DNA of 64,000 bases from Rhizobium rhizogenes NBRC 13257 (GTDB lineage Bacteria > Pseudomonadota > Alphaproteobacteria > Rhizobiales > Rhizobiaceae), in NCBI RefSeq assembly GCF_000696095.1, contig NZ_BAYX01000001.1, positions 620,001 to 684,000 of the forward strand, given 5' to 3'. The notes under the pieces were generated by a model. It saw nothing but the letters and a program-made list of their open reading frames with translations. It was not told where the DNA came from and ran no database searches. The translations under genes and the position numbers were made by a program. Each line of letters opens with the position of its first letter. The stretch's first letter is position 1. This document shows positions 1 to 64,000 of this stretch, one piece after another.

Positions 1-734
1 TCCTTCTCGATTTTCTGCGACTTCACGACGCCGACACCATCTATCTGGTCGGCGACATCATCGATGGCTGGCGGCTGAAGCGCAATTGGTACTGGCCGCA
101 GGATTGCAACGACGTCGTGCAGAAGCTGTTGCGCAAGGCGCGCAAGGGCACGCGCATCGTCTATATCCCCGGCAATCACGACGAGTTCCTCCGCGACTTC
201 CCCGGCACGCATTTCGGCGGCATCGAGGTGGCCCAGCGCGCGATCCACGAGACCGCCGACGGCAAGAAGTATCTCGTTCTGCATGGCGACGAATTCGACG
301 TCGTCGTCCGCAATGCCCGTCTGCTCGCCTATCTCGGCGATTGGGCCTATGACATGGCGATCCTGATCAATATCGGCCTTGCCGCGGTTCGCCGCCGCCT
401 GAATATGCCCTACTGGTCTTTCTCGGCCTGGGCGAAGCTTCAGGTCAAGCACGCCGTCAATTTCATCGGCGAGTTCCAGCGCGTCGTCGTGGAAGAGGCG
501 AAGCGCAGTGATGCAGACGGCGTCATCTGCGGCCACATCCACCATGCCGTCATAGAGGATTTCGATGGCATCCGCTACATCAACACCGGCGACTGGGTGG
601 AAAGCTGCACAGCGATCGCCGAGCATGACGACGGCACGTTCGAGCTGATCACCTGGCAGTCGATTGCTGAAACCCAGCTCATCGGCATTGCCGGCGAGGA
701 GCTGCCGAAAGCGCTTGGGGCGCAAGCGGCGTAG
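1..734 (+). CDS. UDP-2,3-diacylglucosamine diphosphatase-like metallophosphoesterase (5'-truncated by window)
   Basis: The gene enters from before the window; its frame is open from base 3, so the first methionine at 117 is internal. The visible part has the calcineurin-like phosphoesterase motifs in order: GDIIDGW (metal-binding Asp), GNHDE, LHGDEFD and the C-terminal GHIHH, ending in INTGDWVES. These are the two-metal ligands of the LpxH/YbbF group, which hydrolyses UDP-2,3-diacylglucosamine in lipid A synthesis. Alphaproteobacteria often use LpxI for that step, so proteins of this type may act on another pyrophosphate or phosphoester. Family is secure; substrate is inferred. Confidence 0.8.
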   Translation, partial: LLDFLRLHDADTIYLVGDIIDGWRLKRNWYWPQDCNDVVQKLLRKARKGTRIVYIPGNHDEFLRDFPGTHFGGIEVAQRAIHETADGKKYLVLHGDEFDVVVRNARLLAYLGDWAYDMAILINIGLAAVRRRLNMPYWSFSAWAKLQVKHAVNFIGEFQRVVVEEAKRSDADGVICGHIHHAVIEDFDGIRYINTGDWVESCTAIAEHDDGTFELITWQSIAETQLIGIAGEELPKALGAQAA

Positions 735-837
735 CTGCCGCAACAAACAAACGGTCATTGTTGCTTCAGCCCATTCCATGCCTCAAATAGAGCCGAGCGT
801 GGGCATAGTCGCCGACGGGCAATTCGGGAGGCAACAG

Positions 838-1485
838 GTGCCGATCAAAGCCGTTTTCTTCGATGTCGGTGAAACCTTGGTAGACGAGACGCGTCAGTGG
901 TTTTCCTGGGCCGACTGGCTTGGGGTTTCCCGCCTCTCATTCTGTGCAGCGTTTGGTGCTGTCATTGAGCGCGGAGAGCATCACCGACGGGTGTTCGATG
1001 CTTTCGTGCCTGATTTCGATCTAAAGCAGGCAGAGGCTTCGCGTGCAGCTAGCGGCCAAGGCTACACTATAGAACCGCGTGACCTTTATCCTGATGCGCT
1101 AGCCGCGCTTCACGAATTGAGAGGCGCAGGCTATCGCGTCGGCATAGCGGGAAATCAGCCTGAGGAAGCAGAAGGCGCTTTGAAAGCCTGTGGGGTTGAG
1201 GCTGATTATATCGCCTCTTCGGCGCGCTGGGGTGTTGAGAAGCCGTCCCCGGCCTTTTTCGCAAGAGTTATCGAAATAGCCGGGTGTCGACCTTCAGAAA
1301 TTGCCTATGTCGGCGACCGTCTAGACAATGATATACTGCCTGCAAGAAGAGCGGGAATGTGTGCGGTTTTCTTGGTTCGCGGCCCGTGGGGCTTCATTCA
1401 CGCGCGCCGGCTTGAGGCAGGGCAGGCAACGATCACTATTCACTCACCGATTGGCTTGTCGAAAGCTCTGGCATCTCTGCCGTAG
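838..1485 (+). CDS. HAD-superfamily hydrolase
   Basis: A protein of about 215 residues. It has HAD motif I as DVGETLVDE near the N-terminus (the second Asp is replaced by Glu, DxGxT), a GIAGNQ segment, motif III Lys in EKPSPAFF and motif IV in YVGDRLDNDI, so a small-molecule phosphatase or dehalogenase-like enzyme is expected. The GTG at 838 was chosen because GGGAGG lies just upstream; longer starts at 664 or 778 would overlap the previous gene or lack a ribosome site. Codon use is more AT-tolerant than in neighbouring genes, which may mean recent acquisition. Substrate unknown. Confidence 0.75.
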   Translation: MPIKAVFFDVGETLVDETRQWFSWADWLGVSRLSFCAAFGAVIERGEHHRRVFDAFVPDFDLKQAEASRAASGQGYTIEPRDLYPDALAALHELRGAGYRVGIAGNQPEEAEGALKACGVEADYIASSARWGVEKPSPAFFARVIEIAGCRPSEIAYVGDRLDNDILPARRAGMCAVFLVRGPWGFIHARRLEAGQATITIHSPIGLSKALASLP

Positions 1486-1710
1486 ACGTTGCCGCGCCCT
1501 TTGGAGGCGACCCGGCAGAAGAATATGTCAGTCGAGCCCGTCGATGCGGCGGTCTCCTTCCGCCTCGATAACGATCCGTCACAATTATTGATCGCCGAGA
1601 TCTCGCTGCTTTCGCCGTTTTGAGCTGAAACGTTGCAGCAAGGCCATTTCTCGCCATAGTCGTACTCACGATAGGGTGCTAGGAACAGATCAGTTCCCTT
1701 CAGGTCTGTC

Positions 1711-2934
1711 ATGATTCCCGCGACAAAATCTTTGCAGGGCGAGGCCGCGCCACCGTATTTTCGGTTGCGCACAGCCTTGTCCTATTGTGCTCCGTTGATC
1801 GTCAATGGGATTGCCTTGCCGTTTTTTCCGGTCTGGCTCGCCGGGTTGAATTTCAGCGATCGCGAGATTGGTCTGATCCTCGCCGTGCCGATGGTGGTGC
1901 GGGTTCTTGTCGTGCCTATTGTCGGCATGCTTGCCGATCGTGTGCAGGAACGCGCCACTGTGCTGTTCTGGTCGGGTGCGTTGTCGTTGTTGACGGCGAT
2001 TGCGCTTTACTGGACGAGCGATTTCTGGCCGGTGCTTTTGGTCTACGGTATCCAGGGGGCGACATATGCGCCTTATGTGCCCATCGTTGAATCGATTGCC
2101 GTTTCCGGCGTACGGCGTTGGGGTTTCGATTACGGCTCGATGCGCGTCTGGGGATCGATCGCTTTCATCGTCTCGACCCTTATCGGCGGTCAAATGATCG
2201 GCAAATGGGGCGGTACGACGGTTCTCCCCGCCATGGTCGCGGGCTTCGTCCTGACAACGCTGATGGCCTTCTTCTGTCCGCGCATAGGGCCAACGCGACG
2301 GCGCCATCATCAACCGATCGATTTGCAGGCGCCAACCGGGAGCTCGCTGCGGTCTCCGCAATTGCTGGTCACCATGATCGGTGTATCGGTGCAGCAGTCG
2401 AGCCACGCCATGATGTATACGTTCGCGTCGATCTATTGGCGAGAGCTCGGTTTTTCGGGCACGCAGATCGCCGTCCTCTGGTGCATCGGGGTGGCGGCGG
2501 AGGTCATGGTGTTTTTCATGTCGAGGATGCTCGGCCGGCGGTTCAGCGCCTGGACACTGATCTTTTTCGGCTCGGCCGTGTGCGTCGTCCGCTGGATCCT
2601 ATTCCCGATCAATCTCGGTTTCGCCGGCTATTTCATGCTGCAATGTTTCCATGCCTGCACCTTTGCCTGCGTGCATACCGGCATCCAGCGGCGCATCGTC
2701 GCTTCGGTACAGGAAACGCAGGAGGCGTCTGCTCAGGGCACTTATTTCTTCTATAACGGCATGTTTCTCGGGCTTATGACCCTGGCGTCCGGCTATCTCT
2801 ATGCTTGGCTCGGTCTTTCCAGCTACTACATCATGTCCGGTGTTGCGGCCTTCGGTCTTGCCATGGTGGTTTTCGCGCGTAGTCTTCAACCTCGGAGTTC
2901 CTCGGTCGGGGGAAGAGCGAGCGAGGCTTCATAA
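1711..2934 (+). CDS. MFS transporter, phenylpropionate-permease-like
   Basis: A 407-residue polytopic membrane protein. Hydrophobic segments alternate with short loops throughout (about 12), and the cytoplasmic loop after helix 2 carries the MFS-like GMLADRVQER. The start (AALSYC-type first helix, PLIVNGIALPFFPVWL) and the mid-protein FDYGSMRVWGSIAFI motif match the MFS_1-like group of E. coli HcaT and related sugar permeases. It is probably a proton-driven importer or exporter of a small organic solute. The start lacks a clear Shine-Dalgarno sequence and could be slightly downstream. The 225 bases before it hold no convincing gene. Confidence 0.75.
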   Translation: MIPATKSLQGEAAPPYFRLRTALSYCAPLIVNGIALPFFPVWLAGLNFSDREIGLILAVPMVVRVLVVPIVGMLADRVQERATVLFWSGALSLLTAIALYWTSDFWPVLLVYGIQGATYAPYVPIVESIAVSGVRRWGFDYGSMRVWGSIAFIVSTLIGGQMIGKWGGTTVLPAMVAGFVLTTLMAFFCPRIGPTRRRHHQPIDLQAPTGSSLRSPQLLVTMIGVSVQQSSHAMMYTFASIYWRELGFSGTQIAVLWCIGVAAEVMVFFMSRMLGRRFSAWTLIFFGSAVCVVRWILFPINLGFAGYFMLQCFHACTFACVHTGIQRRIVASVQETQEASAQGTYFFYNGMFLGLMTLASGYLYAWLGLSSYYIMSGVAAFGLAMVVFARSLQPRSSSVGGRASEAS

Positions 2935-3090
2935 GTCGTGCAAAGTGGTTTCATTTAGATATCAAAATGCCGTGCCATATCTTTGGCGCTTGCGCGGCAT
3001 AGAAATCGCCTATGAACTCGGTGTATTAACGATTAGCGTCGCGCGGGGGATTCCCGAGTCGGCGAGTGTGCCGCAAGACTTGAAAGATGT

Positions 3091-4251
3091 ATGAGTTTGA
3101 AAGCAGCCGTACAGAAAGCCGATGCACCGAGGATCGACGACGAGCCCGATGGCAACGGGCATCGCTATCGGCTGGAAGGCAACTGGCGTAGCGCCAATGT
3201 CCATGGCGTGTTGCGGCGCATCGATGAGCTGACGACGCGGAGCGCTGGCGGCCGGGTGGTGATCGATCTTTCCGATCTCTCCGATGTCGATACCGCCGGA
3301 GCGCTGCTGATCCGCCGCCTAAAGGAGAGTCAGGAAGCGCATGGCGCCAGCGTCAGCATCGAAGGCTCCAATTCGCATATCGACGAGCTGCTGACGGCCT
3401 TTACCGAAGACCCGGATGCCGAGAAGCCGGAACCCCGGCAAAAGAAATCCTGGACGGAGCGCATCTTCGCGCCGATCGGCGAAACTGTCTACGAGGTCTG
3501 GGGCAATCTTGTTGCGGCCATGTATATTCTCGGCTCGGCGGTGCGCGGCGCGCAGCTGAAGTTCGGGCGCGGCAGCGGCGTTTCGCCGGCCTCGATCGTC
3601 AACCAGATCGACCATATGGGCGTGCGCGCCGTCCCGATCATCCTGTTGATGTCCTATCTGATCGGCGCGATCATCGCGCAGCAGGGGGCATTTCAGCTGC
3701 GCTATTTCGGCGCCGAGGTCTTCGTTGTCGATCTCGTCGGCATCCTGCAATTGCGCGAGATTGGTGTTCTTCTGACCGCCATCATGATCGCCGGGCGCTC
3801 GGGCAGCGCGATCACCGCCGAAATCGGCTCGATGAAGATGCGCGAAGAGGTCGATGCGCTGAAGGTGATGGGTCTGAATCCGATCGGGGTCCTGATTTTC
3901 CCGCGGCTGGTGGCGTTGACCGTGGCGCTGCCGCTGCTGACGATCCTTGCCAATTTTGCCTCACTCTTCGGCGCGGCGACGGTAACCTGGGCCTATTCCG
4001 GTATCACTTTCGCTACCTTCATTGCGCGCCTGCATGAGGCGATCAGCCTTTCAACTGTCATCTCGGGCATGATCAAGGCGCCATTCATGGCGCTGGTGAT
4101 CGGCATTGTCGCGGCGGTCGAGGGATTGAAGGTCGGCGGCAGCGCCGAATCGCTCGGGCAGCATGTGACTGCCTCGGTGGTGAAGTCGATTTTCGTGGTG
4201 ATCCTGATGGACGGGCTGTTCGCCATGTTCTATGCCGCGATCGATTTCTGA
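3091..4251 (+). CDS. mlaE: MlaE-family ABC transporter permease with N-terminal STAS domain
   Basis: A 386-residue protein. Residues about 25-110 form a STAS domain (VVIDLSDLSDVDTAGALL) like free-standing MlaB, and residues about 130-386 are the MlaE permease fold, with GRSGSAITAEIGSMKMREEVDAL as the conserved coupling region. In E. coli MlaB and MlaE are separate; here they are one chain. It forms the inner-membrane channel for phospholipid movement between membranes, together with the ATPase and MCE protein that follow at 12- and 8-base gaps. The substrate in this organism is inferred from the family. Confidence 0.9.
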   Translation: MSLKAAVQKADAPRIDDEPDGNGHRYRLEGNWRSANVHGVLRRIDELTTRSAGGRVVIDLSDLSDVDTAGALLIRRLKESQEAHGASVSIEGSNSHIDELLTAFTEDPDAEKPEPRQKKSWTERIFAPIGETVYEVWGNLVAAMYILGSAVRGAQLKFGRGSGVSPASIVNQIDHMGVRAVPIILLMSYLIGAIIAQQGAFQLRYFGAEVFVVDLVGILQLREIGVLLTAIMIAGRSGSAITAEIGSMKMREEVDALKVMGLNPIGVLIFPRLVALTVALPLLTILANFASLFGAATVTWAYSGITFATFIARLHEAISLSTVISGMIKAPFMALVIGIVAAVEGLKVGGSAESLGQHVTASVVKSIFVVILMDGLFAMFYAAIDF

Positions 4252-4263
4252 GGGATATCAACG

Positions 4264-5127
4264 ATGAGCGCGCTTCACTCGGAAATCTCCCTGGAAAAAG
4301 ATGAGCATGGCAGGGACATCGTGCTGTCGGCACGGGATGTCACCGTCGCTTTCGGATCGAAAGTCGTGCTCGATAAATTGAACCTCAATATCTATCGCGG
4401 TGAAATCCTGGGCTTCGTCGGGGCTTCCGGTGCTGGCAAGTCGGTGCTGCTGCGCACGGTGCTGCGGTTGCTGCCGCGCCGCTCGGGCAAGATCGAGATC
4501 CTTGGCGAAGACTATGACAAGCTCTCTGAGCCGGAGCGCAACAGGCTCGACATGCGCCTCGGCGTGCTCTTCCAGCAGGGTGCGCTATTCTCCTCGCTGA
4601 CGGTGAAGGAGAACATCCAGGTGCCGATGCGGGAATATCTCGACCTGCCGAAAGCATTGATGGATGAGCTGGCGCATCTGAAGATCCGCATGGTCGGCCT
4701 TGCCGCCGATGCGGCCGACAAATACCCGTCAGAGCTTTCCGGCGGCATGATCAAGCGCGCGGCACTGGCGCGAGCCCTGGCGCTCGACCCCGACCTTGTT
4801 TTCCTGGACGAGCCGACCTCTGGCCTCGACCCGATCGGTGCCGCGGAATTCGACGAGCTGATCGCCAAGCTGCGAGACACGCTCGGCCTGACCGTCTATA
4901 TGGTGACTCACGACCTCGACAGCCTGTTTTCCGTCTGCGATCGTATTGCCGTTCTCGGACAGAAACGGGTATTGGTGGAAGGAACGGTTGAGGACATGCT
5001 CGCCTGCGACGACCCCTGGGTGCAGTCCTATTTCCGTGGTAAACGCGCGCGTTCGATCGTGCCGACGGGAAGGGTTGGAGACCGCAACGACGACAACGGC
5101 GCTGGCGCCCACAGCCGCGAGAAGTAA
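4264..5127 (+). CDS. mlaF: MlaF-type ABC transporter ATP-binding protein
   Basis: A 287-residue ATPase with Walker A GASGAGKS near residue 55, Q-loop in LFQQGALFSSLTV, signature LSGGMIKRAALARA, Walker B LVFLDEPTSGLDP and switch His in VTHDLD. The LSGGM(I/Q)KR form and the FSSLTV segment are typical of MlaF/Mkl proteins. It powers the Mla lipid transporter. The gene lies 12 bases after mlaE and 8 bases before the MCE gene, so the three are co-transcribed. The C-terminal tail (about 20 residues rich in Arg and Asp) is variable. Confidence 0.92.
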   Translation: MSALHSEISLEKDEHGRDIVLSARDVTVAFGSKVVLDKLNLNIYRGEILGFVGASGAGKSVLLRTVLRLLPRRSGKIEILGEDYDKLSEPERNRLDMRLGVLFQQGALFSSLTVKENIQVPMREYLDLPKALMDELAHLKIRMVGLAADAADKYPSELSGGMIKRAALARALALDPDLVFLDEPTSGLDPIGAAEFDELIAKLRDTLGLTVYMVTHDLDSLFSVCDRIAVLGQKRVLVEGTVEDMLACDDPWVQSYFRGKRARSIVPTGRVGDRNDDNGAGAHSREK

Positions 5128-5135
5128 TTGGAACA

Positions 5136-6506
5136 ATGGAAACCAAAGCCAACTATACGATCGTCGGGTTCTTTACATTGCTGGTCATCGCGGCCGCTTT
5201 CGGGTTCGTTTATTGGATGGCCGAATATGGCCGGGGCGGCCCGATGGTCGAACTGGTCGTTCGCATTCCGGGCTCGGCAAACGGCCTGAGCGTCGGCTCG
5301 CCCGTCCGCTTCAACGGCATTCAGGTCGGCTCCGTGCAGGGGCTTTCGATTGACGCCGACGATCCGAACTATTCGCTTGCCTTTACCGAAGTGCGGGCAG
5401 ACGCGCCGGTCTATACGTCCACCAAGGCGATTCTGGAGATCCAGGGTCTGACGGGCGCTGCCTATATCGAGCTTTCCGGCGGCCGCAACGGTGACGAGAA
5501 CATCCTCAAGCGCTCGGTTGATACCGGCAAGCGCGCCGTGCTGCTCGCCGATCAATCGAGCGTCACGAACCTGCTCAATACCGCCGACAAGATACTGAAC
5601 CGCGCAAACGACACGATCGGCGATATCCAGGGATTCGTCTCGGATTCCCGTGCGCCGCTGACGGATACGGTGCGCAACGCACAGACCTTCTCCAAGGCAT
5701 TGTCGGACAATTCCGACAATATCGACAAGTTCCTCGCCAGCATGGGGCAGCTTTCCGACACCTTCAAGAATGTCTCGACTCGTATCGACTCGACGCTGGA
5801 AGCCGTCGAGAAACTGGTGCGTGCGGTCGACGCCAACAAGATCAATGAGGTCGTCAACAACGCCAACAAGATCACCGCCAACGTGGCGGATGCGACGACC
5901 GATCTGAAGGCGACCGTGGCTGCCTTCAAGCAGACCGCCGACACCTACAATGCCTTCGGCCAGAAGGCACAGCAGACGCTGGACCGCGTCGACGCCATCG
6001 TGGCGCAGATCGATCCCGCCAAGCTGAAAGGTTCGGTTGACGACATTACGCAGGTCACCAAGGACGCCCGCGCGGCCGTCACGTCCATCCGCGAGGTCGC
6101 CAATTCGGTTGCCGCCCGCCAGCAGGATATCGACCAGACGATTGCCAATGCCCGGTCGATTTCTGAGAAGCTGAATTCGGCGTCCGGCAAGGTCGACGGC
6201 GTTCTCAGCAAGGTCGACTCGCTGCTTGGCTCCGGCGACACGCAGTCGCTGTTTGCCGAAGCCAAGGATACGCTCACGTCCTTCAAGAAGATGGCGGACA
6301 ATCTCAACGCCCGAATCGGGCCGATCGCCGACAATCTGCAGAAGTTCTCGAGCAGCGGTCTGAGCAACGTCCAGACCCTCATCAACGACATGCGGGGCAC
6401 GGTTGACAATCTCAACAGCACGATCACTAACTTCGATCGCAATCCGCAGCGCCTGCTGTTTGGTGGCGATACGGTCAAGCAATATGACGGCCGGGCGCGG
6501 CGTTGA
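5136..6506 (+). CDS. mlaD: MCE-domain (MlaD-like) periplasmic lipid-binding subunit
   Basis: A 456-residue protein: one N-terminal transmembrane anchor (about residues 8-30), an MCE domain from about 40 to 120 (SANGLSVGSPVRFNGIQVG, then TGAAYIELSGG), and a long helical tail to the C-terminus rich in Asp, Asn and Ala. It is much longer than E. coli MlaD (about 180 residues) and nearer to the MCE proteins with coiled-coil needles, which could extend further across the periplasm. Its stop overlaps the lipoprotein start by four bases. Confidence 0.88.
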   Translation: METKANYTIVGFFTLLVIAAAFGFVYWMAEYGRGGPMVELVVRIPGSANGLSVGSPVRFNGIQVGSVQGLSIDADDPNYSLAFTEVRADAPVYTSTKAILEIQGLTGAAYIELSGGRNGDENILKRSVDTGKRAVLLADQSSVTNLLNTADKILNRANDTIGDIQGFVSDSRAPLTDTVRNAQTFSKALSDNSDNIDKFLASMGQLSDTFKNVSTRIDSTLEAVEKLVRAVDANKINEVVNNANKITANVADATTDLKATVAAFKQTADTYNAFGQKAQQTLDRVDAIVAQIDPAKLKGSVDDITQVTKDARAAVTSIREVANSVAARQQDIDQTIANARSISEKLNSASGKVDGVLSKVDSLLGSGDTQSLFAEAKDTLTSFKKMADNLNARIGPIADNLQKFSSSGLSNVQTLINDMRGTVDNLNSTITNFDRNPQRLLFGGDTVKQYDGRARR

Positions 6507-7162
6507 TGGATAGCGGTTTTTGGACTGTGAGGGATATGCGGAATATGGTCGGTTGCGTTTCGAGTGAGCGTTATCAGGTGTACAGGAAGGCAGCGATCGT
6601 TCTGCCGCTGCTCGCGGCCCTGCTTAGCGGCTGCGGTTCCAAGCCATCCAACGATACTTATGACCTCTCGGCCTCGGTCAAGGCGAGCGGTCCGTTGATG
6701 AAGGGCAAGCAAATCCTGATTCCGCCGCCAACGGCATTGCAGGCGCTCGACAGCAACCTGATCGTCATCCGCGTCTCGCCCTCTGAAATCCAGTATCTCG
6801 GCAAGGCGCAGTGGAGCGACAAGCTGAGCCGCATGGTGCAATCGAAGCTGGTCGAAGCCTTCGAGAATACCGGCAAGCTTGGCGGCGTCGGCGTACCGGG
6901 GCAGGGGCTGGCGATCGACTATCAGATTGTCACCGACATCCGTTCCTTCGAGATTGATGCGGCTGGCGGCCAGAAGTCCGCCGCTGTCGAAATCTCGGTG
7001 AAGATCCTCAACGATCGCACGGGCACGATCAAGTCGCAGAGCGTCTTCCGCAAAGTCGTCCCGGTCACAGGCGGCAGCAACCCCGATTTCATTCGGGGGC
7101 TCGACACGGCCTTTGCCGGCGTCACCGCCGAGATTGTTGACTGGAGCCTGCGCTCGCTTTGA
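6503..7162 (+). CDS. ABC-type transport auxiliary lipoprotein (PqiC-like)
   Basis: The start overlaps the previous stop (ATGGATAG arrangement), so translation is probably coupled; an internal ATG at 6545 would give a more usual signal peptide. A lipobox LLSGC is visible about residue 36-40, so the mature protein is lipid-anchored. The rest matches the auxiliary lipoprotein family (DUF330/PqiC-like) that accompanies MCE operons: LIPPPTALQALDSNLI, then YLGKAQWSDKLSRMVQSKLVE. It likely docks the MCE protein at the outer membrane. There is no mlaA or mlaC nearby. Confidence 0.82.
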   Translation: MMDSGFWTVRDMRNMVGCVSSERYQVYRKAAIVLPLLAALLSGCGSKPSNDTYDLSASVKASGPLMKGKQILIPPPTALQALDSNLIVIRVSPSEIQYLGKAQWSDKLSRMVQSKLVEAFENTGKLGGVGVPGQGLAIDYQIVTDIRSFEIDAAGGQKSAAVEISVKILNDRTGTIKSQSVFRKVVPVTGGSNPDFIRGLDTAFAGVTAEIVDWSLRSL

Positions 7163-7193
7163 GGTTTGCCTATCCGATTAACGGACGACAAAA

Positions 7194-7682
7194 ATGCCCA
7201 TTTTGGTCAGACCGATCACGCCTGACGATGCTTTGGCTGCCTTGGAGGTGCACCACGCCGCCGTACGCGTGACGGCTGCGAAAGACTATGCTCCTGAGAT
7301 CATTGAGCAATGGGCGCCAATGACTGTTAGCGCCGATGCCATATCCCGTTTCCATAAGAACCCGGAAAACGAAATTCGCTTTGTTGCAGAGATCAACGGC
7401 GAGGTTGTCGGATTTGCTGCGATCATTCTGGCGAGTAAGGAGCTGAGGGCTTGCTACGTGTCACCCAGGGCAGTGGGTAGAGGCGTCGGCAGGGCGTTGA
7501 TTGCCGAACTTGAACACACAGCAAAGCAGGAGGGGCTTACCATCCTTCAGCTGGATTCATCCTTGACCGCCCATCCCTTCTACGAAGCGATGGGCTATCA
7601 AACAGAATCCCGAGGGGAGCATGTTCTCGGCTCCGGGCAACGCATGTTCTGCGTCCACATGACAAAGAAGTTGGCTCAGTAA
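7194..7682 (+). CDS. GNAT-family N-acetyltransferase
   Basis: A 162-residue acetyl-CoA-dependent acyltransferase. The acetyl-CoA-binding motif A is visible as VSPRAVGRGVGRALIAELE, followed by LQLDSSLTAHPFYEAMGY, the usual beta-alpha end with the F-Y-E/K-x-x-G-[FY] signature. It may acetylate a small amine or a protein; the acceptor cannot be read from sequence. The gene lies 31 bases after the Mla operon but is functionally unrelated. Confidence 0.8.
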   Translation: MPILVRPITPDDALAALEVHHAAVRVTAAKDYAPEIIEQWAPMTVSADAISRFHKNPENEIRFVAEINGEVVGFAAIILASKELRACYVSPRAVGRGVGRALIAELEHTAKQEGLTILQLDSSLTAHPFYEAMGYQTESRGEHVLGSGQRMFCVHMTKKLAQ

Positions 7683-7708
7683 GGTCAGCATCCTTACATG
7701 CTCATCGG

Positions 7709-8107
7709 CTATCGCTCCATCAGCGCTTTCAATGTGTTGAGATCCTTCAGCACATGTGCTGCGTCGGCCGCGAACTGCTCGTCCGTCATTCCGGGCAATC
7801 TCAGCAGCGTGAACATGACTTCGCAGCCGTCGCCATTTGGCACGACTCTCAGTGCATTATAGACCTGCAAGCCAGTGTCGAGGGTCACCGTATGGTCGAT
7901 GACGCCGAAGTCGTTGCGGGGTGAGAAGCGGACACGGACGGTGCCGAGAGTGCCTTTGGCGACCCAATCCTCACCATCCAGTTTCAGTCCGGATGCAAGG
8001 CCTGAGGCCCAGAGCGGCATGTTTTCCGGGCGGCCGGCAAAGCCATGGACCTCCCGCCAGGAGCGGTCGATGGAGACATGAACGATCTTGGCGGGCATGG
8101 TCGACAT
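7709..8107 (-). CDS. SRPBCC-family (polyketide cyclase/dehydrase-like) protein
   Basis: A 132-residue protein with the helix-grip fold pattern: an N-terminal IVHVSIDRSWREVHGFAGRPENMPLW, central beta strands with GTLGTVRVRFSPRNDFGVIDH, and a C-terminal helix containing DEQFAADAAHVLKDLNTLKALME. This family binds hydrophobic ligands; no catalytic role can be assigned. The gene converges with the GNAT gene and may start at 8107 or at the second methionine at 8098. Confidence 0.7.
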   Translation of the reverse strand: MSTMPAKIVHVSIDRSWREVHGFAGRPENMPLWASGLASGLKLDGEDWVAKGTLGTVRVRFSPRNDFGVIDHTVTLDTGLQVYNALRVVPNGDGCEVMFTLLRLPGMTDEQFAADAAHVLKDLNTLKALMER

Positions 8108-8397
8108 GGATGCTTCCTCCTCTATATCCGCCTTCGGTGCACCATCGGGTCAGGTTGCCGAAGCCGGTCTTTTGAAAAATCCTGCAGCATTCTTGCCCGG
8201 TTCTGCAATGGGGCCGATTCGAGGCTGGCGAAGGCTTGCCGTTTTGCGCCCGGAGTGCAACAACACGCCCAACGCATAACTCCCGAAAGGCGGTATCGGT
8301 TTCGGGGAAGGCTTAGGCGTCATTTCAAAATATCACTGCGTCCTCTGCGCATGCGATGGGATGTGAGGCGCAGCAAGAGAATTATTGGAGGATTGTC

Positions 8398-9825
8398 GTG
8401 GAAAAGGCAGAAATCGGACTGATCGGTCTCGCTGTGATGGGATCGAACCTGGCGCTCAACATTGCTGAAAAGGGCAATAAGATCGCGGTGTTCAACCGTA
8501 CACCGCAGGTGACGGATGAATTCTATGCGAATGCGGGCGCGCTGAAGGACAAGATCATTCCCTGCAAGACGATCGAAGAATTCGTCGAATCGATTCGTCC
8601 GCCGCGGCCGATCATCATCATGATCAAGGCCGGCGAGCCGGTCGACCAGCAGATGGCGGCGCTGCAGCCCTATCTCGACAAGGGCGACATCATGATCGAT
8701 GCCGGCAACGCCAATTTCCGCGACACGATTGCCCGCTTCGACCGCCTGAAGGATACCGGTCTGACCTTTATCGGCATGGGTGTCTCCGGTGGCGAGGAAG
8801 GTGCACGCCACGGCCCATCGATCATGGTCGGCGGCACTGAGGAGTCTTACAAGCGTGTCGAGAAGGTTCTGACCTCGATTGCTGCCACATACAACAACGA
8901 TCCGTGCGTTGCCTGGCTCGGTAATGACGGGGCAGGGCATTTCGTCAAGACGATCCACAATGGCATCGAATATGCCGACATGCAGATGATCGCCGAAATC
9001 TACGGCATCCTGCGTGATGGCCTCGGCAAGAGCGCTGCAGAAATCAGCGGTATCTTCGGTGACTGGAACAAGGGTCGCCTCAACTCCTACCTGATCGAGA
9101 TCACCGAGAAGGTTCTGGCCGCCAAGGATCCGGCCACCGGCAGCGCCATGCCGGACGTCATCCTCGACAAGGCCGGCCAGAAGGGCACCGGCAAGTGGTC
9201 TGCCATCGAAGCGCAGAACATGGGTATTCCGGCGACCGCCATCGAAGCCGCCGTCGCCGCCCGCAGCCTGTCGGCCATCAAGAGCCAGCGCGAAGCCGCC
9301 GAGAAGATCTTCGGCACGCCGGACTACAAGTTCCCGATCGCCTTCGGTCCGGACCTGTTGAAGGATCTGGAACTGGCATTGTTCGCTGCCAAGATCGGCG
9401 CCTATGCGCAGGGCTTTGCCGTCATGGCGGAAGCGTCGAAGGAGTTCAATTGGTCGCTGCCGATGCCGGTCATCGCCAAGATCTGGCGCGCGGGTTGCAT
9501 CATCCGTTCGCAGTTCCTCGACGAGATCACCAGCGCCTTCACCAAGACGCCGGATGCCGCCAACCTGATCGTCACCCCGGCTTTTGCCGAGATGGTCAAG
9601 GAATCGATCCCGTCGCTACGCCGCATCGTTTCGGCCGCCACGGCCTCCGGCCTTCCGGTTCCGGCGCTGGCCTCCGCTCTGACCTATTTCGACGCCTATC
9701 GCCAGGCTCGCGGCACCGCCAACCTGATCCAGGCCCAGCGCGACTTCTTCGGCGCCCATGGCTTCGATCGTGTCGATGGCAAGGACATCCACCACGGCCC
9801 ATGGGGCAGCGGTGCGAACGGCTGA
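8398..9825 (+). CDS. gnd: 6-phosphogluconate dehydrogenase, decarboxylating
   Basis: A 475-residue enzyme of the pentose phosphate pathway, converting 6-phosphogluconate to ribulose 5-phosphate, CO2 and NADPH. The N-terminal nucleotide-binding fingerprint is GLIGLAVMGSNLALN with FNRT after strand 2; the substrate site shows GMGVSGGEEGARHGPSIMVGG and the catalytic FVKTIHNGIEYADMQMI. The GTG at 8398 has GGAGG 5-10 bases upstream and gives the usual family length; an ATG at 8356 is less likely. A strong intrinsic terminator follows directly. Confidence 0.95.
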   Translation: MEKAEIGLIGLAVMGSNLALNIAEKGNKIAVFNRTPQVTDEFYANAGALKDKIIPCKTIEEFVESIRPPRPIIIMIKAGEPVDQQMAALQPYLDKGDIMIDAGNANFRDTIARFDRLKDTGLTFIGMGVSGGEEGARHGPSIMVGGTEESYKRVEKVLTSIAATYNNDPCVAWLGNDGAGHFVKTIHNGIEYADMQMIAEIYGILRDGLGKSAAEISGIFGDWNKGRLNSYLIEITEKVLAAKDPATGSAMPDVILDKAGQKGTGKWSAIEAQNMGIPATAIEAAVAARSLSAIKSQREAAEKIFGTPDYKFPIAFGPDLLKDLELALFAAKIGAYAQGFAVMAEASKEFNWSLPMPVIAKIWRAGCIIRSQFLDEITSAFTKTPDAANLIVTPAFAEMVKESIPSLRRIVSAATASGLPVPALASALTYFDAYRQARGTANLIQAQRDFFGAHGFDRVDGKDIHHGPWGSGANG

Positions 9826-9855
9826 TATTTTCGGCTGATTTTGAAGATAAAAGAG

Positions 9856-9885
9856 CCCGCCGGATAAGTGTCCGGCGGGTTTTTT
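9856..9885 (+). terminator. Rho-independent terminator after gnd
   Basis: Perfect 9-bp stem CCCGCCGGA / TCCGGCGGG with a six-base loop, followed directly by six T residues. It ends gnd transcription and also separates it from the convergent LacI-family gene. Confidence 0.9.
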
Positions 9886-9893
9886 CGTGCCCG

Positions 9894-10934
9894 TCAGCCT
9901 TTCGGCCAGATCGGGGAGCTGATGCTTTGCAGCAGTTCCGGCTCGATGCCGTCGATACGGGCGATCACAGCCTTGCCCAATTCGCGGCCGGCATGGCGGA
10001 AATCCTCGTGGATCGCGATGATCTCCGGGCGGATCCAGCTCAGCACGTCGGTCGATTGTTTGGCGACCATGTCGATGTCGTGGCCAAGACGGAAGCCCGC
10101 CGCCTCGATGCCGGCATTGACTGCGATAGCGCCAGCGCTGCTGGAGCAGACGATGCCGTCGGGCGCATGCGGGGAGCGCATCAGCGCCTCGACCGTATCC
10201 TTGATCTCGGCGAGCGTCGTATCGGTGCTGGCCCTCAGCGGAACCTCCTGAGCCTGATACTCGCGCAAGCCCGTCTGAAAGCCGATCTGGGTGTGCAGAT
10301 AATAATTGAGCTTGCCCGGCGGCTGCAGCAGCGCGATGCGGCGACGTCCCTTGGCGACCAGCGCACGCACCGCTTCGCGCGCGAAAGCTTCGTTGTCGAA
10401 GTCATGGAAAGGATGGGAGATTCCCATGTTCGTGCGCCCATGCGTCGCAAAGGGCATGCCGCGCTGATGCATGAGTTCCACGCGCGGATCGTCCGGCTCA
10501 GTGCGCGATATGATGACGCCATCGGCCGATCCGGTGTCGAGGATATAGCGCACCGGCACCAGCGGGTCCTTGCTGTGCGAATGCGGCGTGATGACGAGAT
10601 GATATTGCGTGCCGGCCAAAACCTCGGAGATGCCGAAGACCATGTGGCTGGTGAAGCCCATGATTTCCTCATCGATGCTGAGCACCAGTGCGATAACGTT
10701 GGTCTTGCCGGTTCTCAGGCGCACGCCGGCGCGATTTGGCTGGTAACCCAGTTGACGGGCCACCATACGCACGCGCTCCTTGGTTTCAGCGCCGATATCC
10801 GGAGCGTCCTTCAGGGCGCGCGAAATAGTCGTGATCCCAAGGCCGGTCATGAAGGCGATTGTCTTCAGCGTCGGCCGCTCGGGCGTGGGCTGAATATTGC
10901 CGCCTGAAGCTTTCTTATTATCCATCTCGTCCAA
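9894..10934 (-). CDS. LacI-family transcriptional regulator of the sugar operon
   Basis: A 346-residue regulator: N-terminal DNA-binding helix-turn-helix at about residues 22-45 (TLKTIAFMTGLGITTISRAL), hinge helix with QPNRAGVRLRTGKT, then a periplasmic-binding-protein-like sensor domain to the C-terminus. It is divergent from the sugar ABC transporter operon, 454 bases away, so it most likely represses that operon and perhaps itself, with release by an internal sugar or sugar phosphate. The inducer is unknown. The N-terminal extension of about 20 residues before the HTH is longer than in LacI itself. Confidence 0.9.
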   Translation of the reverse strand: MDEMDNKKASGGNIQPTPERPTLKTIAFMTGLGITTISRALKDAPDIGAETKERVRMVARQLGYQPNRAGVRLRTGKTNVIALVLSIDEEIMGFTSHMVFGISEVLAGTQYHLVITPHSHSKDPLVPVRYILDTGSADGVIISRTEPDDPRVELMHQRGMPFATHGRTNMGISHPFHDFDNEAFAREAVRALVAKGRRRIALLQPPGKLNYYLHTQIGFQTGLREYQAQEVPLRASTDTTLAEIKDTVEALMRSPHAPDGIVCSSSAGAIAVNAGIEAAGFRLGHDIDMVAKQSTDVLSWIRPEIIAIHEDFRHAGRELGKAVIARIDGIEPELLQSISSPIWPKG

Positions 10935-11388
10935 GCCTGCCTCCCGGCCGCCTCTCCCGCGACCATGCGCTTATATCGCCTGCGGCAGCGCCGCAAGCAC
11001 ATGCGTGATACGGCCGCTCCTCCCTCATTGAAGAAATCTGTAACGATACAGTAGAAAAGTCGAGCGCTTTTTCTGCCTTGATGTCAAATAAGATATCCAG
11101 GGGTTGAATCCACAGCCTTGGATGAAAAATTTTGCATCTGCGAAGCGGTATGCGAGATTTATGGGGCGGTGCAGCAATTTTAATCGAAAAAAATCAATGA
11201 ACTAATGGAAAATGCGGTTGATACGGGCAGCTGGTGAATCGTCAGGCACATCGCATTCTTTGCAAGCATAACTGTAATCTGAAATCGTATATTCGGGCTT
11301 TCGGTAAAATTTCGCGAACAGGCGGTTGCGCGTTGAAAATGATTAGACTACGTTTTTCCGGCAACGTTTCAGTGAGGGAGGAAAACTC
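10935..11388. promoter_or_regulatory. Divergent regulatory region with two candidate LacI-type operators
   Basis: This 454-base gap separates the regulator from the transporter operon. At 11038-11051 is CTGTAACGATACAG, with inverted CTGTA/TACAG arms around a central ACGA. At 11360-11372, just before the transporter start, is GGCAACGTTTCAG, which matches the first in 9 of 13 positions and also has the central AACG. LacI-family operators are typically 14-20 bp palindromes with a central CG. Both are inferred from symmetry only. No gene was seen here. Confidence 0.35.
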
Positions 11389-12624
11389 ATGAATATTCGT
11401 TTGATGGCGACTGCGCTTGCTGCGTCGGTCGTGTTGCCACTGGGAGCGGCCAACGCGACCGATCTGGAGGTAACGCATTGGTGGACGTCCGGTGGCGAAG
11501 CTGCCGCGGTGGCTGAGTTTGCAAAGGCGTTCGACGCCACCGGCAATCATTGGGTGGATGGTGCGATTGCCGGCTCCGGCGGTACCGCGCGTCCGATCAT
11601 GGTCAGCCGCATCACCGGCGGCGATCCGATGGGCGCCACTCAATTCAACCACGGCCGTCAGGCTGAGGAGCTTGTGCAGGCCGGCCTTATGCGTGACCTG
11701 ACAGATGTCGCCACGAAGGAGCACTGGAAGGATGTCATTCGTCCGGCCAGCCTGCTCGATTCCTGCACGATCGACGGCAAGATCTATTGCGCGCCCGTCA
11801 ATATCCATTCCTGGCAATGGCTCTGGCTCTCGAACGCAGCCTTCAAGAAGGCCGGCGTCGAGGTTCCGAAGAACTGGGGTGAGTTCGTTGCCGCTGGTCC
11901 GGCGCTGCAGAAGGCCGGCATCGTTCCGCTCGCCTTGGGTGGTCAGCCATGGCAGGCCGCGGGTGCCTTCGACGTGTTGATGGTCGCCATCGCCGGCAAG
12001 GATACCTTCCAGAAGGTGTTCGGCGACAAGGATAAGGAAGTCGCGGCCGGACCGGAAATCGCCAAGGTCTTCAAGGCTGCCGACGATGCCCGCAAGCTGT
12101 CCAAGGGCTCCAATGTTCAGGATTGGAACCAGGCCACGAACCTGGTCATCACTGGCAAGGCCGGCGGTCAGATCATGGGCGACTGGGCGCAGGGCGAGTT
12201 TGCGCTGGCAGGCCAGAAGGCTGGCACGGACTATACCTGCCTTCCGGGTCTCGGCGTCAATGAAGTCATTTCGACAGGTGGCGATGCATTCTATTTCCCA
12301 CTGCTGAAGGACGATGCCAAATCCAAGGCTCAGGAAGTGCTGGCCAAGACGCTGCTCGATCCGAAGACGCAGGTCGCCTTCAACCTGAAGAAGGGCTCGC
12401 TGCCCGTTCGTGGTGACGTGGATCTCGCGGCCGCCAACGACTGCATGAAGAAGGGCCTTGAGATCCTAAAGAAGGGCAATGTGATCGAGGGGACGGACCA
12501 GCTTCTTTCTGCCGATACCCAGAAGCAGAAGGAGGACTTGTTCTCCGAGTTCTTCGCAAATCCCGCGATGACGCCGGAAGCGGCGCAGAAGCGCTTCGTC
12601 GACATCATCGCCGCGGCTGATTGA
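11389..12624 (+). CDS. Sugar ABC transporter substrate-binding protein
   Basis: A 411-residue periplasmic protein. It has a signal peptide (MNIRLMATALAASVVLPLG, cleavage near ANA-TD), then the family 1 solute-binding start LEVTHWWTSGGEAAAVAEF. GAGGGAGGAAA upstream is a strong ribosome site. It is close to the GtsA/ChvE-independent sugar-binding proteins that feed MalFGK-type importers. With a beta-mannosidase in the same operon, a mannoside or oligosaccharide is the likely ligand, but this is inferred from context. A hairpin follows in the gap before the permeases. Confidence 0.88.
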   Translation: MNIRLMATALAASVVLPLGAANATDLEVTHWWTSGGEAAAVAEFAKAFDATGNHWVDGAIAGSGGTARPIMVSRITGGDPMGATQFNHGRQAEELVQAGLMRDLTDVATKEHWKDVIRPASLLDSCTIDGKIYCAPVNIHSWQWLWLSNAAFKKAGVEVPKNWGEFVAAGPALQKAGIVPLALGGQPWQAAGAFDVLMVAIAGKDTFQKVFGDKDKEVAAGPEIAKVFKAADDARKLSKGSNVQDWNQATNLVITGKAGGQIMGDWAQGEFALAGQKAGTDYTCLPGLGVNEVISTGGDAFYFPLLKDDAKSKAQEVLAKTLLDPKTQVAFNLKKGSLPVRGDVDLAAANDCMKKGLEILKKGNVIEGTDQLLSADTQKQKEDLFSEFFANPAMTPEAAQKRFVDIIAAAD

Positions 12625-12643
12625 CCGCTATCTTCTCGCTGTA

Positions 12644-12677
12644 GTGATACCGGCTTTGCCTAGCGGGCCGGTATCAC
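12644..12677 (+). other. Intergenic hairpin between binding protein and permease genes
   Basis: Perfect 10-bp inverted repeat GTGATACCGG / CCGGTATCAC with a 14-base loop and no T tract. This is the position where many sugar ABC operons carry an mRNA-stabilising stem that raises the binding protein over the permeases (as between malE and malF). It is not a terminator by sequence. Confidence 0.6.
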
Positions 12678-12835
12678 GGCCGGGACACATAGCGTGATCC
12701 GGTTTGCCACAGCACCCCTCATGGCCGGCGGATCCGCATGTATGTGACGGTTACAGTGGGTGAGGGGAAGCGCAGGAACCGCGATCAAGATCCGGTTCTG
12801 ATCGTCGAAGCAGTCGCGATGCAGAAGGAGCTACA

Positions 12836-13741
12836 ATGACGGGTCAAGCGAAAGCCGGCCGGCCAAATCAATATCTGCGCAATCTGAACTCGAAGATTGC
12901 ATCCATTCCCATGATCCTGACGGCTGTCGTCATCTTCCTTGGCGGCTCGATCTGGACGGTGGTTTATTCCTTCACCAATTCGAAGCTGCTGCCTCGTCTC
13001 AGTTTTGTCGGGCTGGACCAGTACCATCGATTGTGGGCAGCGCCACGATGGATCGTGTCCATTGAAAATTTGGCGGTTTACGGCATCCTTTCGATGATCT
13101 TCAGTCTCGTCATCGGCTTCGTGCTGGCGGCATTGATGGACCAGAAGATCCGCTTCGAAAACACCTTCCGCACGATTTTCCTCTATCCTTTCGCCCTCTC
13201 TTTCATTGTCACCGGCCTGGTCTGGCAGTGGCTGCTCAATCCGGAATTCGGCATCCAGTCGGTGGTGCGTTCGCTCGGATGGACGAATTTCACCTTCGAT
13301 CCACTCTATACGCCGAGCATCGTCATCTACGGCGTGCTGATCGCAGCGCTCTGGCAGGGGACGGGTCTTGTGATGTGCCTGATGCTCGCCGGTCTGCGCG
13401 GCATCGATGAGGACATCTGGAAAGCGGCGCGCGTGGATGGGATCCCCATGTGGAGGACCTATCTGTTCATCGTCATTCCGATGATGCGTCCAGTCTTCAT
13501 CACCACACTCGTCATCATCGCCAGCGGCATCGTCAAGGTCTACGACCTCGTCGTCGCGCAAACGAGCGGCGGACCCGGCATCTCGTCGGAAGTCCCGGCG
13601 AAATATGTCTACGACTACATGTTCCAGGCGCAGAACCTCGGTCAAGGATTTGCCGCCTCCACCATGATGCTGGTGACCGTCGCCATCATCATTATCCCCT
13701 GGGCCTATCTGGAATTCGGCGGAGGGCGCAAGCGTGGCTGA
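12836..13741 (+). CDS. Sugar ABC transporter permease (MalF/UgpA type)
   Basis: A 301-residue inner-membrane protein with about six transmembrane helices. The conserved EAA loop that contacts the ATPase is visible as EDIWKAARVDGIPMWRTYLFIVIPMM. It pairs with the following permease, whose start overlaps its end by eight bases, to form the channel of the importer. AGGAG lies just upstream of the ATG. Confidence 0.9.
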   Translation: MTGQAKAGRPNQYLRNLNSKIASIPMILTAVVIFLGGSIWTVVYSFTNSKLLPRLSFVGLDQYHRLWAAPRWIVSIENLAVYGILSMIFSLVIGFVLAALMDQKIRFENTFRTIFLYPFALSFIVTGLVWQWLLNPEFGIQSVVRSLGWTNFTFDPLYTPSIVIYGVLIAALWQGTGLVMCLMLAGLRGIDEDIWKAARVDGIPMWRTYLFIVIPMMRPVFITTLVIIASGIVKVYDLVVAQTSGGPGISSEVPAKYVYDYMFQAQNLGQGFAASTMMLVTVAIIIIPWAYLEFGGGRKRG

Positions 13742-14675
13742 TCCTGTTACTCTCAACAACGCGAATGATGCCGCGACCTTGACCGGCAAGACGTTTTCGG
13801 GACCGAATGGCCGCAAGCCTCGCCCGGTGCTCTCCGGCCGCAACATCATGCTTTACGGCACACTCTTCGTTGCCGCCGTTTACTACCTGTTGCCGCTCTA
13901 TGTGATGATCGTCACCTCGCTGAAGGGAATGCCCGAAATCCGCATGGGCAACATCTTTTCGCCGCCGCTCGAGATCACGTTCGAGCCGTGGGTGAAAGCC
14001 TGGGCGACGGCCTGTACCGGTCTCAATTGCGACGGTCTTTCTCGCGGCTTCTGGAATTCGGTTCGCATCACAGTGCCATCCACGATCCTCTCGATCGCGA
14101 TCGCTTCGGTCAACGGCTACGCACTTGCCAACTGGCGCTTCAAGGGGGCGGATCTGTTCTTCTCGATCCTCGTCGTCGGCGCGTTCATTCCCTATCAGGT
14201 GATGATCTACCCGATCGTCATCGTGCTGCGCGAAATCGGTATCTACGGCACGCTTAGCGGACTTATCCTGGTGCACAGCATCTTCGGCATGCCGATCCTG
14301 ACGCTGCTGTTCCGCAATTACTTCGCATCGCTGCCCGTGGAGCTTTTCAAGGCTGCGCGTATCGACGGCGCCGGCTTCTGGCAGATTTTCCTGCGTATCA
14401 TGCTGCCCATGTCGCTGCCGATCTTCGTCGTCGCCATGATCCTGCAGATCACCGGTATCTGGAACGACTTCCTGTTCGGCGTCGTCTTCACCCGGCCGGA
14501 ATATTATCCGATGACCGTGCAGCTCAACAATATCGTCAATTCCGTCCAGGGCGTGAAGGAATACAACGTCAACATGGCGGCAACGATCCTGACGGGTCTT
14601 GTTCCGCTGGTCGTCTATTTCGTCTCCGGGCGGCTTTTCGTCCGTGGCATCGCCGCCGGCGCAGTGAAGGGTTGA
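13734..14675 (+). CDS. Sugar ABC transporter permease (MalG/UgpE type)
   Basis: A 313-residue inner-membrane protein with six predicted helices after a hydrophilic N-terminal stretch of about 35 residues. The EAA loop reads VELFKAARIDGAGFWQIFLRIMLPMS, with the Gly-containing form typical of the MalG partner. An eight-base overlap with the upstream permease and a three-base gap to the ATPase gene mark a tightly coupled operon. Confidence 0.9.
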   Translation: MADPVTLNNANDAATLTGKTFSGPNGRKPRPVLSGRNIMLYGTLFVAAVYYLLPLYVMIVTSLKGMPEIRMGNIFSPPLEITFEPWVKAWATACTGLNCDGLSRGFWNSVRITVPSTILSIAIASVNGYALANWRFKGADLFFSILVVGAFIPYQVMIYPIVIVLREIGIYGTLSGLILVHSIFGMPILTLLFRNYFASLPVELFKAARIDGAGFWQIFLRIMLPMSLPIFVVAMILQITGIWNDFLFGVVFTRPEYYPMTVQLNNIVNSVQGVKEYNVNMAATILTGLVPLVVYFVSGRLFVRGIAAGAVKG

Positions 14676-14678
14676 TTT

Positions 14679-15770
<1,092 letters not shown>

Positions 15771-15825
15771 TCATAAAACGGGGGCGGCTTGGCCGCCTCC
15801 GTCCATAGCAGTCCGAGGAAGTCCG

Positions 15826-18288
15826 ATGTCGTCCGCATTCAATGATGGTTTCAATCTCGATCTGGCTGGTTCGTGGCGTCTGACGTCCCCCGACAGTGAT
15901 CATTCCCTCTCCATGCCGATCCCCGGTGACGTCCATACCGCGCTTCATGCGGCGAGCCTCATTCCCGATCCCTATTTCGGCCGGAATGAAGAGGTGGTGC
16001 AGTGGGTTGCCAATCAGGACTGGCAGATCACGCGCAGCTTCAATCTCGATGATGCCAACGGCGACTGGTATCTGGATATCGACTATCTCGACACGGTGGC
16101 GAGCGTCCATGTCAACGACGTGCTCGTGCTTGAGGGCAACAACAGCTTCCAGCGCTACCGTCCCGACGTTTCCAAGGCCGTGAGGGCCGGTGAGAACACG
16201 ATCCGCATCGTGCTGCATTCCAGCGTCAAGGCAGGCGCCGAACTGCAGGCGAAGCAGCCGTTCTATATTCCTTACAGCACGGCCAATTCGCCGATCCCGA
16301 ACGGCAACATGCTGCGCAAGCCGCAATGCCATTTCGGCTGGGACTGGAACATTGCGGTCGCGCCGCTCGGCCTCTATGGCACCATCGCCTTGAAGAAGCT
16401 TGAGACTGCCCGCATCGAAAATGTCGTCACGCAGCAGTTCCACAATACGGACGGTTCGGTCGATCTCAAGGTGACGGCATCGCTGTTTGCGAAAGGCACC
16501 GGCGTCGCCCAAGTCTATTTCGCGCTGGAGGATGAGCGGTTGCGGCTCGATATCGGCGTCAATGCCGGCGAGACCTCGATCACCCATGTCTTCCATATCG
16601 ACAAGCCGAAGCTCTGGTGGCCGGCCGGCAGTGGCGAGCAGGCGCTCTATACACTGTCCGTTGAGACCAATTCGGAAACCGTAACCCGCCAGATCGGCCT
16701 GCGCACCGTCGAGCTCATTACCGATGAGGACGAGGCGGGCAGTCGTTTCGCGCTGAAGGTCAACGGCCGCGAGATCTTTGCGCGCGGCGCCAACTGGATC
16801 CCGGCCGATGCACTATTTTCACGCTCCAGCCCTGCCTTGACCGAGGACCTGTTGCAGTCGGCGGCGGCCGCCAACATGAACATCATCCGCGTCTGGGGTG
16901 GTGGTTTCTACGAGCATGACTGGTTCTATGACATCTGCGACCGGCTCGGCCTGATGGTCTGGCAGGACTTCATGTTCGCCTGCAATCTCTATCCCTCGAC
17001 CGGCGACTTCCTTGAGAATGTCGCGGACGAAGTTAGCTATCAGGTCCGGCGGCTGGCGACGCATCCGTCGATCGCGCTCTGGTGCGGTGACAATGAGCTG
17101 GTGGGTGCGCTCACCTGGTTCGAGCAATCCCGCAACGACCGCGACCGCTATCTCGTCTCCTACGATCGCCTCAATCGGACGATCGAGCAGGCGATGAAGA
17201 AGGCAGCGCCCGATGCGATCTGGTGGCCGTCGAGCCCGGCGTCCGGCTATCTCAACTTCGGCGATGCCTGGCATGCAGACGGCTCCGGCGACATGCACTA
17301 CTGGTCGGTCTGGCACGAGAACAAGTCCTTCGACAATTATCGTTCCGTGCGTCCGCGCTTCTGCTCGGAATTCGGCTTCCAGTCCTACACGTCGCTGCCG
17401 GTCATCAAGACCTATGCCGACGCCAAGGACATGAATATCGCGTCTCCAGTGATGGAGCTGCACCAGAAGAATGCTGGCGGTAACGAGCGCATCGCCGGCA
17501 CGATGTTCCGCTATTTCCGCTTCCCCAAGGATTTCCCGAACTTCGTCTATCTGAGCCAGGTGCAGCAGGGCCTCGCCATCAAGACGGCGGTGGAATATTG
17601 GCGGTCGCTGAAGCCGCACTGCATGGGGACCATCTATTGGCAGCTCAACGATACCTGGCCGGTCGCCTCGTGGTCGAGCCTCGATTATGGCGGGCGCTGG
17701 AAGGTAATGCACTATCTGGTGCGCCGCTTCTTCCAGCCTGTCTCGGTCGCAGCCATCCCGTCCGAGGATAACAAGACTATCCGCTTGTCACTGGTCAATG
17801 ACACCAATGTCGATGTCACCGTCGATATCGCTGTGTCACTGCTCAAGCTCGATGGCGAACGTGTACCGCTGACGACGGCCCATGCGGTCTGCACGCCGGA
17901 TGCGGCTGTTACCGCATTGTCCATCGATGCCTCGCAGGTGCCAGCCGATTGCCTGCTGGCATGGCATTTCACCGCATCGAACGGCATGGGCGGCGAGGGG
18001 CATTATGTCCACGGCACCTACAAGGCGCTGGAGCTTCAGCCGGCGGGCCTGACGGTCCAGAGGAAAGAGATCGAGAAAAATGGCACGGTGGAGCTGACTA
18101 TCACCGCTCGGGGACTGGCGCTGTTCGTTATGATCGAGAGCGAGACAGAGGGGCGTTATTCCGACAACGCCTTCGACCTCGCCGCCGGCGAAAGCCGCCG
18201 TATCGTCTTTACGCCGACAAAGCCGCTTGCCGGCGTTGTTCCTGACTTCCGCATTTACGACCTCCAGTCCAGCCAATCGGTGGATTGA
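15826..18288 (+). CDS. Glycoside hydrolase family 2, beta-mannosidase
   Basis: An 820-residue enzyme without a signal peptide, so cytoplasmic. It has the GH2 order: N-terminal sugar-binding jelly roll (residues 1-180), immunoglobulin-like domain, then the (beta/alpha)8 barrel. The predicted acid/base Glu424 lies in WCGDNEL and the predicted nucleophile Glu515 in CSEFGFQSY; the latter, with IRVWGGGFYEHDWFYDICD, fits beta-mannosidases rather than beta-galactosidases. It would release mannose from the non-reducing end of imported manno-oligosaccharides or mannosylated glycans. It follows the ABC ATPase by 55 bases. Confidence 0.88.
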   Translation: MSSAFNDGFNLDLAGSWRLTSPDSDHSLSMPIPGDVHTALHAASLIPDPYFGRNEEVVQWVANQDWQITRSFNLDDANGDWYLDIDYLDTVASVHVNDVLVLEGNNSFQRYRPDVSKAVRAGENTIRIVLHSSVKAGAELQAKQPFYIPYSTANSPIPNGNMLRKPQCHFGWDWNIAVAPLGLYGTIALKKLETARIENVVTQQFHNTDGSVDLKVTASLFAKGTGVAQVYFALEDERLRLDIGVNAGETSITHVFHIDKPKLWWPAGSGEQALYTLSVETNSETVTRQIGLRTVELITDEDEAGSRFALKVNGREIFARGANWIPADALFSRSSPALTEDLLQSAAAANMNIIRVWGGGFYEHDWFYDICDRLGLMVWQDFMFACNLYPSTGDFLENVADEVSYQVRRLATHPSIALWCGDNELVGALTWFEQSRNDRDRYLVSYDRLNRTIEQAMKKAAPDAIWWPSSPASGYLNFGDAWHADGSGDMHYWSVWHENKSFDNYRSVRPRFCSEFGFQSYTSLPVIKTYADAKDMNIASPVMELHQKNAGGNERIAGTMFRYFRFPKDFPNFVYLSQVQQGLAIKTAVEYWRSLKPHCMGTIYWQLNDTWPVASWSSLDYGGRWKVMHYLVRRFFQPVSVAAIPSEDNKTIRLSLVNDTNVDVTVDIAVSLLKLDGERVPLTTAHAVCTPDAAVTALSIDASQVPADCLLAWHFTASNGMGGEGHYVHGTYKALELQPAGLTVQRKEIEKNGTVELTITARGLALFVMIESETEGRYSDNAFDLAAGESRRIVFTPTKPLAGVVPDFRIYDLQSSQSVD

Positions 18289-18363
18289 GGATATCCGGCC
18301 GCCATCCGGCGGTATTTCAGGGCCGCTGGCCCATGACAGAAGGCCGTGAGGCCAATGGAGAGC

Positions 18364-19131
18364 ATGACGATGACGAAACTTGGATTTCAGATTTATAGCG
18401 CCCGTAATTTTCAGCCCTATTCCGACATATTCGTAAAGCTCGGCAAGGCCGGCTATGCGGAAGTCGAAGGCTTTGGCGGCATCTATGCCGATCTCGACGA
18501 GACCGGCCTCAAGAGCCTGCGCGCCGAGCTGGACAAGAACGGCCTGGTAATGGCAAGCGGTCATTTCAGCCCCGACTTCCTCGACGGTCAGGTGCAGAAG
18601 TCGCTGACGATCGCCAAGACGCTCGGCATGGATTCGATCTATGCACCGCATCTGGCCGCCGATCAGCGTCCGACCGATGCGGCCGGCTGGCTCGCTTTCG
18701 GCAAGCGGCTGCAGGAGATGAGCAAGCCCTACAAGGACGCCGGTTTCGAATTCGGCTGGCATAACCACGACTTCGAATTCGTCAAGCAGGCTGACGGCTC
18801 GCTGCCGATCGAACAGATCTTCGAAGGTGCTCCGGACATTTCCTGGGAAGCCGATATCGCCTGGGTCATCCGTGGCGGCGGCGATCCCTTCGCCTGGATC
18901 GAGAAGCTCGGCTCCCGCATCACGTCGGTGCACGTCAAGGACATTGCGGCGGCCGGTGAAAACAAGGACGAAGACGGCTGGGCCGACCTCGGCTATGGCA
19001 CCGTTCCGTGGCAGAAGCTGCTGAAGGTGCTCGCCGGCACCAAGGCCAAGCACTACGTCATCGAGCATGACAATCCGAGCGATATCGATCGTCTGATCAC
19101 GCGCTCCATCGCATCCTTCAAGACCTACTGA
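18364..19131 (+). CDS. Sugar phosphate isomerase/epimerase (xylose isomerase-like TIM barrel)
   Basis: About 255 residues of the AP_endonuc_2/IolE-like barrel family. Metal-binding candidates include His in MASGHFSPDF, the FGWHNHDFEF pair, Asp in WEADIAWV and the VHVKD His. The ATG at 18364 has GGAGAG just upstream; an ATG at 18346 would add six residues without a ribosome site. Its neighbours (mannosidase, dehydrogenase) suggest it interconverts a keto or epimeric sugar. The exact reaction is unknown. Confidence 0.8.
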   Translation: MTMTKLGFQIYSARNFQPYSDIFVKLGKAGYAEVEGFGGIYADLDETGLKSLRAELDKNGLVMASGHFSPDFLDGQVQKSLTIAKTLGMDSIYAPHLAADQRPTDAAGWLAFGKRLQEMSKPYKDAGFEFGWHNHDFEFVKQADGSLPIEQIFEGAPDISWEADIAWVIRGGGDPFAWIEKLGSRITSVHVKDIAAAGENKDEDGWADLGYGTVPWQKLLKVLAGTKAKHYVIEHDNPSDIDRLITRSIASFKTY

Positions 19132-19142
19132 GGCACTATCCC

Positions 19143-20276
19143 ATGGCTAAGGAACTTGGCGTCGGCATCCTCGGATGCGGCAATATCTCAACGACCTACT
19201 TCAAGCTCTCTCCGCTCTTCAAGGGCCTGAAGGTGCTCGCCTGCGCTGATATCAACATGGATGCGGCGCGCCTGCGCGCCGAGGAATATCAGGTCAAGGC
19301 GCAGACGGTGGACGAACTGCTCGCCAATGACGAGCTCGACGTCATCGTCAATCTGACGATCCCGGACGCGCATTTCCCGATCTCCAAGCGTATCCTGGAG
19401 GCCGGAAAGCACGTCTATTCCGAAAAGCCTCTGGTGCTGACCCTGGAGCAGGGTGAGGAACTGCGTCGCATCGCCAAGGAAAAGGGGCTTGCCGTCGGCT
19501 GCGCTCCCGATACCTTCCTTGGCGGCGCGCATCAGCTTGCCCGCAAGTTCATCGACGACGGCGGCATCGGCCGCGTGACGTCGGGCACTTGCCACGTCAT
19601 GAGCCCGGGCATGGAGATGTGGCATCCGAACCCGGACTTCTTCTTCCTTCCAGGCGGCGGTCCGATCCTCGACCTCGGCCCTTATTACGTCGCCAACCTC
19701 ATCAACCTCATTGGTCCGGTGAAGCGCGTCGGCGCGATGACCTCGATGGCGTCTGAAACCCGTACCATCACCAGCCAGCCACGCAACGGGGAGACCATCC
19801 CGGTGAAGACACCGACGACGATCCAGGCGCTGCTGGAATTCGTCAGCGGCGCCACGGTGACGCTGACGGCGAGCTGGGATGTCTGGTCGCATCGCCATGC
19901 CAATATGGAGCTCTACGGCACCGAGGGCTCGCTCTACGTGCCGGATCCGAACTTCTTTGGTGGCGTGGTCGAGGCCAGCGGCCGCGACAAGGACATCAAG
20001 CCGCTTGCCGACTGGGCACATCCTTTCGGCATCGCCAACCAGGAAAGCCCGAGCGGCGCGCGCGCCAACTACCGCACGGCCGGTCTCGCCGACCTTGCTG
20101 CATCGCTGATCGACGGGCGCGACGCGCGTTGCTCGCTCGACCGGACGCTACACGGCGTCGACGTGATGACCTCGATCCTGAAATCGGGTGCGGAAAACCG
20201 CTTCATCGATCTGACCACGACCTGCACGCAGCCGGCAGCTCTTGGCATCGAAGAAGCTCAGGCGCTCTTGAAGTAG
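19143..20276 (+). CDS. Gfo/Idh/MocA-family oxidoreductase
   Basis: A 377-residue NAD(P)-dependent dehydrogenase. The N-terminal Rossmann fold starts GVGILGCGNISTTYF; the cofactor/substrate motif EKPLVLTLEQGEEL is the conserved E-K-P. The C-terminal alpha/beta domain has GGGPILDLGPYYVANLINLIGPV, typical of the sugar-oxidising branch. It is 11 bases after the isomerase gene, so the pair probably processes the same imported sugar. A terminator-like hairpin follows. Confidence 0.88.
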   Translation: MAKELGVGILGCGNISTTYFKLSPLFKGLKVLACADINMDAARLRAEEYQVKAQTVDELLANDELDVIVNLTIPDAHFPISKRILEAGKHVYSEKPLVLTLEQGEELRRIAKEKGLAVGCAPDTFLGGAHQLARKFIDDGGIGRVTSGTCHVMSPGMEMWHPNPDFFFLPGGGPILDLGPYYVANLINLIGPVKRVGAMTSMASETRTITSQPRNGETIPVKTPTTIQALLEFVSGATVTLTASWDVWSHRHANMELYGTEGSLYVPDPNFFGGVVEASGRDKDIKPLADWAHPFGIANQESPSGARANYRTAGLADLAASLIDGRDARCSLDRTLHGVDVMTSILKSGAENRFIDLTTTCTQPAALGIEEAQALLK

Positions 20277-20296
20277 GCGCAGGAAAAACTAGTTTG

Positions 20297-20324
20297 CGCG
20301 CGGGTGGATAGCCCGCGCGTTTTT
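20297..20324 (+). terminator. Internal terminator between oxidoreductase and aldo/keto reductase genes
   Basis: An 8-bp GC stem CGCGCGGG / CCCGCGCG with a 7-base loop, followed by five T. It ends only 22 bases before the next start, so the downstream gene must be expressed by read-through or from a promoter overlapping this region. Confidence 0.75.
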
Positions 20325-20345
20325 CATCTCAAAGGAATTGGCATC

Positions 20346-21377
20346 ATGTCTTGGCAACCGGCATCTGACCGCTATGCGAAAATGAAATACAACAGAACAG
20401 GCCGTTCCGGCCTGAAACTGCCGGCGGTTTCGCTGGGGCTTTGGCACAATTTCGGTGGCGACACACCGCATGACCGCAAGGTCGACATGTGCCGCACCGC
20501 TTTCGATCTGGGCATCACCCATTTCGACCTCGCCAACAATTACGGCCCGCCTCCCGGCAGCGCCGAAACCGCTTTCGGAGAGATCCTGCGCACCGACTTC
20601 GCCGGGCTGCGAGATGAGCTGATCATCTCGTCCAAGGCCGGATACGACATGTGGCCGGGTCCCTATGGCGAATGGGGCAGCCGCAAGTATCTGATCGCGT
20701 CGTGCGACCAGAGCCTGAAGCGCATGGGCCTCGACTATGTCGATATCTTCTATTCCCATCGCTTCGACCCGGATACGCCGCTCGAAGAAACCTGCGCGGC
20801 GCTCGACCATATCGTCCGTTCGGGCAGGGCGCTTTATGTCGGTATCTCCTCCTATAACTCGCAGCGCACGCGCGAAGCCGCCGCAATTCTGAAGGAACTC
20901 GGCACGCCTTGCCTGATCCACCAGCCGAGCTATTCCATGCTCAACCGCTGGGTCGAGGATGACGGCCTCGTGGATACGCTGGAAGATCTGGGCATCGGCT
21001 CGATCGTCTTCTCGCCGCTTGCCCAGGGCATGCTGACGACGAAATATCTCGGTGGCATCCCCAGCGACAGCCGCGCCGCCCAGAACCACTTCCTGAAGCG
21101 CGACTTCATTCGTCCGTCGATCATCGAGAATATCCAGAAGCTCAATCAGATCGCCGAAAAGCGCGGTCAGACGCTGGCGCAGATGGCGATTGCCTGGGTT
21201 CTGCGCGGCGGCCGCATCACTTCCGCTCTGATCGGCGCCAGCCGTTCGTCGCAGATCGTCGATTGCGTCAAGGCGCTCGACAATCTCGAATTCACCGCGG
21301 AAGAGCTGAAGGAGATCGATGTCTACGCCCGCGAGGCGGACATCAATCTCTGGGCCAAGTCGGCCGAGCGCGACTGA
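20346..21377 (+). CDS. Aldo/keto reductase, L-glyceraldehyde 3-phosphate reductase-like (YghZ/Gpr family)
   Basis: About 343 residues with the AKR catalytic set: Asp in HFDLANNYG (with Tyr), Lys in IISSKAGYD, His in IFYSHRFDPDTP. The YDMWPGPYGEWGSRKYL insertion is characteristic of the YghZ (AKR14) branch that reduces L-glyceraldehyde 3-phosphate and methylglyoxal. The ATG at 20346 has AAAGGA upstream; the longer frame from 20304 would start inside the terminator. Likely detoxifies or recycles aldehydes from sugar breakdown. Confidence 0.85.
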   Translation: MSWQPASDRYAKMKYNRTGRSGLKLPAVSLGLWHNFGGDTPHDRKVDMCRTAFDLGITHFDLANNYGPPPGSAETAFGEILRTDFAGLRDELIISSKAGYDMWPGPYGEWGSRKYLIASCDQSLKRMGLDYVDIFYSHRFDPDTPLEETCAALDHIVRSGRALYVGISSYNSQRTREAAAILKELGTPCLIHQPSYSMLNRWVEDDGLVDTLEDLGIGSIVFSPLAQGMLTTKYLGGIPSDSRAAQNHFLKRDFIRPSIIENIQKLNQIAEKRGQTLAQMAIAWVLRGGRITSALIGASRSSQIVDCVKALDNLEFTAEELKEIDVYAREADINLWAKSAERD

Positions 21378-21384
21378 TCAATCA

Positions 21385-21416
21385 AAAACGCCCGGGACCT
21401 GGTTCCGGGCGTTTTT
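21385..21416 (+). terminator. Rho-independent terminator after aldo/keto reductase gene
   Basis: Perfect 11-bp stem AAAACGCCCGG / CCGGGCGTTTT with a 9-base loop and a T tract. It closes the mannosidase operon before the GH43 gene. Confidence 0.9.
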
Positions 21417-21483
21417 CTTTGTCTTGATTTCCTATTGCCGTCCGAACGGCGCATAGTGATGTGTTCTCTGGAGGAGATGTCCC

Positions 21484-23094
21484 ATGATCCGCAACCCGAT
21501 CCTGCCGGGCTTCAACCCCGACCCGTCCATCTGCCGTGTCGGCGAGGATTATTACATCGCCACCTCGACCTTCGAATGGTATCCGGGCGTGCAGATCCAT
21601 CACTCGCGCGACCTGGTGAACTGGACGCTGGTACGTCGGCCGCTGGAGCGGGCCTCGCAGCTCGATATGCGCGGCGAGCCCGATAGCTGCGGCATCTGGG
21701 CGCCATGCCTTTCCTATGCCGATGGCCTGTTCTGGCTGGTCTATACCGACGTCAAGCGCTACGACGGCAATTTCAAGGATGCCCATAACTACATCGTGAC
21801 GTCGCCAACGATCGAAGGCGAGTGGTCCGAGCCTTCCTATGTCAATTCATCTGGCTTCGACCCCTCGCTCTTTCATGACGACGACGGCTGCAAATGGTTC
21901 GTCAACATGCAATGGAACCAGCGCACGGAAAGCTATGGCGGCTCGCCGAAGACGCCGGCTTTCGACGGCATCCTGCTGCAGGAATGGGATGCGGCGACGA
22001 AATCGCTGAAAGGCCCGATCAAGAATATTTTTGCCGGTTCCGAGCTCGGCCTGGTCGAAGGCCCGCATCTTTTCAAGCGCAGTGGCTGGTATTATCTGAC
22101 GACCGCCGAGGGCGGCACGGGCTATGACCACGCTGTCACCATGGCGCGCTCGCGCAATATAGACGGTCCCTACGAGCTGCATCCGAACAAGCATCTGATC
22201 ACCTCGAAGGATCGTCCGGACGCGGCCTTGCAGCGGGCAGGGCATGGCCAGTATGTCGAGACACCGGATGGGCAGTTTTACCATACGCATCTCTCCGGCC
22301 GCCCGCTGCCGCCGCATCGCCGCTGCACTCTTGGCCGCGAGACCAGCCTGCAGAAATGCGTCTGGAAGGACGACGGCTGGCTCTATCTCGAGAATGGCAC
22401 GACTGTTCCCGATGTCGAGGTGCCCGGCCTGAGCGGCGGCGAGCGTATCGAGAAGCCCCGCCGCAGCGGCTATAATTTCGACGGCGGCAAGTTGCCGGCG
22501 GATTTCCAATGGCTGCGCACGCCGCAGCCGGAGCGCATTTTCAGCCTGACGGATCGATCAGGTCATCTGCGCCTGTTCGCGCGCGAAAGCATCGGATCGT
22601 GGTTTGAACAGGCGCTCGTCGCCCGCCGGCAGGAGCACCATAGCTTCCGCGCCGAGACCGTCGTCGAATTCCAGCCGGATACCTATCAGCAGGTCGCGGG
22701 CCTGACGCATTACTACAATCGCTTCAAGCTGCACGCGATCGCCGTCACCCTGCATGAAAAGCTCGGCCGCTGCATCACCATCATGACCTGCCCTGGCGAT
22801 TACCCGAACGGCCGGCTGACCTTCCCGATCGGTGGTGGTGTTGCCATTCCCGATGGGCGCATCCAGCTTGCCATGGAAGTCTACGACAACGACCTACAAT
22901 TCTTCTGGCAGGCCGAAGGCATGGGGGCGTGGCAGGCGATCGGCCCTGTGCTCGATGCCGGCGTCATCTCCGATGAGGGCGGGCGCGGCGAGCATGGCTC
23001 CTTCACCGGCGCCTTCGTCGGCATGTTCGCCTTCGATACGTCGGGCCGGGCAAAGACGGCCGATTTCGATTGGTTCAATTACGACGAGCTTTGA
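21484..23094 (+). CDS. Glycoside hydrolase family 43, beta-xylosidase/alpha-arabinofuranosidase-like
   Basis: A 536-residue cytoplasmic enzyme (no signal peptide). The catalytic base Asp is in GFNPDPSICRVGEDYY near residue 14; the pKa-modulating Asp is in FDPSLFHDDDG near residue 125, and the general acid Glu in GLVEGPHLF. The C-terminal half is a beta-sandwich (DUF1349/GH43_C2 type: NFDGGKLPADFQWLR, then FNYDEL at the end) found in xylan 1,4-beta-xylosidases. GGAGGAGA precedes the start. It follows the terminator of the mannosidase operon and probably acts on xylo- or arabino-oligosaccharides. Confidence 0.87.
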   Translation: MIRNPILPGFNPDPSICRVGEDYYIATSTFEWYPGVQIHHSRDLVNWTLVRRPLERASQLDMRGEPDSCGIWAPCLSYADGLFWLVYTDVKRYDGNFKDAHNYIVTSPTIEGEWSEPSYVNSSGFDPSLFHDDDGCKWFVNMQWNQRTESYGGSPKTPAFDGILLQEWDAATKSLKGPIKNIFAGSELGLVEGPHLFKRSGWYYLTTAEGGTGYDHAVTMARSRNIDGPYELHPNKHLITSKDRPDAALQRAGHGQYVETPDGQFYHTHLSGRPLPPHRRCTLGRETSLQKCVWKDDGWLYLENGTTVPDVEVPGLSGGERIEKPRRSGYNFDGGKLPADFQWLRTPQPERIFSLTDRSGHLRLFARESIGSWFEQALVARRQEHHSFRAETVVEFQPDTYQQVAGLTHYYNRFKLHAIAVTLHEKLGRCITIMTCPGDYPNGRLTFPIGGGVAIPDGRIQLAMEVYDNDLQFFWQAEGMGAWQAIGPVLDAGVISDEGGRGEHGSFTGAFVGMFAFDTSGRAKTADFDWFNYDEL

Positions 23095-23305
23095 TTTTCC
23101 CGATCATTGACCGATTATCATCTGCAAGGGAAGTCGGTATTTCTTTCGGATGCGAACTGTTGATGAGTTGTCGCACTCATTTTATCAGTAAATCCCGGCA
23201 AGCATCTAATTTTTATTACAAAAATGTAATGGAATCGTCAGCTTCGCTTCATCTCTTGCGGGATAGAAGCTTCCTTTGCAGATCGTGAATCGAGGAAACG
23301 TCCCA

Positions 23306-23635
23306 ATGAGAAAAATCCTTTCCATCCTTCTCGCCGCCTCGGTTCTGACAGCGCCGCTGGCAATGGCCACCGAGGCTAATGCAGCACAGGCGAACAAGCA
23401 GGTTGTTGTCCTCAAGAAAGACGTGGTCAAGAAGAAGGTCGTTGTTCGCAAGGGTGGCTGGGTTACGGGGCGTCGCCTGTCGGCATCCGACCGCCATCGT
23501 GCCGCCAACGTCGATTATCGCCGCCATCACCTTTCAGCTCCGCCGCGCGGCTATCACTGGGTTCGCATCAAGAATAACTTCCTGCTCGTCGGCATGACCA
23601 GTGGTTTGATCTCCAAGGTGGTCAACGCACGCTGA
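23306..23635 (+). CDS. RcnB-family small periplasmic protein
   Basis: A 109-residue protein with a signal peptide (MRKILSILLAASVLTAPLA, cleavage near ANA-A). The mature part is very basic (VVVLKKDVVKKKVVVRKG) and ends in the RcnB domain: YRRHHLSAPPRGYHWVRI, then FLLVGMTSGLI. RcnB helps nickel/cobalt homeostasis in E. coli, but most rhizobial members are uncharacterised. The ATG at 23306 has GAGGAAA upstream. The 211 bases before it are AT-rich and probably hold its promoter. Confidence 0.75.
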   Translation: MRKILSILLAASVLTAPLAMATEANAAQANKQVVVLKKDVVKKKVVVRKGGWVTGRRLSASDRHRAANVDYRRHHLSAPPRGYHWVRIKNNFLLVGMTSGLISKVVNAR

Positions 23636-23723
23636 GCGCGGACTGATATCGGAAGTGCAGGAGGATGGTCCGTCGGGCCGTATTTTGCTCCATGTAGCGC
23701 CGGCATTAGGCCGAAGCCGAAAG

Positions 23724-23760
23724 CCACTTGCAGCAGACCGCCGCAGGTGGTTTCTTTGTT
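23724..23760 (+). terminator. Probable terminator after the RcnB-like gene
   Basis: Stem CCACTTGC / GCAGGTGG (8 bp with one G-U) with an 11-base loop, followed by TTTCTTTGTTTT. A moderately strong intrinsic terminator. Confidence 0.55.
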
Positions 23761-23821
23761 TTCAATGGTCTGATGGTGAAGAGTCGTCTTGATCGGGCCA
23801 TTCCCGATGAAAGGAGCGGCA

Positions 23822-24703
23822 ATGAAGAAGATCGCTGCCGGTGTACTCGACGTTGCCTATGAGGAGATCGGCCCGGAGGACGGCTCTGCGGTCCTGCTGC
23901 TCCATGGCTTTCCCTACGACGTGCATGCCTATGATGAGGTTGCACGACAACTGGCGGGCAAGGGGCTGCGTTGCATCATCCCGTTTCTTCGAGGCTACGG
24001 CCCGACACGCTTCCTTTTGGCGGAAACGCCCCGTTCCGGCGAGCAGGCGGCTCTTGGAGCGGATTTGCTGGTCTTGATGGATGCGCTTTCGATTGAGAGC
24101 GCCATTCTCGGCGGCTATGATTGGGGCGGCAGGGCAGCTTGCATCGTTGCTGCGCTCTGGCCGGAGCGTGTTCGTGGTCTGGTAAGCTGCGGTGCCGGCT
24201 ATAATATCCAGAACATCGCCAGGGCAGGAGCGCCGCTTTCTCCAGAGGAGGAGTTTCGCTACTGGTACCAATATTATTTCCACTCGGAGCGCGGCAGGGC
24301 AGGACTTGCCGCAAATCGCCGTGAGTTCTGTCGCCTCCTCTGGCGTCTATGGTCTCCGACATGGGCGTTTGACGACGAGACCTTTAACCGTAGTGCCGTC
24401 GCCTTCGACAATCGCGATTTCGTCGATGTCGTCATCCATTCCTACCGTCACAGATTTGGCGGCATTGCCGGCGATCCGGCTTTCGCGGAAATTGAGGCGC
24501 GCCTGGCGAAACAGCCCGATATCACTGTGCCGACAATCGTATTGCAGGGCGCCGACGACGGCGTCGATCCGCCGCAAGCGGTTGACCGTGATGCAGCGCA
24601 CTTCTCCGCGTTTTATGAGCGCCGGATCATAGCTGGCGTAGGGCATAATCTACCGCAGGAGGCGCCGGGCGCTTTTGCGGAGGCGGTGCTTTCTCTTGTG
24701 TAA
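23822..24703 (+). CDS. Alpha/beta hydrolase
   Basis: About 293 residues. The fold is shown by VLLLHGFPYDVHAY (oxyanion region HGFP), the nucleophile elbow replaced by GGYDWGGRAA with Asp as nucleophile as in haloalkane dehalogenases and epoxide hydrolases, a late acid in GADDGVDPPQAV and a terminal His in GVGHNLPQEAP. The ATG at 23822 has GAAAGGAG just upstream. An epoxide hydrolase- or dehalogenase-like activity is possible; the substrate is unknown. Confidence 0.82.
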   Translation: MKKIAAGVLDVAYEEIGPEDGSAVLLLHGFPYDVHAYDEVARQLAGKGLRCIIPFLRGYGPTRFLLAETPRSGEQAALGADLLVLMDALSIESAILGGYDWGGRAACIVAALWPERVRGLVSCGAGYNIQNIARAGAPLSPEEEFRYWYQYYFHSERGRAGLAANRREFCRLLWRLWSPTWAFDDETFNRSAVAFDNRDFVDVVIHSYRHRFGGIAGDPAFAEIEARLAKQPDITVPTIVLQGADDGVDPPQAVDRDAAHFSAFYERRIIAGVGHNLPQEAPGAFAEAVLSLV

Positions 24704-24730
24704 GTCTGCCAAGTTGATCCGCTGCTTTGC

Positions 24731-25297
24731 CTATCCGCAGGAGAAGTCTAGGCCAAGACGGGGCTCGGGTGCCTTGCCTGCTGGAGCGAAGCCGACCTCA
24801 TCACCGCGACCCTGTGCTCCAACCAATCCAAACTTCCCCAGATATTGGAGGTTGGCATAATATCTCGAGTTGGGCGGCATTTTCGGAATTGTCCCGCGCT
24901 GATCAGTTTCGACGTATTGGAAAAGATGTCGCGCTCCGGGATCCAAAGCCTCGATGGCTTTGTAGTCCGTCAATTTTGAAATTTGCTCACCAAGCGAGGT
25001 ATAGGCGGGAATGTTGCGCTTGTCGCAGGTCGCCACCAAGGCTTCTGACGGGGCATGAAACCAAAACAGCTGATACGAAAGACCGAGATAGTAGGTTCTT
25101 CCGTCCAAAGTTCGGTAGAGAGCGAGCCCGGAATTATAGGGCTCTTTCCAAATATCCATCCAACCGCTGGATGGCCCGGACAGCAGCGCTCCGATTGGCG
25201 TTATGCTGAACCGCTGCTCCAGCCCCCAGCCCCATACCATAGTATAGGTTAAATTGTATGGGGTTGGCTCCAACGATATCGACGCAGCGCGCGTCAT
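24731..25297 (-). CDS. Orphan protein of unknown function, N-terminal signal region separated by an in-frame stop
   Basis: A 188-residue open frame that I do not recognise. It has aromatic-rich segments such as YTMVWGWGLEQRF and TYYLGLSYQLFWFHAP, and its codon use is clearly less GC-biased than that of the neighbours, suggesting acquired DNA. GGAAGG lies 5 bases before the ATG. The same frame continues upstream through one TAA codon (25316-25318) to an ATG at 25363 that has its own GGAG site and encodes a signal-peptide-like start. The gene may be a nonsense-mutated exported protein (211 codons in full) or a shorter version restarted at 25297. Confidence 0.5.
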   Translation of the reverse strand: MTRAASISLEPTPYNLTYTMVWGWGLEQRFSITPIGALLSGPSSGWMDIWKEPYNSGLALYRTLDGRTYYLGLSYQLFWFHAPSEALVATCDKRNIPAYTSLGEQISKLTDYKAIEALDPGARHLFQYVETDQRGTIPKMPPNSRYYANLQYLGKFGLVGAQGRGDEVGFAPAGKAPEPRLGLDFSCG

Positions 25298-25315
25298 CTG
25301 AGCCTTCCAAAGGAA

Positions 25316-25363
25316 TTATGCCCCGCAGATAAGCATCAAGCCTATAGCTACCGAACGCCTCAT
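25316..25363 (-). pseudogene. 15-codon signal-peptide-like 5' end, stopped in frame with the orphan gene
   Basis: MRRSVAIGLMLICGA then TAA: a basic start and a hydrophobic core as in a signal peptide. GGAG precedes the ATG by seven bases. The reading frame is the same as that of the gene at 24731-25297, with only seven codons (including the stop) between. This looks like the original start of that gene. Confidence 0.45.
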
Positions 25364-25409
25364 GCTTTGCTCCGTCTATGTTTTCGGCAAGGGTATCCGA
25401 CCTGAATCA

Positions 25410-25439
25410 AAAATCCCCGGCGCAATGACCGGGGATTTT
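25410..25439 (-). terminator. Terminator of the gpr gene
   Basis: Perfect 11-bp stem AAAATCCCCGG / CCGGGGATTTT with an 8-base loop; on the minus strand it ends in a U-rich tail. It sits 26 bases after the gpr stop. Confidence 0.88.
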
Positions 25440-25464
25440 CTGTTTCACTTATCACTTTGACCAA

Positions 25465-28400
25465 TCAGTTCAGGCGACCTGCCGCATGGGCCAGCATGGT
25501 GTAGACCTTGCCGGTGTCGGAGGTCAGGTAGGACTGGGTGACGGTGCGGTCGCGGTCGGTGCGGGCGACGTCTGCCAAAAGCTTTTCGAAGTCGGCGATA
25601 TAGCGATCGACGGCGGTGCGGAATTCCGGTTCGCGGTCGTACTTGCGCTTGATCTCGTCAAAAGTCTGCTGGCCCTTCAGCGTGTAGAGACGACGGGTGA
25701 AGACATCCCGTTCGCCGCGCTGATAGCGGCGCCACAGGTCGACCGAGGCGTCATGGTCAATGGCGCGGGCGATGTCGACCGAGAGCGAGTTCAGCGATTC
25801 CACCACATGGCGCGGATTACGTGCTGCGGGCGCCGATTCCGTCTGCGTGCGGGGCGTCGCCTGACGCGCCGGCTGCAGATCGGCAGCCTCATCGCGCGAT
25901 GCGCCGCGCAGGAGATCACTGATCCAGCCGCCGCCAGCCGTTTCCTGGCGGGCGGGAACTGGGGCTTCCGTCGGACGCGGCTGCGGAGCAACCGGACGGT
26001 CGGCGGAGATGGTGCCGCGCAGGCCCAGAGCCTCGATCGAGGGCTGTTGTGGCTGCGGAGCCGGCTGTTGCGGGGCAGGCTGCTGAGCGACGGGTGCCTG
26101 TGGAGCGGGTTGCTGGGGCCGGGGAGCAGGAGCAGCAGCTGTGGGCGCCGGTGCTGCCGGGCGCGGACGCTGGGCTGGCGGTGCTTCAGTCAACGCGCGG
26201 GCGGCCGGTTCGGAGATTTCGAGGTGCTGCGTCGAGCGACCGACGATCTGCGAAATGTCCTGCAGGGCCTTGATCTGCTCGGCCACGGCGCGGCGCATGG
26301 CGGCCGCACTTTCCTTGGCTTCTTCCGGCAGGTCGAAGGCACCGCGCTTCAGTTCGCTGCGGGTGAGGTCGAGCTCCCGGCGAATGTCGCCCGCCGAGCG
26401 GCGGATTTCATCGGTCGCGCCGGAGAAGCGGCCGACGGCGTCGTCGACGGCAACACGCAGCGTTTCGCGTAGCTGCTGAGCGGCACCGTCCGAGGACTTG
26501 CCGGCTTCGGAGAGCATCTGTTCGACATCGGCGATCGAAGCCGAGAGGCCACCACGAAGACGGTTCGTCAGATCGCCCGAGCGGCGCTCGGCGTTGGCGA
26601 ATGTGCTTTCGATGGACTGGTTAGCTTCTTCGCCGGCCTTCTGCAGCGTGCCGCGCATGGTCTCTGCTGCTTCTTCGGCGCGCTTTTCCGCTTCGGAAAG
26701 AACGCGGCCGATATCGGCGAAGGAGGACTGCACGCCCTGGCGCAGATTGCCGGTGACCTGGTTGGAGCGCTGCTCGGCGCGGTCGAAGGCGGTCTCCACC
26801 ATGCTGCCGAGGGCGCGCATGGTGTTTTCGATCTCTTCCGAGCGCTGCACCAGTCCGATGGATAGGTTCTGCAGCGCGGTTTCGCGTTCTTCCAGCGTCG
26901 AGACCAGGTTCGATTGCGCAGCACCCAGAAGCTGGGACGCCTGCGTCAGCACCTTGGAATGCTCGTCGAAGCGACCGATGATACCGCCGACCTGTGACAG
27001 TGTCTTGCCGGAGACGTCTGCGAGCTTGTCGACCTTGCCTTCGAGGAGACGGGTCGAAGCGGAGACCATCTCTCCGGCCTTTGATGCGGAGTCGGCGAAC
27101 TGCGCCGAGGTGGCACTGAGGCGATCGTCGACAGCAGCGAACTCCTGCGTAGCGTTGTTCAGCATGCCGACGATGGTCGAGTTGTTGTCGGCCAGCCGTT
27201 CGATGATGCCGTTGACGCTGGCAAGCAGGTTGTTCTCCAGCGAGCTGACGGTATTGGCGGCATGTTCGGTGCGGGCGGAGATTGCCGCCAGCGTATCGTT
27301 GGTGCGCGACGCGATGGCATCGATCAGGGCTGCATTTTCCGCACGCAGGCGGTCGGTGCTTTCCTGGGCGGCCTGCGAGATCAGCGCTGCTGCTTCCTGG
27401 CCGGTTGCGGCGTAGCGGTCTACGATCGGGCGAGCCTTTTCGTCGATCAGACGCGACAGTTCGGTGGAGCGGCCGGCAAGCATGGAGTTGAGCTCGCGAG
27501 TACGCTCATCGAGCGAGGTACGGATCGAGGTGCCGCGGGCTTCCAGAGCCTTGTCGACATCGGCAAGCGTCGCATTGATCTCGTTGGCGCGCTCTTCCAG
27601 GTTGGAGCGGATCGCGTTGCTGCGTTCGTCGAGCGCGCGCTCGACCTGCGCCATGGTGGAGGCGATCTGCTCGCTGCCGCCGGCAAGCGTGTTGCGGATG
27701 GCAGAGCCACGGGCTTCCAGCGACTGTTCGGCGGAAGACAGGGCCTGCGAGATGGCGTTGACCTGGTTGCCGACCAGGGTTTCGGCTTCGGCAACCTTGT
27801 TGACGATCGCGTTGCCGGCTTCCGAGAAGGTCTGAGCGACGGCGGCGGCCTGGCTTGCCAGGCGATTATGCGTTTCGGAGACGCGGCCGACGATTTCTTC
27901 CGAACGCTCGCTCATAACGCGGGTGAAGGCATCGCTGTGGTTGCCGAGGTCGTCAGCGAATTGCTGGCCTGTGCGGGCAAGCAGATCGGCCGTGCGTGTG
28001 GCTTCGCTGTCCATGCCCTGGGCAGCGTCGGCGACGGCGGTGCGCAGCGTCGTGGCGAGGTTGGTGGCCTTGCCTTCGATGGTGCGGTTGACGGCTTCGA
28101 GGCCGACGTTCAGCGCGCGGTCCATGGTCGACAGGCGTTCTTCGATGCGGGCACTGCCGCTTTCGAGTGCTTGGTTCAGATGGGTCGTACGGCTGTCGAG
28201 TGCTTCGGCCAAGGTTGCCAGACGCTCGTCGAGTGCGGAGGTGAGGCGCGTCGCTGCATCGCCGCCGCTGCTGTCGATGCGCGCAGCGCCGCTTGCCAGC
28301 GTGTCGGACAGACGGTTGCCGGCGGCATCGACCTGGGCGGCAACGCCGCCGACGCCTTCATGGATACGATTTTCGAGAGCGGACAGGCTGGCTTCGACGC

Positions 28401-31400
28401 GCGAGCCGGTCTCGGCGAAACGGCTGGTCATGCCGTCGACCGACTGGTTGAGGTTGGTCGAGAAGCTCGCGGCCGAACGCTCAATATCGCCGGCTGCCTG
28501 CTGGATGCGGCCGGCAATATCGCCGGCGCCGCTGTGCAGCCGCTCTTCAAGCGTCTTTGCGCTGGCATCGATGGTCTGGCGCAGCGAAGCTTCGCGATCT
28601 TCGAGCGACATTTCCAGCATGCTGGCGCTTGTGGCGATCGAAGTTCCGATCGCAGTCGCCTGTTCCATAAGGGTATTGTCGATCTGGGCATGGGCGTCGC
28701 GGAGCGTCACGCTGATGGCGTTGCTGCGATCGTCCAAAGTGGAGCGCATGCGCTCATAGGCGGAAGCAAGGTTCTCATCCATCTGTGACAGGCCGGCGCC
28801 GAGCGCCTTTTCAACCCGTTCGGCAGAGCCGCCGACGACGGTTTCGAGACGGTCGCTGCTGCTGCCGAGCAGACCTGAGAGCGCGTCGGTATGAGCGCTG
28901 AGCGAACGGTCGAGGCGCTCCTGATTTTCGGTGTAGGCAGCGCGAATGGCGTCGGCCTTGTCGCCGAAGGCACCGGCAACACGAGATTCCGCGCCGGAAA
29001 CGCTGTCGAGCAGGGCATTGGCCCGGGCTTCCAGCGTGCTTTCGAAGCGGCTTTGGTTTTCGGCGAGCGAGATGGCGAATGCCATGCTCTTGTCGTCGAG
29101 CGTGTCGGTCAGCGCGGCATGGCCGTGGTTGATCGACTGGGTGATTGCTTCCGCGCTGTTTGCCAGCGTTTCCTCGATCCGGGCCTGGTTGTCGGACAGT
29201 GCGATGGCAAGCGCCAGCGTCTTGTCGTCGAGGCTGCCGACGATCTTGTCATGCGTGCCGGCGACCGTATTGGCGAGTGCATCCATACGGCTGGAAAGCG
29301 AATTTTCCAGGCGCGCCTGCGTATCGGCGAGCGAGGCAGCCAGGGCGACGGCCTTCTGATCCAGCGTGTCGGCAACGGCGTTGTGGTTGCCTGAGAAGGC
29401 GTTGGTGATCGCTTCGGCGCGATGAGCCAGCGTTTCCTCAAGGCGCGACTGGCCGTGGGTCAATGCGGCGGCGAGCGCCTTGGTCTTGCCATCCAGCGTA
29501 TTGGCAACCGCTTCGGCATGGCCAGCGACGGTGTCGTCCAGCCGTGCCTGGCTCTCAGAGAGCGCAATGGCAAGCGCCATGGCTTTGTCGTCAAGCGTAT
29601 CGGCAATCTTGCTGTGAGTGTCGGCCAGCGTGCTGGTCAGGCTCTCGGTGCGGCTGTTCAAGGTGTCTTCAATGCGCGATTGGCCATCGGAGAGTGCGAT
29701 AGCCAGCGACATTGCCTTATCGTCAAGCGTATCGGCGATCTTGGCGTGCGTGTCGGCCAATGTGCTCGTCAGGAGCTCGGCACGGTTGTTCAGCGTGTCT
29801 TCGATCCGTGACTGACCATCAGAGAGCGCGATGGCAAGGGCCATGGCCTTGTCGTCCAGCGTGTCTGCGAGCTTGCTATGGGTGTCGGCGACGGTATTCG
29901 CAAAGGTGTCGGCGCGGCTTGCGAGCGTGTTTTCGAGACGAACTTGGCTTTCGGCAAGCGAACTTGTCAGCTTCGACGTGCGCTCATCGAGGGCCGATGT
30001 CAGGTTTTCATGCGTGCCGCTGACGGCGTTGATGATGCCTGCCGAGCGGTCTGCCAGAGACTGCTCGAAGCGCGTCTGGTGGTCGGAGAGGGCGCCGAAC
30101 AGCGCGCTGCTGCGCTCGGCCATGACGGCGTCGACATGCTCATGCGCGGAGCCTAGTGCCTGGGTGATTTCGCTCGTGCGGGCAGACAGGGTGTTGTTGA
30201 TCTCGTTGGCGCGGCCGAGGAAGGTATTGGTCAGCTCGCTCGTGCCCTTGTTGAGGGCAGAGGAGATGTCGGTGGTGGCCGTCTGCACGGTTTTGGTGAA
30301 CTCGCTGGAATGGGTCGCGAGCGTGTCGGTCAGTTCGGCGGAGCGGCCGGCAAAGGCCGAAGTGAGCTCATCCGTGCCGGTCTTGAGGACCGTCGAGACA
30401 TCGCGTGCCACGCCCTGCACTGCGGACGTGAAGGCGCCGGCCCTATCGCCGATCGCGCTTTCCAGAACTTCCTGTCCTGTCGCAAACGTCGTTGCCAGCG
30501 CGAAGGACTGGTCGTTCAGCGACGAGCCAAGGCGCTCGATGCTGGAGGTCAGAATGCCGTCAATGGCATCCGAGCCGCTGCCCAGTGTCTCGTTGATCCG
30601 TGCCAGGCTTTCCGACAGCTTGCTGTCCAGCGAGCCGGCGCGCTTGTCAAAGGCGGAGGTGAATTCGGAGACGCGTTCGTCGAAGGTGGTCGAAAGATGC
30701 GCAACCGTCGACTGGAAGCGCTCCTCGAAGAAGCCGGAGCGAAGATCGATATCCATGATGGTATCGTCGGCGGTCGACTGAAGGCTCTGGCGGAAGCTCG
30801 CGCCCTTTTCGTCGAGGCTGCTGTTCAGCTTAGAGAGGACGGCATCCAGCGTTCCGGTGATCGAGCGTTCGCTGCCGGTCAGGCTCTCGCTGATTTCGCG
30901 GGTGCGGGCGACCAGCGTTTCGTTGAGCTGGCGTGCACGTTCGTTGAGCGCAGTATTGAGCTTCTCGGTATTGGCATCGAGCGTCGATGCGCGGGTCTCG
31001 AACTGTCCCACGAGTTCCTTGCCGCGTTCGGCCAGGGTCGAAGACAGAGATTCAAGCCGCGAGTCAAATTCCTGGCTCAGTGCGAAACCGGAGGCATTGA
31101 GGTTCTGCAGCAGGCTGTCGGTCTTGGCGGACAGCAGAGTGCCAAGTGCCTCCACGGCGGCATCGGATGTCTCCATCAGCGTGGCGGCGCGTGTGTCGAT
31201 CATCGAGGCGAAAGCCTCGCCGGAGGTCGACAGGCGCACGGCGATTTCCTCGGTCGCCAGCGACAGGTCTTCGCGGATCTGTTCATGCACGCCAACGATT
31301 GACGAACGAATGCGTTCGGCGTGGTTGACGATCGCGTCGCGTTCGGAGCCAAGTTCATGCACAAGGCCGCGCACGCGCAGCTCGTTATCGGCGTAGCTGC

Positions 31401-32142
31401 GCTCCAGCGCGTTGACTTCAGTGTGAACCAGCGTCTCGAGCTCGGTGGCGCGGGCAATCGTCCGCTCGATGCCTTCGTTCATGGCCGAGACTTCGCGGCG
31501 CACGGCCTGGCCGACGGTCATGATGCGTTCGGAGGCGACGGTTTCGGGCTCGACGAGGCGCAATGCCACCTCAGCCATGGAGCGGGCGGCGTTGCGCATA
31601 TCCTGGGCGCGCGAAATCATCATGCCGAAGGCGTAGAAAAGAAGGACAGGAACGACGATGCCAATGATACAGGCAATGACGCCGGGAAGGGCGGCGAGAT
31701 CGGCAATCGTGCGGATGTTGCGGATCTGATCGCCGTACAGCAGGAAAGCGAGCCCGGCGCCCCCGATGATCCAGAACAGCGAAACGATCGTGGCGTTGCG
31801 AACGGCATTGCTTTGGGAACCGCCGTCGAGAGCTTTCAGGATGCTCGCCGGGCTGGCGCGGTTGGCGTCGTTGGCCGGAGCAAAAACCGGGCCTTTCGGC
31901 GCTTCGGCCGGGCGGGCCGCTGCTGCGGTCGCGCTGCGCGCTGCGGCTGCCTTGCGGGCCGTATCTTCCTGGGACTGTGTTGCAGGCGGATTCGATGGCT
32001 CAGACACTATTGCCTCCGGGGCATCTGGCGTTGATCCGCCGCGAGACTCCAAGCTATCCTCACTGAAATCGATCTGTAAAGCTTCGTCCAATGCCTGAAA
32101 GGCTTTGTCCTCGATCGACTCGATGTACTTTTTGTTCGCCAT
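25465..32142 (-). CDS. gpr: GROWTH POLE RING (GPR)-type giant apolipoprotein-like protein
   Basis: A 2225-residue protein, often annotated as kinesin-like or apolipoprotein A1/A4/E-like. Order: acidic/Ala-Pro N-terminus (1-110), two transmembrane helices (about 113-180; VSLFWIIGGAGLAFLLYG and IACIIGIVVPVLLFYAFGMM), about 1700 residues of amphipathic helix with an 11-residue period, a Pro/Gln/Ala-rich linker near 1990-2060, and a conserved C-terminal domain (VESLNSLSVDIARAIDHD, DLWRRYQRGERDVFTRRLY). Size and layout match the Agrobacterium tumefaciens GPR protein, which forms a ring at the growing pole and is needed for polar growth and rod shape. The many long open frames on the opposite strand are shadows of the repeats. 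Confidence 0.88.
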   Translation of the reverse strand: MANKKYIESIEDKAFQALDEALQIDFSEDSLESRGGSTPDAPEAIVSEPSNPPATQSQEDTARKAAAARSATAAAARPAEAPKGPVFAPANDANRASPASILKALDGGSQSNAVRNATIVSLFWIIGGAGLAFLLYGDQIRNIRTIADLAALPGVIACIIGIVVPVLLFYAFGMMISRAQDMRNAARSMAEVALRLVEPETVASERIMTVGQAVRREVSAMNEGIERTIARATELETLVHTEVNALERSYADNELRVRGLVHELGSERDAIVNHAERIRSSIVGVHEQIREDLSLATEEIAVRLSTSGEAFASMIDTRAATLMETSDAAVEALGTLLSAKTDSLLQNLNASGFALSQEFDSRLESLSSTLAERGKELVGQFETRASTLDANTEKLNTALNERARQLNETLVARTREISESLTGSERSITGTLDAVLSKLNSSLDEKGASFRQSLQSTADDTIMDIDLRSGFFEERFQSTVAHLSTTFDERVSEFTSAFDKRAGSLDSKLSESLARINETLGSGSDAIDGILTSSIERLGSSLNDQSFALATTFATGQEVLESAIGDRAGAFTSAVQGVARDVSTVLKTGTDELTSAFAGRSAELTDTLATHSSEFTKTVQTATTDISSALNKGTSELTNTFLGRANEINNTLSARTSEITQALGSAHEHVDAVMAERSSALFGALSDHQTRFEQSLADRSAGIINAVSGTHENLTSALDERTSKLTSSLAESQVRLENTLASRADTFANTVADTHSKLADTLDDKAMALAIALSDGQSRIEDTLNNRAELLTSTLADTHAKIADTLDDKAMSLAIALSDGQSRIEDTLNSRTESLTSTLADTHSKIADTLDDKAMALAIALSESQARLDDTVAGHAEAVANTLDGKTKALAAALTHGQSRLEETLAHRAEAITNAFSGNHNAVADTLDQKAVALAASLADTQARLENSLSSRMDALANTVAGTHDKIVGSLDDKTLALAIALSDNQARIEETLANSAEAITQSINHGHAALTDTLDDKSMAFAISLAENQSRFESTLEARANALLDSVSGAESRVAGAFGDKADAIRAAYTENQERLDRSLSAHTDALSGLLGSSSDRLETVVGGSAERVEKALGAGLSQMDENLASAYERMRSTLDDRSNAISVTLRDAHAQIDNTLMEQATAIGTSIATSASMLEMSLEDREASLRQTIDASAKTLEERLHSGAGDIAGRIQQAAGDIERSAASFSTNLNQSVDGMTSRFAETGSRVEASLSALENRIHEGVGGVAAQVDAAGNRLSDTLASGAARIDSSGGDAATRLTSALDERLATLAEALDSRTTHLNQALESGSARIEERLSTMDRALNVGLEAVNRTIEGKATNLATTLRTAVADAAQGMDSEATRTADLLARTGQQFADDLGNHSDAFTRVMSERSEEIVGRVSETHNRLASQAAAVAQTFSEAGNAIVNKVAEAETLVGNQVNAISQALSSAEQSLEARGSAIRNTLAGGSEQIASTMAQVERALDERSNAIRSNLEERANEINATLADVDKALEARGTSIRTSLDERTRELNSMLAGRSTELSRLIDEKARPIVDRYAATGQEAAALISQAAQESTDRLRAENAALIDAIASRTNDTLAAISARTEHAANTVSSLENNLLASVNGIIERLADNNSTIVGMLNNATQEFAAVDDRLSATSAQFADSASKAGEMVSASTRLLEGKVDKLADVSGKTLSQVGGIIGRFDEHSKVLTQASQLLGAAQSNLVSTLEERETALQNLSIGLVQRSEEIENTMRALGSMVETAFDRAEQRSNQVTGNLRQGVQSSFADIGRVLSEAEKRAEEAAETMRGTLQKAGEEANQSIESTFANAERRSGDLTNRLRGGLSASIADVEQMLSEAGKSSDGAAQQLRETLRVAVDDAVGRFSGATDEIRRSAGDIRRELDLTRSELKRGAFDLPEEAKESAAAMRRAVAEQIKALQDISQIVGRSTQHLEISEPAARALTEAPPAQRPRPAAPAPTAAAPAPRPQQPAPQAPVAQQPAPQQPAPQPQQPSIEALGLRGTISADRPVAPQPRPTEAPVPARQETAGGGWISDLLRGASRDEAADLQPARQATPRTQTESAPAARNPRHVVESLNSLSVDIARAIDHDASVDLWRRYQRGERDVFTRRLYTLKGQQTFDEIKRKYDREPEFRTAVDRYIADFEKLLADVARTDRDRTVTQSYLTSDTGKVYTMLAHAAGRLN
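28966..29988 (-). repeat. Tandem 44-residue (132-bp) repeats inside gpr
   Basis: Eight consecutive units start with D-[DEGQ]-[KR]: DERTSKL, DDKAMAL, DDKAMSL, DDKAMAL, DGKTKAL, DQKAVAL, DDKTLAL, DDKSMAF. Seven are 44 residues and one is 33, so all are multiples of 11, the apolipoprotein-like hendecad. DNA identity is highest between the second, third and fourth units (around 29560-29860), a likely site of unequal recombination. Confidence 0.8.
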
Positions 32143-32180
32143 ACGGTTACGCCTCGTTACAACTCAATCGGGCCTGCCGT

Positions 32181-32216
32181 GTCTTTTCCGGAAAATCCGC
32201 CACGTCCGGAAAAGAC
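32181..32216 (-). other. Strong inverted repeat in the 5' leader of gpr
   Basis: Perfect 11-bp arms GTCTTTTCCGG / CCGGAAAAGAC with a 14-base loop, 39-74 bases upstream of the gpr start. Without a T tract it is not a terminator. It could be an RNA hairpin in the leader or a protein-binding palindrome. Confidence 0.55.
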
Positions 32217-32438
32217 GAACCCTGCCTCCCGCGAGGTCACCCGTCTTCGACTGCTGTCGAGATGGATTTCCCATTACATTTCAGGGTGGATACCCGCTTT
32301 ATCAAACGGATGGTATGAAAACATTACCACTATCCACTCCTTGGGCAAAGGCGTGTGCCATAAACCCAATTTAACAGTATCGTAGTGACACATTCCCCTA
32401 GGCGTGACAATTAATTCCACTGCCGGCTCATCACGACA

Positions 32439-32454
32439 TTAAGCTATTGTTAAC
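32439..32454. promoter_or_regulatory. Candidate CtrA-binding site (TTAA-N7-TTAAC)
   Basis: TTAAGCTATTGTTAAC matches the full CtrA consensus TTAA-N7-TTAAC exactly. It lies about 300 bases before gpr and about 180 before the Hpt gene, in an otherwise AT-rich 493-base divergent gap (32143-32635) with no gene. Confidence 0.55.
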
Positions 32455-32501
32455 ATTTTTTACCCGAGGAACCGGGCGAAAGTCTAATAATTCAGCCATG
32501 T

Positions 32502-32519
32502 TTAACGCGCATTAACCAT
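32502..32519 (+). promoter_or_regulatory. Second candidate CtrA site (TTAA-N6-TTAACCAT)
   Basis: TTAACGCGCATTAACCAT ends in the exact TTAACCAT motif used by CtrA; the spacing to the first TTAA is 6 rather than 7. It is 117 bases before the Hpt gene start. Further single TTAAC copies occur near 32371 and 32553. Confidence 0.5.
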
Positions 32520-32635
32520 GTCGCGAGATTTGCGCCCTGAATGTGCCAAAATTTAACTCGATGGCCATCAGCAGGCCGCAAGCATGCGGCAGATCCCTAA
32601 GAAGTCATAGATATATAAGACGGGAGAGTTGGCAC

Positions 32636-33004
32636 ATGGCAGCATTGAATATCGCGTTCGAAGCCCCGGATAATTCGCGGGGCGCGGCGCCGTCGCGGGA
32701 GCGGGCGATCGACCTGGTTCATCTGGCGAAGCAGACGATGGGCGACAAGGCACTGGAAGTGGAAGTGCTCCAGATGTTTGCCCGGCAGGCGCGCTCCTGT
32801 CTGCAGGAAATCAGCAGCGGCGACGGCAAGCGTGTAAGGGCCGCGTCGCACAAGCTTAAGGGAGCTGCCAGTGCGGTTGGCGCCTTTAAAGTAGCCGATG
32901 CCGCCAGCGCACTGGAGAACAAGGCGGGTGACGCCTCCTGCATGGCGACGGTGACCGCCAGCGTCATCGAGGCTGAGAATTTCATTCTCAAGCTGTCGCG
33001 TTGA
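32636..33004 (+). CDS. Hpt-domain phosphotransfer protein
   Basis: A 122-residue single-domain protein. The phosphoacceptor is the His in AASHKLKGAASAVGA, the standard Hpt signature (H-x-L-K-G). Helices before and after (ALEVEVLQMFARQARSCLQEI and VADAASALENKAG) complete the four-helix bundle. It would carry phosphate between a hybrid kinase and a response regulator. The ATG at 32636 has GGGAGA upstream. It is not ChpT, which is larger and lacks this motif. CtrA-like sites upstream and cckA 10 kb away make a cell-cycle role plausible but unproven. Confidence 0.82.
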   Translation: MAALNIAFEAPDNSRGAAPSRERAIDLVHLAKQTMGDKALEVEVLQMFARQARSCLQEISSGDGKRVRAASHKLKGAASAVGAFKVADAASALENKAGDASCMATVTASVIEAENFILKLSR

Positions 33005-33153
33005 CCTGAGACGGCCGGAAACCAAGGATTCTCGTCATTGCGCCGCCAAACGGTTTCCGCCGTTTCGGCGGCGCTAATGTTGACTGCCTCCGGGAATTGG
33101 TGGAAGAAAAATTCCGGATCATCCTTCACACACGAATACCGGAATTCATTCAC

Positions 33154-33474
33154 ATGACCAAACTGACCATCGTCGCTTTCGACGGCACGCGTTTTGACCT
33201 CAATGCCGACGATGGCTCTACAGTGATGGAGAATGCTGTTCGCAACTCCGTTCCTGGCGTTGATGCCGAATGCGGCGGCGCCTGTGCTTGTGCCACCTGT
33301 CATGTCTATGTCGATGATAACTGGGTGGAGAAGGTCGGCGGTCCGGCGCCGATGGAAGAAGACATGCTGGACTTCGCTTTCGACGTCCGTCCGAGCTCGC
33401 GGCTTTCCTGTCAGATCAAGATGACGCAGGCGCTCGACGGTCTCGTCGTGCACGTTCCCGAACGTCAGGCCTGA
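33154..33474 (+). CDS. 2Fe-2S ferredoxin (adrenodoxin type)
   Basis: A 106-residue electron carrier. The cluster ligands are [11 protein letters not shown] (C-x5-C-x2-C) plus a later Cys in RLSCQIKM, as in alphaproteobacterial FdxB-type ferredoxins that serve cytochromes P450 or Fe-S assembly. The ATG at 33154 gives the family length; no strong ribosome site is visible. No hydroxylase or Fe-S assembly gene is adjacent. Confidence 0.9.
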
Positions 33475-33848
33475 TAAACAGGCGATCTTTCCATGCTGTT
33501 GGCAAAAAGATGCCTCGCTCAGCTTGTCGCAGCGAGCGAGGCAAGGCGGGCGCATCACCAACAGGCAAGGGAGGAAACACCTGTGGTTTCAGGACGCGCC
33601 AGGAGAACACCTGGATATGTGCATTCAAGAATAGAACTCTGACAGGTCTATGCGAAAAGCTTTTTCTTTTTCTCATTTCGATCCGCCAGAATCGGATCAG
33701 CGCTGTGACTACTAGGAAGAACCTGTTTTAGATTCTCGTAAAGTTCAAAGAGCAAAACCGGTGAACGATTCACAGCTAATAGTGACAGTTTTCACACAGG
33801 TGGCTGTGATTAAAGCGTGATTTTGGTGGAAAACCGCCTCGGCGGCTC
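33475..33848. other. 374-base gap with a 10-bp hairpin but no gene
   Basis: The only clear structure is TGCCTCGCTC / GAGCGAGGCA at 33511-33543 with a 13-base loop and no T tract, 37 bases after the ferredoxin stop; it may protect the mRNA end. A shorter inverted repeat TCACA/TGTGA lies near 33792-33810. No coding frame has convincing codon use. Confidence 0.5.
33830..33847 (-). terminator. Possible terminator of the DUF922 gene
   Basis: On the minus strand CCGCC/GGCGG with a very short loop is followed by TTTT. It abuts the stop codon. Weak. Confidence 0.3.
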
Positions 33849-34469
33849 TTATTCCCCACGCCGCTGACTGCGATAGGTCAGCAGTCGCTGCATGCGATTC
33901 TGGAAATTCATTGCTTCGATTCGGTCGAATCGAGCCTGGTCCTTGTCATGAAGCTCGGTTTCCCGGGCGGTGACGTCGTTTGCCCTGTCCTGCAGCGTAT
34001 CGCAATCCCTGGCCGGCCGTAGAGCGAGGATTCCTTGTTCCATCCGGCGTGCATGCTGGCGTGCGATATCCACATGCCGGTCCTCGTGGCGTCGAATGTC
34101 GTCCGAGAGCGTGTCCCAGATCATTGACAGTTGCCGGCTTGCATTTCGGCGGTCGCGCCAGCGCGGCAGGATGATTTCGGTATCGACCGTGATCTTGACG
34201 CCGGCGATATGGCAACGCCCGTCTCTTTGCTCATAGGTCGCATTGCCGCCGAAGCGGATTTTTGTGGCCCCTGGATGATGGCTGCTGGAGCCCATGGCAA
34301 CCGGCCCGCGCGCATTCAGCGCCGCGTCGAGCGTATCGGCGCTATTGCCCTTGATGTCGAAATAGGAGACGGATTTGCGGGCGATCACCTCCGCTTTCGC
34401 CACATCGCAAATGCCGCACAGAAGCAACAGGATGATCGGAACGCGGATGTGGCGGGATGCAAACGGCAT
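33849..34469 (-). CDS. DUF922 putative zinc protease, exported
   Basis: A 206-residue protein with a signal peptide (hydrophobic core IILLLLCGICDVAKA). The DUF922 domain shows a His-Glu-x-x-His-type motif in RRHEDRHVDIARQHARRM, with RCHIAGVKITVDTEIILPRW before it. The family is predicted to be a Zn-dependent peptidase of the periplasm; no substrate is known. It diverges from folP with 102 bases between. Confidence 0.75.
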   Translation of the reverse strand: MPFASRHIRVPIILLLLCGICDVAKAEVIARKSVSYFDIKGNSADTLDAALNARGPVAMGSSSHHPGATKIRFGGNATYEQRDGRCHIAGVKITVDTEIILPRWRDRRNASRQLSMIWDTLSDDIRRHEDRHVDIARQHARRMEQGILALRPARDCDTLQDRANDVTARETELHDKDQARFDRIEAMNFQNRMQRLLTYRSQRRGE

Positions 34470-34571
34470 TCATGCTGCTACCAGTTGAACTTCGATCAAG
34501 CTTGCGGCATAGCCACTGCGAGCGCAATATCGGGCGCGAGGTTTTTTCATTTTCAATGGGATGGACGGTTC

Positions 34572-35435
34572 GTGACGGAGCTTCGCAGCCATAGTTGGCA
34601 TGTCGCACACGGGCGCAGGCTCGACCTTGGCGAGCACAGCGTTATCATGGCGATCGTCAACGTGACGCCGGATTCCTTTTCCGACGGCGGCCACTATGAG
34701 GCTGTCGATGCGGCGGTCGCCCATGCGCTTGCCTGCGTCGAGGAGGGTGCTGATATCATCGATATCGGTGGGGAGTCGACCAAGCCGAACGCGGACGCCG
34801 TCAGTGCCACGGAAGAGCAGGGGCGGGTACTGCCGGTCATCGAGGCGCTGCGTGGCAAGACGGATGCGCTGATCTCCATCGACACCTATCGCGCCGATAC
34901 GGCACGGCTGGCGATTGGCGCCGGCGCCCATATCGTCAACGACGTCTTCGGTCTGCAGCGTGAGCCGGAGATCGCCGCATTGGCGGCGCAGACGGGCGCG
35001 GGGCTCTGCATCATGCACACCGGCCGCGACCGACAGAAACTTACTGATGTTATCGACGACCAGGTGCTGTTTTTGAGCCGATCACTCGATATCGCCGCTG
35101 CGGCTGGTGTGGACAAGCAGAATATCGTACTCGATCCCGGCTTCGGTTTTGCCAAGGATACCGAGGAGAATCTGGAGCTGATGGCGCGCTTCACCGCGCT
35201 GCTGCGCTTCGAATTGCCCCTGCTGGCCGGCACATCGCGCAAGCGTTTTGTCGGCGCCGTCACCGGGCGCGATGCGTCCGATCGTGATGTGGGGACGGCG
35301 GCGACCAGCGCCATATTGCGTTTGCAGGGCGCCGCGATTTTTCGGGTACACAATGTCGCAATTAACAGGGATGCACTGGCGGTCGCGGATGCTATCCTTA
35401 GGACACGGGCGAAATTAGGCGGCAGGACGCCATAA
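34572..35435 (+). CDS. folP: Dihydropteroate synthase
   Basis: A 287-residue folate enzyme joining dihydropterin pyrophosphate and p-aminobenzoate. Motifs: IVNVTPDSFSDGG (pyrophosphate loop), GADIIDIGGESTKPNA (loop 2), SIDTYRADTA, LDPGFGFAKDTEENLELM and the C-terminal FRVHNVA. The GTG at 34572 is the best start for family length; the open frame continues upstream without a plausible site. It heads folP-folB-folK. Confidence 0.93.
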   Translation: MTELRSHSWHVAHGRRLDLGEHSVIMAIVNVTPDSFSDGGHYEAVDAAVAHALACVEEGADIIDIGGESTKPNADAVSATEEQGRVLPVIEALRGKTDALISIDTYRADTARLAIGAGAHIVNDVFGLQREPEIAALAAQTGAGLCIMHTGRDRQKLTDVIDDQVLFLSRSLDIAAAAGVDKQNIVLDPGFGFAKDTEENLELMARFTALLRFELPLLAGTSRKRFVGAVTGRDASDRDVGTAATSAILRLQGAAIFRVHNVAINRDALAVADAILRTRAKLGGRTP

Positions 35436-35440
35436 GCGAT

Positions 35441-35803
35441 ATGATCTACACCATCACCCTTCAGAACTGTGCCTTCTTTGCCCGCCATGGCGTGCATGAT
35501 GAAGAGGAGTTCCTCGGCCAGCGCTTCTTCGTCGATGCCGAACTTGATGTCGATGGCGGCGATGCGCTGGATCGGGATTCGATCGGCGATACCGTCAATT
35601 ACGGCATCGCCTTCAGCGTCATCGAGGAAATCGTCACCGGCCGCCGCCGCTATCTGATCGAGGCGCTGGCGCTCGACGTCGCCAAGGAACTGTGTCGGCG
35701 GTTTCCGAACATCCGTCGGGCGAAGATCACCGTGCGCAAGCCGAATGCGCCGGTTCCGGGCGTTCTTGATTATGTGCAGGTGAGCGTTGAACACTTTGCC
35801 TGA
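35441..35803 (+). CDS. folB: Dihydroneopterin aldolase
   Basis: A 120-residue enzyme converting dihydroneopterin to hydroxymethyl-dihydropterin. Typical start YTITLQNCAFFARHGVHDEEEFLGQRFFVDAELDVD, with the conserved YGIAFSVIEEIV and the C-terminal Lys region RAKITVRKPNAPVPGVLDYV. It is five bases after folP and overlaps folK by 17 bases, so translation is coupled. Confidence 0.93.
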   Translation: MIYTITLQNCAFFARHGVHDEEEFLGQRFFVDAELDVDGGDALDRDSIGDTVNYGIAFSVIEEIVTGRRRYLIEALALDVAKELCRRFPNIRRAKITVRKPNAPVPGVLDYVQVSVEHFA

Positions 35804-36314
35804 AGCTGGTTTTTCGCGCGCCACTCTCGGCCTCGGCGGCAACCTCGACAATCCCGTGCGGGCCATGGCGCTTGCCTTGCGGACGCTGGACGCGCGCGAT
35901 GATTGCCGTGTTGCCGCGGTGTCGCGGGTCTATCGTACGCCGCCATGGGGTAAGACCGATCAATCCTTCTTCTATAATTCCTGCGCCGCTATCGATACGA
36001 CGTTGCCGCCGGAAGCACTGCTCGATGTCTGCCTGAATATCGAGCGCGAGATGAAGCGGGTGCGCCTGGAGCGCTGGGGGCCGCGCACGATCGACATCGA
36101 TGTTCTGACCTATGGCGATATCGAGCAGGTCGAACCACTGCTGACGATCCCGCATCCGCGCATGACAGAACGGGGCTTTGTGCTGATGCCGCTTGCGGAT
36201 TTTGCCGCCGACCTCTTGGTCAAGGGACGAGCGGTGAAGGATTGGCTGGGCGCAGTGGACGTGCAGGGGATCGAGATCGCCGATGAAAACCGCGACTGGT
36301 GGCGTTCGGTCTGA
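35787..36314 (+). CDS. folK: 2-amino-4-hydroxy-6-hydroxymethyldihydropteridine diphosphokinase
   Basis: A 175-residue pyrophosphokinase. Visible motifs: LGLGGNLDNP at the start, VYRTPPWGKTDQSFFYNSCAAI, and RWGPRTIDIDVLTYGD followed by IPHPRMTERGFVLMPLAD. It starts with TTG at 35787, the first start after an in-frame stop, with AGGTGAG upstream inside the end of folB. It makes the substrate for FolP. Confidence 0.92.
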   Translation: MNTLPEAGFSRATLGLGGNLDNPVRAMALALRTLDARDDCRVAAVSRVYRTPPWGKTDQSFFYNSCAAIDTTLPPEALLDVCLNIEREMKRVRLERWGPRTIDIDVLTYGDIEQVEPLLTIPHPRMTERGFVLMPLADFAADLLVKGRAVKDWLGAVDVQGIEIADENRDWWRSV

Positions 36315-36324
36315 ACTGGGAAAC

Positions 36325-36354
36325 AAAAAGCCGGCATATCAATGCCGGCTTTTT
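36325..36354. terminator. Bidirectional terminator between folK and the secreted-protein gene
   Basis: Perfect 13-bp stem AAAAAGCCGGCAT / ATGCCGGCTTTTT with a 4-base loop; it works for both convergent genes. Confidence 0.92.
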
Positions 36355-36378
36355 CATGAATAACGATAGGCCAGTATC

Positions 36379-36930
36379 TTACTGGATCGAGCCCACGGCC
36401 ATCTGGTCAACATCGGCGCGCTGTAGCGTGACGCCGATCACCGGCACCATCTGTTCGCCGACCTTGACCGAGATCGTGACGTTCATCGACTTGTTGTCGG
36501 TAACGCGGGCGATCATGGCACCGTTCAGCTTCTGGCGGTTGAGGCCGAGGACAACCGTACCGTCGCTGACCGTGCCTGATGTGATGTCGAGGCCCTTGCC
36601 TGCCGCCCCGTCCAGGAACTTGCCATTATAGCTGCCGCCATTCTGGGTGATTTCGGCCGACATCGGCTGCTGGAAGACGCCGACGCGGCAGGTGCCGTCG
36701 AGCTTGACGCCGGTCGTGCCGCTGTCGAGCGCCTGACCTGTCAGATTGCAAGTGAACTTCGTGCCCTTGTATTTGCCGGCGACGATTTCGCCCGGGCCGC
36801 GCCAGGAGCCGGCGACGGACTGGAAGAAGGCCTTATCACGGGATCCAGCATCGGCTGAATGTACCCAGGCACCTAAGGAAAGGGCCGCGGCGGCAAAGCC
36901 GCTAACAAGAAGAAACTGGCGCGAAAACAT
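36379..36930 (-). CDS. Exported protein of unknown function
   Basis: About 183 residues with a signal peptide (QFLLVSGFAAAALSLGAWV, cleavage near SADA). The mature part begins with SVAGSWRGPGEIVAGKYKGTKFTCNLTG, and has two Cys that could form a disulphide. It resembles lipocalin-like/calycin small periplasmic proteins seen across Rhizobiales, but I cannot name a function. The ATG at 36930 has AGGGA six bases upstream; the ATG at 36936 does not. Confidence 0.65.
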   Translation of the reverse strand: MFSRQFLLVSGFAAAALSLGAWVHSADAGSRDKAFFQSVAGSWRGPGEIVAGKYKGTKFTCNLTGQALDSGTTGVKLDGTCRVGVFQQPMSAEITQNGGSYNGKFLDGAAGKGLDITSGTVSDGTVVLGLNRQKLNGAMIARVTDNKSMNVTISVKVGEQMVPVIGVTLQRADVDQMAVGSIQ

Positions 36931-37042
36931 GGACATTCCCTAACGAAGAGGAACCTGAAACTGATGTCCACTTTTGCCTTAGAATGGTTAATGCTTGGTT
37001 TCTTATGCAGGAGAAAGCCGCTTTTGCGGGCATCTACGACAT

Positions 37043-38131
37043 TCAGCGGCCGGTGATATTCGGGGCGAGATCACCGACGAAATCACCGATCCCGGGCCGC
37101 TTCAATGCCTTGAAGGACAGGGGTCGGCAGAGATCCATGGCGGCGATGCCGATGCGTGCTGTCATCATGCCGTTGACGACGCCTTCGCCCAGTCGAGCCG
37201 AGAGTTTCGAGGCCAGGCCATGGCCGATCAACTGCTGTACGATGCTGTCGCCAACGGCGATGGAGCCGGTTACGGCGAGGTGGGCGAGCACATCTCGCAT
37301 CAGCTTGAGCATGCCGAGCCCGCCGGGCCTGCCGCCATAAAGCTCCGCCATGGCGCGGACCAATTTGGCTGATTCGTAGAGGACGTAGAGAATATCCACT
37401 AGCGCGCGTGGGCTGACGGCGGTGACGACGGAGACGCGTTTTGACGCGCCGAGAATGAGCACGCGGGCGCTGCGGTCGAGCGGGCCGAGCAGTTCGCGTT
37501 CGGCAAGGTCGATGAGGTGCGGCGCGTCGATGATATCGTCTTCGGCGGCTTTCAACGTGGCGCGACCCTTTGCCGTTGCCGGATTGGCTTCGAGGAGAGT
37601 GCAGAGACGCTGGACCAGCGCTTTCGCGCGCGCCGGGCGCGTCTCGACAACGGCGGCGTCTGCTTCCGCCTTGATGGTCTGCACCGCCGCTAGCCGCATC
37701 ATGCCGGCCGTTTCACGCACGACGATGGCAAGGACCGCAAGGATGCCGATGGCGAGCACAGTCAATGCCGTATAGCCCAGCCAGTCGGCGCGGCTGAACA
37801 GATTGCGAATCAATTCATCGGTCCACAGGCCAAAGGCGAGCGACACGAGAATGCCGAAGGCGCTGAGGGCGACCTTGCCGAAGGAGAATCTGCGGCGGCG
37901 CGGTGCGGCAATGGCGGCTTCTGCATCCGATGCTGTCAGGGCGGGATTGAGGAAAGGGTCTTCCTCATCCGGCGTTAGAACGATCTCAGTGTCGAAGCTC
38001 TGCGGCTTGCGGCGCGGCGTCTCTGCTGTCGTTTTGGTGTGGGCACCTTCCCTTGACGCCTCCTGCTCCAGCGAAAAGGCAGCGGGACGGCGGGAAATAC
38101 CCTTTGGATCGTCTTCTGTCGGCTTCGTCAT
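37043..38131 (-). CDS. YcjF-family (TIGR01620/DUF697) inner-membrane protein
   Basis: A 362-residue protein with two transmembrane helices (about 90-160; VALSAFGILVSLAFGLW and YTALTVLAIGILAVLAIVV) and a C-terminal DUF697-like region (VSVVTAVSPRALVDILYVLYESAKLVRAMAELYGGRPG). It is the usual partner of YcjX, whose gene overlaps its start by four bases. The pair is linked to envelope stress in enterobacteria; its role in rhizobia is unknown. Confidence 0.85.
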   Translation of the reverse strand: MTKPTEDDPKGISRRPAAFSLEQEASREGAHTKTTAETPRRKPQSFDTEIVLTPDEEDPFLNPALTASDAEAAIAAPRRRRFSFGKVALSAFGILVSLAFGLWTDELIRNLFSRADWLGYTALTVLAIGILAVLAIVVRETAGMMRLAAVQTIKAEADAAVVETRPARAKALVQRLCTLLEANPATAKGRATLKAAEDDIIDAPHLIDLAERELLGPLDRSARVLILGASKRVSVVTAVSPRALVDILYVLYESAKLVRAMAELYGGRPGGLGMLKLMRDVLAHLAVTGSIAVGDSIVQQLIGHGLASKLSARLGEGVVNGMMTARIGIAAMDLCRPLSFKALKRPGIGDFVGDLAPNITGR

Positions 38132-39648
38132 GCGAGGCGGTCTCCGAACAGGAACTGCATGGCGCGGTCGAGGCGGATATGCGGCACGGAGAGTTTGATG
38201 CCGCCGCCGGTCTCGTCCAGTTCTGGTGGACGGAAGCGGACCACGTTCACCTCGGGCAGATGGACATTTGTCGCGCCGGGGTCAAGCGCATCGAACAGCC
38301 ATTGCGGATTTTCCGGCAGGTCGCCGGGAAAGACCGCCGTCTTGCGATTGCCGTCGAAACGCTCGTCGCCGATCGTTTCTCCATCCATGGGCGTCCCGAC
38401 GATGACTGGCAGGGTATGGCCGTCGCGTTTCACCGTCGCTTCGCGCGTGGCGCGAACGGAGGCGATCGCCATGACGTCGATGCCGGCGCCGGCCATGCCG
38501 ATGCGGTCGATGGCCCGTTCCACCAGGCGGCGCGTGAGGGCTTCCAGCCGGTCATGGCTTTCGTGATGGAGGTGATCTGCCTTGGTCGCGGCGACCAGCA
38601 CACGGTCGATGCGGCGGCCGAGCAGGGACGATAGCAAGGAATTGGTGCCGGGACGGAAACAGGCAAGCACATCGGTTAATGCGCGCTCCAGATCCTGCAC
38701 TGCTTCCGGACCGCGGTTGATCGCCTGCAACGCGTCGACAAGCACGATCTGCCGGTCCAGCCGGGCGAAATGTTCGCGGAAGAAGGGTTTGACCACGACG
38801 GATTTATAGGCCTCGTAGCGTCGCTCCATCATTGCCCAGAGCGAGCCCTTCTGCGCGATCGTTTCACTCGCCGGTATCAACGGAGCGAAAGTGAGCGCCG
38901 GCGAGCCGTCGAGATCGCCGGGAAGCAGGAAGCGGCCGGGCGGCAAGGTCGATAGCGAGCGCTCGTCGGATTTGCAGGCCTTGAGATAGTCGGCAAAGGC
39001 GGTGGCGAGGTCGCGCGCCGTCATTTCATCCGCTGGTGCGGCAATCTCGGTCGCTTGCGTCAGCGCCAGCCATTTTTGAGAGAGTTCGGCGCGCACGCCA
39101 GTCTGCGCCAGCGCCAGCGTTTCCTCGCTGAAGGTGCGGTAATCCTTGGCGAGCAGCGGCAGATCGAGCAGCCATTCGCCGGGATAATCGACGATATCGA
39201 TGGAAAGGCGTCCGGGCGAGAACAGCCGGTTCCAGCCGCTGGCGCTCTGATAATCCAGCGTGATGCGCAATTCCGAGATCGCCCGCGTCGAATCCGGCCA
39301 GATACGCTCCTTCACCAGCGCGCGGATGTGATCCTCATACTGGAAGCGCGGCACGGCGTCGTCCGGCTGCGGTTCCAGGCGAACGGCAGAGACGCGGCCG
39401 GATTGCACCGGCTCGAACAGCGGCAGTCGTCCGCCGTTCAGGAGATTGTGTACGAGAGAGGAGATGAAGACGGTCTTGCCCGAGCGCGACAGGCCGGTGA
39501 CGCCAAGACGAATGGTCGGATTGACGAGGCCGGTTGTGCGGTCGACGAGGTTGTCGAAGGCGATCCGGGCGTCGTCCGTGAAGGAGGTCAGGCTTGGCGG
39601 CAAGGCGGGATCCCTGAATGACAGCGTGGTCGTCAATATAGGAAGCAA
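38128..39648 (-). CDS. ycjX: YcjX-family (DUF463) P-loop NTPase
   Basis: A 506-residue protein with the P-loop GLSRSGKTVFISSLVHNL near residue 55, a DYPGEWLLDLPLL segment in the Walker B/G3 position and LVAATKADHLHHE, which resembles the G4 specificity motif. It is thus a GTPase-like ATPase/GTPase. It forms an operon with ycjF (ATGA overlap). An earlier or later start within the first 20 residues is possible. Confidence 0.87.
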   Translation of the reverse strand: MLPILTTTLSFRDPALPPSLTSFTDDARIAFDNLVDRTTGLVNPTIRLGVTGLSRSGKTVFISSLVHNLLNGGRLPLFEPVQSGRVSAVRLEPQPDDAVPRFQYEDHIRALVKERIWPDSTRAISELRITLDYQSASGWNRLFSPGRLSIDIVDYPGEWLLDLPLLAKDYRTFSEETLALAQTGVRAELSQKWLALTQATEIAAPADEMTARDLATAFADYLKACKSDERSLSTLPPGRFLLPGDLDGSPALTFAPLIPASETIAQKGSLWAMMERRYEAYKSVVVKPFFREHFARLDRQIVLVDALQAINRGPEAVQDLERALTDVLACFRPGTNSLLSSLLGRRIDRVLVAATKADHLHHESHDRLEALTRRLVERAIDRIGMAGAGIDVMAIASVRATREATVKRDGHTLPVIVGTPMDGETIGDERFDGNRKTAVFPGDLPENPQWLFDALDPGATNVHLPEVNVVRFRPPELDETGGGIKLSVPHIRLDRAMQFLFGDRLA

Positions 39649-39729
39649 TGCAAGCGCCGAAAAGATGAGCGGGCTTTATAGATCAAAACTCGCTAAATCA
39701 TCGCCTGGCCTGATATTTTCCAACTGGTC

Positions 39730-40221
39730 CTATTCGCTGATGAATTCCGTGAGGATCCAGCCGGAGGATGTGGCGTCGATTACGGCGAGACCGGCGGTCG
39801 GAAAGCCGCCGGGCAGGGCGGTGACCAGCGCATCATGGCCGATCAGGGCTTCGAGCGTCTGCTCGATGACCGGGTTGTGGCCGACCAGCATCACGGAGTC
39901 CTCGGTCGTCTGCGAGGAGATGATTTCCAGATAGACGTCCAGCGTCGCATTATAGAGCGCGTCGACGAAACGCAATTCGGGAGGCGGGGTCATGGCGCGG
40001 CGGACCGCGTCGGCGGTCTGGCGGCAGCGCAGCGCCGTCGAGGAAATGACGAGATCCGGCTTGTAGTCCTTGTCGGCGGCCTTGTCGGCAACGATCTCGG
40101 CCGCTGCATAGCCGTTATCGCTCAGCGGTCGGTCGAAATCCCGCTGGCCGGGGGCGGCGTGCTGAGCCTGGGCATGACGCAACAGGTAAATCCTGGAGGG
40201 CGGCGGTGAGATGCTGGTCAT
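39730..40221 (-). CDS. SixA-like phosphohistidine phosphatase (histidine phosphatase family)
   Basis: A 163-residue enzyme with the RHA/RHG-type active site YLLRHAQAQHA, a second Arg in SSTALRCRQTADAV, acid region near Ala-Leu-Tyr, and the C-terminal His in MLVGHNPVIEQ. SixA removes phosphate from Hpt domains, so it could act on an Hpt protein such as the one at 32.6 kb; this is speculative. Confidence 0.85.
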   Translation of the reverse strand: MTSISPPPSRIYLLRHAQAQHAAPGQRDFDRPLSDNGYAAAEIVADKAADKDYKPDLVISSTALRCRQTADAVRRAMTPPPELRFVDALYNATLDVYLEIISSQTTEDSVMLVGHNPVIEQTLEALIGHDALVTALPGGFPTAGLAVIDATSSGWILTEFISE

Positions 40222-40436
40222 GGCGAAATTCCCATGCTGGATTTATCCCTTGACGTATCGTTTCATCCCATGCGCCGTCAACTGCGTAACTATTGGTGAT
40301 ACGGGGACTTAGCGACCCCTCACGCGAAGGTTACGGCAACAGCACAATTTCGATATTGCAAGAATATGATGAAAAAATAGACTGTTAGCCGAATTTTATG
40401 ACAAAATTAAAAATCAGTTTACAGCGTCTATTTGGC

Positions 40437-40466
40437 TTGAACCGATACTATCGGTTGGGATATACA
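40437..40466 (+). promoter_or_regulatory. dksA promoter with palindrome in the spacer
   Basis: TTGAAC and TATACA separated by 18 bases form a good sigma-70-type promoter. The palindrome AACCGAT-ACT-ATCGGTT (40440-40456) occupies the spacer, where a bound regulator would block RNA polymerase. Confidence 0.55.
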
Positions 40467-40501
40467 CCCCGCCATATGAGATGTTCTTCAGGAGAATCGC
40501 G

Positions 40502-40921
40502 TTGAGTGAGAAGATCGATCTTAGCGAGTATGTGCCCTCGGAAAACGAGGAGTTCATGAATTCGCGTCAGCGGGCCTACTTTCGAGCAAAGTTAGTAGCC
40601 TGGAAGAATGATATCCTAAGAGAAGCGCGCGAAACGCTCGAGCATTTGGCCGAAGAAAGCGCAAACCACCCAGATCTGGCCGACAGGGCTTCTTCGGAAA
40701 CCGACAGAGCCATCGAACTCCGGGCTCGGGACCGTCAGCGCAAGCTGATCTCGAAAATCGATGCAGCTATGCAACGCATCGATGAAGGCACCTACGGTTA
40801 CTGTGAGGAAACCGGTGAGCCGATCGGCCTGAAGCGCCTGGATGCTCGTCCGATCGCTACCCTGTCGATCGAAGCACAGGAACGCCACGAGCGCCGCGAA
40901 AAAGTTTATAAAGACGAATAG
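40502..40921 (+). CDS. dksA: RNA polymerase-binding transcription factor DksA
   Basis: A 139-residue factor that works with ppGpp in the RNA polymerase secondary channel. It has the coiled-coil with the Asp-Ala-x-x-Asp-type tip replaced in DLADRASSETDRAIELRARDR, and the remnant zinc finger GTYGYCEETGEPIGLKRLDARP with only one Cys visible, as in alphaproteobacterial members. The TTG at 40502 follows AGGAGA by six bases and gives the usual start SEKIDLSEYVP; the upstream ATG at 40481 lacks a site. Confidence 0.92.
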   Translation: MSEKIDLSEYVPSENEEFMNSRQRAYFRAKLVAWKNDILREARETLEHLAEESANHPDLADRASSETDRAIELRARDRQRKLISKIDAAMQRIDEGTYGYCEETGEPIGLKRLDARPIATLSIEAQERHERREKVYKDE

Positions 40922-40954
40922 TCACCGTCCGGCTAAAATCGGACTGCAAAAAAT

Positions 40955-40988
40955 AAAGGCACGACGGAAATCCCCGTCGTGCCTTTTT
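40955..40988. terminator. Bidirectional terminator between dksA and peptidase gene
   Basis: Perfect 13-bp stem AAAGGCACGACGG / CCGTCGTGCCTTT with a 6-base loop and a T tract; the mirror strand also ends in T. It serves both convergent genes. Confidence 0.92.
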
Positions 40989-41016
40989 GCGTTCAGCTGG
41001 GCATTGATTGGAATTC

Positions 41017-41700
41017 TCAGTTCTCGGATACTTGTGACGAGAGCGCCGAGATGGGAAGCAAAGTAATTGTTCCATCTTTGACGACGATCACTTCACCGTC
41101 CGATATCGCCCGGAACGGCATTGCGCTTTGCTCGAAAAAGCGGACGGCGTTCTCTGCCGTTTCCCGCTCGGAATGATCTGATCGGTAGTGCGGGACAATC
41201 GAGAAATCCACAATCCCCAGTCCTTCCCAGACGATCTCGGGATCATAGTCGGCGGCAAGCTGTTCGGGATCATCCATGAGATCGATCCCCTTTAGCGTCG
41301 GTGCCATCACGACGGCTCCGGCGCTGAACCCGCCATAGACAATTGCGTCGTCACGCAGCAGCCGGGCGATGACGTGATCAAAGCCGCTTTGCTTCATGGC
41401 GCGCCTCAGTAGGAAAGAATTTCCGCCAAGAACCCATACGAGATCGAATTTGTCCAAGGTCGTTTCGAGGCCATCAGGATCTCCGAAATAGTGCTTCAGA
41501 TCGAGAGATTCCGCCGCGATGCCCAAGTTCGAAAACTCTCCTTTCGGATCGTAGACGGTGGCCTGGTATTTTCTGCGCGCTTCGTCGGGAATGTAGTCAA
41601 GCGCATTCTCAATGATCGCTGCCCGTCGCCCGCCTTGCAGCAACTCCAACACGCGGTCTTTATGGCTGCCCAGCCGGTAGGATGACAGATATAGTCTCAT
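41017..41700 (-). CDS. Peptidase E-like (S51 family) serine peptidase
   Basis: A 227-residue class I glutamine-amidotransferase-like protein. The nucleophile elbow GGFSAGAVVMAP carries the catalytic Ser in place of Cys, and VLGGNSFLLRRAM and VPHYRSDHSE match the S51 family (PepE, cyanophycinase). It may cleave Asp-X dipeptides. Neighbouring genes give no further hint. Confidence 0.8.
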   Translation of the reverse strand: MRLYLSSYRLGSHKDRVLELLQGGRRAAIIENALDYIPDEARRKYQATVYDPKGEFSNLGIAAESLDLKHYFGDPDGLETTLDKFDLVWVLGGNSFLLRRAMKQSGFDHVIARLLRDDAIVYGGFSAGAVVMAPTLKGIDLMDDPEQLAADYDPEIVWEGLGIVDFSIVPHYRSDHSERETAENAVRFFEQSAMPFRAISDGEVIVVKDGTITLLPISALSSQVSEN

Positions 41701-41746
41701 GATTGTCGTGTTCCCGCCGATAGATCCGACGTATCATGCCCGGAAT

Positions 41747-42604
41747 CTATTTATCGCGGTTGACGCTCATTTCGCCGAAAATGCGCGCGACTTCTTTCTG
41801 AAGTGCTGCGTCAGAGCCGGTGATCGGCGCGAGTTCCGGGTCGCGGCGTTGAGCGGGGGCGGCTGCCGGTTGCTGTTGTATTTGCTGCTGCGGCTGCACG
41901 TTCGGAATGATCCGCTCGGCGGTGAGATTGTTTGCCATTTCCGCTTCCAGCACGCGCTGGAAATCGCTGCCGGGTTCACGCGCCTGTGGCGCCGCAACTG
42001 CCGGGGCGGGGCGGGGCGGCTCCTGCGGCAGGACGACGTGACGCGCCGCGTCCAGTATCTCGGCTGCCTCCGTCTCGCTCAGCACGGCCGCTGTGGATTG
42101 TTGTACGCGCGGCGGCTGGGCCGTAACAGGCTGTGGGCGCTCGATTGCCGGCTCGACGACAACGGCCGGTTCGGCCTTCAGATAGGCTTCGATCTTGGCT
42201 TCCGCAGGCTCGGGCGGCTGGCGGTCAAGGCGCGGGAGTTCTGGTGCCGGCTCCAGCCGTCGTTCAGCAAGGGTTGGCAGTTCGATCGGGATCGGCGTCT
42301 GTGCCGCGGCCTTGCTTGGGTCGGAAATGCCGGATTCGATGACGATATCGGTCGGGCCGCCGATCATGATGAGGTGTTCGATGCCATCACGCCGGACCAG
42401 CACGAGGCGACGGCGGGCATCGACGGCGGCGGCGTCCAGAACCTGCAGGCGCGGCTGGCGGTTCTTTCCGCCCCGCACGAAGGGCGACGGCGCTCGGCTG
42501 CGCAGGATCCAAAGGATGCCGATCAGCAGGAGAAGGGCAATGCCCACCCCACCGGCTGCAAGAAGGAAGCGGCTGCCATAGGCCCCGGCGATTTCGTCCC
42601 ACAT
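41747..42604 (-). CDS. FliO-domain-like membrane protein
   Basis: About 285 residues: one transmembrane helix near the N-terminus (FLLAAGGVGIALLLLIGILW), then a FliO-like segment LQVLDAAAVDARRRLVLVRRDGIEHLIMIGGPTDIVIE, and a long Pro/Ala/Gln-rich tail. FliO assists flagellar export gate assembly, but no flagellar gene is nearby and the tail is unusual, so this may be a non-flagellar relative. The ATG at 42604 (MWDEIAGAYG) has GGAG upstream; the open frame extends to 42700. Confidence 0.65.
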   Translation of the reverse strand: MWDEIAGAYGSRFLLAAGGVGIALLLLIGILWILRSRAPSPFVRGGKNRQPRLQVLDAAAVDARRRLVLVRRDGIEHLIMIGGPTDIVIESGISDPSKAAAQTPIPIELPTLAERRLEPAPELPRLDRQPPEPAEAKIEAYLKAEPAVVVEPAIERPQPVTAQPPRVQQSTAAVLSETEAAEILDAARHVVLPQEPPRPAPAVAAPQAREPGSDFQRVLEAEMANNLTAERIIPNVQPQQQIQQQPAAAPAQRRDPELAPITGSDAALQKEVARIFGEMSVNRDK

Positions 42605-42894
42605 GTCGAGATACTCCGTAATTAACCCCGATGTCGCGGCCTTGCCGTGGTATACGACTGGCCGCGCGCCTTCCTCTTTGTCCTGATATGAGGCAATCAT
42701 ATGGACAGGTCCACCTTCGAGGCAAGATAAGATCGTTCGCTGTTCAGCGCTCTTCCTTGTGAATACAAGCCTTTCTGCCTCCGCAAAGCTTTTTGCTGAG
42801 GCGGCAAATTGCTAAAGATGATTCGGAAAGGTCCGATTCCGGCGATCCGTCAAGTGCACGACGCGACAAGGAGGAGGACGGAGACGAGGGGTCC

Positions 42895-45510
42895 ATGACG
42901 AAGCAGCGTCCGTCCGACGAGTATAGCGTACCGCTGGTGGACCGCGGGGTTCGTTCGGGCACTGTGCTGCGCATCATTCTGCTGGCGCTGGTGCTGGTGG
43001 CCGCTGCGGCGGCTTTCGTGGTCTTCAAGGACGAGCTCGACAATGAGGCCGTGCTTGGCGGGCTCGGTATTCTTGCCATGGTCGGCATTTTCTTTCTCGT
43101 GTCGTCCATCATCGGCTTCGTCGAGGTGATGCCGCAGACCCAGTCCGACAGCCTGGCGCGCTCCTTCCTGAACAGCCATCCGGACGGCACGCTGATCACG
43201 GACGAAAAGGGCCGCATCGTCTACGCCAATGCCGCCTACGGTCGATTGACAGGTGCTGCCAAGGCCACCGAAGTGCAATCGCTGGAAACGCTGCTGTCGC
43301 GCAATCGCGAATCCAACGAGGCGCTCTATCGCCTGGCCAATAGCCTGCGTGACGGCAAGGAAGGATCCGAGGAGTTCCGGCTGCTGAAGCCGCTCGGTCT
43401 TGCGGAAGGCAATGGCAACGGCGCGCATTGGTATCGCCTGAAGGCGCGCGTTCTGCCGCCGGAGCAGGGACGCGGCAAGGCGCTGCATATCTGGCAGATC
43501 ACCGACATTACCTCGGAACGCGATGATCAGGAGCGCTTCTTCAAAGAGCTGCAGAACGCTATCGATTATCTCGATCATGCGCCGGCGGGTTTCTTCTCGG
43601 CCGGGCGCAAGGGCGAGATATTCTATTTGAACGCGACGCTTGCCGAATGGCTGGGCTTCGATCTCACCAAATTCACGCCGGGCTCGATGAGCGTCGGCGA
43701 TCTCGTCGCGGGCGAGGGCCTGACGCTGATCCAGTCCGTGCAGGCCGAGCCGGGCTTGAAGAAGACGGTGACGCTCGATCTCGATCTGCGCCGCGCCAAC
43801 GGCCAGAGTCTGCCGGTGCAGATCGTCCACAGCGTTACCTCGATGCGCGACGGTGCGCCGGGCGAAAGCCGGACCATCGTTCTGACGCGCCAGAATGGCG
43901 GCGACAACGACCAGTCGGCTTCTGTCGCGGCGATGCGTTTCAGCCGCTTCTTCAACAATACGCCGATGGCGATCGCCTCGGTCGACGGTTCTGGGCGTAT
44001 CCTGCGTACGAATGCGCCGTTCCTGAAGCTCTTCTCCGATCTCGTGTCGCGCGACGATATCGAGCGCGGTGCTGCGCTTGAAACGATCGTCAACGAAAGC
44101 GACCGGCCCCGGCTCGAAGATGCGCTGGCCGCCGCCAAGGACCGGCAGGGCGATATCCCGCCGATCGATTCCCGCAATCCGAAGGACGACACGCGGCATT
44201 TCCGCTTCTATATCAACGCCGTCATCGATCAGACCGATGAGGCGCCGGAAGAGGCAGCCATCGTCTATGCCGTCGAAGTGACCGAGCAGAAGGCTCTGGA
44301 AACGCAGATGGCGCAAACGCAGAAGATGAATGCGGTCGGCACGCTTGCCGGCGGCATCGCGCATGATTTCAACAACGTGTTGACCGCGATCCTGCTGTCG
44401 TCCGACCATCTGCTGCTGCAGGCCCGTCCGGCCGATGCCAGCTTCGCCGATCTGATGGAAATCAAGCGCAATGCCAATCGCGCCGCCGTCCTGGTGCGGC
44501 AGTTGCTCGCCTTCTCGCGCAAGCAGACGATGCGGCCGACGATCCTCAACCTGACCGACGTGATCGGCGATCTGCGCATGCTGGTGGAGCGGTTGCTATC
44601 GGGCACGCATGTCAAGCTCGATGTCGACTATGGCCGCGATCTCTGGCCTGTGAAGACCGATCTGTCGCAGTTCGAACAGGTGCTGATTAATCTTTGCGTC
44701 AACGCCCGCGACGCTATGCCGGGTGGCGGCACGCTGACACTGCGCACCCGCAATCTGCCGGTCATGGATGTCGCTGCTTTCAATTATGCCTATCTGCCGC
44801 ATGAGGAGATGGTGCTGGTCGAGGTCAACGACACCGGCACCGGTATTGCCCCCGAAATCATGGACAAGATCTTCGAGCCTTTCTTCACGACGAAGGAAGT
44901 GGGCAAGGGCACAGGTCTCGGCCTTGCCATGGTCTATGGCATCATCAAGCAGTCCGGCGGCTATATCCATCCGGAATCGGAAGTCGGCAAAGGCACGACA
45001 TTCCGTATCTTCCTGCCGCGCCACATCGTCGAAATGCCGGCCCTGACGGAAGGCCAGTCGCCCGAGAGCCGCGATATCTCGGCGATGGACCAGAGCGTCG
45101 CTGCCGTCGTCCCGCCAGAAGAACCGGCGGATCTCACCGGCAAGTCGGCTGTCGTACTCCTCGTCGAGGACGAAGAGGCGGTCCGTCGTGGCGGCAAGCG
45201 CATGCTCGAGACACGCGGCTACACGGTCTACGAGGCCGGCTCCGGCGTCGAGGCGCTCGAGATCATGGAAGAACTTGACGGCCAGGTGGATGTCGTCGTG
45301 TCCGACGTCGTCATGCCGGAAATGGATGGGCCGACGCTGCTTGGAGAGCTGCGCAAGAAATACCCGGATATGAAGTTCATCTTTGTCTCCGGCTATGCGG
45401 AGGACGCCTTCGCCCGCAACCTGCCCGCCGACGCCAAATTCGGCTTCCTGCCGAAGCCGTTCTCGCTGAAGCAGCTTGCGGTGGTTGTCCGAGAGACGCT
45501 GGATCACTAA
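42895..45510 (+). CDS. cckA: Hybrid sensor histidine kinase CckA
   Basis: About 871 residues, the cell-cycle kinase that phosphorylates CtrA through ChpT. Two transmembrane helices (about 22-45 and 55-78), PAS domains (about 95-215, 235-350, 370-460), HisKA with predicted His490 in [11 protein letters not shown], HATPase ([31 protein letters not shown]) and a C-terminal receiver with predicted Asp804 in [12 protein letters not shown]. The ATG at 42895 has GAGGGG upstream; the open frame begins at 42793. The gene stands alone, divergent from the FliO-like gene. Confidence 0.92.
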
Positions 45511-45664
45511 TAAAGAGGTTGCCGTAAAATTCTGTTTTTGCAGGATTTCTCTTCTTGGAGATAAGAGCATGCAGGCGGTCGGCGTCCTGATGATGACGCG
45601 GGAATCTCGTCATATCTCGATATTCCCATTGCCAATTTTATCCGATCCATGGCATCTAGCGGGC
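45511..45664 (+). other. cckA-trpS spacer, leader-proximal part
   Basis: No gene. There is no clear terminator for cckA. A weak promoter candidate for the leader lies at 45629-45658. The rest of the 316-base gap is the attenuator and a short stretch before the trpS start. Confidence 0.4.
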
Positions 45665-45715
45665 ATGAACGACCTCGCAAATTCCAATCTGCGGATGTGG
45701 TGGCGCTCCTTGTAG
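45665..45715 (+). CDS. Trp-rich leader peptide of the trpS attenuator
   Basis: MNDLANSNLRMWWRSL, 16 residues, with two adjacent Trp codons at 45698-45703 placed where a stalled ribosome would cover the first hairpin arm. It recalls rhizobial trpE leader peptides, which carry tandem Trp near the end and can be leaderless. A possible promoter TTGCCA (45629) to CATCTA (45653) would start transcription near the AUG itself; this is weak. Confidence 0.7.
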   Translation: MNDLANSNLRMWWRSL

Positions 45716-45781
45716 GAGCGGCAGTCGTCATTTCTTGAAATCGACCCTTGCCGCCGTGATCCGGCAGGTATGGTCGTTTTT
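45702..45781 (+). promoter_or_regulatory. Transcription attenuator upstream of trpS
   Basis: Three alternative stems can be drawn. 1:2 CGCTCC (45704-45709) with GGAGCG (45715-45720). 2:3 antiterminator 45718-45754: GCGGCA with TGCCGC, then GTCG/CGAC and ATTTC/GAAAT, about 14 bp. 3:4 terminator: CGACC-CTTGCCG (45742-45753) with CGGCAGG-TAT-GGTCG (45762-45776), then TTTTT (45777-45781). The antiterminator uses the 5' arm of the terminator, so only one can form. Ribosome stalling at the Trp codons would free arm 2 and allow read-through into trpS. Confidence 0.75.
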
Positions 45782-45826
45782 CCAAGTTTCTCCCCGATCG
45801 CGGCGGCTCCTTTACGGAGCATCAAA

Positions 45827-46846
45827 ATGTCCCCACCAATTGACAGTCGTCCCGTCATCCTGACTGGTGATCGACCCACCGGCCCACTGCATCTCGGCCA
45901 CTATGCTGGTTCTCTGCGAAACCGCGTGGCCCTTCAACACAGCCATCGGCAATACCTGCTTCTCGCAGACACGCAGGCCCTAACCGATAATGCCGATGAT
46001 CCGGACAGGGTTCGTCGCAACGTCCTGGAAGTCGCCTTTGATTATCTCGCCGTGGGAATCGATCCGGCCGAGACCACGATTTGCTTGCAGTCTGCCTTGC
46101 CGGCGCTCGCCGAGTTGACGCTTCTCTATCTGAATTTCGTGACTGTCGGGCGGCTTGAACGCAATCCGACAATCAAGACGGAAATCCAGCTTCGTGGCTT
46201 CGAGCGTGATATCCCGGCAGGATTCCTTTGCTATCCGGTCTCCCAGGCGGCCGACATTACAGCCTTCAAGGCGACGATCGTTCCCGTCGGCGAAGATCAG
46301 GCGCCGTTGATCGAGCAGACCAATGAGATCGTGCGTCGCCTCAACCGACAGGTCGGACGTGAGATTCTTTTCGAAGCCGAGGCGATGATCCCGGCGGTGG
46401 GTCGTCTACCGGGTGTCGATGGCAAGGCGAAGATGAGCAAATCGCAGGGTAACGCTATCCCGCTTTCTGCCTCACCGGACGATATTCGCGAGGCGGTGTT
46501 GCGGATGTACACTGATCCGGATCATCTGCGCGCAGCCGATCCGGGCAAGGTCGAAGGCAACGTCGTCTTCACCTATCTCGATGCGTTCGCCGAGGATCGC
46601 GATTTGGTCGAGGGGTTGAAGGCGCGCTATCGAAAGGGCGGTCTTGGTGACATGACGGTGAAGCGGCATCTTGAGGATGTGCTGCAAGCGCTGCTTGCTC
46701 CGATCCGCGAGAGGCGTGCCCGTTATGCCGGCGATCCGGCTTATGTCCTGGATTTGCTACGGCAGGGAACGCTGAAGGCAAGGGAGCGGACCGAGGCGAC
46801 GGTCGCTGAACTGCGCGCCGCTCTCGGTCTGTTCATATTGACCTGA
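45827..46846 (+). CDS. trpS: Tryptophanyl-tRNA synthetase, probable second isoform
   Basis: A 339-residue class I synthetase charging tRNA-Trp. The HIGH-like motif is in [17 protein letters not shown] and KMSKS is exact in [13 protein letters not shown]. Its sequence style ([29 protein letters not shown]) resembles auxiliary TrpRS forms rather than the usual rhizobial housekeeping enzyme, which in relatives lies elsewhere; that is inferred. The ATG at 45827 was chosen; the frame opens at 45770 inside the terminator. The preceding Trp attenuator suggests control by charged tRNA-Trp. Confidence 0.9.
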
Positions 46847-46850
46847 TGAG

Positions 46851-46878
46851 CGGCGCTGTTCCTCGTGCCGTTTTTTTT
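46851..46878 (+). terminator. Probable terminator after trpS
   Basis: Short CGGC/GCCG stem with a 12-base loop followed by eight T. The stem is weak but the T tract is long and lies five bases after the stop codon. Confidence 0.5.
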
Positions 46879-47803
46879 ATTCCGCCAGAGCAACCGCGAT
46901 TTCGGCGGCGAGGCGTGCATTGTTCTCGACCAGCGCGATATTGGTCTTCAGGCTGCGGCCGTCGGTGAGATCGAAGATGGTGCTGAGCAGGTAGGGAGTG
47001 ACCGCCTTGCCGACGATTTCGTCGCGTTCGGCGCTGTCGAGCGCGCGCTCGATGTAGATCTCCATTTCCTCGCGCGGGATCTCGGCTGCTTCCGGCACCG
47101 GATTGGCGATCAGCATGCCGCCGTCGATGCCGAGCTGTTCGCGGGTTGCCTGGAAATTGGCGATCGCCGCTGGGCTGTTCAACGTCAGCGGGCTCGGCAG
47201 GCCGGAGGCGCGCGACCAGAAGGCCGGGAATTCGGCGCTGTCGTAGGTGACGACCGGGACGCCACGGGTTTCCAGAACTTCCAGCGTCTTCGGAATGTCG
47301 AGGATTGCCTTGGCGCCGGCGCAGACGACGATGACGCCGGTGCGGGCGAGTTCTTCCAGGTCGGCTGAGATATCGAAGCTTTCCTCAGCACCGCGATGTA
47401 CGCCGCCGATACCGCCGGTGGCGAAAACCTTGATGCCAGCGCGGGCGGCGGCGATCATTGTCGCGGCAACCGTTGTTGCGCCCGTGCGGCGTTCGGCAAT
47501 GGCGAAGGCGAGGTCGGCGCGCGATACCTTCATCGCGCCCTCGGTCTTGGCGAGCGCTTCGAGCTCTTCCGGCTCCAGGCCGATATGCAGGACGCCATGA
47601 ATGACGGCGATAGTCGCCGGCACGGCGCCTTCCTGGCGGATGATAGCCTCGACGCTCTGTGCCATCTCGATATTGCCGGGATAGGGCATGCCATGGGTGA
47701 TGATGGTCGATTCCAAAGCCACGAGCGGCGCGCCACGCATCTTGGCGGCGGCAACTTCCTTCGAATATGAGATCGGCAGTAGGGGGGAAATGGGCTTGGT
47801 CAT
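46877..47803 (-). CDS. psuG: Pseudouridine-5'-phosphate glycosidase
   Basis: A 308-residue enzyme that splits pseudouridine 5'-phosphate to uracil and ribose 5-phosphate. Hallmarks are ALESTIITHGMPYPGN (catalytic Glu), MKVSRADL (Lys that forms the ring-opened adduct), GATTVAATM, ATGGIGGVHRGAE and SAEFPAFWSR. It is 46 bases downstream of psuK on the same strand, giving a complete pseudouridine salvage pair. Confidence 0.94.
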   Translation of the reverse strand: MTKPISPLLPISYSKEVAAAKMRGAPLVALESTIITHGMPYPGNIEMAQSVEAIIRQEGAVPATIAVIHGVLHIGLEPEELEALAKTEGAMKVSRADLAFAIAERRTGATTVAATMIAAARAGIKVFATGGIGGVHRGAEESFDISADLEELARTGVIVVCAGAKAILDIPKTLEVLETRGVPVVTYDSAEFPAFWSRASGLPSPLTLNSPAAIANFQATREQLGIDGGMLIANPVPEAAEIPREEMEIYIERALDSAERDEIVGKAVTPYLLSTIFDLTDGRSLKTNIALVENNARLAAEIAVALAE

Positions 47804-47849
47804 GGTCTAGTCCAATCGGCTGAAACAGGAAATGCGAAATCAATGCGCT

Positions 47850-48794
47850 TCATGACAGAATTACGGCTTGTGGAACAAGAGCCAACATCGCCTTCAGAAG
47901 CGCGGGCGACAAATTTTCCGCCGTGGCGAAAGGGGATTGCACAGTGATTGCGGCCGCAGCGGTCCCGTGGCGCACGGCCTCGGGAAGATTGTGGCCGGCA
48001 AGCAAAGCGGAAAGAATGCCGGCGGCAAGCGAATCTCCGGCGCCGGTAACATCGGCGACATTGTCGACGACGGGCGGTTGCAGGCTGACGGTGGTGTCGC
48101 CGGAGAAGGCGATCAATTCGCGCTTGCCACGGGTAATCACACCGCTTTTGAGGCCGAGTGCGCGCAGTTCGGCAACCCAATCGCGCGGATCGTCCGGGCG
48201 GCTTTCCGTCAGCGCCGCGGCTTCCGCCTCGTTGAGGAAAAGATGGTCGATGCCGGCAAGGCAGGGCTTCAGGCGCACGACCTTGGCCGGCGAGATCGCG
48301 ATCGCGGCCAATGGCTTGCCGAGGGTGGCTGCGCGGGTGGCAATCGAGCTCAGCGTGTCGGCCGGCAGGTTGGCGTCGCAGAGGATTAGGTCGGTGGCTT
48401 CGAAAGCGTCGCGGATGGCGCGGATCGCCAGCCGGCGCGGCACGAACAGCTTGTAGAGTTCCATGTCGGCGAGCGCGATTACTAGATTGCCGTCGCGCTC
48501 GAGGATCGCCGTGTAGCTCGGCGTCTTGCGGTCAAGGAAGACGAAGGGCTTGTCGTCGACACCGGCATGGTTCGCGGCTTCCGCCACCATTTCGCCTGAG
48601 GGATCGCCGCCGCGTGGCGAGATCAGCCGTACATTGAAGCCGAGGCGGGCGAGATTGCGCGCCGCGTTGAAGCCGCCGCCGCCCGGTTCCTCGAACCAGG
48701 CGCCGGGGTTGCTGGCACCGGGCGCCGTATCGCCGAAAATGCGGCCGCGCCGATCAATATGAGCGCCGCCCAAAACGAGAATCTTCTTCGCCAT
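47850..48794 (-). CDS. psuK: Pseudouridine kinase, PfkB family
   Basis: A 314-residue ribokinase-like enzyme, with PfkB signatures in WFEEPGGGGFNAARNLARLG and the C-terminal DVTGAGDSLAAGILSALL (catalytic Asp and anion hole). Paired with psuG, it should phosphorylate pseudouridine. The ATG at 48794 (MAKKILVLGG) has GAGGAG upstream; the frame extends seven codons more. Confidence 0.9.
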   Translation of the reverse strand: MAKKILVLGGAHIDRRGRIFGDTAPGASNPGAWFEEPGGGGFNAARNLARLGFNVRLISPRGGDPSGEMVAEAANHAGVDDKPFVFLDRKTPSYTAILERDGNLVIALADMELYKLFVPRRLAIRAIRDAFEATDLILCDANLPADTLSSIATRAATLGKPLAAIAISPAKVVRLKPCLAGIDHLFLNEAEAAALTESRPDDPRDWVAELRALGLKSGVITRGKRELIAFSGDTTVSLQPPVVDNVADVTGAGDSLAAGILSALLAGHNLPEAVRHGTAAAAITVQSPFATAENLSPALLKAMLALVPQAVILS

Positions 48795-48948
48795 ATCGAT
48801 CTCCTCAGCGGCCAAAAAGGCGAATCGAAGCGGTTGATAACATGCCGGAAATGGTCGGCGTGGGCACGTAAGTGCTTGGGATGAAAGAAGAAAACAAATG
48901 TAGAACGGAATTCATTTTACCTTTTTCTTTCAATCGCTTGTTGTGGCC

Positions 48949-48977
48949 TTGCGAAATGAGAACAAATAGAGTACACA
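48949..48977 (+). promoter_or_regulatory. recA promoter with LexA (SOS) box
   Basis: TTGCGA and TACACA are 17 bases apart. Overlapping is TTG-N11-CAA (48949-48965), the LexA-binding form described for Rhizobiaceae recA. GAAC-N7-GTAC (48960-48974), one base from the alphaproteobacterial GAAC-N7-GAAC, also overlaps. LexA bound here would cover the -35 and spacer. Confidence 0.75.
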
Positions 48978-49033
48978 ATTCTCATCAGCGGCGACATTGC
49001 TTGAGCGGCTTCAATAACCTAAAGGTGGATCGA

Positions 49034-50119
<1,086 letters not shown>

Positions 50120-50163
50120 CGGTTTCCGGAGCCGTTCCAGGCTTTGATATAGGACTAAAATTC

Positions 50164-50207
50164 AAAACCGGCCGTATTGTCCAAGGGATGTGCGGCCGGT
50201 TTTGTTT
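50164..50207 (+). terminator. recA terminator
   Basis: Perfect 11-bp stem AAAACCGGCCG / CGGCCGGTTTT with an 18-base loop followed by GTTT. It lies between recA and alaS. Confidence 0.85.
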
Positions 50208-50290
50208 GTGCGGCTGGACAGGGCCGGGAGCGAACGATAAAAGCCACTGACTTTGATAGGACTTGCCGAAGGCATACTGAAGGGCCAAAC

Positions 50291-52951
50291 ATGAGCGGTG
50301 TGAATGAAATCCGGTCGACCTTCCTCGACTATTTTAAGAAGAACGGTCACGAGATCGTGCCGTCGAGCCCGCTCGTGCCGCGCAACGATCCGACATTGAT
50401 GTTCACCAATGCCGGCATGGTGCAGTTCAAGAATGTCTTCACTGGCCTGGAGCAGCGTCCCTATACGACGGCGTCGACCGCGCAGAAATGCGTGCGCGCC
50501 GGCGGTAAGCATAACGACCTCGATAATGTCGGCTATACCGCCCGTCACCACACCTTCTTCGAAATGCTCGGCAATTTCTCCTTTGGCGACTATTTCAAGG
50601 AGCGGGCCATCGAGCTCGCCTGGAACCTGATCACCAAGGAATTCGGCCTCGACGCCAAGCGCCTGCTGGTGACGGTCTACCACACTGACGACGACGCCTT
50701 TAACCTCTGGAAGAAGATCGCCGGTCTCTCGGACGACAAGATCATCCGTATCCCCACCAGCGACAATTTCTGGGCGATGGGCGATACCGGCCCGTGCGGC
50801 CCGTGCTCTGAAATCTTCTACGACCATGGCGATCATATCTGGGGCGGACCTCCCGGCTCGCCGGAAGAGGATGGCGACCGTTTCATCGAGATCTGGAATC
50901 TCGTTTTCATGCAGTTCGAGCAGATCACCAAGCAGGAGCGGGTCGACCTGCCGCGTCCGTCGATCGACACCGGCATGGGTCTCGAGCGCGTTGCCGCCGT
51001 GTTGCAGGGCAAGCATGACAATTATGACATCGACCTGTTCCGGGCGCTGATCGAGGCTTCGGAAGAGGCAACCGGCGTCAAGGCCGAGGGCGAGCATCGC
51101 GCCAGCCATCGCGTCATCGCCGACCACCTGCGTTCCTCCGCCTTCCTGATCGCCGACGGCGTGCTGCCGTCGAACGAAGGTCGCGGTTACGTGCTTCGCC
51201 GCATCATGCGCCGCGCCATGCGCCATGCGCAGTTGCTGGGCGCCAAGGAACCGTTGATGTGGAGGCTGTTGCCGGCGCTGGTGCAGCAAATGGGCCGCGC
51301 CTATCCCGAGCTGGTGCGCGCTGAGGCGCTGACCTCCGAAACGCTGAAGCTCGAAGAGACTCGTTTCCGCAAGACGCTGGAACGCGGTCTGTCGCTGCTG
51401 AACGATGCCACTTCGACGCTGCACAAGGGTGACAGCCTCGATGGCGAAACCGCTTTCAAGCTCTATGACACCTATGGCTTCCCGCTGGACCTGACGCAGG
51501 ATGCGCTGCGCGCCCGCGGCATCGGCGTCGATATTTCGAGCTTCACCGATGCGATGGAGCGGCAGAAGGCCGAGGCACGTTCGCACTGGACCGGCTCGGG
51601 CGACAAGGCGACCGAAACCATCTGGTTCGAGCTCAAGGAAAAGCACGGCGCCACCGAGTTCCTCGGTTATGATACGGAAGTTGCCGAAGGCGTCATCCAG
51701 GCGATCGTCAAGGACGGCGTTGCCGTCGACAGCGCGTCCGCCGGCGACAAAGTGCAGATCATCGTCAACCAGACGCCGTTTTATGGCGAATCCGGCGGTC
51801 AGATGGGTGATACCGGCGTGATTTCCAGCGATACCGGCAAGCTTGCGGTCAGCGATACGCAGAAGAAGGGCGAGGGCCTGTTCGTGCATATCGCCACGGT
51901 TTCGGACGGCACGATCAAGACCGGGGACGCCGTTGTTCTGACGGTCGATCACAATAGGCGTTCGCGCCTGCGCGCCAACCATTCGGCAACTCACCTGTTG
52001 CATGAAGCGCTGCGCGAGGTGCTGGGCACCCATGTGGCGCAGAAGGGCTCGCTGGTCGCGCCTGAGCGCCTGCGCTTCGACGTTTCGCATCCGAAGCCGA
52101 TGTCGGCTGAGGAGCTGAAGATCGTTGAAGATATGGCCAACGAGATCGTGCTGCAGAATTCACCGGTCACGACCCGCCTGATGAGCGTCGACGATGCCAT
52201 TGCCGAAGGTGCGATGGCGCTGTTCGGCGAGAAGTATGGTGATGAAGTGCGCGTCGTGTCCATGGGGCAGGGCGTGCGCGGTGCGAAGGCCGGCAAGCCT
52301 TATTCCATCGAGCTTTGCGGCGGCACGCATGCCTCCGCGACCGGTCAGATCGGCCTTATCCGCATCCTGGGCGATAGCGCAGTCGGCGCCGGCGTGCGCC
52401 GCATCGAGGCAGTCACCGGCGAATCCGCTCGTGATTACCTGGCCGAACAGGATGACCGCGTGAAGGCGCTTGCCACCGCGCTGAAGGTGCAGCCGACCGA
52501 TGTCGTTTCGCGTGTCGAAGCGCTGATGGATGAGCGCCGCAAGCTGGAGCGTGAACTGGCGGACGCCAAGCGCAAGCTCGCCATGGGCGGCGGCCAGGGC
52601 GGCTCGGCCGATGCAGTCCGCGACATCAACGGCGTCAAGTTCCTCGGCAAGGCCATTTCCGGCGTTGATCCGAAGGATCTGAAGGGTCTTGCCGATGAGG
52701 GCAAGACCAGCCTCGGCTCCGGCGTCGTCGCGCTGATCGGCGTTTCCGAAGACGGCAAGGCCAGCGCGGTTGTTGCCGTCACCGACGATCTGATCGGCCG
52801 CTTCAGCGCCGTCGATCTCGTCCGCATCGCCTCTGCCGCCCTCGGCGGCAAGGGTGGTGGCGGTCGTCCCGACATGGCCCAGGCCGGTGGACCGGATGGT
52901 GCAAAGGCGGATGAGGCTGTTGAAGCGGTTGCTGTGGCACTCGCTGGCTAA
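50291..52951 (+). CDS. alaS: Alanyl-tRNA synthetase
   Basis: An 886-residue class II synthetase. The catalytic core shows the AlaX start [14 protein letters not shown], motif 2 region [22 protein letters not shown], and [12 protein letters not shown]; the editing domain has the zinc ligands HSATHLLH and CGGTH. The C-terminal C-Ala domain contains [22 protein letters not shown]. The ATG at 50291 fits the family; the frame runs upstream through the recA terminator. Confidence 0.96.
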
Positions 52952-52977
52952 GATACGGATTTAATTTCACTATTGAT

Positions 52978-53009
52978 AAACGGCGGGGGCGAATAACTCC
53001 TGCCGTTTT
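52978..53009 (+). terminator. Probable alaS terminator
   Basis: 12-bp stem AAACGGCGGGGG / CTCCTGCCGTTT with two G-U pairs, a 7-base loop and a short T run. Confidence 0.6.
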
Positions 53010-53087
53010 GCTATGCTCGAAACTCAGCAGGATTTGTCAAATCGAGATATGGTTCCTTGGGGCCGATCGATTTGCAAGGGGGCTGAC

Positions 53088-53939
53088 ATGAACGACGAAA
53101 CGGCATGGGCGCTTTATGAAACCCGTCTGCGGCGGGTTTCTGCCTATATCCATGAGCATCTGGACGAAGAGCTCGATATGGAGAGACTTGCCGAGATTGC
53201 CTGCATGTCCAGCTATCATTGGCACAGGATCTATCGGGCGATCTATGGCGAGACGGCGGCTGCCACCGTCAAACGGTTGCGGCTGCATCGCGCCGCCGGC
53301 GATCTCGTCAACACCGATCTTGCCGTCAACGACATTGCAAAGCGGTCGGGCTATCCCAACCTCCAATCGTTCAACCGTATCTTCAAATCCGTCTACGGCA
53401 TGCCGCCGGCGCGATATCGGAATGAGGGAAGTCACACGATCTTCGAACCCAGCACCCAAGGAAGGATCAAGCTCATGTTCGACGTCACGCTTCGCACCAT
53501 TCCCTCGCTCTCGCTGATCGGGGTTTCCCATACCGGTCCCTACATGCAGATCGGCCAGGCTTTCGAAATCCTGTTCGGTACGCTCTATGCCCGTAGCCTT
53601 GCCAGGCCCGATATGCGGATGATTGGCGTCTATCTCGATGATCCGGATGTCGTCCCGGCGGAGAAGCTGCGCTCCTATGCTTGCGTCAATGCCAGCGAGG
53701 AGGTCGCCGCCAACGCTCCGCTGGAGCGTCGGACGGTCGATGGTGGCGAATACGCCGTGCTGCGGCACAAAGGCCCCTATGCCGATATGTACAAGGCCTA
53801 TCAGTGGCTCTACGCCGAATGGCTGCCCGCTTCCGGTCGTCAGCTGCGCGACGCGGTGATGTTCGAGGAATACCTCAACAATCCGCGCGACGTGCAGCCG
53901 ACGGAATTATTGACCGAGATCTACATGCCGCTGCAATAG
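53088..53939 (+). CDS. AraC-family regulator with GyrI-like effector domain
   Basis: About 283 residues. The N-terminal two helix-turn-helix region (10-110) has the AraC signature DIAKRSGYPNLQSFNRIFKSVYGMPPARYR. The C-terminal part from about 130 (FDVTLRTIPSLSLIGVSHTGPYMQIGQAF) is a GyrI-like small-molecule binding domain, as in Rob and related multidrug-response activators. The ATG at 53088 has AAGGGG upstream. Target genes unknown. Confidence 0.87.
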   Translation: MNDETAWALYETRLRRVSAYIHEHLDEELDMERLAEIACMSSYHWHRIYRAIYGETAAATVKRLRLHRAAGDLVNTDLAVNDIAKRSGYPNLQSFNRIFKSVYGMPPARYRNEGSHTIFEPSTQGRIKLMFDVTLRTIPSLSLIGVSHTGPYMQIGQAFEILFGTLYARSLARPDMRMIGVYLDDPDVVPAEKLRSYACVNASEEVAANAPLERRTVDGGEYAVLRHKGPYADMYKAYQWLYAEWLPASGRQLRDAVMFEEYLNNPRDVQPTELLTEIYMPLQ

Positions 53940-53985
53940 CGGCACGTAGTCTCGCTTGAGAGAATGGCTGTAGAGCTTTGTCTTT

Positions 53986-54612
53986 TCAGCCATTCGCCTG
54001 TTTCGGCATCGCCGCATTGTCGATTTCGTTGCCGCGGCGATAGGCATCGCGGTCGCTCACGCGGTTCCAGTAATCGATGTAGGCCGGCCGCTTTTCGATC
54101 GTGCCGAAATTGAGACCCCAGCCGACATGGGAGCCGACATAGACGTCAGCGGCCGTGAAACGGTCGCCTGCAATGTAGGGTGAAGCGGTGACCGCCTGCT
54201 CCAGCGTGTCGAAGACATTGTCCAGGCTGCCGCAGCCAGCCATGCGCAGGCGCTCGGTCGGAATTTCGAAGCCGAGGGCACGATTGGTGACGGCCATCTC
54301 CATCGGCCCGGCGGCGAAGAACATCCAGCGGAAATAGCGGCCACGTTCAGCGGCGGTGGGCGCGAGGCCCGCCTGCGGAAAGGTTTCGGCCAGATAGGCG
54401 CAGATGGCAGCACCTTCGGTAACGACGGTATCGCCGTGCTTGATCGCCGGCACCTTGCCCATGGGGTTCACTGAAAGATACTCGGCGGCCTTCATCGTCG
54501 TGCCGAAATCGAGATATTCGGTGCGATAGGGCACACCGATCTCCTCCAGCATCCAGCGGGCGATGCGTCCGCGCGACATCGGATTGGTGTAGAAAACGAG
54601 TTCCTCGGTCAT
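53986..54612 (-). CDS. Glutathione S-transferase family protein
   Basis: A 208-residue protein with the N-terminal thioredoxin fold (ELVFYTNPMSRGRIARWMLEEIGVPY, the active-site Ser after Pro-Met) and the cis-Pro loop NPMGKVPAIKHGDTVVTEGAAICAYLAE, then the all-helical domain with DRFTAADVYVGSHV. It binds glutathione; its electrophile or other role is unknown. Confidence 0.87.
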   Translation of the reverse strand: MTEELVFYTNPMSRGRIARWMLEEIGVPYRTEYLDFGTTMKAAEYLSVNPMGKVPAIKHGDTVVTEGAAICAYLAETFPQAGLAPTAAERGRYFRWMFFAAGPMEMAVTNRALGFEIPTERLRMAGCGSLDNVFDTLEQAVTASPYIAGDRFTAADVYVGSHVGWGLNFGTIEKRPAYIDYWNRVSDRDAYRRGNEIDNAAMPKQANG

Positions 54613-54680
54613 GCGTTCCTCCCTTTTATTCTGCCATTCTTGTCATCCGTAGCGGGCGGCGGCAAGTTTTTCCGGCAAAA

Positions 54681-54708
54681 GAAAACCCGGCGCTGAGGCC
54701 GGGTTTTC
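54681..54708 (-). terminator. icd terminator
   Basis: Perfect 10-bp stem GAAAACCCGG / CCGGGTTTTC with an 8-base loop; on the minus strand the tail is TTTTCTTTT. It lies 24 bases after the icd stop. Confidence 0.88.
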
Positions 54709-54731
54709 ATAAGCTTTGCTGTTGCCGAGGC

Positions 54732-55946
54732 TTAGGCAGCCATGGCCTTCTGCAGGTTCTCGTCGATCTTGTCGAGGAAGGCAGTGGTGGAGAGCCACGG
54801 CTGGTCGGGACCGATCAGCAGCGCCAGATCCTTGGTCATGTAGCCGGATTCGACGGTATCGACGCACACGGTTTCGAGGGTCGCGGCGAACTTGGCGAGT
54901 TCGGCATTGTCGTCGAGCTTGGCGCGATGTGCGAGGCCGCGGGTCCAGGCGAAGATCGAGGCGATCGAGTTCGTCGAGGTTTCCTGGCCCTTCTGGTGTT
55001 GACGGTAGTGGCGGGTAACCGTGCCGTGAGCAGCTTCGGCTTCAACCGTCTTGCCATCCGGCGTCAAGAGAACCGAGGTCATCAGGCCGAGCGAGCCGAA
55101 GCCCTGGGCGACCGTGTCGGACTGGACGTCGCCGTCGTAGTTCTTGCAGGCCCAGACGTAGCCGCCGGACCACTTGAGCGCGGAAGCGACCATGTCGTCG
55201 ATCAGGCGGTGTTCGTAGGTGATGCCGACTTCGTCGAACTTCGCCTTGAATTCGCTCTGGTAGATCTCTTCGAAGATATCCTTGAAGCGGCCGTCATAGG
55301 CCTTGAGGATGGTGTTCTTGGTCGAGAGGTAGACCGGCCACTTGCGCATCAGGCCGTACATCATCGAGGCACGAGCGAATTCGCGGATCGATTCGTCGAG
55401 GTTGTACATGGCCATGGCCACGCCGGCGCCCGGAGCGTCGAAGACTTCCTTCTCGATGACCGCGCCGTCTTCGCCGACGAACTTGATGGTCAGCTTGCCC
55501 TTGCCGGGGAACTTGAAGTCGGTCGCGCGGTATTGGTCGCCGAAGGCATGACGGCCGACGACGATCGGCTTGGTCCAGCCCGGAACCAGGCGCGGTACGT
55601 TCTTGCAGATGATCGGCTCGCGGAAGATGACGCCGCCGAGAATGTTGCGGATCGTGCCGTTCGGGCTCTTCCACATCTGCTTGAGGTTGAATTCCTTGAC
55701 GCGGTCTTCATCCGGCGTGATCGTCGCGCACTTGATGCCAACGCCGTGCTTCTTGATGGCGTTGGCGGCGTCGACGGTGACCTGGTCGTTGGTCGCATCG
55801 CGGTTTTCGACCGAGAGGTCGTAATAGTCGATATCGATATCGAGGTAGGGATGGATCAGTTTGTCTTTGATAAACTGCCAGATGATGCGAGTCATCTCGT
55901 CGCCATCGAGATCGGCAACGGGGTTAGCGACCTTGATCTTCTTCAT
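54732..55946 (-). CDS. icd: NADP-dependent isocitrate dehydrogenase
   Basis: A 404-residue TCA-cycle enzyme of the eukaryotic-like dimeric class: start [25 protein letters not shown], catalytic YDLSVENRD and the metal-binding [28 protein letters not shown], cofactor region [22 protein letters not shown]. Alphaproteobacteria use this class. A 233-base gap before the divergent secreted-protein gene holds its promoter; I could not define it. Confidence 0.95.
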
Positions 55947-56179
55947 GCTTCTGCCTCGTTTAAGCTGATGGGAGCGGATGTCCCCGTGAGTGATATGAAG
56001 TCTCGAGCGCTATAGCATCGCAAGTTCCGAACGCAAAGCCAAAGAGGCGCCAAAGAGGCGTTTTTGCTCATCAGATCCTCCTCATCGCGCGGTTTGCTTT
56101 TCCGGGGCGGACCATTGCCAAAGCGATGGATGCGGCTAATGTCGCGCGCATGCTTCGCTGATCATTACGGATTCTTATC

Positions 56180-56761
56180 ATGCAGAAAATTGCCGCTGCC
56201 GCGCTTCTCGCTGTTTTTCTTCCCCTCTCGCTCAGTGCAGGCCCGGCTGCTGCGGCTGATGTGACGACGCCGGTCAAGGCAGTGATGGACGCTACCGTTT
56301 CCAACTGGGCGGGCGGCGACAGCGACTGGCAGGATATTTTCGACGAGAGCAAGCTGGATGAGCGCTACAGCAAGGATCTCATTGCGAAATACAAGGCGGC
56401 GGCGCAGTTTCCAGCCGTTGACGAAGACGGTATTTCGCCCTTCGACTATGATGTCATTGTCGGCGGTCAGGATGCGTGTCCATTACAGGATATGAATATC
56501 GCCGCGCAGGCCCCCAAGGGTGATACGACGGAGGTGGTCGCGACCTTCAAGTCGTTGGCTTGCCAGGGCTCTGACGCCAACAGTCAGGCGGTGACCACGG
56601 TACGTTTCGAGGTCATTCAGGAGGCAGGCAAGCCGGTCATCGACGACATCATCACCGTCGACGAGGGCGGTCAGTCCAATTCGCTGAAATCCGTCATGCA
56701 GGATATCGTCAAGCAGCAGCAGTCGGCGGATCAGCAGCAGAAACAGCCGGATCAGAAATAG
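56180..56761 (+). CDS. Exported protein of unknown function (DUF3828-like)
   Basis: A 193-residue protein with a clear signal peptide (MQKIAAAALLAVFLPLSLS, cleavage near AAA-DV). The mature part contains FDYDVIVGGQDACPLQDM and TTVRFEVIQEAGKPVIDDI, suggesting a nuclear-transport-factor-2-like/DUF3828 fold, and ends in a Gln-rich tail with repeated QQ. Function unknown; it is conserved-looking in codon use and unlikely to be spurious. Confidence 0.7.
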   Translation: MQKIAAAALLAVFLPLSLSAGPAAAADVTTPVKAVMDATVSNWAGGDSDWQDIFDESKLDERYSKDLIAKYKAAAQFPAVDEDGISPFDYDVIVGGQDACPLQDMNIAAQAPKGDTTEVVATFKSLACQGSDANSQAVTTVRFEVIQEAGKPVIDDIITVDEGGQSNSLKSVMQDIVKQQQSADQQQKQPDQK

Positions 56762-56872
56762 TCTCCGTTTCGGACTGAGCGGCCCGAGGCTCAAAAGTCT
56801 TGCCGATTGCCGCCTGTCTCGTTATTGCGACCATGATTTGCGCGATAAGGTGCGCGCGTAGGGAAAGGCGTC

Positions 56873-57715
56873 ATGGCAGGCACGAATAGCGAGCGTCAAC
56901 TTCTGGCCGAAGGGCCGGCCGTCATTCTGGTCGAGCCGCAGATGGGCGAGAATATCGGTATGGTGGCGCGCGCCATGGCGAATTTCGGCCTCGCCGAGCT
57001 TCGCCTCGTCAACCCGCGCGACGGCTGGCCGAACGAACGGGCGCAGGCGACCGCCTCCAAGGCCGATCACATCATCGAAGCGACCAAGGTCTACGACACG
57101 CTGGAGCAGGCGGTCGCCGATCTCAATTTCGTCTATGCGACGACGGCGCGCGAGCGTGACGGCTTCAAGCCGGTGCGGTCGCCGGTGGTTGCTGCCGAGA
57201 CGCTTCGGGCGAGATTCAAGGCAGGCGAGGGTACCGGCATCCTTTTCGGTCGCGAACGCTGGGGGCTGACGAACGAGGAAGTTGCGCTGGCCGACGAGAT
57301 CGTGACCTTTCCCGTCAATCCCGCTTTTGCCTCGCTGAACATCGCTCAGGCCGTGCTGCTGATGTCCTATGAATGGATGAAGACCGGCATGGAAGATGTC
57401 GCCGCCGTGCCGTTCCAGGCGACGGAGCAGCGGCCCTCGACCAAGGAGCAGCTCTTCGGTCTGTTCGATCAGCTAGAAGAGGCGTTGGATGCGCGCAACT
57501 ATTTCCATCCTGCCGGGAAAAAGCCCAAAATGATCGACAATCTGCGCGCAGTCCTCTCGCGCCGGGCGTTTACCGAACAGGAAATCAGCGTCTTGCGCGG
57601 CGTGATCTCGTCCCTCGACCGCTTCACGCGAAAATCTCCGCGCGGCAGCGGCTCACATCCCAGATCCTCCGCTGCACCGAAGGAACCCACAAGCGATGAC
57701 AGCAACGGCGAATGA
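56873..57715 (+). CDS. trmJ: tRNA (cytidine/uridine-2'-O)-methyltransferase TrmJ
   Basis: A 280-residue SPOUT methyltransferase that modifies position 32 of tRNA with S-adenosylmethionine. Motifs: [35 protein letters not shown] at the start, [12 protein letters not shown] in motif 2, and [19 protein letters not shown] in the knot. Its end overlaps murI by 20 bases. Confidence 0.92.
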
Positions 57716-58496
57716 GCTGAAACCGGTCCTGATGTTCGATTCGGGCATTGGTGGCCTGACGGTGCTGCGCGAGGCGAGGGTGTTGATGCCGGAGCGCGGT
57801 TTCATCTATGTCGCCGACGATGCCGGTTTCCCCTATGGCGACTGGGAAGAGCAGGCGCTGCGCGAGCGCATCGTTGGTCTCTTCGCCAAGCTTTTGGCGG
57901 ACTACGATCCGGAAATCTGCATCATCGCCTGCAATACCGCCTTCACGCTTGTCGGCGCCGATTTGCGCGCCGCTTTCCCGCAAATGACCTTCGTCGGCAC
58001 GGTGCCGGCCATCAAGCCGGCGGCGGAGCGGACACGATCCGGTCTGGTCTCGGTCCTGGCGACGCCAGGCACCGTCAAGCGCGCCTATACCCGCGATCTC
58101 ATCCAGTCCTTCGCGACGCAATGCCATGTCCGGCTCGTCGGCTCGGAAAATCTGGCACGCATAGCGGAGGCCTATATTCGCGGCGGCACAGTTTCCGACG
58201 ATGCGGTGCTCGCCGAAGTCGGCCAGTGCTTTGTCGAGATGGATGGCCGCAAGACCGATATCGTCGTGCTTGCCTGCACGCATTATCCCTTCATGGCCAA
58301 TATCTTCCGCAGGCTTGCGCCCTGGCCGGTCGATTGGCTCGATCCTGCCGAGGCGATCGCGCGCCGCGCCCGCAGTCTGGTGCCGCAGGTGGCCGATGCC
58401 GTTCATCCCGACACTTATGATTTCGCCGTCTTCACCTCCGGCACGCCGGATTTTCCGACACGACGGCTGATGCAGGGCTTTGGGTTGAGGGCATAA
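57696..58496 (+). CDS. murI: Glutamate racemase
   Basis: A 266-residue cofactor-independent racemase making D-glutamate for peptidoglycan. The two catalytic Cys are in [10 protein letters not shown] and LACTHYPFM; the N-terminal [15 protein letters not shown] is standard. It overlaps the end of trmJ and is followed within five bases by the GNAT gene, so the three are one operon. Confidence 0.94.
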
Positions 58497-58500
58497 CGAT

Positions 58501-58965
58501 ATGGCTGGCACGATTTCATTGCGGAAACTCGATCTCGTTGACATGCCGGCTGCGGCTGGGGTCCATCGAGCCGCCTTCGACGACCGGCTTCCAACGCTGT
58601 CGGGGCTTCACACGTCGGAAGAGGATGTCGGCTTCTGGAGCGCGGTCGTCTTCAAGGATTGCCAGATATGGGGCGCGGAAGAGGGTGGTCGCCTCGTCGG
58701 CGTCATCGCCTTTCTCGAGGATTGGATCGATCAGCTCTACGTCCTGCCCGAGGCGCAGGGTCGCGGTATCGGCACCAGATTGCTGGAGGTCGCGAAAGCC
58801 GCCTATCCGTCGCTTTCGCTCTGGACTTTTCAGCGAAATGTCGCAGCACGCCGTTTTTACGAGAAACACGGCTTCTTGGTTGTTGACGAGTCGGACGGGG
58901 CGGGCAATGAGGAGAAGGAGCCTGACGTGCTCTATAAGTGGGAAGCACGACTGCATCGCTTATAG
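58501..58965 (+). CDS. GNAT-family N-acetyltransferase
   Basis: A 154-residue acetyltransferase with motif A LPEAQGRGIGTRLLEVAKAAYP and the late motif NVAARRFYEKHGFLV. It is five bases after murI and probably co-transcribed with it. Substrate unknown. Confidence 0.82.
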   Translation: MAGTISLRKLDLVDMPAAAGVHRAAFDDRLPTLSGLHTSEEDVGFWSAVVFKDCQIWGAEEGGRLVGVIAFLEDWIDQLYVLPEAQGRGIGTRLLEVAKAAYPSLSLWTFQRNVAARRFYEKHGFLVVDESDGAGNEEKEPDVLYKWEARLHRL

Positions 58966-59044
58966 AGCAGTGTGAGGGTGGTATTGGGAGGACGATATTT
59001 GATGCCTTTTGAAAAGCATTGCGGTTTCACCGTCGAGGCAAATC

Positions 59045-60190
59045 ATGCGCCTCACTGACTGCTATAATTTCCATGATTTCCGAGCCTTGGCGAAAAGCCG
59101 TCTTCCAGGTCCGATCTTCAACTACATCGATGGCGCTGCCGACGACGAAGTGACGCTTCGCCGGAACACGACAAGCTTCGAAAACTGCGATCTGGTTCCC
59201 AATGTCCTGCGTGGCGTCAGCAGCGTGGATATGTCCGTCACGGTGATGGGGCAGAAACTGGCAACGCCGTTCTACTGCTCGCCGACGGCCTTGCAGCGGC
59301 TCTTCCACCATCAGGGCGAAAACGCGGTTGCGGCCGCGGCGTCTTCCATGGGCACCATGTTCGGCGTCTCCTCGCTCGGCACGGTCAGCCTTGAAGAGGT
59401 ACGCAAGAAGCATCAGGGGCCGCAGGTCTACCAATTCTACTTTCATAAGGATCGTGGGCTTAACCGCGCCATGATGCAGCGGGCGAAGGATGCCGGCGTC
59501 AATGTGATGATGTTGACTGTCGACAGCATCACCGGGGGGAACCGCGAGCGCGACCTGCGCACCGGTTTCTCCATTCCCTTCAAGCTCAACCTTGCTGGCC
59601 TGGCGCAATTCGCCATGAAGCCAGCATGGGGCTTGAACTATGTCACCCACGAGAAGTTCCGTCTGCCGCAGCTCGACGAGCATGTGGACATGAGCGGCGG
59701 GGCGATGTCGATCGGCAAATATTTCACCGAAATGCTCGATCCGTCGATGAATTGGGATGATGTTGCCGAAATGGTACGGCATTGGGGTGGGCAATTCTGC
59801 CTCAAGGGCGTGATGTCCGTGGAGGATGCCAAGCGCGCCGTTGAAATCGGATGCACCGGCATCGTGCTCTCCAACCATGGCGGGCGGCAGCTGGACGGCT
59901 CGCGCTCAGCCTTCGATCAACTGGCCGAAATCGTCGATGCGGTTGGCGACCGGATCGACGTGATGATGGATGGCGGCATTCAGCGCGGGACGCATGTGCT
60001 GAAGGCACTGTCGCTCGGCGCCAAAGCTGTCGGCGTCGGACGGTTCTATCTCTATCCGCTGGCGGCTGCAGGCCAGCCGGGTGTCGAACGGGCACTTGGC
60101 ATGCTGCGCACCGAGATCGAGCGCGGCATGAAGCTCATGGGCTGCACGACGGTCGATCAGCTATCACGCGCCAACCTGCGTTTCCGGTAG
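59045..60190 (+). CDS. lldD: FMN-dependent L-lactate dehydrogenase / alpha-hydroxy-acid oxidase
   Basis: About 381 residues. FMN-binding and catalytic residues are visible: YIDGAADDEVTLRRNT (Tyr/Asp), FYCSPTALQRLFH, QFYFHKDRG, MMLTVDSITGGNRERDLR, QFCLKGVMSVEDA (Lys), and LSNHGGRQLDGSRSAFDQL with the catalytic His. It oxidises L-lactate to pyruvate into the respiratory chain; other 2-hydroxy acids are possible. The ATG at 59045 has GAGGC upstream. Confidence 0.87.
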   Translation: MRLTDCYNFHDFRALAKSRLPGPIFNYIDGAADDEVTLRRNTTSFENCDLVPNVLRGVSSVDMSVTVMGQKLATPFYCSPTALQRLFHHQGENAVAAAASSMGTMFGVSSLGTVSLEEVRKKHQGPQVYQFYFHKDRGLNRAMMQRAKDAGVNVMMLTVDSITGGNRERDLRTGFSIPFKLNLAGLAQFAMKPAWGLNYVTHEKFRLPQLDEHVDMSGGAMSIGKYFTEMLDPSMNWDDVAEMVRHWGGQFCLKGVMSVEDAKRAVEIGCTGIVLSNHGGRQLDGSRSAFDQLAEIVDAVGDRIDVMMDGGIQRGTHVLKALSLGAKAVGVGRFYLYPLAAAGQPGVERALGMLRTEIERGMKLMGCTTVDQLSRANLRFR

Positions 60191-60329
60191 AGGGGCGACC
60201 GGATTGCATTCCCCTGTGGGTTTCTGAAATCCGTTCGCGAAAGCCGCAGAAATCTTTGATAGACGGAAGCGCCCCGTTTCTGAAAGATGGGCGCTTCCAC
60301 ATCTGAGTCTTGTCAAAAGGGGTATTGCA

Positions 60330-61847
60330 TTGCAGGTCGGCATCGACATGGGAACGGCGTCCGGCGGGACCAGCGCCCAACTCGATATCGAGGAACTGCT
60401 GGCAACCCGTCTGCTCGTACAGGGCAATTCCGGCTCTGGAAAATCGCATCTGCTGCGGCGTCTGCTGGAGCAATCCGCGCAGTGGGTGCAGCAGGTCATC
60501 ATCGATCCCGAGGGCGATTTCGTCACGCTGGCCGACAAGTTCGGCCATGTGGTGGTCGATGGCGAGCGCACCGAGGCTGAGCTTGCCGGTATCGCCAACC
60601 GTATCCGTCAGCATCGTGTTTCCTGCGTCCTGACGCTGGAGGGGCTTGATATCGAGCAGCAGATGCGCGCCGCCGCCGCCTTCCTCAACGGCATGTTCGA
60701 TGCCGAGCGCGAATATTGGTATCCGGTGCTTGTTGTTGTCGACGAAGCGCAGATGTTCGCGCCGTCGGTTGGTGGCGATGTCTCGGAAGACGCGCGCAAG
60801 ATGTCGCTCGGCGCTATGACCAACTTGATGTGCCGCGGCCGTAAGCGTGGTCTCGCGGGCGTTATTGCCACGCAGCGCCTGGCGAAGCTTGCCAAGAACG
60901 TAGCTGCCGAAGCCTCGAACTTCCTGATGGGCCGCACCTTTCTCGATATCGACATGGCGCGTGCCGCCGATCTGCTCGGCATGGATCGCCGGCAAGCGGA
61001 AATGTTCCGCGACCTGAAGCGCGGCAATTTCGTCGCGCTCGGTCCGGCCTTGTCGCGCCGGCCGCTGGCGATCACCATCGGTAACGTCGAAACCTCGGCG
61101 CGTTCCTCCAGCCCCAAGCTGATGCCGCTGCCGGATGCGCCGCAGGATGTCGAGGATCTGATCTTCACGCCGGACCCGGAGGAATTTTCGAGGCCGGTCG
61201 TTCGCCGCACCACGCCCGCGCCGCGTCCGACGACGGATATTCTGGCCGAACTTTCCCGTTCCACGCCTGCCGCCAGCGCGGCGCCTGCCGAACCGAGGGT
61301 GAGCCAGCCGGAATTGTCGACGGAAGATCGCGAGGCGCGGGTAGGTGCCGTGCTTTCTGAAATTCTCGACGATCCAGCCTCGGGTTTTCGAACGGATTCA
61401 GTGCTCTATCAGGAATTCCTCGTACGGCTGCGTATGCGCCGGGTGCCGGGCGTGCCGATGACCCTGTCGGAATTCCGACGCCGTGTGGCGATCGTGCGCT
61501 CCGGTGCCGACGAGGCCACCATGGCGACCGAGGCCTGGGGCACGGCCATTTCGCTCTCCTCTGGCGTTACAGACGATCTGCAAGGTGTGTTCCTGATGCT
61601 CGCCAAGGCGGCCATCTGCGGCGAGCCCTGTCCTTCCGACGCACGCATCGCACGGGCCTACGGCACCCATTCCGCCCGCCGTGCCCGACGGCTGCTCAGC
61701 TATTTTGAGGAGCAGGGCAGTGTTGTTGTTCACACGGATTTCTCAGGGAAACGCATCGTCGCCTTCCCGGATATCGGCAGCCAGACCGCGCCGGGCGATG
61801 CCAATGCGCCTGATATCAATGGTGGCGATCAGGCGGCCGCTGAATAG
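60330..61847 (+). CDS. HerA-like ATP-binding protein (DUF87-type helicase core)
   Basis: A 505-residue P-loop ATPase. Walker A is GNSGSGKSHLLRRLLE, Walker B VLVVVDEAQMFAP, with an Arg-rich segment after it (CRGRKRGLAGVIATQRLAKL) like the sensor/arginine finger of HerA/FtsK ATPases. The C-terminal third from about residue 330 is a separate domain, with paired helices (ILDDPASGFRTDSVLYQEFL) and a possible winged helix near the end. It starts with TTG at 60330; AAAGGGG lies seven bases upstream. There is no NurA or SIR2-like partner nearby. Confidence 0.8.
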   Translation: MQVGIDMGTASGGTSAQLDIEELLATRLLVQGNSGSGKSHLLRRLLEQSAQWVQQVIIDPEGDFVTLADKFGHVVVDGERTEAELAGIANRIRQHRVSCVLTLEGLDIEQQMRAAAAFLNGMFDAEREYWYPVLVVVDEAQMFAPSVGGDVSEDARKMSLGAMTNLMCRGRKRGLAGVIATQRLAKLAKNVAAEASNFLMGRTFLDIDMARAADLLGMDRRQAEMFRDLKRGNFVALGPALSRRPLAITIGNVETSARSSSPKLMPLPDAPQDVEDLIFTPDPEEFSRPVVRRTTPAPRPTTDILAELSRSTPAASAAPAEPRVSQPELSTEDREARVGAVLSEILDDPASGFRTDSVLYQEFLVRLRMRRVPGVPMTLSEFRRRVAIVRSGADEATMATEAWGTAISLSSGVTDDLQGVFLMLAKAAICGEPCPSDARIARAYGTHSARRARRLLSYFEEQGSVVVHTDFSGKRIVAFPDIGSQTAPGDANAPDINGGDQAAAE

Positions 61848-61870
61848 GCATGTTATTGCCGTTCCCGCTG

Positions 61871-61899
61871 TTGACAATTTCATGACGACCCCTTACAGA
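61871..61899 (+). promoter_or_regulatory. Candidate rpsD promoter
   Basis: Consensus TTGACA, a 17-base spacer, then TACAGA. It would start transcription near 61906, giving an rpsD leader of about 160 bases. Confidence 0.55.
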
Positions 61900-61935
61900 C
61901 CGCCCCAACGCCGGGCAGAAATGTCCGGTGTTTCA

Positions 61936-62043
61936 CTGACATGTCCCGTGGCTCCTCCGTTCGCTAACGTGAGGAACCTGTCAGAGCTCGAAAACGGAGT
62001 TCAGAGGAGGGCGTGTTTCCTTCGCGGTTTGGCAACAAGCCGC
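61936..62043 (+). promoter_or_regulatory. Structured rpsD leader with two hairpins (candidate S4 autoregulation element)
   Basis: Hairpin 1 (61936-61984) pairs CTGACA with TGTCAG, GG with CC, TCCTC with GAGGA and CGTT with AACG around a CGCT loop: 17 bp in all, with small internal loops. Hairpin 2 (62024-62043) pairs GCGGTTTG with CAAGCCGC around a GCAA tetraloop, and ends 12 bases before AAAGGAA, the ribosome site of rpsD. S4 represses its own mRNA in other bacteria; that this is the site is inferred. Confidence 0.5.
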
Positions 62044-62067
62044 TAAAACACTTTGAAAGGAAATGCG

Positions 62068-62685
62068 ATGAGCAAGCGCGAATCGTCCAAGTATAAAATT
62101 GACCGCCGTATGGGCGAAAATATCTGGGGTCGTCCGAAGTCCCCGGTTAACCGTCGCGAATACGGCCCGGGCCAGCACGGCCAGCGCCGCAAGGGCAAGC
62201 TTTCGGACTTCGGTGTGCAGCTGCGCGCCAAGCAGAAGCTGAAGGGCTACTATGGCGATCTGCGCGAGAAGCAGTTCCGCGCCACCTTCGACGAAGCCAA
62301 CCGCCGCAAGGGCGACACTTCGGAAAACCTGATCGGCCTGCTCGAATCGCGCCTCGACGCGATCGTCTACCGCGCCAAGTTCGTTCCGACCGTCTTCGCA
62401 GCCCGTCAGTTCGTCAACCATGGCCACGTCACGGTTAACGGCGTTCGCGTCAACATCGGTTCCTACCGCTGCAAGGCTGGCGACGTTATCGAAGTTCGCG
62501 AAAAGTCGAAGCAGCTCGTGATCGTTCTGGAATCGGTTTCGCTCGCAGAGCGTGACGTTCCGGACTACATCGAGGTTGACCACAACAAGATGGTTGCGAC
62601 CTTCGCTCGCGTTCCGACCCTCGCTGACGTACCGTACGCAGTCGTCATGGAACCGCAGCTGGTCGTCGAATTCTATTCGCGTTAA
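62068..62685 (+). CDS. rpsD: 30S ribosomal protein S4
   Basis: A 205-residue primary 16S rRNA-binding protein. The start [21 protein letters not shown] and [21 protein letters not shown] are the alphaproteobacterial form; the S4 RNA-binding domain [31 protein letters not shown] is complete. AAAGGAA precedes the ATG. It stands outside the alpha operon, as in other rhizobia, with a structured leader and its own terminator. Confidence 0.97.
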
Positions 62686-62711
62686 TCAGCGGATATCTTT
62701 CTTACGAATGG

Positions 62712-62740
62712 AAAAGCCGCTCCTTCCGGGCGGCTTTTTT
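62712..62740 (+). terminator. rpsD terminator
   Basis: Perfect 9-bp stem AAAAGCCGC / GCGGCTTTT with a 9-base loop, followed by further T. It lies 27 bases after the stop and 16 before glsA. Confidence 0.92.
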
Positions 62741-62756
62741 CTTTCTGGAGATCATC

Positions 62757-63686
62757 ATGGCGGATTTGCAGGCAGTTCTCGACAGCATCCATGCTGAGCT
62801 TTCGCCACGTCTCGGCGAGGGCAAAGTTGCGGACTATATTCCCGAGCTTGCCAAGGTCGATCCGAACCAGTTCGGCATGGCGATCGCAACGGTGGATGGT
62901 AATATCCATAGCGTCGGCCATGCCGATGTGCCTTTCTCCATCCAGAGCATTTCCAAGGTTTTCATGCTGACGCTGGCGCTCGGCAAGGTGGGTGAGAGCC
63001 TGTGGAACAGGGTGGGCCGCGAGCCCTCCGGCACCGCGTTCAACTCCATCGTCCAGCTTGAGCGCGAAGAGGGGATTCCGCGCAATCCCTTCGTCAACGC
63101 CGGCGCGATCGCTGTCAGCGACGTCGTATTGTCGGGCCACGCGCCACGCGAGGCGATCGGCGAGCTTTTGCGCTTTGTGCGCTATGTCGCCGATGACGAG
63201 TCGATCACCATCGATGATAAGGTGGCGCGCTCCGAGACGCAGACCGGATTCCGTAATTTCGCGCTCGCCAATTTCATGCGCGCCTACGGGAATATCGACC
63301 ATCCCGTCGAACATGTGCTCGGCGTCTATTTCCATCAATGTGCCGTGTCGATGAGCTGCCAGCAGCTCGCCAAGGCTGGGCTTTATCTCGCGGCGCGCGG
63401 CACCAATCCGATCACCGGCCATTCCGTCGTTTCGCCGAAACGGGCGCGGCGTATCAATGCGCTGATGCTGACCTGCGGCCACTATGACGGTTCCGGGGAT
63501 TTCGCCTATCACGTCGGCTTGCCCGGCAAGAGCGGCGTTGGCGGTGGTATCTTGGCGGTGGCGCCGGGTATCGGCTCCATCGCGGTCTGGTCGCCGGGGC
63601 TGAATAAGGTCGGCAATTCGCAACTCGGCGCGGTGGCGCTGGAGATGCTTGCCGCGCGGACCGGATGGTCGGTCTTCGGCGATTGA
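62757..63686 (+). CDS. glsA: Glutaminase A
   Basis: A 309-residue serine-dependent glutaminase converting glutamine to glutamate and ammonia. The catalytic Ser-x-x-Lys is in [32 protein letters not shown] and the C-terminal [15 protein letters not shown] are all typical. CTGGAG precedes the ATG. It begins only 16 bases after the rpsD terminator, so it needs its own promoter or read-through. Confidence 0.94.
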
Positions 63687-63745
63687 TGCCGTGTCTTTGA
63701 CTGCGCTTTCTGCTATCAGCGTCGCAAGGCCTGAGGGATGATAAG

Positions 63746-64000
63746 ATGAATATCGCAACAACAGTGGCGGACGAGCTTGATATAGACGCGGAAGAAGGCG
63801 GCAATGCTGCCCATCCGCTGTTCGCCGATGCACCGCGTTCGGTCTCCTTCAACAAGCTGCGCAAGCGCCTGCTGCGTCAGGTGCGCCAGGCGCTGGACGA
63901 TTTCCAGATGCTGAAGGGCCAGAAGCGCTGGCTGGTCGGTGTGTCCGGCGGCAAGGATTCCTATGGGCTGCTGTCGATCCTGCTCGATCTCAAATGGCGC
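63746..64000 (+). CDS. ttcA: tRNA 2-thiocytidine(32) synthetase TtcA (3'-truncated by window)
   Basis: The first 85 codons are visible, to the window end. The PP-loop [19 protein letters not shown] and the preceding [21 protein letters not shown] are typical of TtcA, which thiolates C32 of some tRNAs using an Fe-S cluster. The cluster Cys residues lie beyond the window. The acidic N-terminal 25 residues are longer than in E. coli. Confidence 0.85.

What the first reader, a model, noticed from the sequence alone, without database searches (positions are those of the whole stretch)
45665..45781. Complete ribosome-mediated attenuator in front of a tryptophanyl-tRNA synthetase gene
Seen in sequence: a 16-codon leader peptide ending MWWRSL; stem 1:2 overlapping the Trp codons; a long antiterminator 2:3 (45718-45754); and a terminator 3:4 (45742-45776) followed by TTTTT, sharing one arm with the antiterminator. 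All four segments of a classic trp-type attenuator are present. Known attenuators of this kind in rhizobia control trpE or trpE(G). I know of no described one on trpS, where it would sense charged tRNA-Trp and adjust its own charging enzyme. A weak promoter at 45629-45658 would make the leader start at its AUG, as in Sinorhizobium trpL; the released leader RNA might then act in trans, but that is speculation.
Basis: partly seen in the sequence, partly recalled or inferred. Interest (0 to 1): 0.85.

Follow-up and report, generated by a model that had tools for sequence, protein, structure and literature searches.

The report
Trp-codon attenuator of spare tryptophanyl-tRNA synthetase
In front of a second tryptophanyl-tRNA synthetase gene of a rhizobium lies a stretch, conserved far beyond rhizobia, with a mini-gene holding two tryptophan codons and predicted switching hairpins, which likely turns the enzyme gene on when charged tryptophan tRNA runs short; a conserved extra pairing arm sets it apart from the textbook design.

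Summary
The gene is a second TrpRS; a divergent one sits elsewhere in the genome. All 15 of 60 same-genus genomes that carry this gene have the leader; 16 divergent TrpRS loci (15 from other families) do not. Trp-Trp stands in 56 of 61 aligned trpS leaders. The same RNA precedes other genes with other codons: Tyr-Trp before an isochorismatase-like gene (8 of 8), Trp-Trp before trpG, and in two weak hits Tyr-Tyr before tyrS. Not first: trpS attenuators are in print for Streptomyces, and a leader ORF on trpS mRNA for Caulobacter.

New here is a fifth segment (45796-45807), just upstream of the trpS ribosome site, that pairs with segment 3. It has the most pairs changed on both sides of the helices tested (7 of 12) and passes alignment-free tests (0 of 5000). 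The U-tract is missing in many relatives. I favour Trp-tRNA-dependent transcription attenuation with a second output through 3:5; that step is inferred, and a folding test of ribosome-site release failed. Verdict: real, a new variant of a known kind.

The parts
45629..45657 (+). predicted promoter of the leader: -35-like TTGCCA at 45629-45634, -10-like region about 45651-45656; would start the RNA at or near the leader AUG
   Evidence: TT at -36/-35 and AT at -11/-10 from the leader ATG are the commonest letters in 60-100% of 27 Rhizobium-type and 25 other leaders with the same spacing; strict sigma-70 scan negative
45665..45715 (+). leader peptide ORF MNDLANSNLRMWWRSL*
   Evidence: sequence; position and frame conserved; substitutions by codon position 60/84/123 against the window in the 27 Rhizobium-type leaders
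45698..45703 (+). regulatory codons UGG UGG
   Evidence: Trp-Trp in 56 of 61 aligned trpS leaders; Tyr-Trp in 8 of 8 leaders before an isochorismatase-like gene
45704..45709 (+). segment 1
   Evidence: pairs with 45715-45720; 97.8% of cells paired, 3 of 6 pairs with changes on both sides; alignment-free 0 of 2000 and 0 of 5000 permutations
45715..45727 (+). segment 2 (5' arm of antiterminator; overlaps the last base of the stop codon)
   Evidence: pairs with segment 1 and with 45742-45754 (92.2% of cells paired, no covariation beyond shuffles)
45742..45761 (+). segment 3, shared by antiterminator 2:3, terminator 3:4 and the new 3:5 helix
45762..45776 (+). segment 4 (3' arm of terminator hairpin)
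   Evidence: 80.4% of cells paired, 6 of 11 pairs with changes on both sides; alignment-free 60 of 2000, and 3477, 23 and 22 of 5000 in three sets
45777..45781 (+). U-tract TTTTT of the terminator
   Evidence: sequence; a T-run of 4 or more anywhere between segments 3 and 5 in 35 of 91 leaders only
45796..45807 (+). segment 5, pairs with segment 3 (45750-45761), just upstream of the trpS ribosome site
   Evidence: 12 pairs, 91.1% of cells paired, 7 pairs and 32 cells with changes on both sides, 0 of 500 shuffles on every measure; inner part returned unprompted by RNAalifold; alignment-free 0 of 5000 with 18 representatives, and 0, 1 and 0 of 5000 with 9, 17 and 23 representatives chosen without the RNA model
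45806..45820 (+). small hairpin over the trpS Shine-Dalgarno (45806-45810 with 45816-45820)
   Evidence: 84.9% of cells paired, covariation score reached by 22 of 500 shuffles; alignment-free 205 of 2000, and 551, 167 and 21 of 5000; shuffling test without signal
45827..46846 (+). second tryptophanyl-tRNA synthetase gene (339 aa)
   Evidence: TIGR00233 above cut-off; nearest solved structures 1yi8 and 2a4m, the latter named tryptophanyl-tRNA synthetase II; divergent TrpRS elsewhere in the genome

Best explanation
This is a conserved leader with a Trp-Trp mini-gene in front of a second tryptophanyl-tRNA synthetase gene, and it likely works as a ribosome-mediated attenuator that switches the gene on when charged tRNA-Trp is scarce. 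Inferred steps: the RNA starts at or near the leader AUG; when Trp-tRNA is plentiful the leader ribosome runs to the stop codon, covers segment 2, and segment 3 pairs with 4, so transcription stops after the T5. When Trp-tRNA is scarce, or the other TrpRS is inhibited, the ribosome waits on UGG UGG, covers segment 1, 2 pairs with 3 and transcription runs on. In the read-through RNA segment 3 then meets a third partner, segment 5. Covariation shows that the 3:5 helix is kept by selection; I infer that it locks the read-through fold, keeps 3 away from 4 and shapes the trpS ribosome site. In relatives that lack a U-tract this 3:5 switch, or Rho, would have to be the main output.
For: Trp-Trp leader at 56 of 61 aligned loci. 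Model R1 matches 15 of 15 same-genus loci of this gene and, at E<=0.01, 0 of 16 divergent TrpRS loci. Codons follow the gene: WW at 30 of 32 TrpRS-linked model hits (window included, some the same loci as in A1), Tyr-Trp at 8 of 8 isochorismatase-like, WW at the one trpG hit; Tyr-Tyr at the two weak tyrS hits, read by eye. Stems 1:2 and 3:4 covary; 3:5 covaries most. All parts of the classic design are in the window.
Against: No expression data. 2:3 is conserved but shows no covariation beyond shuffles. At equilibrium the transcript up to the T5 folds to 3:4, not 2:3, even with a stalled ribosome, and without a ribosome to a third fold in which the leader start pairs with segment 4; antitermination would have to be kinetic. 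Strict terminator and promoter scans are negative. U-tract absent in many relatives. Predicted opening of the ribosome site, stalled against finished: 21 up, 21 down, 19 equal of 61, so folding gives the translation layer no support. 18 of 81 loci have no alignable leader. One of the 15 same-genus genes (L087) has an in-frame TAG.
Confidence: 0.8

Rival explanations
1. The main output is translational: the leader ribosome decides between 2:3 and 3:5, and 3:5 with the small hairpin over the Shine-Dalgarno controls initiation on trpS, termination being secondary or local to some species.
For: 3:5 covaries more than 3:4; segment 5 ends 8 nt before the Shine-Dalgarno; 46 of 64 leaders outside the Rhizobium-type group have no T-run of 4 or more between segments 3 and 5; in the larger set chosen without the RNA model the anti-SD:SD pairing is better than 4979 of 5000 permutations.
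Against: Predicted Shine-Dalgarno opening does not differ between states; anti-SD:SD is weak in other tests (22 of 500, 205 of 2000, 551 of 5000 in the smallest set, none); pairing of segment 2 with the anti-SD or of 1 with the SD shows nothing.
Confidence: 0.3
2. Rho, not an intrinsic hairpin, terminates the untranslated leader when the ribosome leaves it, and 3:5 or 2:3 hides or exposes the Rho loading region.
For: U-tract not conserved in many relatives; Rho is proposed for other leader ORFs without terminators (PMC1262725, passages).
Against: The window has a T5 behind 3:4 and some relatives have, by eye, a strong hairpin with a long T-run (L124, L170). No Rho site was sought.
Confidence: 0.15
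3. Only the released leader RNA or peptide matters, acting in trans as described for Sinorhizobium rnTrpL/peTrpL.
For: Predicted leaderless start and short terminated RNA resemble rnTrpL (PMC7298713, passages).
Against: Regulatory codons follow the linked gene, which points to cis action; no match of model R1 to the genome's own trpE leader.
Confidence: 0.05
4. A chance short ORF over an ordinary 5' UTR.
For: Single-sequence fold is only modestly unusual.
Against: Conservation, covariation and codon-gene match.
Confidence: 0.02

Closest known systems
Streptomyces auxiliary TrpRS attenuator: Vecchione and Sello 2010 (title seen only; species recalled); predicted 2005, PMC1262725 (abstract and passages); S. 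lividans trpL2 in PMC8079986 (passages)
   Same: TrpRS gene, in the 2010 title an auxiliary one, with a Trp-codon leader ORF and alternative hairpins
   Different: the S. lividans leader MMTRTCTQLWRAA has one Trp and, by that paper, no uridine-rich stretch; no fifth segment is mentioned in the passages I saw; I did not align the Streptomyces RNA
Rhizobial trpL/trpE(G) attenuator, rnTrpL (PMC7298713, passages)
   Same: Trp codons, transcript start at the AUG (predicted here), terminator, same host group
   Different: different gene, WW not WWW; the genome's own trpE leader MNTSLNNIAVWWWAR has a plain hairpin with T-run and no match to model R1
Caulobacter crescentus trpS leader CDS (PMC4117421, passages)
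   Same: alphaproteobacterial leader ORF on trpS mRNA found by ribosome profiling
   Different: sequence, codons and RNA structure not given in the passages seen; not compared here
Other aaRS attenuators: leuS in Streptomyces, pheST in Gammaproteobacteria (PMC1262725, passages)
   Same: leader-peptide control of an aminoacyl-tRNA synthetase
   Different: other amino acids and genes

Membership tests
trp-type ribosome-mediated transcription attenuator | short leader ORF with codons for the sensed amino acid near its end | tested here: met
trp-type ribosome-mediated transcription attenuator | pause hairpin 1:2 next to the regulatory codons | tested here: met
   97.8% of cells paired, covariation
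trp-type ribosome-mediated transcription attenuator | antiterminator 2:3 exclusive with terminator 3:4 | tested here: inconclusive
   exclusive by sequence; 2:3 paired in 92.2% of cells but no covariation beyond shuffles
trp-type ribosome-mediated transcription attenuator | intrinsic terminator with U-tract | tested here: inconclusive
   present in the window, strict scan negative, T-run in 35 of 91 leaders
trp-type ribosome-mediated transcription attenuator | expression follows charged tRNA through stalling | not testable with these tools
   needs expression data
Streptomyces-type auxiliary TrpRS attenuator | gene is a second, divergent TrpRS | tested here: met
Streptomyces-type auxiliary TrpRS attenuator | enzyme resists indolmycin and is expressed when needed against it | not testable with these tools
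   stated for TrpRS1 in PMC9437257 (passages); needs bench work here
rhizobial trpL/rnTrpL family | sequence homology to the trpE(G) leader | tested here: not met
   model R1 does not match the genome's own trpE leader; the best match in that locus (E 0.35) lies elsewhere
translational attenuator | stalling frees the Shine-Dalgarno | tested here: inconclusive
   no difference in predicted opening, 21 up and 21 down of 61
any Rfam 15 family | match to a curated covariance model | tested here: not met
   no match in this region at gathering score, none at E<=1 in 45560-45860

The most novel reading that the evidence does not exclude
An unnamed RNA family of Proteobacteria: a five-segment attenuator in which segment 3 chooses between three partners (2, 4 and 5), so that one stalled leader ribosome sets both transcription read-through and the ribosome site of the next gene; the module is re-tuned by its codons (Trp-Trp, Tyr-Trp, perhaps Tyr-Tyr) and set before spare tRNA synthetases, a trpG operon and an isochorismatase-like hydrolase.
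Probability: 0.4. Interest if true: 0.72.

Novelty: new variant of a known kind. Interest (0 to 1): 0.55.

Why it matters
It gives a widespread, testable feedback circuit in which a cell would sense failing tRNA-Trp charging and make a spare enzyme, as expected for a guard against TrpRS inhibitors. The conserved 3:5 helix says that the textbook four-segment picture misses an arm that selection has kept over large distances, also where no U-tract is seen. The codon swaps with the downstream gene are a natural experiment on what the leader senses.

Tried and rejected
Rejected or unsupported: (a) a translation switch by segment 2 pairing with the anti-SD, or 1 with the SD: no covariation beyond shuffles. 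(b) State-dependent opening of the Shine-Dalgarno: no difference (the first run, ended in a script error). (c) Selection for a closed ribosome site, tested by shuffling the upstream sequence: no signal, observed opening 0.302 against 0.284 shuffled in 59 rows. (d) Folding of nine other leaders, six of them gammaproteobacterial-type with 3:5-like arms, under ribosome masks: no clear switch of the Shine-Dalgarno. (e) A known Rfam element: no match. (f) Origin of the leader from the genome's own trpL: no match of model R1.

Rows dropped before counts: L066 (insertion), L075 (different build) and 18 loci without an alignable leader were left out of alignment A1 (61 of 81 kept). The model R1 was built from 44 of those 61. 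The permutation tests used 18 representatives of 91 sequences, 10 of them found by R1, whose structure already holds 3:5, so that set leans towards 3:5; one search repeats the test with sequences chosen by protein match only (60 pooled; 9, 17 and 23 representatives), leaving out L040, L050 and L082. In that repeat the 'segment 3 against middle' control was reached by 3246, 212 and 2018 of 5000. L114, L115 and L132 were left out of the gene check (43 of 46 model loci looked at).

Full report
What is there. The window carries cckA (42793-45510), then the leader and a tryptophanyl-tRNA synthetase gene (45827-46846), then a gene on the other strand that I call psuG by eye. The leader ORF 45665-45715 reads MNDLANSNLRMWWRSL.

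The gene is a second TrpRS. The genome has another at G000:C46, about 35% identical. Of 60 genomes of the genus examined (own included), 15 carry a close relative of the window gene, and each of the 15 also has the divergent one; one of the 15 (L087, also L007) has an in-frame TAG. The closest solved structures are 1yi8 and 2a4m, the latter named tryptophanyl-tRNA synthetase II (403 bits, against 227 for the next). 'Spare' or 'auxiliary' is inference from this.

Context. Of 40 genomes of the genus searched with the psuG protein, the best 30 places were fetched; 10 of 30 hold trpS next to psuG. Of the 20 that do not, 13 have cckA and psuG 42-280 nt apart, measured between ends of alignments, and 7 are 702-1287 nt apart; what lies between was not looked at. 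Of 39 trpS loci tested for the neighbours (L004-L042), 24 have both and 15 have neither in the DNA held, L016 being a short contig. So leader and gene look like one cassette that comes and goes; this is inference.

Conservation of the leader. From the best 80 of 534 confirmed relatives in genome contigs plus the window, 61 align over the leader: Trp-Trp in 56, Trp-Cys in 2, and one each of Tyr-Trp, Leu-Trp and a broken one. Two more (L066, L075) have a Trp-Trp leader of other build, and 18 (17 titled Cupriavidus, 1 Ralstonia; most behind a gene that I read as scpA) have none that aligns; L070 among these keeps traces. Where Trp-Trp and an ATG could be placed, the ATG lies 33 nt before the first TGG in 52 of 57 leaders, an SD-like tetramer precedes it in 2 of 57, and -35-like and -10-like letters keep their distance to the ATG in 27 Rhizobium-type and 25 other leaders. 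These are alpha- and betaproteobacterial; the class names are from record titles and memory. This supports an RNA that starts at or near AUG, as reported for Sinorhizobium rnTrpL (PMC7298713, passages), but no transcript was seen here.

Structure. On the 61-row alignment, 1:2 has 97.8% of cells paired and 3 of 6 pairs with changes on both sides; 2:3 has 92.2% and no excess over shuffles; 3:4 has 80.4% and 6 of 11 (two of its five measures are reached by 56 and 139 of 500 shuffles). RNAalifold, given no hint, returns only 1:2 and the inner eight pairs of 3:5. Because shuffles ignore kinship, I also paired each segment with its own or a stranger's partner, without an alignment. With 18 divergent representatives: 1:2 0 of 2000, 3:5 0 of 2000 (tighter windows 0 of 5000, 18 of 18 better than their row), 3:4 60, 2:3 889, anti-SD:SD 205, 2:anti-SD 1647, 1:SD 623 of 2000; two control stretches gave 912 and 2984 of 5000. 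Ten of these 18 had been found by the RNA model, so I repeated it with sequences chosen by protein only, in sets of 9, 17 and 23: 1:2 0, 0, 0; 3:5 0, 1, 0; 3:4 3477, 23, 22; 2:3 1219, 966, 1247; anti-SD:SD 551, 167, 21; control 3246, 212, 2018 of 5000. So 1:2 and 3:5 are firm, 3:4 good except in the smallest set, the hairpin over the Shine-Dalgarno suggestive, and 2:3 without support from covariation.

A family. A covariance model of 44 leaders (R1) found only the window in its own genome apart from matches with E above 4, and hits in 18 of 398 genomes of the phylum (E<=0.01), 29 of 397 of the order and 6 of 385 of the class (E<=0.001; the sets overlap). Of 43 hit loci checked (window included), 29 are followed by a TrpRS. 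Eight others precede a gene that in the one case tested matches Pfam Isochorismatase (the other seven judged by eye), and all eight leaders have Tyr-Trp. One precedes genes that I read by eye as trpG, trpD and trpC, with Trp-Trp. Two weak hits (E 3.5e-4 and 7e-4) precede tyrS (one tested) with a Tyr-Tyr leader read by eye. One (L125) precedes a GNAT-like gene by eye, and two (L130, L166) look like chance. All 15 loci of this gene in the genus match R1; of 16 divergent TrpRS loci (one from the own genome, 15 from other families of the order) none does at E<=0.01. Of 12 plasmid-collection loci read (of 90 records with a match), six have Trp-Trp leaders by eye or script (Vibrio, E. coli, Aeromonas, Proteus, Deinococcus, Agrobacterium rubi) and six have none (Acinetobacter, a Streptomyces-labelled record, Staphylococcus, one R. 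leguminosarum plasmid, Bacteroides, Lactobacillus). In Vibrio and Proteus 3:5 can be written with other letters (by eye); in the E. coli plasmid I see no segment 5.

Output. In the window 3:4 is followed by T5, but a strict scan does not call it a terminator. A T-run of 4 or more lies between segments 3 and 5 in 17 of 27 Rhizobium-type and 18 of 64 other leaders; shuffling gives 11.7 of 91, so it is enriched but far from universal (the run need not follow the stem directly). At equilibrium, with the ribosome stalled or at the stop, the short transcript folds to 3:4, and the full-length one to 3:5 in every state tried. Predicted opening of the Shine-Dalgarno is the same in stalled and finished states (21 up, 21 down, 19 equal of 61). 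So I commit to transcription attenuation as the first output, with 3:5 as a conserved further step whose role is inferred.

Prior work. trpS attenuators are in print: predicted in Streptomyces (PMC1262725, abstract and passages), studied by Vecchione and Sello 2010 (title only, in a reference list; paper not held), listed in S. lividans (PMC8079986, passages). A leader ORF on trpS mRNA is reported for Caulobacter (PMC4117421, passages). My searches listed no paper on a trpS attenuator in rhizobia; none of them asked for a fifth segment by name, and most subscription papers are not in that library.

Noticed in passing
L153-L155, L159-L163 (relatives of the same order): the same attenuator RNA with Tyr-Trp codons stands before an isochorismatase-like hydrolase, a gene not known to me as attenuated
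   Followed up: partly
L165, L167, L175: Tyr-Tyr leader MIKNAPIAANYYATLP with a GC hairpin and T-run before tyrS (weak model hits)
   Followed up: partly
L127-L129, L131, L133 (Vibrio and similar): Trp-Trp leaders where 3:5 can be written with quite different letters, and the Shine-Dalgarno lies in a long hairpin that overlaps segment 5; no U-tract directly after 3:4 (by eye and folding)
   Followed up: partly
L126 (same phylum, other class): 3:5 is a perfect 13-bp match (GCCGCCAGCCATG with CATGGCTGGCGGC), together with a hairpin and a short T-run
   Followed up: no
L134 (E. coli plasmid pB379_2): trpS of this type about 1 kb from an IS26 transposase gene, with leader MNRNVVISHLRRWWLPA and a plain GCCGCC/GGCGGC hairpin; no segment 5 seen
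   Followed up: no
L043, L049, L052 and other Cupriavidus loci; L047, L060: this type of trpS sits behind a gene read as scpA without a leader, perhaps as the housekeeping copy; L047 and L060 keep the leader
   Followed up: no
L087 and L007: one close relative of the window trpS has a single in-frame TAG while its leader is intact
   Followed up: no
window 33507-33608 minus strand: Rfam match to Rhizobiales sRNA Atu_C7 (66.3 bits)
   Followed up: no
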